From IMG/VR virus record IMGVR_UViG_3300009420_003164, positions 1 to 29,328 of that record: a stretch of 29,328 bases of DNA; one strand, written 5' to 3'. Within the stretch, counting starts at the first letter, position 1. Each line of letters opens with the position of its first letter. This DNA is from a virus. Below, piece after piece: positions 1-29,328 of the stretch. The notes under the pieces were generated by a model, which was not told where the DNA came from, searched no databases, and was given only the letters and a program-made list of their open reading frames with translations. The translations under genes and the position numbers were made by a program.

Positions 1-5
1 ACTTC

Positions 6-1805
6 TTGAAAAAGGATAAAGAACATACAGAAGAAAACAATCAAGAGATTCGTGAGAATGTTGAGAACTACAGAGAAAATTTAAAAGTAAAAGATTTTGT
101 TACTAAACCAATAGTGTCATTGGGTACAATGTCATTAAATGAAACAGAAGCAGAATTTTCTAATTCTGATTCTATGTCAAGGAACAATCACTTGTTTGTT
201 AAGATGATTACGATACGAGATGGTGCTGATGATAAGTCTTTGTTTAATGAGTTTGTTTATGTTGGTGATACTAAAATACCGAAGTTAATCTTTCGTACCG
301 AGATAGGAAGTTATACAAATAATGGAGATTTTATTCAATTAAATAAGTTTGTAAGGTTTTTCTTAAAAGGGAAAATAGATTTAAATACTTTCGAACCTGA
401 ACAAATGAGACATTATCAATACACTCGTTTTATGAGACAAATAAATCAGGCTAAAGAATTAGTCAATGAGTGTGAACCAAAATCTGATGAAGAAAGAATT
501 AATCTGTGTAACAACATATTAAATTTATATGAACAAACATTTGATAGAGCAGTAGATGAGATTAAAGTTGCAAGAACTACTAATCGTCAAGGAACTCCAA
601 ATATGTTTCCATATCATTTACAAAATAAACTATCAGATTTTATTTATGTAAATTATAATAAATTAAATTTTACAGATGAACAGCGAGTATTATTAGAAGA
701 TGTTTTAGTTGAAGCTTCAGGCAACTTAGGTGGATATCTTATTGATTGTAAATTCGAACCATCGGTGGATAATTTTAAGACTTGGTGTACTTGGATAAAT
801 AAAAGTTTAGGTGTAAAGAACCAAAACAATCGCGAGAAAAATTACGATGGCGGTAGTCTTAATATGGTTGAGGTAGAATGGAAAAATGCAATCGTAGATA
901 TATTTGATAGTGAAGGAGAACTTGGAGATATGATAGATGAGTTAGAATATTATCTAAGTAAAGAAAATAATTTTATTCTAACTTCAATGGAAAAGATTTC
1001 CAATTATATTCAGAATCACAGATCAATATCTTCAAACTTTTATCCTATTATGTTGATGGAAGAACAAAACAAACCACTAACAGATGATGAATATGCCTTA
1101 CTAAAAGTTCATACACAGATAGATAGTATTACTAAGAAATTATATCCAAGTTGGAACAAGTGGCAAGGTGAAATATTAAGGAAAGTACAAACAGGTACGA
1201 AGTCTCTTACACAAGTACTTAAAGAAGTATTGATATATAATGATCCAGAAAACGGTGATTGGTATGAAGAGGTTACACGAAGTATGATTTTTGATACATA
1301 TTCATCCGAAAAGAAGTGGTCATCTTTTTCTTTAGTAGATAAGTTGTTAGGATACTCTTCATTTACATATACAGAAAAGGGTGGATTGATAGATTTAATA
1401 TCTCAGTTTAAAGTTAATGATACAAAACTCCGTTCATGTGAACATTGGTTGGCTAAGTCATTGGATAAGATTTATGGATTAAAAGGTGCAAATATGTACT
1501 ATATGTTACGACCTGATAATGTAGAAAATAGTAATGATGATATAGAAACCAAATTAGAAAATAAATTTCAAGATTTACAAACAACATTACCAATAATTTA
1601 TGGAATGAATAATGGTAGTTTACGAGAAGAAATATCGGAAATAGTAGAAACCGTAGACTGGAAAAATACTTTTAATTTGAAAATGAAGAATATTGATTGG
1701 TTGACCGAAGTACGGAAAGGTTATGAAGGATTAGAAACTAACAATCTTTATAATCTAAGAAAGGAACAATTACAATTATGTATGGAAATGTTACATAATG
1801 GATAA
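6..1805 (+). CDS. Unrecognised 599-aa phage protein, possibly 5' truncated
   Basis: I do not recognise this protein. It is rich in charged residues and Asn, looks mostly helical and soluble, and shows no signal peptide, membrane segment or obvious catalytic motif. Residues 27-120 look more beta-rich, and the rest is a long helical region with several Trp. The first possible start is a TTG at the very edge of the window. The frame is also open upstream of it, so the true N-terminus may lie outside the window. Its 3' end overlaps the next gene, a PLP-dependent enzyme, by 8 bases, which suggests one operon and perhaps one pathway. That link is inference only. Confidence 0.6.
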   Translation: MKKDKEHTEENNQEIRENVENYRENLKVKDFVTKPIVSLGTMSLNETEAEFSNSDSMSRNNHLFVKMITIRDGADDKSLFNEFVYVGDTKIPKLIFRTEIGSYTNNGDFIQLNKFVRFFLKGKIDLNTFEPEQMRHYQYTRFMRQINQAKELVNECEPKSDEERINLCNNILNLYEQTFDRAVDEIKVARTTNRQGTPNMFPYHLQNKLSDFIYVNYNKLNFTDEQRVLLEDVLVEASGNLGGYLIDCKFEPSVDNFKTWCTWINKSLGVKNQNNREKNYDGGSLNMVEVEWKNAIVDIFDSEGELGDMIDELEYYLSKENNFILTSMEKISNYIQNHRSISSNFYPIMLMEEQNKPLTDDEYALLKVHTQIDSITKKLYPSWNKWQGEILRKVQTGTKSLTQVLKEVLIYNDPENGDWYEEVTRSMIFDTYSSEKKWSSFSLVDKLLGYSSFTYTEKGGLIDLISQFKVNDTKLRSCEHWLAKSLDKIYGLKGANMYYMLRPDNVENSNDDIETKLENKFQDLQTTLPIIYGMNNGSLREEISEIVETVDWKNTFNLKMKNIDWLTEVRKGYEGLETNNLYNLRKEQLQLCMEMLHNG

Positions 1806-2565
1806 TTTTTTAGATTATGGATATGATGACATTGTATGTCCTATTGATTTGGATTTACCAATCGTAGAAGAACACGATGGAATTAGAGTTGTTCGAGATG
1901 ACTTATTAGCTGGTGGAACTAAACGAAGAGCATTTACAATGTATGTTTCGTCAAGACCTGATGTAAAAGAGTTTGTTTACGCTTCACCACGACAAGGTTA
2001 TGCTCAATTATCTTTAGCTTATGCCTGTAGAGATATGGGTGTAAAGTGTACCGTTACCGTTCCTAAAGGAAAACGATATTGGTTAACTGATGAGGCAGAA
2101 AACTTAGGTTGTAAAATAATAGAAGTTCCGATGGGATATTTATCAAACATACAACATAAGGCCAGAGTTTATTGTGAAGAGAATGAATCTCATTTAATTC
2201 CATTTGGGGGAGACCATCCTGTTATTGTTGAGGCAATGTGTAGAGCAGGAATGAGTTTAGATTCTATTAAACATTTTGAACATCCAACGGAAGTTTGGAC
2301 AGTTATGAGTAGTGGAGTATTGAGTAGAGGATTACAGAAAGCATGGCCAAATGCTAAATTTTATGGTGTTCAAATAGGACACAACACAACAGAATTAGAA
2401 ATGGGAAGAGCGGAAACATTTCGTTCTAAATATAAATTTCAACAAGAGTGTAAAAAAGATGAGTTACCACCATTTCCAAGTTCATTAACTTACGATAGTA
2501 AGGCATGGACATTCATTAAAGAACACGCAACAGAAGGAGCCTTATTTTGGAATGTGGGAAAATAA
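1798..2565 (+). CDS. Fold-type II PLP-dependent enzyme (ACC deaminase / D-cysteine desulfhydrase-like)
   Basis: This is a probable pyridoxal-phosphate enzyme of the tryptophan-synthase-beta fold. The motif GGTKRRAF (residues 39-46) matches the GGNKxR element in which the lysine (here K42) forms the Schiff base. It is followed by an SPRQGYAQ loop (63-70), the Rossmann-like run LAYACRDMGVKCTVTVPKG, LIPFGGDHP near 133, and a phosphate-binding-like SSGVLSRGL (171-179). At 255 aa it is shorter than the usual 320-340 aa, so the C-terminal part is reduced. The substrate cannot be told from sequence. Overlapping neighbours (an unknown protein upstream, a glycosyltransferase-like protein downstream) make a role in nucleotide or DNA-base modification possible, but amino-acid metabolism is equally open. 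Confidence 0.75.
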   Translation: MDNFLDYGYDDIVCPIDLDLPIVEEHDGIRVVRDDLLAGGTKRRAFTMYVSSRPDVKEFVYASPRQGYAQLSLAYACRDMGVKCTVTVPKGKRYWLTDEAENLGCKIIEVPMGYLSNIQHKARVYCEENESHLIPFGGDHPVIVEAMCRAGMSLDSIKHFEHPTEVWTVMSSGVLSRGLQKAWPNAKFYGVQIGHNTTELEMGRAETFRSKYKFQQECKKDELPPFPSSLTYDSKAWTFIKEHATEGALFWNVGK

Positions 2566-3722
2566 CATTTGTTAGATTAAGAAATAGTGAATATTATAAA
2601 GGTGAACCATTAACTCAAATCGTGGATTCAATTTATCACTTGTGTAACAATTATATAAAGACACATACAGAATATCCAAATCCATATGATAGTTATAATG
2701 TTTCTTTACTTGAGATAGAAAAGAGTAGAAAAACTATTAGGAATATTGAAGCAATAGAACAATCTGATGTTTTGATTATCCCAACCGAATCGGAATTTGC
2801 ATATCACATATACGGTAGAATATCTAATATAATGTTGGGTAGGGGGTGGACAATGGTTCAAAATATTAGAGAGGGATTATTAAGAAATCCCAAACCAAGA
2901 AAAGTTATTTTACTTTCAAGTGATAAGGCTGATACTATAGATTTATTTAAAGAAAGAGTGTTTCATGATATACCAGATTTAACATTTTACAGAATAGATG
3001 AAAGTGAATTTCCAGGGGGAGTTCATCATTTAAAATATTTAAACATTAAAAAATTAAATCTCGATACCAGTAAGAAAAAAGATTTTGGTTATTGGGGCAC
3101 ATCAAAAAGATTTAAAATAGATTTGACTTCAGAGGAAAAGGAAATAGGCATTAAAGATTGGTATGATAATGAAACTCATGAGTTAACACAAAGTTCAAAT
3201 ACAAATAAGAATTATCTTAAAGAGAGAATGAAAATAAATATGTTGAAGGGAGTTCCTTCTGAAGATGAGCGACATATTATATTAAAACAAATTTATAAAG
3301 ATGAAAGTATAAGTAATAATTTAATTGGTTATTTTGATGGTTTTAAATACACACATAAATTCGATAAAAAAATGACAAACATTTTACCACACATCGCTGA
3401 ATGTAAAACTACTTTATGTTTTAATTGGCCAGGACAAGAAGAACATTTGACTTCAAGATATAATGAGGCATTAGGTTGTGATGTAATTCCGTTAGTGTGG
3501 AAAGATTATGATTGTAATAATCAATTGGTTTATTCTGATTGGCAAAGGTGTTATTCTTTTGAAGATATTAAAAGAAAGTGTTTGGAATTGTCAGATAATC
3601 ATGTTAGATTACTACACTTAAATGAAATAAAAAATAAGTATTTAGAATCTACTAAAGATTTAAAACATTATGAAGAATTATTCAATAAAAAATTAAATGA
3701 AAAACTAAACAATGGAGATTAG
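2547..3722 (+). CDS. Putative GT-B-like glycosyltransferase
   Basis: This 391-aa protein is only weakly recognised. The C-terminal stretch with TSRYNEALGCDVIPLVW resembles the donor-sugar-binding motif of GT-B glycosyltransferases (CgeB-like and related), in which an Arg and a Glu-Ala precede a Gly and a hydrophobic strand. The N-terminal half has Rossmann-like strands (SDVLIIPTES, RKVILLSSDK). The start is TTG at 2547, supported by AGAAGGAG ending 7 bases upstream and by the lack of a better in-frame start. It overlaps the PLP gene by 19 bases. If correct, it could glycosylate modified DNA bases or a surface polysaccharide. No DNA-binding region is evident, and another nucleotide-binding fold is possible. 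Confidence 0.4.
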   Translation: MECGKITFVRLRNSEYYKGEPLTQIVDSIYHLCNNYIKTHTEYPNPYDSYNVSLLEIEKSRKTIRNIEAIEQSDVLIIPTESEFAYHIYGRISNIMLGRGWTMVQNIREGLLRNPKPRKVILLSSDKADTIDLFKERVFHDIPDLTFYRIDESEFPGGVHHLKYLNIKKLNLDTSKKKDFGYWGTSKRFKIDLTSEEKEIGIKDWYDNETHELTQSSNTNKNYLKERMKINMLKGVPSEDERHIILKQIYKDESISNNLIGYFDGFKYTHKFDKKMTNILPHIAECKTTLCFNWPGQEEHLTSRYNEALGCDVIPLVWKDYDCNNQLVYSDWQRCYSFEDIKRKCLELSDNHVRLLHLNEIKNKYLESTKDLKHYEELFNKKLNEKLNNGD

Positions 3723-3725
3723 AAA

Positions 3726-4505
3726 ATGAAACAGTTAACACCCGAACAAATCCAAGATAATTGGATTAAACTTCGCGAACTACTAAGTATTACATTTAGT
3801 GGTGAACGATTGGAAAAGTTAAATCAAATGTATGATTACTTTGAAGATAGAATGTGTATAGCTCCTGCAAGTGGTAAAGAACATTATCACAATGCATTTG
3901 TAGGTGGTTATGTAGAGCATGTACTTCATGTAACTGATTTAGCTGTAAAAATAAATAAGTTGTGGAAAGAAAACGGAGCATCAATAAATTATACTGATGA
4001 AGAACTTGTTTTCGCAGCTATACATCATGACTTAGGTAAAGTTGGTGATTTAGAAAATGATTATTATGTACCAAACGAATCAGATTGGCATCGTAAGAAT
4101 CAAGGATTAATCTATAAACACGGCGAAGACCTTCAGTTCATGACAGTTACAGATAGAGCAATCTTTCTGTTAAATCACTTTGGAGTTAAGTATTCCGAGA
4201 AGGAATATATTGGTTTGAGATTAACCGATGGATTGTATGAAGAAGCAAATAAAAGTTATTATATTGGTTATCAACCATCAAGAAGTTTGAAATCAAATAT
4301 TGCTTATGTTCTTCATCAAGCAGATTCTATGGCAACACACATTGAATATGATGAGTGGAAACATGGAGAACAAAAGAGTAGAAAAGAAGTAAACAAAAAA
4401 GTCATCAATATCAAAAAGGCAGTTGCAACAGAAGTTGAAACTAAATTAACTTCTAATGATAATGCTAAGGATTTATTTGATGAGTTGTTTGGAGATACAA
4501 AATGA
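3726..4505 (+). CDS. HD-domain metal-dependent phosphohydrolase
   Basis: The four metal ligands of the HD superfamily are visible in order: H65 in GGYVEHVLHV, H101-D102 in AAIHHDLGKVGD, and D200 in VLHQADSMATH. A further conserved-looking His lies at 151 in LLNHFG. Such enzymes hydrolyse phosphomonoesters or phosphodiesters of nucleotides, often dNMPs, dNTPs or cyclic nucleotides, using two metals. The length (259 aa) suits a single-domain cytoplasmic enzyme. A good Shine-Dalgarno (GGAG) lies 7 bases before the ATG, and the end overlaps the next gene in an ATGA junction. The substrate is unknown. The position in an early/middle-type operon beside a PLP enzyme and a sigma factor would suit nucleotide-pool control. 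Confidence 0.85.
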   Translation: MKQLTPEQIQDNWIKLRELLSITFSGERLEKLNQMYDYFEDRMCIAPASGKEHYHNAFVGGYVEHVLHVTDLAVKINKLWKENGASINYTDEELVFAAIHHDLGKVGDLENDYYVPNESDWHRKNQGLIYKHGEDLQFMTVTDRAIFLLNHFGVKYSEKEYIGLRLTDGLYEEANKSYYIGYQPSRSLKSNIAYVLHQADSMATHIEYDEWKHGEQKSRKEVNKKVINIKKAVATEVETKLTSNDNAKDLFDELFGDTK

Positions 4506-4762
4506 TATTAGAAATACTATTAGGTATTACAATAATTTTATCTATAGTACTTGGTTGGACAACATACAATCAATTACAAAAGGTAGAACGATTAGAAGAT
4601 TGGGTAGAAGAGTATTCTCAAAGAATAACCGATACTAAAACAGCAATGAATCTATTAGATAACGAGGGAAAGTTTGAATCTGATGATGAGATTGGAACTG
4701 TTTTCGAGGGAATAAAAACAGTAATAGATGACTTAAATCAAATAACAGAAAAGGATATTTAA
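4502..4762 (+). CDS. Small membrane-anchored protein, function unknown
   Basis: This is an 86-aa protein with one N-terminal membrane segment (about residues 2-22, LEILLGITIILSIVLGW) followed by an amphipathic helical tail rich in Glu, Asp and Lys. That gives an N-anchored single-pass topology. It overlaps the HD gene by 4 bases (ATGA) and ends just before the sigma-factor gene, so it is co-transcribed with both. An overlapping frame at 4456-4638 is less plausible, because it lacks a ribosome site and conserved-looking content. No function can be assigned. Small anchored proteins in this position could affect the host membrane or exclude superinfecting phage, but nothing in the sequence decides it. 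Confidence 0.7.
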   Translation: MILEILLGITIILSIVLGWTTYNQLQKVERLEDWVEEYSQRITDTKTAMNLLDNEGKFESDDEIGTVFEGIKTVIDDLNQITEKDI

Positions 4763-4763
4763 T

Positions 4764-5498
4764 ATGCCAAGAAAAGCAAAAAAATCATCACCACGATATT
4801 ATTTTCATCAAGGTACTGAAAATGCAATCATAAGACACAATAAAGAAAATCGTCCGTATATGCGGGAGAGGATTTATAATGAACACATTCGTACACCATT
4901 TGAGAAATTGGCAGAGAATATCATCCATACATTTAAGTTTTATTACTTTGATGTACCGAGTTCAGATGTCGTGCATGAGGTGGTTAGCTTCCTTTATATG
5001 AACATGCATAAGTTCGCTGAGGGTAAGGGTAAGGCCTTTTCATACTTCAGTATTGTTGCTAAGAATTATTTAATTCTACACAATAATAATAATTACAAAC
5101 GATTAAAACAACACGATAGTGAAGAGGTTACTGATTATAAACGAGATGCAATGACAGAAGAATCTACAAAGAATAATCGTGAAGTTAAAGTTGAATACTT
5201 AGATCAATTAGCTGATTACTGGAGAAATAATCTTACTACTGTTTTTAAACGGAAGAAAGATTTAGATGTTGCAAATGCTGTTGTTGAGTTGATTGATATG
5301 AAAGATAATATTGATAACTTTAATAAGAAAGCTTTGTATATTTTGATTCGTGAAATGACAGATTCTAATACACAACATATTACGAGAGTGATTAATGTGA
5401 TGAAGAAACACCACAATCAGTTACAGAAATCTTATCTTGCTACTGGTTCTATCGAGACTCGATGGACAGGTAGTTGGTTTAATCAACCAAGAAAATAA
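4764..5498 (+). CDS. 55: Late-transcription sigma factor, T4 gp55-like
   Basis: This 244-aa protein resembles the T4 gp55 family, which replaces host sigma-70 on RNA polymerase to direct late transcription, in T4 together with the sliding clamp and gp33. The recognisable part is the sigma region-2-like segment around residues 45-115 (IYNEHIRTPFEKLAENIIHT, then FYYFDVPSSDVVHEVVSFLY, then GKGKAFSYFSIVAKNYLI). The N-terminus is basic (MPRKAKKSSPRYYFHQ). T4 gp55 is about 185 aa, so this one is longer. The C-terminal half is helical and basic (VMKKHHNQLQKS), where the T4 protein binds the clamp, though I see no clear clamp-binding tail. An AAGGAT site precedes the ATG. The TATTTAT motifs elsewhere in the window are candidate targets. 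Confidence 0.85.
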   Translation: MPRKAKKSSPRYYFHQGTENAIIRHNKENRPYMRERIYNEHIRTPFEKLAENIIHTFKFYYFDVPSSDVVHEVVSFLYMNMHKFAEGKGKAFSYFSIVAKNYLILHNNNNYKRLKQHDSEEVTDYKRDAMTEESTKNNREVKVEYLDQLADYWRNNLTTVFKRKKDLDVANAVVELIDMKDNIDNFNKKALYILIREMTDSNTQHITRVINVMKKHHNQLQKSYLATGSIETRWTGSWFNQPRK

Positions 5499-5510
5499 AA
5501 AAGTATAGGC

Positions 5511-5549
5511 AAAAAAAAAGGGAAATAAATTAATTTTTCCCTTTTTTTT
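5511..5549. terminator. Bidirectional rho-independent terminator
   Basis: A near-perfect inverted repeat: AAAAAAAAGGGAAA (5512-5525), a 10-base A/T loop, then TTTCCCTTTTTTTT (5536-5549). It gives a hairpin with a U-tract read from either strand. It sits between the convergent ends of the sigma-factor gene (plus) and the Lys-rich secreted protein gene (minus), where a shared terminator is expected. Confidence 0.85.
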
Positions 5550-5556
5550 GTTTATA

Positions 5557-5754
5557 CTATTTACTTCCAATAAATTTAGAAAAGAAACCTTTTTTCTTCT
5601 TTTTACCTTTTTTGGAAATTTTCTTCTTCTTACCTTTTTTCTTTTTCTTTATCTCTTCCATACCAGCCTTTTCACTATAATCCATCGATGATAGTGTAGG
5701 TACTGCTCCAAAGAAAATAAAAAGTGAAAGGATACCAGTTAGTATAGTTTTCAT
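5557..5754 (-). CDS. Small secreted lysine-rich protein
   Basis: This 65-aa protein has a Sec-type signal peptide (MKTILTGILSLFIFFGAVPT) and a very basic tail with runs such as KKKKKGKKKKISKKGKKKKK, ending GFFSKFIGSK. The start chosen is the ATG at 5754, because TGGAG lies 5-7 bases upstream. A longer in-frame ATG at 5766 lies within that ribosome site. It has its own candidate promoter (5775-5787) and a terminator after its end, so it is an independent minus-strand unit. After export it would be a short polycation able to bind lipopolysaccharide, membrane phospholipid or nucleic acid. No family is recognised. Roles in lysis or in surface charge are guesses. Confidence 0.65.
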   Translation of the reverse strand: MKTILTGILSLFIFFGAVPTLSSMDYSEKAGMEEIKKKKKGKKKKISKKGKKKKKGFFSKFIGSK

Positions 5755-5774
5755 AATATGCTCCATCGAACTGT

Positions 5775-5787
5775 TATATATAAATAG
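5775..5787 (-). promoter_or_regulatory. Candidate late promoter (TATTTAT motif) for the Lys-rich protein gene
   Basis: On the minus strand the sequence reads CTATTTATATATA, fitting the 13-base consensus MTATTTATHWWYR shared by seven intergenic regions here. It ends about 20 bases before the start codon at 5754. If it acts like a T4 late promoter (a -10-type element), the leader would be short and would still hold the GGAG ribosome site. Confidence 0.5.
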
Positions 5788-5796
5788 AAAAGGGCA

Positions 5797-5829
5797 TAAA
5801 AAAAGGGGGCCATTTACAACGACCCCCTT
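5797..5829 (-). terminator. Rho-independent terminator of the small membrane protein gene
   Basis: The minus strand reads AAGGGGGTC, a 9-base loop, GGCCCCCTT, then more T residues. The 9-bp stem includes one G-T pair, and the U-tract is strong. It follows the stop codon at 5851-5853 by about 20 bases. It separates this gene from the next minus-strand gene, which has its own promoter motif. Confidence 0.85.
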
Positions 5830-5850
5830 AGTTATCTATCCGATATAGTA

Positions 5851-6072
5851 CTACTTACGGAATAAACCCACCAACACCAACAATGCGACGAGTCCAGCGA
5901 AACCCGATTCGCCGAAACTGTTTATGATGGATGTCAGGTTACCTATAACATTAACGCCGAAGATACCACTACCGAAAATGACTTCGGAAACGGCACCAAT
6001 GGCTACAAAGGATAAAAGTAAATGAGCAATGTCATCAACCCATCCCCTTACGAGTGCTATGATTTCCTTCAT
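5851..6072 (-). CDS. Small two-helix membrane protein (holin-like or virion membrane protein)
   Basis: This 73-aa hydrophobic protein has two probable membrane segments (about residues 16-36, AHLLLSFVAIGAVSEVIFGS, and 57-71, SGFAGLVALLVLVGLF), an amphipathic N-terminus with WVDD, and a short basic end (RK). A GGGAG site lies 9 bases before the ATG. A long leader (about 100 bases) with two hairpins separates it from its candidate promoter at 6169-6181, and a strong terminator follows. The base composition is visibly higher in GC than its neighbours, with codons such as GCG and CCG, which could reflect high expression or separate ancestry. Size and topology allow a holin, an exclusion protein or a small coat-like protein. 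None can be chosen from sequence. Confidence 0.7.
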   Translation of the reverse strand: MKEIIALVRGWVDDIAHLLLSFVAIGAVSEVIFGSGIFGVNVIGNLTSIINSFGESGFAGLVALLVLVGLFRK

Positions 6073-6101
6073 GGTTTTTATCTCCCGTTAGTTATCAATT
6101 A

Positions 6102-6157
6102 GTCGGATTTTATATCCGACAGTAATAACTATAGTATATATTTCAAAAAATGAAATA
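6102..6157 (-). promoter_or_regulatory. Tandem hairpins in the leader of the small membrane protein gene
   Basis: Two perfect 7-bp inverted repeats, each with a 5-base loop, lie between the divergent genes: GTCGGAT (6102-6108) with ATCCGAC (6114-6120), and TATTTCA (6139-6145) with TGAAATA (6151-6157). Neither has a following U-tract, so they are not ordinary terminators. In a minus-strand transcript from 6169-6181 both would fold in the 5' leader, where they could stabilise the mRNA or control translation. They could instead be protein-binding palindromes. Confidence 0.45.
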
Positions 6158-6168
6158 GTATATACAGT

Positions 6169-6181
6169 TGTATATAAATAT
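6169..6181 (-). promoter_or_regulatory. Candidate late promoter (TATTTAT motif) for the small membrane protein gene
   Basis: The minus strand reads ATATTTATATACA, matching the shared consensus. The overlapping plus-strand bases 6173-6180 read TATAAATA, identical to the T4 late-promoter core, so the site could also fire rightward toward the baseplate operon. The leftward leader would be about 100 bases. Confidence 0.4.
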
Positions 6182-6205
6182 ATATCCCTATTTTTCAATA
6201 TTTTA

Positions 6206-6218
6206 ATATTTATTATTG
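6206..6218 (+). promoter_or_regulatory. Candidate late promoter (TATTTAT motif) of the baseplate operon
   Basis: ATATTTATTATTG lies 30 bases before the ATG at 6249. It shares 15 consecutive bases (TTTTAATATTTATTA) with the motif upstream of the secreted-protein gene at 21196. Orientation and spacing suit a promoter for the operon from 6249 to 17661. Confidence 0.5.
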
Positions 6219-6248
6219 AATCTAATTCAATCACAAATAGGTAATAAT

Positions 6249-6629
6249 ATGGCAATCGATTTTGAAGTTTTCGAGGGGAAATCCCTTTCAGATGTTTTTA
6301 AAGATATTTATGATAATTCAGTAACTAATAAAAAACAGTTAGAAGTGTTGATGAAAGAAGTTGTTGGGTTTATCAAAGATGGTGATACAGCTGTGCAAAT
6401 AATTCCAATGCTAAAAGAGTATTTGGAAATCAATGTAAAGAATGATGAACAATTAGTTAAGTTGGCAACAATAGTTCAGAGGTTGGCTACTGCTTCTAAA
6501 CAGGGTGATAGTGATGAAGAATTCGGGTTATCTGATAAAGAGAAAGAACAATTGATGACAAGTATAGAACATACTGTAAGTGAATTACAGGATCATTCGG
6601 ACAATATAACGGCCAAGTTAGATAATTAA
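6249..6629 (+). CDS. Small helical protein opening the baseplate operon
   Basis: This 126-aa acidic protein is probably all helical and has no cysteine, signal peptide or membrane segment. The start chosen is ATG at 6249 (MAIDFEVFEGKSLSDVFKDI) rather than the in-frame TTG at 6216. The ATG has an AGG site about 8 bases upstream and the product then starts at a natural domain edge. It is the first gene downstream of a candidate late promoter and runs directly into the spike gene. Position suggests a small virion or assembly protein, perhaps a chaperone for the following hub or spike protein. I do not recognise a family. Confidence 0.75.
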   Translation: MAIDFEVFEGKSLSDVFKDIYDNSVTNKKQLEVLMKEVVGFIKDGDTAVQIIPMLKEYLEINVKNDEQLVKLATIVQRLATASKQGDSDEEFGLSDKEKEQLMTSIEHTVSELQDHSDNITAKLDN

Positions 6630-7781
6630 ATGCCAAGAATAGAAAAGAGTCAAGGTGGTTCTTCTAAAGGATCTATAGTAAGTAATTCAATTCAAACTGC
6701 AGATTCACTTATAAGTGCAATAAAAGATAATAAACCTGATATAGATTTATTTTATGAATTAGAACCAGTAGAAGTTTTAGAAGTACATTTAGATGAAAGT
6801 CTATCTTCATTCCCAAAACTAACAGGTGATAATGATGGTAAACCAGATTATTCTTATATTGGTGGAATTATTGGTAGATTTACCTATTCACAGCACTCTT
6901 TAAATATTGATAAATGTAATAATTTTAGAGCAATGAATCCAAATATAAACAATGTTCCAGCGGTTGGTGAGATTGTGATTGGTGTAAGTTATCAAGGAGA
7001 ATTTTATTATACTACACAATTAAATTTTTTTGGAAATCCAAACTTTAATACTCAACATGATATTAGTAGTGTGGGCACAAAGAATTCAAATGTTAGTAGT
7101 ATAGGTAGAGATGTAGTTAATTCTACTGATGATGGGATAGATGTAGGATATTATTTGCAGAGAGAAAAAGATGCTCGTAAATTATTACCACACGAGGGTG
7201 ATGTTATTGTTGAGGGCAGATTTGGAAACTCTATAAGAATTGGTAGTGATATAAAAAAAGAAAATCTTGATTCACCAAATATTATTTTAAATGTTGGACA
7301 ATCAAAGGATGAATTTCCAGAACCAAAACAACCAGTAGAAGAAAAAATTGATACAGACGGTTCAAGTGTTTACTTAACAACAAATCAAAAATTAGAATTT
7401 ACTCCAGGAATTGAAAGTAAAGTAGTTACAGCTCCATATGAAGGTAAAAATATTCTATTAAGTTCGGATAGGATTATATTTAATACTAAGAACGGTGGAG
7501 ATATTGGAATGTTCAGCCATAACAATATTTCTATAGGAGCGGTTACAGAAGTTGTTATTGAATCACCAGTAACAAAGATTGGTAGTTCAAGTGCAACTGA
7601 ACCAATGGTGTTGGGTGATAAATTAGAATCGGTATTAAATGATATTTTAACTTTAATTGAAACTGGATTGTTAGCACCTACAGGTCCTGTACAAGTTGTT
7701 ACGGGACAACCTATATTACAAAAATTAAAAAGTGCGTTAGGTGTACCATCAATAAAAAGTCCAAAGAATACGGTAGAATAA
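6630..7781 (+). CDS. Baseplate spike protein, gp5-like without lysozyme
   Basis: This 383-aa protein looks like the central tail spike of a contractile-tail phage. Residues 75-125 (GRFTYSQHSL ... VPAVGEIVIGVSY) look like the OB-fold domain of gp5/VgrG-type spikes. EGDVIVEGRFGNSIRIGSD (about 191-209) is a motif I associate with spike proteins of marine T4-like phages. From about 245 to 325 a Gly/Asn-rich beta region (ILLSSDRIIFNTKNGGDIGMF, then VVIESPVTKIGSSS) would form the beta-helical needle. T4 gp5 carries a lysozyme domain between these parts, and none is seen here, so wall digestion must be done by another protein. It sits directly upstream of gp25-like and gp6-like genes in the baseplate operon. 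Confidence 0.65.
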   Translation: MPRIEKSQGGSSKGSIVSNSIQTADSLISAIKDNKPDIDLFYELEPVEVLEVHLDESLSSFPKLTGDNDGKPDYSYIGGIIGRFTYSQHSLNIDKCNNFRAMNPNINNVPAVGEIVIGVSYQGEFYYTTQLNFFGNPNFNTQHDISSVGTKNSNVSSIGRDVVNSTDDGIDVGYYLQREKDARKLLPHEGDVIVEGRFGNSIRIGSDIKKENLDSPNIILNVGQSKDEFPEPKQPVEEKIDTDGSSVYLTTNQKLEFTPGIESKVVTAPYEGKNILLSSDRIIFNTKNGGDIGMFSHNNISIGAVTEVVIESPVTKIGSSSATEPMVLGDKLESVLNDILTLIETGLLAPTGPVQVVTGQPILQKLKSALGVPSIKSPKNTVE

Positions 7782-7782
7782 A

Positions 7783-8292
7783 ATGGCAGAAAAAATAGGT
7801 TGGGAATTATTTAGAGTTGAGTATAAAGCAGCTTTAGAAAACGGTGATGATATAGGAACGGCAATTGCCGATTCATATGATAAAGCAGTTAAAACCGCAG
7901 TACCACCACTTGGTGGAACACAAAAAGGACAAGGAAGTGCAACTGTTCCAGGAATAATAGTTAAATCACCATTAAAGAAAGTAATGGCAGGAATGTTAAA
8001 TATGTGTTTGAAAAACCCATTACCAGTTCCACCATTTTCAGTTGCATTAGATACGGCATTAAAAATATATTGGACAGGAGCCGTTTCAAGTAATATGTGT
8101 GTTGTAGTAGTTCCAGGTGTTACTGGGGCATTTATTGACGCAGAAGGAATGAAAAATAAAAGTGTAGATGATTTTGTTGATCAATTAATAAAAGCATTTG
8201 ATACACATTCAAAACAAGTACAGGGAATAGGAGTTCCATTGGGAACTGTACCAACTGTATTTACAGGCTATAAAGTACCAGCTGGTGCGTAA
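7783..8292 (+). CDS. Conserved-looking virion protein, function unknown
   Basis: This 169-aa protein starts 1 base after the spike gene stop. The N-terminus is helical (WELFRVEYKAALENGDD). A Gly/Pro/Val-rich body follows with segments such as KNPLPVPPFSVALDTALKIY and SNMCVVVVPGVTGAF, and a helix near 125-145 precedes a Gly/Pro-rich end. There is no signal peptide. The hydrophobic valine run is too short and too Pro-flanked to be a clear membrane helix. Position between the spike and the gp25-like gene points to a baseplate hub or spike-associated part. I do not recognise the family. Confidence 0.75.
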   Translation: MAEKIGWELFRVEYKAALENGDDIGTAIADSYDKAVKTAVPPLGGTQKGQGSATVPGIIVKSPLKKVMAGMLNMCLKNPLPVPPFSVALDTALKIYWTGAVSSNMCVVVVPGVTGAFIDAEGMKNKSVDDFVDQLIKAFDTHSKQVQGIGVPLGTVPTVFTGYKVPAGA

Positions 8293-8303
8293 AGGAGTTA
8301 GAC

Positions 8304-8762
8304 ATGACTAAAAAAGACCTTGTAAAAATAATACAAGAAGTAGTACGAATTGAGGTTAAAAAACAGGTGAAACATATATTTATAACAGAGAAGAAATCTA
8401 CTTCTCTCAAATCACTTACACAGCCAGTTCGAAAGAAAAAAGTAGTAAAGAAAAGAGAACCAGTACAATATACTGAGAACCAAACTCTGAACGATATACT
8501 AAATGAAACGGTTGGTTTAAATAGTAAATCACAAGAAATGGATGAGTATCCAACAATGGGCGGTGGTGCATTTGATTCAACAAGAGCATCAGAATTATTA
8601 GGTTATGGTGGAGATAAACAAACACAACGAGAAGTTGGAGCAGTACAAACTATGAAAGAAGCTGGAGTTTCAGCTAATCAAGTTCCAGACCATGTACAAG
8701 ATGCTTTAACAAAGGATTATAGTAAGTTAATGAAACACAATAAGATGAAAAGTAGTAGATAA
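8304..8762 (+). CDS. Hypothetical virion-operon protein, basic N-terminus
   Basis: This 152-aa protein has a strongly basic N-terminal third (KKKVVKKREPV), a low-complexity middle (EYPTMGGGAFDSTRASELLGY) and a helical basic end (SKLMKHNKMKSSR). AAGGAG lies 7 bases before the ATG, and the stop overlaps the next start as TAATG. It looks largely disordered, as expected of a linker or assembly protein. The baseplate operon context suggests a virion-associated role. The family is not recognised. Confidence 0.7.
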   Translation: MTKKDLVKIIQEVVRIEVKKQVKHIFITEKKSTSLKSLTQPVRKKKVVKKREPVQYTENQTLNDILNETVGLNSKSQEMDEYPTMGGGAFDSTRASELLGYGGDKQTQREVGAVQTMKEAGVSANQVPDHVQDALTKDYSKLMKHNKMKSSR

Positions 8763-9211
8763 TGAACACACGAGATATAGACAATCCATCAGTAGCAGCA
8801 TTAAATGCTGATGAAGATTCATTTTTTGGACTAAAGTTTCCTTTAGGATACGGTGCAGGAACTGAGGGATTTTTTCCACGCTCAAGTACTATAAAAGAAC
8901 AGGCATCTTCTAATATTAAGAATTTACTTTTAACTCAAATAGGTGAGAGAGCAGGACAACCAACATTTGGATCAAATTTACCAAGAATAATATTTGAACC
9001 ATTAGAAATAGATGTACTTAAAGAATCTATTACTCAGACAATAGAAGAAGCTTTGGAACGATGGCTACCTTATATTACAGTACATAATGTTGGAACTTAT
9101 CAGGATAAGAATAATCCAAACACAGTAGTAGTTCAGTTAGAATTTACTGTAGATGTAGAAGATCCTGAGGCTCCAGAAACATTAACTTTTACTTTTAATA
9201 CAGGAGGATAG
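8762..9211 (+). CDS. 25: Baseplate wedge protein, gp25-like
   Basis: This 149-aa protein of the GPW/gp25 family is a small conserved baseplate component that in T4 helps start sheath assembly. Family features visible are the N-terminal FPLGYG segment with a following aromatic turn (EGFFPRSSTIKEQ), the core IGERAGQPTFGSNLPRIIFE (about residues 60-79), and the C-terminal beta part (VVVQLEFTVDVEDPEA). Length is close to the T4 protein (132 aa). It is encoded directly before the gp6-like gene, the usual order in contractile-tail systems, and shares a TAATG junction with the gene upstream. Confidence 0.92.
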   Translation: MNTRDIDNPSVAALNADEDSFFGLKFPLGYGAGTEGFFPRSSTIKEQASSNIKNLLLTQIGERAGQPTFGSNLPRIIFEPLEIDVLKESITQTIEEALERWLPYITVHNVGTYQDKNNPNTVVVQLEFTVDVEDPEAPETLTFTFNTGG

Positions 9212-9212
9212 A

Positions 9213-11177
9213 ATGTCTGTAGATTATAATACAAATAAAAAAGTAGTAAAAAAGGAAGTTCAATATTTAGGTAGAGAATTTTCTGATATACGAAGCAATT
9301 TAATGGAATTTGCAAAATCATATTTTCCAAGTGCATATAATGACTTTAATGAATCAAGTCCAGGTATGATGTTTATAGAGATGGCAGCATATGTAGGAGA
9401 TGTATTAGGATTTTATATTGATAATCAATATAGAGAATCTTTATTACATTCAGCAGAAGAAAAAAGAAATATATTTAAAATTGCACAATCATTTGGATAT
9501 GAACCAAAATTATCAAGTCCTGCTACAGCAATATGTGAATTTAGTGTAGAAGTCCCATCACTTAAAGTTGGTGATACATACCAACCAGATTTAGATTACG
9601 CTCCTATATTAAATGCCGATAGTGGATTTTCTTCTACAACTGGAGCAACATTTAGATTAATGGATGATATTAATTTTAAAACATCAAGTTCTTTAGATAA
9701 TATGGAAATACGTATTTCAAAATTTGAAACTACTATACCAACACATTATAAATTAATTAAAAACGGAATTTGTAAATCTGGTACCAAAGTTTCCCAGACA
9801 TTTTCTTTTGGTAGTGCTACTAAGTTTGATAAAATAATTTTAAGTAATAATAAAGTAATTGATATTATTTCAATAACAGATAGTAAAGAAGATAAATGGT
9901 ATGAAGTCCCATTTCTGGCTCAAGATACGATTTTTGCTTCAATGGAAAATTCTGATAACAATAGTCCTGATTTAACATCATATAAAAAGGAATCCCCTTT
10001 CTTATTAAAGTTAATTAAAACTGCTAAAAGATTTACAAAGTATGTCCGTAGTGATGGTAAAACAGAAATAAGATTTGGTTCAGGTATTAGTTCAAATCCC
10101 GATGAAGAATTAATTCCAAATCCAGATAATGTTGGTTCTTCTTTATCAATGGGTGTAAATAAATTAGATGAATCCTTTGACCCAAGTAACTTTTTGAAAA
10201 CAAAAACTTTTGGATTGGCACCAAGTAATACTACCTTAACTGTAACTTATAGTTATGGTGGTTCTATTAAAGATAATGTATTATCTCGAACACTTTCAAA
10301 TACAGATAATATTGTTTGGCAATTTGATTCAACAGGGTTGACAACTTCTGCCGTAGATGATATGAAAAAGAGTTTGAGTGTTGTAAATCCAGAACCAGCA
10401 ACAGGAGGTTCAAGTGGTGAATCTAATGAAACAGTTAGACAAAATGCATTAGCATATTTTAATTCACAAAATAGAGCAGTTACTAAAGAGGATTATATAA
10501 TTAGAGTTTATTCATTACCACAAAAGTATGGTAATATTGCTAAATGTTTTATCGTACAAGATGAACAATTAGAGGCAAATACTAAACTGATTGTTAAGAA
10601 TGGTAAAATTTCTAAAAACACATCTATAAGTACTTTACCTAATCCATTAGCATTAAATTTCTATACTCTGGGATATAATGCAAATCAGAATTTAGTAACA
10701 TTAAACCACGCTGTAAAAAATAATTTAAAAACATATCTATCACAATATAGAATTTTAACAGATGCAATTAATATTAAAGATGCTTATATTGTAAATATTA
10801 GTTGTAGATTCTCAATTCTTACTCAACGAGGGTTTAATAAAAATGAAGTATTGTTAAAGGCAATTAATTCAGTTAAGAACTACTTTGATATTAAGAAATG
10901 GCAAATTGGACAACCAATTATATTAAGTGATATTGCTTATGCAATTTCATTAGTGGATGGTGTGGCAAGTATCGTCCCACCAGAAGATGATAACCCACAA
11001 AAACAAATGGTTGTTCTTGAAAACCAATACGATACAGCAAGTGGTTATAACGGCCATGTATACGATTTACAATCAGCAACCAAAGATGGAATTATATACC
11101 CATCATTAGACCCAAGTATCTTTGAATTAAAATTCCCAAATACTGATATTGAGGGTAGAGTAGTAGGAGATGTATAA
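9213..11177 (+). CDS. 6: Baseplate wedge protein, gp6/gpJ-like
   Basis: This 654-aa protein resembles T4 gp6, which forms the inner ring of the baseplate wedge (660 aa in T4). The N-terminal region has the typical SPGMMFIEMAAYVGDVLGFY and a run ending SLLHSAEEKRNIFKIAQSFG (residues 50-110), as in the gpJ-like family. A middle region has ETVRQNALAYFNSQNRAVTKE (about 408-428), which resembles the gpJ-like core. The C-terminal quarter has QPIILSDIAYAISLVDGVAS, typical of the gp6 arm. GGAGGA stands just before the ATG. It follows gp25-like with 1 base between and shares a TAATG junction with the next gene. Confidence 0.92.
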   Translation: MSVDYNTNKKVVKKEVQYLGREFSDIRSNLMEFAKSYFPSAYNDFNESSPGMMFIEMAAYVGDVLGFYIDNQYRESLLHSAEEKRNIFKIAQSFGYEPKLSSPATAICEFSVEVPSLKVGDTYQPDLDYAPILNADSGFSSTTGATFRLMDDINFKTSSSLDNMEIRISKFETTIPTHYKLIKNGICKSGTKVSQTFSFGSATKFDKIILSNNKVIDIISITDSKEDKWYEVPFLAQDTIFASMENSDNNSPDLTSYKKESPFLLKLIKTAKRFTKYVRSDGKTEIRFGSGISSNPDEELIPNPDNVGSSLSMGVNKLDESFDPSNFLKTKTFGLAPSNTTLTVTYSYGGSIKDNVLSRTLSNTDNIVWQFDSTGLTTSAVDDMKKSLSVVNPEPATGGSSGESNETVRQNALAYFNSQNRAVTKEDYIIRVYSLPQKYGNIAKCFIVQDEQLEANTKLIVKNGKISKNTSISTLPNPLALNFYTLGYNANQNLVTLNHAVKNNLKTYLSQYRILTDAINIKDAYIVNISCRFSILTQRGFNKNEVLLKAINSVKNYFDIKKWQIGQPIILSDIAYAISLVDGVASIVPPEDDNPQKQMVVLENQYDTASGYNGHVYDLQSATKDGIIYPSLDPSIFELKFPNTDIEGRVVGDV

Positions 11178-12355
11178 TGTATTATTTTGAATATCCAGTA
11201 GTAGACACAACAATTTATGAGGGAAATGTAAGTTCTTCTATTAATACAGGAATTGATCAAATATTAGAAGTTAGGAAAGAAGTTAATTCAACGGGAACAA
11301 CGGTTGGGGTATCACGAATACTTATTAAATTTGATTATAGTTACATTACTACACAAGTAAATGCAGGAGTTATTCCAAGTACTGCAAAATATTATTTAAA
11401 TCTATATGATGCAGTTTCAAGTGAATTGGCTGTAGAACAAACATTATATTCATATATTGTAAGTGGAAGTTGGAATGGTGGTACAGGATTTTATAGTAGA
11501 GATCCAGTATTAAGTGATGGGGCGAGTTGGAAGTATCGTGATAGTGATACTGTAAAAACTGAATGGGTGAGTGGAAGTGATACACAAGGTGGAACTTGGT
11601 TTACTTCAAGTATTAGTAGTCAGTATGAAGTTAGTTCTTCACAAAATTTAGTATATGAAACATCAGACATTCGTATGGATGTAAGTGATTTGGTTAAGAA
11701 TCATATTTATTCAAGTTCAATATTTCCGAACAATGGGTTTATTGTAAAGAGACAAAATGTAGCAACATCACAGAGTATGTATTCTATATTTGATCCAACA
11801 ACAGCAACAGGTTCAGATGAAGGTGATGCTAATCATATAGGACATTTAAAATTTTTCTCACGAGAGACAAATACAATTTTTCCACCGAAGTTAGAAGTAG
11901 AGTGGGATGATAGTGTATGGAGTACTGGAAGTTTAAGTGCTTTAGCTTCATCCGATTTAGATAACCTAACTGTTTATTTTAAAAATATTAAATCTGAATA
12001 TAAAGAAAAATCAAAAGTAAAATTCAGATTAGTAGGTAGAGAACTATATCCAACAAGAGGATTTTCTACTACACCCGCAGCGTTAACTGTAAAATCTTTA
12101 CCAAGTGGTAGTCAGGCTCTTGGACAAGGAACTTACTATTCAGTAAAAGATTCATTAACTGATGATGTTATAGTTCCATTTGGAACAGGCTCAATTGTTA
12201 GTTGTGATTCTACTGGAAACTATTTCAATATGTGGATGGATGGGTTACAACCAGAAAGACATTACAAGTTCGAAATTAAAGTAGTAAGTGGTAGTGGAGC
12301 AGATGAATCATCAATGGTGTATGATGATGGATATGAATTTAAAGTGGTGAGGTAA
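11177..12355 (+). CDS. Virion protein with DNRLRE-like beta domain
   Basis: This 392-aa protein begins with TTIYEG ... NTGIDQILEV ... SRILIKFD (residues 11-50). That is the pattern of DNRLRE domains, a jelly-roll-like fold known from cell-surface proteins and some tail proteins. The rest is Ser/Gly-rich beta structure, ending in a fibronectin-like strand set (RHYKFEIKVVSGSG ... YEFKVVR). There is no signal peptide, so it is a cytoplasmically made virion component. It lies between gp6-like and the large Hint-containing protein, where T4 encodes gp7 and gp8. A wedge or peripheral adhesin-like role is inferred from position and fold, not from direct similarity to gp7 or gp8. Confidence 0.65.
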   Translation: MYYFEYPVVDTTIYEGNVSSSINTGIDQILEVRKEVNSTGTTVGVSRILIKFDYSYITTQVNAGVIPSTAKYYLNLYDAVSSELAVEQTLYSYIVSGSWNGGTGFYSRDPVLSDGASWKYRDSDTVKTEWVSGSDTQGGTWFTSSISSQYEVSSSQNLVYETSDIRMDVSDLVKNHIYSSSIFPNNGFIVKRQNVATSQSMYSIFDPTTATGSDEGDANHIGHLKFFSRETNTIFPPKLEVEWDDSVWSTGSLSALASSDLDNLTVYFKNIKSEYKEKSKVKFRLVGRELYPTRGFSTTPAALTVKSLPSGSQALGQGTYYSVKDSLTDDVIVPFGTGSIVSCDSTGNYFNMWMDGLQPERHYKFEIKVVSGSGADESSMVYDDGYEFKVVR

Positions 12356-12356
12356 A

Positions 12357-12860
12357 ATGCCCTATACAATAAAACAAGCTAGAAATACAGATTATTATAA
12401 AGATGTACAAGATGCAGATGAACACAAACTTTTAAAATCTTTAGAAGAGGAAAAGAAAAGAGCTGCCATATCTGGTTCAGCACTTGACGCTACAGACCCG
12501 TTGAGAGATGAAAGTGGTTATTTGCTATCATATGAAGATCCAAAAAATCCAGGTAATTCAATGGAACAACCACACCAATATGTTAGATTACCAGTTGTAC
12601 AAAAATCTTCAAATAAAGAATTGTGGTTAAAGTTCTTTGGTCCTGAAGGAATAGGTGGAAATGAAAAGGGAATTTTTAGAGAATTAGAATCCATGATTCG
12701 AACACCAAAATCAGAACCAGAAGTAACACCACCTGAACTTGAAGGTATGAGAATTGAATTACAATCCAAGATAGATGCTCAAACAGAATTAAATGTAACT
12801 TTAGATGAAACTATAATAGAATTACAAGAAGAACTTGAAAAAGTAGCAACAGGCGGTTAG
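12357..12860 (+). CDS. Virion-operon protein with C-terminal coiled coil
   Basis: This 167-aa protein has an N-terminal charged helix (DEHKLLKSLEEEKKRAA), a middle with Pro/Gly turns (EQPHQYVRLPVVQ, LWLKFFGPEGIGGNEKG) and a C-terminal coiled coil (about residues 125-163, ELEGMRIELQSKID and LDETIIELQEELEK). Coiled-coil ends of this kind commonly trimerise fibres or attach them to the baseplate. It has no cysteine or membrane segment. It is packed 1 base from each neighbour within the baseplate operon. The family is not recognised. A connector between the baseplate and a peripheral protein is a reasonable guess. Confidence 0.7.
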   Translation: MPYTIKQARNTDYYKDVQDADEHKLLKSLEEEKKRAAISGSALDATDPLRDESGYLLSYEDPKNPGNSMEQPHQYVRLPVVQKSSNKELWLKFFGPEGIGGNEKGIFRELESMIRTPKSEPEVTPPELEGMRIELQSKIDAQTELNVTLDETIIELQEELEKVATGG

Positions 12861-12861
12861 T

Positions 12862-15800
12862 ATGTTAGAATATGGATTAAATCAAAAAGATAAAGAACAA
12901 TTAGAGATTCCAGGATTCCTACCATCAGGATTTGGTAGGAGAGGTGAAGATTATATACATCTTTATGTTTATACACCAGGCGAAGAGGAAGATGTATTAG
13001 TTGGTTCTGAAAAGTTTCCAGCAGATATAAATGATGATGGCAGAGTTATGGATTTGGATATTGGTGGACATTTACGAGAAATGGGATTCACAGAGGGAAC
13101 TTATAAAGTTAAGTATTTGTTTTTAAAACGAGTAGCTGGGAAAGAACAAACTGTATTTGTAAATGAGTTAGGTTCGGTTCATGTTGGTAAAGTTCAGACA
13201 AAAGTTATTAATGGAGAAACGAAATATTACTCTACTAAAAAATTCGGTAAGGCTCAATCAAGACAAGAACTAAAAGAAATATTTCCAAAAGAATTAAAAT
13301 ATGTTGTAAAGAAAATATCACCAAATCGAACTGAAATAGAAGTTGATACTCAAAATATTCAAAATAGAATTTATCAAAGAAATTTAAGACAATTAAATTG
13401 GTGGATGACATACACACCTAAAAAAACTTCAACGGCTGGAAAAATACGATGGGATTTAACCGACCCTAATATATTAGTATTAACCCCACATGATAAAGAC
13501 CCAGGTTTTAGTGATGCAATGGTTGGTGGTAAAATAACAATTAAGGGAATGTATAGTATTACTGGACAACAGATTGCTGCCAATTTACCACCAATGCCAG
13601 ATATTAATATGATGACTCAACCAATATTTTCTGCAGAGTCTTTAAGTAATTTAGATTTATTTTCAGATATTACACAAGGTGTGGTACAACCAACGGTAGA
13701 TGAGCAGATTAATGCAAGAGTAGTAGATGAGGAAAGGATTAGTGGAGATGATAAGTTTTCAGGTGTATGTTTTACAGGGAATACAAAAGTAAAATTAAGT
13801 AATGGTAGAGAAGTTCCAATTAAGTATTTACAACGAGGAATGAAAGTCAAAACAGAAATTGGTTATGCAAAAGTATTAAAAGTAATTAAAGATGAACGAC
13901 CATATGGAGATACACTTTCTAAATTTAAGAATTTAACAACTACAGATAACCATCCAATGAAGTATCGTGGTAAATGGTATAAGGCTCACGAGATTGGTAA
14001 GTTATTTAGATCTAACCCACTTAATGTTTATAATTTAATTCTTGATAAACACCATACAATAGTTGCAAACAATGTCGTTTGTGCTACACTTGGTAAGTGG
14101 GAAACAATGAAGAAGTTTGAAATGTGGAGAGAAAAACAAATCACTATGTTGAGAACCGAGTCCTTTGATGAAGAAGATGATAACTTATCTCGCGATAATG
14201 GTACGACAATCAGTACACCTTACTTTAACGAACAAGAATTTATAGTCAATGAACCACCACCAAGTGTAACTCCAGACAAAATTAGAGGGGCAATAATTGA
14301 TAGTACAGTTTCAATTGAAGTGCCAACAATCCCAACACCACCACCTGCAATTGTAATACCAATTGATTATGTTGGGAGAATAACTGAGGTATTGGATAGT
14401 GATAGAATTAGAGTTGATATTTCATATGAACAAGGTGCTACTAATTTAGAGCATAGTGGTGAAGATAATTCACGAAAAATATTTGATGAAAGTTTTGTTA
14501 AGTTCAAAAAAGGACAAGTTGAGAGATTAAATACTTATATGGTTTGTAATGGTACTTATAATTTAATAACAAATTATAAACGAGGAGTTCACGCTGATGA
14601 ACTTGTTCATAAAACCCATTGGAATTCTGCAAGATTTGTAAAGTTATATGATAAATTACCTGATGAAATTGAGGAAATGGATTTAGTTTATTTCGTAGAA
14701 GAAAAAATGGAGCCGTATGAAGATACGATTACTTTAGTTCCATTTGTAGAAGAAGATCCTGAAATATTATTTTTAAGATTACCAGATTTTAATTCAGCTA
14801 ACAATCCAATAAATTTTCGAGGAACAAGCTTTAATAACTATACACAATTAATAGGAACAGATCCAGGTGTACAAGAAGATATTCAAAATAAATTAGTCTC
14901 GCAGAGTTTACTTGATACACAAGTCAATGTTGATTATACAAGAAGAACCGATTATTTAGGAAGTGATGTAACTGATTATGGATTTGCTAATCATATTCAC
15001 TTTGGTAGTGCAGAAAAAAGAATTGATAATTTTAAAAAGAAATTAGAATTAATTGAATTATATGTTTCATCAAGTGATTCATTCTCAAGGGTAACGAGTT
15101 CAGCAGAAACTATCGGTGAGTTTAATGCTAAAAAACGAAGAGTGGTTAATTCATTTGATCCATTTGAACATTATATGTATTTTGAATCATCTTCATATGC
15201 TTCAAGTTCGGTAGGAGAATACTACTCAGCATCTTGGCCAAAAGAAAATTCAACTTCACCATATACATTAGTTCACACGAGTGGTTCAGATGCTACAACT
15301 TGGATTACATCGTGGAAAGATTATGCAAAAGATTTTGATAGAAACAATCGTGATAGGTTAGTAAATAATTTACCACTTCATGTAGCAAGTGATTCTCAAA
15401 ACAATCCATTCTTAGATTTTATGGATATGGCAGGACAACAATTTGATGAGATATATGTTTATCTAAAACATTTCACAGATATGAATGAACGAAGTAATAA
15501 ACTATCAGAGGGTATTTCAAAAGATATTGTCCGTGAAGTTGCAAAAACTATGGGGTGGGAAGTAGTTCAGGGTAATGATTTAATGATTCTTCCAGAATAT
15601 TTGTTAGGTAAACAAGCAGATGGAACTGCTAAATATGAATCACCACAGGAACAAATAACCGAAGAAATATGGAAACGACTTTTATCAAACATGCCATTCT
15701 TTATGAAAACTAAAGGTACTCAAAGAGCAATGAAAGGGTTGTTGAATTGTTATGGTATTCCAAGTTCCATATTGAGAATCCGTGAGTATGGTGGTCCTGA

Positions 15801-17661
15801 TAAAGGAACACGAGTTAGTCATGAGATAAAAAGAAAGTTTACTTATGCATTAGATTTTAAGTCTTCAGAATATGTTGGAGTGGAATGGAAAAATGATGGT
15901 ACGAGTGGAATAAAACCCGAAACAGTTGAGCTTAGATTTAGAAGTCCTGAATCAAAAGACCAAGTTTTATTGAATCAAGGAACTGATTGGGGAATATTAT
16001 TAAAAGATAATGGAGCAACTGATGATTATGGTTATTTAGAATTTGCAATTAGTGGTAGTTCTGTTGAAACAGTAAGTTCTTCTTTATTACCATTTTATAA
16101 TGATGATATGTGGAGTGTTATGTTGACAAGAAAATTAGCAACTGGTGTTGATTTAACTGCAGATACAACTACACAAAATATAAAATATGAATTAACAACA
16201 AAACAATATGATTCAAGTAGAGAAGTAGTATTGTTTGCAAGTAGTCAAAGTTTAACAACAAGTACTGCAACTACAAATACTAAATTTTCTGCAGATGGGG
16301 AAGTAAGTATTGGTGGTAATGGAACAGGTTTTTATGGTACACAACTAAGTGGTTCTGTAATGGAATTTAGATTGTGGAGTGAACCTTTATCTCAGAGTGT
16401 ATTTGAGAATCATGTAATGGCACCAAAATCATATAATGGAAATACTACCGAATCTTTCTTTGATAATTTGATACATAGAACACAATTGAATGATAATATA
16501 ACATTACATGCAACTTCGAGTTTTACTGATAATAGTTTTTCTAACACATATAATGCAACTGGTAGTGCTAAAAGTTTTGTTGGGAATCAATTTAGAAGTA
16601 TAGTTGACCAAGAAAAATTAAGAGTTCCAAACATTGGACCAAATAGAAGAAATGCAACCAAGATACGATTAGAGGATAATACTATAATTGGACCATTATC
16701 ATCTAATGTTAGAAAAGAAAAATCATCACAAGATTTTGCACCTATAGATAGTAATAAACTCGGAGTATTCTTTTCACCTACAGATGTAGTGAATGAAGAT
16801 ATAATGTATTCCATAGCGGATTTTAATTTTGATAATTTGGTTGGAGACCCAAGAGATGTTTATGAAGATAGTTATCGTGGATTAGAATTACAACAAAGAA
16901 AGTATTGGAAAAAATATTCACAAACAAATAACTTTTGGGATTATTTGAGAATCATAGATTATTACGATAGTGGTATTTGGCAACAACTTAGAAGTTTATC
17001 ACCTGCAAGAGCAAACACAACTCTTGGAGTTTTGATTGAACCAAACATATTAGAACGAAGTAAAGTTGTAGTTGGTAAACCACCATCATTTGATAATCAA
17101 TATTTTGAAAATGCAGGACACTTTGATCATGGAATAGATATGACTAATTATATAAGTGGTTCTGATGATAGGATGATGATTCTAACTGGCGAGTTTCCAA
17201 ACTATAATGGAACTATAAATATACACAATAATGAAAGTGGTTCACTTGGAACATTAGCAATGCCATCATTGGTGAGATTGAGTGAAATAGACCCGAGAAC
17301 AGAATTTGGTAATACATATGCAACTGCTAGTGTTACACAAGGTGGAATATCATCTACATTTACAGAAACACTACAACCATATATTAGTTCATCAAGAATA
17401 TCAGAACACAATGAAATACGATATAAGAATTATACGAGTTCATTAGACGCATATACCGATAATCCATTTAGTTCATCATTTGAACCAGCTGAATATCAGA
17501 GTATGGCATATGACTCAAAGCTTTTTAGACTTTTTTATAAAGGTCTATTATTAACAAAGAAAAATACAATCGATGGTAAAGACCCCGTTGAGATAACTAT
17601 AACATCACCAACAAAACTTGTAACACAAGAACCAGGTGATTCTAAACTAAAAGTTGAATAA
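12862..17661 (+). CDS. Giant baseplate/tail protein with embedded Hint domain and LamG-like domain
   Basis: This 1599-aa structural protein is the largest in the window. In order: an N-terminal beta region (1-115), a second beta region to about 300, a Hint (hedgehog/intein) domain at 303-411 (annotated separately), an acidic linker with a Pro-rich stretch, a helical baseplate-type region, and MPFFMKTKGTQRAMKGLLN followed by YGIPSSILRIREYGG (about 945-980). That last signature recurs in large baseplate proteins of marine and Bacteroidetes phages. A LamG/concanavalin-like domain follows (about 988-1185, ending SGSVMEFRLWSEPLS), and then a long C-terminal region rich in Asn, Ser and Tyr. Position matches T4 gp7. 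LamG domains bind glycans, so receptor contact is plausible. Autocleavage at C303 would split it into about 302 and 1297 residues. Confidence 0.8.
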   Translation: MLEYGLNQKDKEQLEIPGFLPSGFGRRGEDYIHLYVYTPGEEEDVLVGSEKFPADINDDGRVMDLDIGGHLREMGFTEGTYKVKYLFLKRVAGKEQTVFVNELGSVHVGKVQTKVINGETKYYSTKKFGKAQSRQELKEIFPKELKYVVKKISPNRTEIEVDTQNIQNRIYQRNLRQLNWWMTYTPKKTSTAGKIRWDLTDPNILVLTPHDKDPGFSDAMVGGKITIKGMYSITGQQIAANLPPMPDINMMTQPIFSAESLSNLDLFSDITQGVVQPTVDEQINARVVDEERISGDDKFSGVCFTGNTKVKLSNGREVPIKYLQRGMKVKTEIGYAKVLKVIKDERPYGDTLSKFKNLTTTDNHPMKYRGKWYKAHEIGKLFRSNPLNVYNLILDKHHTIVANNVVCATLGKWETMKKFEMWREKQITMLRTESFDEEDDNLSRDNGTTISTPYFNEQEFIVNEPPPSVTPDKIRGAIIDSTVSIEVPTIPTPPPAIVIPIDYVGRITEVLDSDRIRVDISYEQGATNLEHSGEDNSRKIFDESFVKFKKGQVERLNTYMVCNGTYNLITNYKRGVHADELVHKTHWNSARFVKLYDKLPDEIEEMDLVYFVEEKMEPYEDTITLVPFVEEDPEILFLRLPDFNSANNPINFRGTSFNNYTQLIGTDPGVQEDIQNKLVSQSLLDTQVNVDYTRRTDYLGSDVTDYGFANHIHFGSAEKRIDNFKKKLELIELYVSSSDSFSRVTSSAETIGEFNAKKRRVVNSFDPFEHYMYFESSSYASSSVGEYYSASWPKENSTSPYTLVHTSGSDATTWITSWKDYAKDFDRNNRDRLVNNLPLHVASDSQNNPFLDFMDMAGQQFDEIYVYLKHFTDMNERSNKLSEGISKDIVREVAKTMGWEVVQGNDLMILPEYLLGKQADGTAKYESPQEQITEEIWKRLLSNMPFFMKTKGTQRAMKGLLNCYGIPSSILRIREYGGPDKGTRVSHEIKRKFTYALDFKSSEYVGVEWKNDGTSGIKPETVELRFRSPESKDQVLLNQGTDWGILLKDNGATDDYGYLEFAISGSSVETVSSSLLPFYNDDMWSVMLTRKLATGVDLTADTTTQNIKYELTTKQYDSSREVVLFASSQSLTTSTATTNTKFSADGEVSIGGNGTGFYGTQLSGSVMEFRLWSEPLSQSVFENHVMAPKSYNGNTTESFFDNLIHRTQLNDNITLHATSSFTDNSFSNTYNATGSAKSFVGNQFRSIVDQEKLRVPNIGPNRRNATKIRLEDNTIIGPLSSNVRKEKSSQDFAPIDSNKLGVFFSPTDVVNEDIMYSIADFNFDNLVGDPRDVYEDSYRGLELQQRKYWKKYSQTNNFWDYLRIIDYYDSGIWQQLRSLSPARANTTLGVLIEPNILERSKVVVGKPPSFDNQYFENAGHFDHGIDMTNYISGSDDRMMILTGEFPNYNGTINIHNNESGSLGTLAMPSLVRLSEIDPRTEFGNTYATASVTQGGISSTFTETLQPYISSSRISEHNEIRYKNYTSSLDAYTDNPFSSSFEPAEYQSMAYDSKLFRLFYKGLLLTKKNTIDGKDPVEITITSPTKLVTQEPGDSKLKVE
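13768..14094 (+). other. Hint (hedgehog/intein-type) domain inside the giant baseplate protein
   Basis: Residues 303-411 carry intein-family blocks. Block A is CFTGNTKVKLSNGREVPIKY with the nucleophile C303. Block B is TTDNHPM with T361 and H364 (the TxxH motif). Block F is VYNLILDKHHTIVANN. The usual block G end (His-Asn followed by Cys, Ser or Thr) is replaced by VVCATLG, as in Vint and other non-splicing Hint domains. There is no homing-endonuclease insert. The N-terminal active residues look intact and the C-terminal ones are missing. This predicts an N-S acyl shift at V302/C303 with cleavage or transfer to a nucleophile, and no protein splicing. Confidence 0.85.
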
Positions 17662-17676
17662 AAGATGAGTAAGTAT

Positions 17677-17689
17677 ATATTTATCTATG
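17677..17689 (+). promoter_or_regulatory. Candidate late promoter (TATTTAT motif) of the second structural operon
   Basis: ATATTTATCTATG lies 41 bases before the ATG at 17731, in the 69-base gap after the giant baseplate gene. It is preceded by AAGTATATAT, a string also found just upstream of the motif at 20627. No hairpin terminator was seen in the gap, so readthrough from the baseplate operon is likely as well. Confidence 0.5.
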
Positions 17690-17730
17690 AGGTTTTCCAT
17701 CTCAAATATAAACTCAATAGGAGTATTTAA

Positions 17731-18567
17731 ATGAATAAAAAATCAGTCGTTTGGACATCCCCACGACGCGTGAAAATGGGATTTCTAAACAATACAAGCA
17801 TAACCGTTGATGCTATTCTTACCAAGAAAGGTCGAGAACTTTTGGCAAGAGGGCAGGACGAGTTTAGAATAACAAAGTTTGCATTATCGGATGACGAAAT
17901 AGATTACAGTCTATGGGATACAGCACATCCGAATGGTTCAAACTATTACGGAGCAGTAATTGAGAATATGCCGTTATTGGAAGCCTTTGTAGATGAGAAT
18001 CAAGTTATGAGATATAAGTTAGTATCTTTACCGAAGAATACTGCTAAATTACCAATACTTGAAATTCCATCACCAACATTAGTTTTCAATGGTCCTGGTA
18101 TTACCCAAACTATTACACCAAACACGCGAAATGGTAGTGATAACGAAAGTGGATATAGTTTTATCTTACACGATGCTATTATAGCTAACTTGACTCCAGT
18201 AGTCGTTAGAAATTCGACAAATACGAAAAGACGAAGAATCAAAAAGAATAAAGGAAGAGGTGGTGCAGCTGGAATCGGTGGAAGATTTTCCGCAGGAGCA
18301 GCTGGTAGATTGGGTGCAACCGCATTTTTAGATGAAATGGAAGATATGGAAATTGCAGATTTACAATTTAATGCAGGGGCAACTACTCCAGTATTCTTAA
18401 ACGAGGAAGAGAGAAAGAGTTCAATAACAATTACAGGAAAATCTGTAAATGTCGTTTCTCGTTCTGTAACTACCGATACTTCAACAAATGTAACCGTAAT
18501 TGGGTTGGACACAGGGGCGACATATAATGTTGCAGTTACTGTTAAAGCAGACCCAAGTAAATTATAA
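17731..18567 (+). CDS. Marine-phage structural protein (MGFLNN-type)
   Basis: This 278-aa protein has a core that begins MGFLNNTSITVDAILTKKGR and continues with RITKFALSDDEIDYSLWD and MRYKLVSLPK. I recognise this pattern from conserved, unnamed structural proteins of T4-like phages of marine and related bacteria. AATAGGAG stands 6 bases before the ATG at 17731 and supports that start, which adds a basic 15-residue leader (MNKKSVVWTSPRRVK). An internal ATG at 17776 gives the conserved start but lacks a good ribosome site. A basic KRRRIKKNKGRGG segment and a Gly/Ala-rich stretch follow near residue 170. The C-terminus looks like an Ig-type beta domain (SITITGKSV ... YNVAVTVKAD). It is probably a virion decoration or tail part. 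Confidence 0.75.
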   Translation: MNKKSVVWTSPRRVKMGFLNNTSITVDAILTKKGRELLARGQDEFRITKFALSDDEIDYSLWDTAHPNGSNYYGAVIENMPLLEAFVDENQVMRYKLVSLPKNTAKLPILEIPSPTLVFNGPGITQTITPNTRNGSDNESGYSFILHDAIIANLTPVVVRNSTNTKRRRIKKNKGRGGAAGIGGRFSAGAAGRLGATAFLDEMEDMEIADLQFNAGATTPVFLNEEERKSSITITGKSVNVVSRSVTTDTSTNVTVIGLDTGATYNVAVTVKADPSKL

Positions 18568-18574
18568 GGAGTAG

Positions 18575-19588
18575 ATGATGTCAGTATTTACAAGATTCGA
18601 TTTTGAAAACGATGTAGTTGAAAATCAACGAACTAAAGTATCAAGTGGTATTTTTAGTGGTGGGAGTGGTACATTAACTTCGTTCTTCACAGCATCAGCA
18701 TTAGGTAATGTAAGTGGTTCGTATCGTGCAATATATCATAAAGTACCAAGTGATTCAACATCCGAGATACAATTTGATATAGGATATGCTAATTTTAATG
18801 GAAGTGGTTCAGCAGGAAATACTACCAAATTAACAAGTGGTGGAAGACAAACTGCTGGGATGTATCGACAATTCAGAAATGTTTTGTTATCACCAAATAC
18901 GGAAAAATTTACATTCACAAGTGCAGCTTCTACTGCAGATGATTTTTACTTCATCTCGTTCAATAGAGCTCGTATGAGAGAAAAGATTGATCCAGGTAAT
19001 TGGGAATTACATCTTGGAAGTTCACCATTAAAGTTAATTGATGATAGTGGAGCAACTAATAATCCAACTGTTAATGAGGGTGGAAGAGTATACAATATTG
19101 TTTCAGGTTCATTAGAGACTGGGGCAGGAGTAATTAATACTGCAGCAGCTTCTCAACCAGGCGGAGCAATTGGTACATTCTATCCAGATTTAGGAATTAT
19201 TTTATTAAGTGCATCCCAACTTGATGCAAGTGCGTCAATGGCAAGTGCCAGAAGTGCAGATGCATTTGATGACAATGGACAGAAATTTTATAATTCAATG
19301 GTAACAGGTAATAAAGTTCAAGTTCGTAGAGAAGAAGAAATAACTTCAACAAACTTTTTCTGTAGAGTGAATAACAAACGATACAACTTTAGTTCCAATC
19401 CAACTTTCTTTACAGGTTCAGATGGAGCATTAACACAACAAACTTTCTTCAAAGACCCTAAAGTTTATATTACAACTGTAGGTATGTACAATGATGACAA
19501 TGAGTTGTTGGCTATTGCTAAATTAAGTAAACCTGTTCTGAAATCATATTCAAGGGAAGCTATTATAAAAGTAAAACTTGACTTCTAA
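18575..19588 (+). CDS. Structural protein with shared C-terminal signature, copy 1
   Basis: This 337-aa protein is rich in Ser, Gly, Ala and Thr and mostly beta. The middle carries FNRARMREKIDPGNWELHLG (about residues 128-147), a pattern recurring in virion proteins of marine T4-like phages. The end reads VYITTVGMYNDDNELLAIAK and continues LSKPVLKSYSREAIIKVKLDF. That tail matches the end of the next gene (VGLYNDNNELMAIGKLSKAV), so the two probably share a folded domain and a binding partner in the particle. GGAG precedes tandem ATG codons at 18575 and 18578, and either could be used. It has no signal peptide. Likely a tail or baseplate-attached fibre part. Confidence 0.75.
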   Translation: MMSVFTRFDFENDVVENQRTKVSSGIFSGGSGTLTSFFTASALGNVSGSYRAIYHKVPSDSTSEIQFDIGYANFNGSGSAGNTTKLTSGGRQTAGMYRQFRNVLLSPNTEKFTFTSAASTADDFYFISFNRARMREKIDPGNWELHLGSSPLKLIDDSGATNNPTVNEGGRVYNIVSGSLETGAGVINTAAASQPGGAIGTFYPDLGIILLSASQLDASASMASARSADAFDDNGQKFYNSMVTGNKVQVRREEEITSTNFFCRVNNKRYNFSSNPTFFTGSDGALTQQTFFKDPKVYITTVGMYNDDNELLAIAKLSKPVLKSYSREAIIKVKLDF

Positions 19589-19599
19589 GGGGAAGTATA

Positions 19600-20613
19600 A
19601 TGTTAAAAAACATTGACCCATCGAATAAGTCAATTAAATCTTTTAAAGCGTATAAGTCATTCACACTATCTAATAATGATAGTGGAAGTGGCCACTTTGT
19701 TTTAAAAGCAGTTAGTGGTTCTCATTACAATTTCAATACAGGTTCCGCAGCTTCACAGAGTTTTGGTAGTTATGTTCAATCTGCAAGTGCATTTGAATAT
19801 GGTACATTCTATGATTTACCTAATTGGCATGGAATAAACCAACTATATTATAAAAGAAGTTCTGAACCATATGGAACATTTGGTGGTAATAATCCTAAAA
19901 AAATTAATCGAGAACTAAATGGTACGGCAAGAATATTTTCCATACCAAGACAATTATTCGGTGAACAGATGCATCCAGAAAGTGTAACACTATCAGCTAC
20001 AGCTGATGGCCAAACTTTTGATATCCGAGATGATGGAGATGGTAATCTATTTGATTTTGCTCATTCAGCAAGTTATGCTGCATTTAAATCAAGTTCATTT
20101 GATAGGAGTCAAGGTGTACAATCAAATGGAAGTGGTAGTGAGGTAGGTAATGTTTTTTATGAACATGGCCAAATTGTCATAACCGATACAGGTTCTTATG
20201 TAAATGTAGGAACTTCTACAGGACATACTTTAAATTATAAAGCAACTTCTACATTATATGAACATGAATATGTTGTGGATGCTACACCAAGTGAGTTTAA
20301 TTTAAGTACTAATATAAGTGCTACATTTGAACGAAGTGGTAGTATATCAATTGCAGAGGGAAGTGTATCAATGTCAAGATTTTTCCCACCAGGTGATCAA
20401 CCAACGGGCATGGGAACGGGCAGTTATAAACCATTTTATAATGCAGCTTCTAAGGTGGCATCATACACAACACATTCAGAATTTCAACCATATGTTAGTA
20501 CTGTAGGACTTTACAATGATAACAATGAACTAATGGCTATCGGTAAGTTAAGTAAAGCTGTTAAGTTAAGTAAAGAGGTGAACACAAATATAGTTATACG
20601 ATTTGATGTTTAA
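19600..20613 (+). CDS. Structural protein with shared C-terminal signature, copy 2
   Basis: This protein also has 337 aa and the same overall composition as its upstream neighbour. Its final 37 residues align well with that protein (VSTVGLYNDNNELMAIGKLS, and an alternating hydrophobic last strand IVIRFDV). The N-terminal halves differ, so it is a diverged paralogue or a modular relative. It contains NPKKINRELNGTARIFSIP and a His/Gly/Asp-rich beta region (SVTLSATADGQTFDIRDDGD). AAGGGGAAG lies just upstream of the ATG. The pair sits after the MGFLNN-type protein and before the next promoter motif, so the three form one structural operon. Different N-terminal domains on a common attachment domain would fit fibre or decoration proteins. 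Confidence 0.75.
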   Translation: MLKNIDPSNKSIKSFKAYKSFTLSNNDSGSGHFVLKAVSGSHYNFNTGSAASQSFGSYVQSASAFEYGTFYDLPNWHGINQLYYKRSSEPYGTFGGNNPKKINRELNGTARIFSIPRQLFGEQMHPESVTLSATADGQTFDIRDDGDGNLFDFAHSASYAAFKSSSFDRSQGVQSNGSGSEVGNVFYEHGQIVITDTGSYVNVGTSTGHTLNYKATSTLYEHEYVVDATPSEFNLSTNISATFERSGSISIAEGSVSMSRFFPPGDQPTGMGTGSYKPFYNAASKVASYTTHSEFQPYVSTVGLYNDNNELMAIGKLSKAVKLSKEVNTNIVIRFDV

Positions 20614-20626
20614 TTAAGTATATATC

Positions 20627-20639
20627 CTATTTATTATTG
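20627..20639 (+). promoter_or_regulatory. Candidate late promoter (TATTTAT motif) of the MscS-like gene
   Basis: CTATTTATTATTG lies 46 bases before the ATG at 20686, in a 72-base gap. It is identical to the motif upstream of the baseplate operon except for the first base. The leader then holds a T-rich stretch and a strong GGAGAAGG ribosome site. Confidence 0.5.
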
Positions 20640-20685
20640 ATTAGAATAGAGTAATTTTTTTAAATTAAAATAGGAGAAGGCTGAG

Positions 20686-21111
20686 ATGGATACCGATGTT
20701 CGAGGGTTTTTTGAAACCCTAATAGGGCATTATGGTTGGATGGTAGTTACATTTAGTATTATGTTCTTTTTTAAAGAGTCCATAATGAATATGATACAGG
20801 GTATGCAGATCTTTGTGGGTAATGATTTTAATAATGATGATGTTATCTACATTAGTGGACGAGAAGCCAGAGTCGTGAGAGTTGGAATGACGAAAACTGT
20901 ATTTTACATGACCGACAGGGGAAGTAAAATGGTAGTGCCCAATGAAAAACTAAAATCCTTAACCTTAGAGAAACGATTACCGCGTGGTTCACGCCGTGCT
21001 AAAGACGGCTATTTGCCCAAATCGACTGACTCACTATCTGTTGAAGAGCAAAAATCATTACATACAGTTTCTAAAGAAAAAACTGTACGAGATAAGGGAA
21101 AAAAATTATAA
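20686..21111 (+). CDS. Membrane protein with MscS-type beta domain (mini mechanosensitive-channel-like)
   Basis: This 141-aa protein has one membrane segment (about residues 11-30, TLIGHYGWMVVTFSIMFFFK) and a segment (44-92) resembling the beta-domain of MscS channels. GNDFNNDDVIYISGREARVV plays the part of the MscS FxVGDxIxVxGxxGxV strand pair, followed by VGMTKTVFYM and the conserved-type VVPNEKLKSLTLEK. Full MscS has three membrane helices, a pore-lining TM3 and a large C-terminal domain; here only one helix and the beta domain remain, followed by a basic tail. MscS beta domains assemble as heptamers, so a ring-forming anchored protein is plausible. It has its own promoter motif and a strong ribosome site. 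Function in the phage is unknown: membrane permeability control and lysis are options. Confidence 0.65.
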   Translation: MDTDVRGFFETLIGHYGWMVVTFSIMFFFKESIMNMIQGMQIFVGNDFNNDDVIYISGREARVVRVGMTKTVFYMTDRGSKMVVPNEKLKSLTLEKRLPRGSRRAKDGYLPKSTDSLSVEEQKSLHTVSKEKTVRDKGKKL

Positions 21112-21148
21112 AAAAGTAGTTAGTTTTACCTAAATTTTAAAGGTTTTA

Positions 21149-21161
21149 ATATTTATTAATA
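21149..21161 (+). promoter_or_regulatory. Candidate late promoter (TATTTAT motif) of the envelope-gene operon
   Basis: ATATTTATTAATA lies 34 bases before the ATG at 21196, in an 84-base gap. It shares TTTTAATATTTATTA with the site upstream of the baseplate operon. It could drive the genes from 21196 to 25737, as no other promoter motif was found in the short gaps between them. Confidence 0.5.
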
Positions 21162-21195
21162 AGACATAATCAATTAACTATCGAAAGGATTGACT

Positions 21196-21558
21196 ATGAA
21201 ACAACTAATTATGATTTTGGCATTATGTGTACCATTATTGGCACAAGATGTACCGAAACAAGGAGATAAACAAGATAAAGATAATGTTCAACAACAAGAA
21301 AAATCTTGGACAAAAAGAGCTATTGTAGGATTACAAAATGCTGAGTGGAGAAAATTTGATGCCGCTCACAGAAGAGCTCATTCGAAACGAGGTGAACATG
21401 CAGGTAAAGAATCTAAAAAACATAGAAGTGGTTGGGTTCGTAAGGCTGTGGGAATTGTTGTGATAGGTGGTATTGGATACTACATTGGTGTAAATGACAG
21501 AAAACATCGTAAGGGTGGTCATAAAAAACCTGGTGGTTGGAATAGACCTAACAAATAA
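21196..21558 (+). CDS. Secreted basic protein with C-terminal membrane segment
   Basis: This 120-aa protein starts at the ATG at 21196, with GAAAGGA ending 6 bases upstream. The in-frame TTG at 21190 lies just after that site and is unlikely. It has a signal peptide (MKQLIMILALCVPLLAQ), a Gln/Lys/Asp-rich stretch, a basic helical part with many Arg, Lys and His (DAAHRRAHSKRGEHAGKESK), a Gly-rich hydrophobic segment (AVGIVVIGGIGYYIG, about 89-103) and a basic tail (DRKHRKGGHKKPGGW). This suggests a periplasmic protein anchored by its C-terminal helix. It is not recognised. As a basic exported protein it resembles the Lys-rich one at 5557-5754. It opens the envelope cluster. Confidence 0.75.
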   Translation: MKQLIMILALCVPLLAQDVPKQGDKQDKDNVQQQEKSWTKRAIVGLQNAEWRKFDAAHRRAHSKRGEHAGKESKKHRSGWVRKAVGIVVIGGIGYYIGVNDRKHRKGGHKKPGGWNRPNK

Positions 21559-21585
21559 CATTCGAAGGGATAGAGTGAACGAAGT

Positions 21586-22848
21586 ATGAGAAAATTATGG
21601 ATGATACCATTGTTATTTAGTTTTGTGTTTTCACAGAATACAATAACAGACTTTTTTAAATATTCAACTGTATATGCTGGATTTAATTTATCTTCACCTA
21701 AATGGGAAGATGATAGATACAGATTGCAGTTAATAGATCCAGAAACTGGCCTACCAGATTGGCAGGGTGGAACTATTAGTGTAAATAAAGAAGATATAGA
21801 ATTAAAACCAGATTTTGATTTCTCATTTGGTATAAGAAAAATCGCAAGATTTCATTATGAACCAAAACGAGGAGTTAAAAATGCGGGTATAGGTGGAGAT
21901 TGGTATAAAGGAAATGAATCAAGTCCAAATGATGCTGCTACAATTGGTAGAGTTAAAGGATTTGAGTATTTAATAAAATATGAAGAAAATCGTAGATGGG
22001 ATGAGGAGTTTACATCTCAAGAATATAATTTACGATATCTTGGTGATTGGTTTATTGCTAAAATTAAATACCATGATTTACAATTAGAAGACATTAAATA
22101 TTCCCAAGCAGATTTAAGATTTAGAAAAGAATTTCTATTAGAGGATGCAAGTCTAAATCTATCAGTTGGTATTGGTGGGAGAGAACATCCAGTTTATGGA
22201 TTTGCCCCTACCGTTATAGATACAAGTTGGTATTCAGGTTCTTGGTGGGATTTCGCATCACATGAATTTGGTGTAGATGATAAAGGATACTTAGGTGATA
22301 TAGACGGAGATAAAGTTGGAGATGGTGGAATTGGAATTTACGACTCACAAACTGGTGATTATGTTGGATATGTAGGATTGGATTATAGATGGTTTGATAG
22401 AGATGGTAATCTAATGGCAATGTCTGATAGAGAATTTTACCAATATCATTTTCCAAGATTATTAGAAAATTGGTTTGACGATAAAACAAAGGCATTAGGT
22501 AATCAACGAGAAATATCATTATCATTCGGTTTAGATTACTATAAATACACAGAGAACTTTTGGATACATGCATGGGGAACTTTGTTTCCTATCCACTATG
22601 GATTAGATAAATACTCTTTCCATAATGCATTTGCATTTAAAGAACATGAAAAACGAGGTGGGGATCCACTTGAGTTTGAATTTATGGATGCAGAAATAGA
22701 ACAATGGAATGATTATGACTTCGGTGCAGTAATCGGATTTAAATTAAAAGATAATTTAGGATTTTATGCTGAAGGTAAATATTTATACTATTGGGAACGC
22801 CCTACTTATGATGTAAGAATAGGGTTAAATTATCAGTTTTTAAACTAA
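21586..22848 (+). CDS. Probable outer-membrane beta-barrel protein
   Basis: This 420-aa protein has a short signal peptide (MRKLWMIPLLFSFVFSQ, cleaved before or after Gln). Its body is built of alternating amphipathic strands rich in Tyr, Trp, Asp and Gly. The end has typical barrel closing strands (NLGFYAEGKYLYYW, then YDVRIGLNYQFLN), with an aromatic residue near the C-terminus as the BAM machinery prefers. Asp-rich loops DIDGDKVGDGG (238-248) and DRDGN (271-275) look like calcium-binding loops. The ribosome site is weak (GAAG about 4 bases before ATG). Outer-membrane proteins are unusual in phages. Receptor masking, nutrient uptake or host-derived cargo are possible, and a virion role is unlikely given the signal peptide. 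Barrel assignment is by pattern only. Confidence 0.65.
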   Translation: MRKLWMIPLLFSFVFSQNTITDFFKYSTVYAGFNLSSPKWEDDRYRLQLIDPETGLPDWQGGTISVNKEDIELKPDFDFSFGIRKIARFHYEPKRGVKNAGIGGDWYKGNESSPNDAATIGRVKGFEYLIKYEENRRWDEEFTSQEYNLRYLGDWFIAKIKYHDLQLEDIKYSQADLRFRKEFLLEDASLNLSVGIGGREHPVYGFAPTVIDTSWYSGSWWDFASHEFGVDDKGYLGDIDGDKVGDGGIGIYDSQTGDYVGYVGLDYRWFDRDGNLMAMSDREFYQYHFPRLLENWFDDKTKALGNQREISLSFGLDYYKYTENFWIHAWGTLFPIHYGLDKYSFHNAFAFKEHEKRGGDPLEFEFMDAEIEQWNDYDFGAVIGFKLKDNLGFYAEGKYLYYWERPTYDVRIGLNYQFLN

Positions 22849-22864
22849 TATAGGAGAGATAAAA

Positions 22865-22933
22865 ATGTTAAACTCATGTAAAAACCCAGATTGTAAATGT
22901 GAAAATTGCAATTGTAAAAATTGTGATTGTTAA
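22865..22933 (+). CDS. 22-residue cysteine-rich mini-protein, metallothionein-like
   Basis: A short open frame with a strong Shine-Dalgarno (GGAGAG about 9 bases upstream) encodes 22 residues, seven of them Cys (5, 10, 12, 15, 17, 20, 22). Three CxC units are spaced by two residues: CKCENCNCKNCDC after an N-terminal MLNSCKNPD. The remaining residues are nearly all Lys, Asn, Asp or Glu. This is the composition of metallothionein-type metal-binding clusters, which bind zinc, copper or cadmium through thiolates. Both neighbours are only about 16 bases away, so it fills a gap with precise gene-like packing. It has no signal peptide, so it would act in the cytoplasm. A role in metal buffering or redox is inferred from composition alone. 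Confidence 0.6.
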   Translation: MLNSCKNPDCKCENCNCKNCDC

Positions 22934-22950
22934 TCACTCGGAGAGAATAA

Positions 22951-23523
22951 GTGGATGAAAAGAAATTAGGTCAGCTGTTGCTCGTTAAAGATGTAATAAC
23001 TAAACGACAATTAGCATCAGCTGTACAATCACAAATAAAAGGTGATAATAGAAAGATAGGGGAAATCTTAATTGATAAGGGATTTCTTACTATGGAAGAT
23101 TTAACAGATATTTTGTTAGAGAATGGGCATAGTGAGCCAACACCAGTTATACCAACCGTTGAGCCACCAGATTTAGTGGAAGGATCAGAATTGAGTAAAA
23201 ATACAAAATTCAAAGTATCCATTCAGACGATGATTAGTGCTGGAGTTGGTATTGCAACAATGGTTGGATTTTGGTACGCATTACAAGCAGACATACAAGA
23301 AGCAAAAGAGTTACCTGCGATTGGTAACATATATGACCAAGAGTATCCATCAAAACCAGAAGGATATAACTGGCCGCGTTCATATGAACAATATAAGGAT
23401 AATGTTGGTGCACTTCAAGAAGATATGGATGCAGTATTTGAAAAATTAGATGAGTATGAAGAAAAGATTGAAGAATTAGAAAATCAAGTTACAGAACTGA
23501 GAATTAAGGTGGGAAGTAAATGA
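22951..23523 (+). CDS. MshEN-like domain, transmembrane helix and coiled coil
   Basis: This 190-aa protein starts at GTG, supported by GGAGAG about 5 bases upstream. Residues 4-57 resemble the MshEN / T2SSE N-terminal domain. Two tandem units are seen, KLGQLLLVKDVITKRQLASA and KIGEILIDKGFLTMEDL, matching the LGxLLxxxxxLTxxQL pattern that in MshE ATPases binds cyclic di-GMP. A Pro-rich linker follows (62-75, PTPVIPTVEPPDL), then a membrane helix (about 90-111, SIQTMISAGVGIATMVGFWY), an extracytoplasmic stretch, and a C-terminal coiled coil (150-188). The orientation would put MshEN in the cytoplasm. No ATPase domain is present. It may sense c-di-GMP or bind a host secretion or pilus machine. 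It overlaps the next gene (ATGA). Confidence 0.65.
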   Translation: MDEKKLGQLLLVKDVITKRQLASAVQSQIKGDNRKIGEILIDKGFLTMEDLTDILLENGHSEPTPVIPTVEPPDLVEGSELSKNTKFKVSIQTMISAGVGIATMVGFWYALQADIQEAKELPAIGNIYDQEYPSKPEGYNWPRSYEQYKDNVGALQEDMDAVFEKLDEYEEKIEELENQVTELRIKVGSK

Positions 23524-23948
23524 AAAAAACAAGAATAATAAGAAATTTTCTATTTTGGTTTGTACTTGGATTTGTTATGATGGGTACAGTATCAAGTCAA
23601 ACAAGACCTAAATCAAAAGTAGAAATTACAGATAAAACTTTTAAGTCAGCAATATCTAAAGGGTTTGTTGTGGTGATATTTAATGCAGATTATCAACTGA
23701 AAAATATTGATCCTAAGATGATAAAAGATATTAAAGGACATGAAAAGGCCGTTGTGATACAGGTACATGAGAATAATGTTGCATCAGTTGTAAAGAAATT
23801 AAGGTTGAGAAATTATCCATCAATAGCTTTGTTTCATAATGGATCAAAGAAAAAAGTTTGGAAACCAGATATGGATGGTAATTTAGGGATAACACAAAAG
23901 GATATTAAAAAAGAAATAACCAATACATTAGCAGGTGATGTATTTTAA
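23520..23948 (+). CDS. Exported thioredoxin-fold protein lacking the catalytic cysteines
   Basis: This 142-aa protein has an N-terminal signal or anchor (residues 10-27, FLFWFVLGFVMMGTVSSQ). The rest fits a thioredoxin fold: strand GFVVVIFNADYQLKN (48-62) where thioredoxins have FWAxWCGPC, then AVVIQVHEN, LRLRNYPSIALFHNGSKKKV with the conserved cis-Pro at 100, and a C-terminal helix. There is no cysteine anywhere, so it cannot act as a disulfide reductase or oxidase and would serve as a binding or chaperone domain, as redox-dead thioredoxin folds do elsewhere. It overlaps the MshEN gene by 4 bases, and a lipoprotein gene follows. Fold assignment rests on pattern and should be checked by structure prediction. 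Confidence 0.6.
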   Translation: MKKTRIIRNFLFWFVLGFVMMGTVSSQTRPKSKVEITDKTFKSAISKGFVVVIFNADYQLKNIDPKMIKDIKGHEKAVVIQVHENNVASVVKKLRLRNYPSIALFHNGSKKKVWKPDMDGNLGITQKDIKKEITNTLAGDVF

Positions 23949-23961
23949 AAAGGAGACTGAT

Positions 23962-24576
23962 ATGTTTAAGAAACTATTAGTAATAATACCGTTATTGTTT
24001 GCACTTGGATGTGAAGACAATATAAAAGAAGAACCATTTCCAATGCAATTGTGGTTGGATGGTGAAGAAGTAGATGTACAATCAAACTATGAAAAAATAA
24101 CAACTTATGGTGAAGAAGTTGAATATTTTAATACAGAAGACAGTACTACATACATTAAAAAGATATTAGTTATCCACTTTCAAAAAGACGGTGGTAGAGT
24201 TGAATTAACTAAAGAACATTATGCAGTAGTATTTACTGATTGGGAAGGTGATACTGAAAATGGTAAACCCATTGATATAGGTGAATATAACTGGCCAGCT
24301 CAATGTCCAGTATGTGCTAGAAAATGTATTCACGGGGCACCGAGTAAATGGGTAAGAATGGAAATCGTTGGAGATTCAGATGTAGCCGTTGGTGGTTCAG
24401 CTCATATAGATGTGATAAATGAAAGTGGAGATACTTGGATAATAAGTGGTGAAGGTGAAGGAACATTTTTCAATCCATATATAGGTGCTAATATGAATGG
24501 TAAAATACAGTTTTCAAATTTAAAAATAGATACAGATTCAGAAGAATCGCCGTATCATAATTATGGTGGTAGATAA
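23962..24576 (+). CDS. Putative lipoprotein with CxxCxxxC motif
   Basis: This 204-aa protein starts at ATG 23962, with AAGGAG about 6 bases upstream. An upstream in-frame ATG at 23935 lies inside the previous gene and has no site. The N-terminus MFKKLLVIIPLLFALGC carries a lipobox-like ALGC, with Cys17 as the likely lipidated residue. The mature part is acidic and beta-rich. It contains CPVCARKC (115-122) within a loop and an Ig-like C-terminal region (GSAHIDVINESGDTWIISGE). Phage lipoproteins can block superinfection, as in T5 Llp or Cor-type proteins, but no family is recognised here. It sits between the exported thioredoxin-like gene and a tiny basic protein, with a TAATG junction. Confidence 0.7.
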   Translation: MFKKLLVIIPLLFALGCEDNIKEEPFPMQLWLDGEEVDVQSNYEKITTYGEEVEYFNTEDSTTYIKKILVIHFQKDGGRVELTKEHYAVVFTDWEGDTENGKPIDIGEYNWPAQCPVCARKCIHGAPSKWVRMEIVGDSDVAVGGSAHIDVINESGDTWIISGEGEGTFFNPYIGANMNGKIQFSNLKIDTDSEESPYHNYGGR

Positions 24577-24725
24577 TGCCAAATAGTAAAGCAAAAATGA
24601 GAAAAGCAAAAAAACAAAAATTAAATGAGAAATGGAAAACCGAAGGTAGAACTGCAAAACAACATAAGAAGTGGTTGAAGAAAAATGGTGGTACACAAAA
24701 ACCAAAATTTGGACAATATTCATGA
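24576..24725 (+). CDS. 49-residue basic protein
   Basis: This 49-aa protein is very rich in Lys (more than a quarter of residues). It starts MPNSKAKMRKAKKQKLNEKW and ends GGTQKPKFGQYS. The start overlaps the lipoprotein stop as TAATG, and its own stop overlaps the next start as ATGA. That tight double coupling argues it is real despite its size. A basic, Trp-containing, probably helical peptide could bind nucleic acid or ribosomes. No family is recognised, and there is no signal peptide. Confidence 0.65.
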   Translation: MPNSKAKMRKAKKQKLNEKWKTEGRTAKQHKKWLKKNGGTQKPKFGQYS

Positions 24726-25348
24726 TTAAATTGAAAGAACTAATAGAATTGAAATCATTGGTTTATACTGAAGAAGTAACACCTAAACATCAAAAAAAGA
24801 TGGATATGAAACTTAGTGTTTTCCATGAAAATTTAGCATTACCTTATCGTCCAAAACCTGATAATGATTCACCAGATACAATGCGAGAGTTGAAATATTT
24901 GAGTACATTAAAAACTAATGAGGAAGAAGTTAAACGAGGGGATGATATTAAAGAAAACTTTATACCGTTAATTGAAGAGAACAATATACCACTTTCTAAG
25001 GAATATGTAAATAAAGTTATTAAAGAATCTGCTAAATTTATTATGGATTTAAAATATCATTATAATCGTCCAAGACCATATCAAGTTGCAGAAATATATG
25101 AGTTGAATCTAAATGGTACAGAATTAGATAGTATGAAAACACCAAGTTATCCAAGTGGACATGCCGTACAGGCATATTTGATTGCAGAGTTATTTTCCAA
25201 TGTAGACCCAAGGGGTTCACACCAATATCAAGAACTCGCTGAAAGAGTATCACATTCAAGAATTATAGCTAAAGCACATTATCCAAGTGATAAATCATAT
25301 GGTAAGAAAGTTGCTAAAGCTTTATTTCAAGGAGTAATTAATAAATGA
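24722..25348 (+). CDS. PAP2-family phosphatase, soluble
   Basis: The phosphatidic-acid-phosphatase type 2 / class A acid phosphatase signature is complete: KX6RP (K111 to R118-P119, within KYHYNRPRP), PSGH (144-147 in SYPSGHAVQAY) and SRX5HX3D (S179-R180, H186, D190). H186 would be the nucleophile and H147 the acid. The protein has 208 aa with the start at ATG 24722 (ATGA overlap with the preceding mini-gene). A longer frame beginning at 24671 lies inside that gene and is not favoured. No signal peptide or membrane helices are evident, so it is cytoplasmic, unlike most PAP2 lipid phosphatases. The substrate could be nucleotides, sugar phosphates or pyrophosphate. It overlaps the metalloprotein gene by 4 bases. 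Confidence 0.9.
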   Translation: MIKLKELIELKSLVYTEEVTPKHQKKMDMKLSVFHENLALPYRPKPDNDSPDTMRELKYLSTLKTNEEEVKRGDDIKENFIPLIEENNIPLSKEYVNKVIKESAKFIMDLKYHYNRPRPYQVAEIYELNLNGTELDSMKTPSYPSGHAVQAYLIAELFSNVDPRGSHQYQELAERVSHSRIIAKAHYPSDKSYGKKVAKALFQGVINK

Positions 25349-25737
25349 CAACATTAAAAGAACTTTATCAGCTGGATGAGAGAGCAGATTTTCAATATGT
25401 AGCTTCCGAATTAGTAAAACATTATGGATTGAGAAGTAAAATAAAATTTGGTACTTTTGGTAAAAATGAAGGTGATTATGATTTTGATAATGATGTAATT
25501 AAATTACGAAAAAGTTACCCAAAAGTTTCTGAATTTATCATTAGTGTATTACATGAGATACATCATGCAACTCAAGTAAAGAAATATGGTAAAAAAAGAT
25601 TTTTAAAGAAATATATTCAAGCCAGTAATATGGCAGAGTTTGATGGTTTTAATCGTTATGATAAAAATAAATGGGAAATACGAGCCGAAAATTGGGCTAA
25701 ACAAGAATATAATAGAAAATGGAAAAATAAATTTTAA
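25345..25737 (+). CDS. Small HExxH zinc metalloprotein
   Basis: This 130-aa protein contains HEIHH (residues 70-74), that is the HExxH zincin motif with H70, E71 and H74, preceded by an amphipathic helix (SEFIISVLHEIHHATQ). A Glu in WEIRAENWA (E111 or E114) is placed to be the third zinc ligand, as in gluzincin-like ImmA/IrrE-type and related small peptidases. N-terminal residues 30-55 look like the beta strands that precede the active helix. It has no signal peptide. The ATG overlaps the PAP2 stop (ATGA). Similar small phage zincins are usually unnamed. Processing of a virion or host protein is a guess. Confidence 0.75.
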   Translation: MTTLKELYQLDERADFQYVASELVKHYGLRSKIKFGTFGKNEGDYDFDNDVIKLRKSYPKVSEFIISVLHEIHHATQVKKYGKKRFLKKYIQASNMAEFDGFNRYDKNKWEIRAENWAKQEYNRKWKNKF

Positions 25738-25754
25738 TTTGGGGATTTTAGCTT

Positions 25755-25767
25755 ATATTTATATATA
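25755..25767 (+). promoter_or_regulatory. Candidate promoter (TATTTAT motif) of the nuclease-primase operon
   Basis: ATATTTATATATA lies only 5 bases before the ATG at 25773, in a 35-base gap. If it works as a -10-type element, the transcript would have almost no leader, and I see no Shine-Dalgarno before this ATG. The gene could therefore be translated as a near-leaderless message. The complement reads TATAAATA, so a leftward use cannot be excluded. Confidence 0.4.
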
Positions 25768-25772
25768 GTTAT

Positions 25773-26108
25773 ATGAAGACTCGTTCAGCAAAAAACAAAG
25801 GTAAACGCCTTCAGAATTCAGTAAGAGATGTACTTCTCGAAACATTCAAAGAAGATTTAGAACCTGATGATATTAAATCAGCAATTATGGGAGATTCAGG
25901 CGAAGATATTCAATTATCACCTGCAGCCCGTAAACTTATACCGTATTCAATCGAATGTAAAAATCAAGAAAAGTTGAATATATGGTCATCGTTAGAACAG
26001 GCGGAAGGTAATTCTAAAGAATCCACTCCTGTATTGATATTTAAAAGAAATAGAAGTAAAACTTATGCAGTTGTAGAATTAAAGGAATTTATCAAGTTGA
26101 TTAAATGA
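25773..26108 (+). CDS. PD-(D/E)XK nuclease, Holliday-junction-resolvase-like
   Basis: This 111-aa protein has the small restriction-endonuclease-like core: an N-terminal basic helix (KNKGKRLQNSVRDVLLET), the acidic residues in MGDSGEDIQLSP (D41, E44, D45), the strand YSIECKNQE with E61-x-K63, and a following helix with Gln (WSSLEQAEGN). Together these give the PD-(D/E)XK active site with its Q-containing helix. The final strand pair is VLIFKRN and YAVVEL. In phages such small nucleases act in recombination or DNA packaging and often lie beside replication genes, as here with primase (ATGA overlap) and the Mre11-Rad50-like gene. Resolvase activity is inferred. It could also be a nicking enzyme. 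Confidence 0.75.
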   Translation: MKTRSAKNKGKRLQNSVRDVLLETFKEDLEPDDIKSAIMGDSGEDIQLSPAARKLIPYSIECKNQEKLNIWSSLEQAEGNSKESTPVLIFKRNRSKTYAVVELKEFIKLIK

Positions 26109-27025
26109 GTCAGTTAGTTATAAACATATTAGACAAAGCCCTTAAATCAAAGGGTAATAAATTAAAGAAGACAAATGAATATATGTATTGGAGTCCATTT
26201 GTCTCTCATCACAAACAGAAACTACAAGTCAATATAGAGACTGGTAAGTGGCATTGTTGGGTAAGTAATCAAGGTGGACATAATCTGTTCCAATTATTAA
26301 AACAAGTAAATGCAGATAGAAGTTTATTCAAAGAGTTGAGTGATGCTGTTGGTTCAACTTACTATACTTCAGATAAGAAAGATGAGAAAGATATTGTATT
26401 AAATCTTCCGAAGGAAGCTAAACCATTATGGAATGGTGGAGATTCATTACAGAAGTTACACGCACTTAAATTTATATATGAACGAGGTTTAACCGATGAA
26501 GATATACTACGATACAATTTACATTATTGTTTAAATGGAGTGTATCAAAATAGAATCATTATACCGAGTTATGATACTGATGGAGTATTGAATTATTTCG
26601 TAGGGAGAGATTTTTATAAGGGTGGAATGAAATACAAAAATCCCCCTATAGCTAAAGATATTATCGGATTCGACTTGTATATAGATTGGAGTCAGCCGAT
26701 TGTTCTTTGTGAGGGAGTATTTGATGCCATTGCTATTAAAAATAACTCTATACCATTATTCGGTAAAACCATATTACCTAAACTTTATGAAAAGATAATA
26801 AAAAATAGGGTTAAACATATAATAATTTCTTTGGATGAAGACGCATTTAAAGACTCTTTAAAAATGATAAAAAAATTCTTTAACTCTGGAATTTCCGTAA
26901 ACTTTGTCAAACTTACGGAAACCGACCCAAGTGAATTGGGATATATAAAAATGATTGACAAACTAAATACTTCAACCGAAGTAAACTTTAAAGAACTAAT
27001 GAGAATGAAAATCTATGGAAAATAA
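26105..27025 (+). CDS. 61: DNA primase, gp61/DnaG-type, with degraded zinc site
   Basis: This 306-aa protein resembles T4 gp61 (about 342 aa). The TOPRIM catalytic core is visible: IVLCEGVFDAIAI with E203 and D207, and IISLDEDAF with D244 and D246 as the metal-binding acids. RIIIPSYDTDGVLNYFVGRD (150-169) matches the core strand region before TOPRIM. At the N-terminus the zinc-ribbon framework is recognisable (YWSPFVSHHKQKLQVN, then GKWHCWVSNQGG), but three of the expected cysteines are replaced (SPFV for CPFC, CWVS for CxxC). Only H35, H36 and C51 remain, so zinc-dependent template recognition is probably lost or changed. It would make RNA primers with a gp41-like helicase, which is not in this window. 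Confidence 0.88.
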   Translation: MSQLVINILDKALKSKGNKLKKTNEYMYWSPFVSHHKQKLQVNIETGKWHCWVSNQGGHNLFQLLKQVNADRSLFKELSDAVGSTYYTSDKKDEKDIVLNLPKEAKPLWNGGDSLQKLHALKFIYERGLTDEDILRYNLHYCLNGVYQNRIIIPSYDTDGVLNYFVGRDFYKGGMKYKNPPIAKDIIGFDLYIDWSQPIVLCEGVFDAIAIKNNSIPLFGKTILPKLYEKIIKNRVKHIIISLDEDAFKDSLKMIKKFFNSGISVNFVKLTETDPSELGYIKMIDKLNTSTEVNFKELMRMKIYGK

Positions 27026-29328
27026 AATAAAAGTTCCGTTTCGGAAACTTAAACACATACACCACATATCAGATATACAAATTCGTAATCTGAAACGACA
27101 TAGAGAATATGCAGAAGTATTCGAAGGGTTATATGAAGAAGTAAAAAAGAATCCAGATAATGCCGTAGCATATATTGGTGGTGATATAGCTCATTCTAAG
27201 TGTGAGATGTCCCCTGAGTTAATTGATATGTTATCTAAATTATTCAAAAACTTAGCTGATATATGTCCTACGATTATCATTGCAGGTAATCACGATTGTA
27301 ATTTAAATAATCTAAATAGAATGGATTGTTTAACACCTATCGTAGAAAACTTAAATCACCCAAATTTACATTATCTAAAACGAACAGGAATTTATACCTG
27401 TGCGGATGTTGATTTTGTAGTATGGGATGTTTGGGATAACGAAAAAGATTATATTAAAGCTACAGATGTTCCAGGTGATAGAACTAAAGTTGTATTGTTT
27501 CACGGAACAGTAGATAGAAGTGAAACTGATTTAGGATTCAAGTTACCATCTAAAGTCAAAATGAAAATGTTTGATGGATATGATTTAGGATTACTTGGAG
27601 ATATTCACAAAAGACAACATTTAAATAAAGAAGAAACGATTTCATATTGTGGTTCATTAGTTCAACAGAATCACGGTGAAGATATTGGAAAAGGTTATTT
27701 ACTATGGGATGTGCCAAATAGAACATCCGAATACATAGAAATACATAATGATTTTGGTTATTATACAGTCGATATAGATAATGGTATATTACCAGAACTC
27801 CCAAATCTACCTAATAAACCACGAGTTCGTATTAGAGTGAGTAATACAAAACCTGCTCAATTAAAACGATTATTAACTAAACTACATAAAATGACTAATA
27901 TTCAAGAATCAGTTGTTACGAGAGTTGATGGATTGAGTACAGAAACGATTAGAGATAAGAAAATTAATATTGGGGATATTAATAGTGTAGATTATCAATA
28001 TAAATTAATTAGTGAGTATTTGAATAACAATCATATTGTGGACGATGACACCATGATACAAATAAAAAAAGTACTTACTGATTTAAATGCGGTTATACCA
28101 GAAGCAGATATCCAACGAAATGTTAATTGGAAATTAAAGAGATTCGAGTTTAGTAATTTATTTAGTTATGGGGAAGATAATGTAGTAGATTTCACAAAAC
28201 TAAATGGGATGATTGGATTATTTGCACCCAATGCTGCAGGTAAATCAGGACTATTAGATGCTCTATGTTTTAACTTATTTGATATGAGTTCTCGATCATA
28301 TAAGGCAGATAAAATTATTAATAATTCAAAATCTAATTTATATTGTAAAGTTAATTTTGAGGTAGATGGTACAGATTACTTTATTGAGAAAATAGGTAAA
28401 AAGAATTTACGAACAGGTCATGTCAAAGTTGATATAGAATTTTGGATGATTGATGAGACTGGTGAGAAGTTATCATTAAATGGAGACCAACGAAGAACTA
28501 CCCAGAATAACATCAAGCGAGTTATTGGTAATTATGAGGATTTCATTCTCACATCTATGAGTTCACAAAATAACTCAACTGTATTTATTGATAAAACTCA
28601 AAAAGAAAGAAAAGAGTTATTATTACAATTTATGGGATTGAATATATTTGATAGACTATATACCCAGGCATCTGAAGATATTAAAGAAGTGAATATACTT
28701 CTAAGAGATTTTAAGAAATCAGATTACGATAGTGAATTGGCATCAATAACGAATGAGTTGATTATGTTAACATCAAAACAAAAAGATTTCAAAAAAGATG
28801 AACGAAATTTAAAAAATTCAATTAAAGAAATATTATCAGAAATAAAAGACGAGACTAAAAGATTAAAACCAGTCGATGATAGTTTACGGGAATTTGGTGA
28901 TTTAAAAACCGATGAAACAAAACTTAGAGGAATGTTTGGTAATGTAGATTTAAAACTGGATGAGTTACAAGTAGAAGAATATGATTTACAGCGAGCAATA
29001 GAAGATATCAGTAAGAAGATGTCAAGTTATAGACAAGATGGTGTTCAAGATAAATACTTTGAATTAGAAAAACTTGAAGAAGAAAGAGATTTGTTTCAAA
29101 TTGAAATTGATAAACTTAAATCTGATGTTAGAGTTAAATTGGATAAGATTGAAAAACTACACAATGTAACACACGATGAAGATTGTGAACATTGTATGAG
29201 TAATCCATTTACATTGGATGCTATTGAAACTCGCAAGAACCTTAATAAAGACCAACAGATTGCACAAGAGTATGTGAATAAAAAACAACATATGGAAGAT
29301 GAAATTCAAAAGAGATTTAAAATTCGTG
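27015..29328 (+). CDS. 47-46: Mre11-Rad50 (gp47-gp46) fusion, 3' truncated
   Basis: The frame starts at ATG 27015, overlaps the primase end by 11 bases, and stays open to the end of the window (771 codons). Residues 14-350 are an SbcD/Mre11/gp47-type nuclease: HISDIQIR (D20), YIGGDIAHSK (D57), IIIAGNHD (N92, H93), LFHGTVD and LLGDIHKRQ. Without a stop it continues into an SbcC/Rad50/gp46-type ATPase: FSNLFSYGED, Walker A in APNAAGKS (K410, S411), a Q-loop-type SSQNNSTVF segment, FMGLNIFDRLY, then coiled coil and a CEHC zinc hook (C724, C727). In T4, E. coli and most phages these are two genes. Together they resect DNA ends for recombination-dependent replication. The second coiled coil and Walker B lie outside the window. 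Confidence 0.9.
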   Translation, partial: MENKIKVPFRKLKHIHHISDIQIRNLKRHREYAEVFEGLYEEVKKNPDNAVAYIGGDIAHSKCEMSPELIDMLSKLFKNLADICPTIIIAGNHDCNLNNLNRMDCLTPIVENLNHPNLHYLKRTGIYTCADVDFVVWDVWDNEKDYIKATDVPGDRTKVVLFHGTVDRSETDLGFKLPSKVKMKMFDGYDLGLLGDIHKRQHLNKEETISYCGSLVQQNHGEDIGKGYLLWDVPNRTSEYIEIHNDFGYYTVDIDNGILPELPNLPNKPRVRIRVSNTKPAQLKRLLTKLHKMTNIQESVVTRVDGLSTETIRDKKINIGDINSVDYQYKLISEYLNNNHIVDDDTMIQIKKVLTDLNAVIPEADIQRNVNWKLKRFEFSNLFSYGEDNVVDFTKLNGMIGLFAPNAAGKSGLLDALCFNLFDMSSRSYKADKIINNSKSNLYCKVNFEVDGTDYFIEKIGKKNLRTGHVKVDIEFWMIDETGEKLSLNGDQRRTTQNNIKRVIGNYEDFILTSMSSQNNSTVFIDKTQKERKELLLQFMGLNIFDRLYTQASEDIKEVNILLRDFKKSDYDSELASITNELIMLTSKQKDFKKDERNLKNSIKEILSEIKDETKRLKPVDDSLREFGDLKTDETKLRGMFGNVDLKLDELQVEEYDLQRAIEDISKKMSSYRQDGVQDKYFELEKLEEERDLFQIEIDKLKSDVRVKLDKIEKLHNVTHDEDCEHCMSNPFTLDAIETRKNLNKDQQIAQEYVNKKQHMEDEIQKRFKIR

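Follow-up and report, generated by a model that had tools for sequence, protein, structure and literature searches.

What does a hedgehog/intein (Hint) domain do in the middle of a phage structural protein when the residues needed for splicing are missing from it? The question is raised by an ORF of 1599 amino acids (positions 12862-17661) from an uncultured marine phage (IMGVR_UViG_3300009420_003164); the whole stretch of this record that was analysed, 29,328 nucleotides, is referred to here as the window. A gp25-like gene (8762-9211) and a gp6/Baseplate_J-like gene (9213-11177) lie upstream of the ORF, which places it in a baseplate gene cluster. An earlier note, made from the sequence alone, described the product as a baseplate protein of a T4-like phage. 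The first description holds for the genomic context, although no part of the protein other than the Hint domain is assigned to a family; the second fits the neighbouring gp25/gp6-type genes, but no isolated T4-like phage matches the protein over its length. Attempts to identify the host protein gave no more than chance-level matches for its N part, and no sequence match in PHROG or PDB for its C part. The structure model of the C part is of low confidence (pLDDT 52.9) and has LamG-like matches. The sole viral match to the C part was weak, to a cyanophage 'baseplate wedge initiator', and we do not claim a gp7 identity. Near the tail cluster, the window also carries a PLP-dependent threonine dehydratase-like gene and an HD-domain phosphohydrolase-like gene (1798-2565 and 3726-4505).

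Homologues of the protein fall into three classes: fused with Vint, a family of Hint domains (class A), encoded by two genes without Vint (class B, the split clade), and fused without Vint (class C). Residue statistics refer to 44 distinct Hint copies. The features of the protein are as follows.

12862..17661, + strand: host protein of the Hint domain, 1599 aa, downstream of the gp25- and gp6-like genes
12862..13566, + strand: N part, aa 1-235, kept in all classes and a gene of its own in the split clade
13567..13767, + strand: variable linker, aa 236-302, of which the final six residues, D-x-[YF]-x-[GS]-V, are kept up to the cut site
13765..13770, + strand: predicted scissile bond V302/C303 (Val at -1 in 41/44 copies, Cys at +1 in 44/44)
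13768..14094, + strand: Vint-type Hint domain, aa 303-411, from Pfam Vint, structure model and fold matches
13942..13953, + strand: block B TxxH, T361-H364, both residues invariant (44/44)
14026..14073, + strand: block F VYNLILDKHHTIVANN, aa 389-404, with H398 invariant
14074..14094, + strand: block G position VVCATLG, aa 405-411, without His-Asn and with Ala408 invariant
14095..14166, + strand: conserved helix after the Hint, aa 412-435, with K412, W413 and F419 invariant; possibly an accessory region
14167..14361, + strand: variable linker, aa 436-500
14362..17658, + strand: C part, aa 501-1599, kept in all classes and containing a LamG-like jellyroll region

A profile search of the protein, which the earlier note had suggested as a check on its Hint call, matched Pfam Vint (PF14623) at aa 302-411 (E 2e-18, 67.2 bits), its scores of 67.2 and 72.8 bits standing against a curated cut-off of 27 bits; a search of the record found the same family again (E 1.1e-21). 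The last third of the Vint profile (positions 115-166) is unmatched in the window, which aligns with positions 1-114 only; L018 and L021 match positions 1-152 and 1-135. An AlphaFold2 model of aa 303-442, built from 21 sequences, has a mean pLDDT of 90.6 and consists of a mostly beta, Hint-like body followed by one helix. The best structural match of this model is the Vint domain of Tetrahymena thermophila (8r2c; Z 15.5, 121 residues, rmsd 3.0), and further matches include a bacterial intein-like (BIL) domain (Z 15.2), inteins, and hedgehog (1at0, Z 13.8). Tetrahymena BIL2 and Vint lead the ranking obtained with Foldseek and VIA-align, with inteins and hedgehog next. The Pfam match, the model and the fold ranking together establish that the Hint call was right and that the precise family is Vint; the domain in the 1599-aa protein is real and no chance match. 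Its landmarks had also been placed correctly, with Cys303 at 13768, T361-x-x-H364, VYNLILDKHHTIVANN at aa 389-404, and VVCATLG running to aa 411 at 14094. Profile searches for a VWA domain gave no match in the 1599-aa protein or in the N parts.

C303, T361, H364, D395, and H398 (Cys1, Thr59, His62, Asp93, and His96 in domain numbering) are invariant in all 44 copies. At the other end of the domain, position 105 is Ser, Cys or Ala, position 106 is Ala in every copy, and position 107 is Thr or Ser. The intein-type end, His-Asn followed by Cys, Ser or Thr, is absent from all 44 distinct copies, with Ala at the Asn position, in agreement with the earlier observation that splicing residues are missing. 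The C-terminal His-Asn that characterises type A BIL domains was likewise found in none of the 44. The six residues ahead of Cys303 are partly conserved, unlike the linker preceding them. In the most divergent class A copy (L143:6173-10879), Thr replaces Val ahead of the Hint Cys.

In class B (20 representatives) the gene is split in this same linker, often with an overlapping TAATG. The predicted N chain of class A has a median length of 302 aa (26 genes, L005 being left out; range 268-313), and the stand-alone N gene of class B encodes a median of 297 aa (20 genes, 287-318). The coincidence of predicted cut site and gene split points to self-cleavage at V302/C303. Between the N and C genes, two class B loci contain an unrelated ORF that is nucleotidyltransferase-like by motif (L034:4581-5036 and L043:6726-7193), and three contain a Pro/Lys-rich ORF of 280-316 aa (L040:6919-7755, L046:6072-7019, and L049:6855-7721), which may be the linker turned into a third gene. 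In another homologue (L003:3804-3873), a frameshift shortly before the Hint separates the N part from the Hint and C part, and is either a sequencing error or a real split. Class C comprises C1 (L032, L033, and L056) and C2 (L059-L061, L063, L066-L068, and L080). No Hint remnants were found in the split or the Hint-less fused relatives. In the C-part trees, class A forms two groups, one of them sister to class B plus part of class C, and the N-part tree has broadly the same shape. Loss of the Hint probably occurred on the lineages leading to B and C2, although the long outgroup rows leave the root of these trees uncertain. Since both clades of class C are fused and carry no Hint, cleavage is not universal; some phages (class C) can make do with the two parts in a single chain, which counts against a cleavage reading. 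The N parts of class C lie on long branches in the N-part tree, so the N part may have changed its role there.

We consider it likely that the baseplate protein is cut a single time, at V302/C303, by its resident and active Vint-type Hint, which stays on the C chain. Cys303 would attack the preceding peptide bond with the help of T361 and H364, and this N-S acyl shift would produce a thioester with Val302 that is then released by water or another small nucleophile. Hydrolysis is the likely end because there is no downstream nucleophile and no Asn. The C-side bond would stay uncut, as forming a succinimide takes an Asn and this position is Ala in every copy. The predicted products are an N chain of about 302 aa (1-302) and a C chain of about 1297 aa (303-1599) that starts with the Hint. 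One translation product would in this way give equal amounts of two structural proteins that relatives encode by two genes; since the class B parts are separate chains, the class A Vint would yield the same two chains after translation. Within the superfamily, hedgehog uses the first N-S acyl shift only, and BIL domains mostly cleave (PMC7664689).

Alternatively, the Hint may be a structural module that no longer cuts and that the baseplate retains for its fold. Cleavage, like its nucleophile, its timing, and its role in baseplate assembly, is something that we infer, and fused relatives without a Hint do exist. We nevertheless think a purely structural role unlikely, given that all catalytic residues are kept, as is the residue before the cut in 41 of the 44 copies, despite sequence differences of up to about half, and that the gene is split at the same place in relatives.

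The thioester could also be resolved by transfer, with the N chain becoming joined by its C-terminal Val302 to a different component of the virion, at an amine or hydroxyl there, in the way that hedgehog is joined to cholesterol. As in hedgehog, the Hint lacks everything past the first step, and the conserved helix that follows it takes the position occupied by the adduct-recognition region in hedgehog and Vint proteins. However, the N protein of the split clade has an ordinary stop codon and a free carboxyl end, so that a linked N chain is not required there, and no candidate acceptor is visible. The split clade manages with an N chain whose carboxyl end is free, so there is no need for transfer or cross-linking, which we regard as quite improbable. 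Autoprocessing at V302/C303 without splicing, as the earlier note had predicted, is thus the best reading, backed by relatives that are split at the same place, whereas its suggestion of transfer or cross-linking to another molecule finds no support. There is only a slim chance that the Vint hands the thioester-linked N chain to a specific acceptor within the baseplate as it grows, for a covalent cross-link or a timed release in wedge assembly.

Self-cleavage as proposed here involves a domain that is both active and resident. Conservation in the protein is highest in the Hint, with a mean major-residue fraction of 0.78 (N part 0.62, C part 0.72, linkers 0.34 and 0.36), and the linkers that flank it are nearly unalignable. 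It is under purifying selection, with dN/dS of 0.02-0.45 in ten pairs (all but one <=0.26) versus about 0.25-1.5 for the linkers. Divergence of the Hint and divergence of the host protein go together (rho 0.78; none of 2000 permutations reached this value), and there are almost no indels. Judged from these alignments, high conservation, low dN/dS, and divergence that follows the host protein indicate that selection maintains the Hint, in the simplest view for its chemistry, and that it is no dying intein.

A profile-guided IMG/VR scan returned, among the matches listed, this protein and one unlike Hint, and a scan of genomes added a single bacterial MAG contig, which carries the same phage cluster; both scans rely on short peptide patterns, with which distant carriers could be missed. 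A tblastn search for the Hint gave no match in isolated phages. Seven records of the clade contain one Vint each, and no second Vint was found elsewhere in the larger records of the clade. The phylum of the MAG had one further Vint match among 298 other genomes. Every close Hint relative among the matches listed occupies this site of this protein, and the domain, of about 110 aa, gave no sign of mobility or of a homing endonuclease; it therefore looks resident rather than mobile. The unlike Hint lies in a tape-measure-like protein of another phage (L152:2920-7593) and ends in His-Asn-Ala, with which cleavage rather than ordinary splicing is possible; it is closer to ordinary inteins and was rejected as the same kind of Hint. 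A degenerate, functionless intein left from an invasion would fit the missing splice residues and the lack of an endonuclease, but is extremely unlikely in view of the strong purifying selection, the near absence of indels, the divergence in step with the host protein, and the lack, among the matches listed, of close copies at other sites.

Vint has been described in VWA proteins of protists and fungi, in an account that does not mention phages (PMC2362128). The phage domain resembles those of the VWA-Vint proteins (PF14623, 8r2c) in sequence family (over the cut-off), in best structural match, in its Cys1 and TxxH, and in having no intein-type C end. It differs in being without VWA or Vwaint and internal to a structural protein, whereas theirs is part of an intracellular eukaryotic VWA protein. 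With the hedgehog Hog domain (1at0) it shares the fold and the expected use of the first acyl-shift step only, with release of the N-terminal product; unlike Hog, it belongs to a different sequence family, is followed by about 1190 aa of structural protein, and shows no evidence of a sterol or other adduct. BIL domains (2lwy, 6y75) share the fold and the expected outcome, cleavage rather than splicing, but 6y75 has a C-end Asn143 (mutated in the crystal) where the phage Hint always has Ala. The S74 chaperone autopeptidase of phage tail fibres and tailspikes is likewise a self-cutting domain in phage tail proteins, but its Ser/Lys mechanism is unrelated, and it cuts itself free and acts as a chaperone in folding (PMC7824862). 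In the open-access literature searched, we found no account of Vint in a phage, nor any of phage tails maturing by a step of the Hint type. This is a known domain in a new host, with a probable new use.

A 110-aa Vint that is expected to cut on its N side only is a possible tool for protein purification. If cleavage is confirmed, a hedgehog/intein-type domain would be a resident maturation enzyme of a phage tail and not a selfish element. One family would then allow three solutions to be compared, namely one chain, two genes, and one gene with a self-cutter, and the reason why Hint domains are kept outside inteins would therefore become directly testable.
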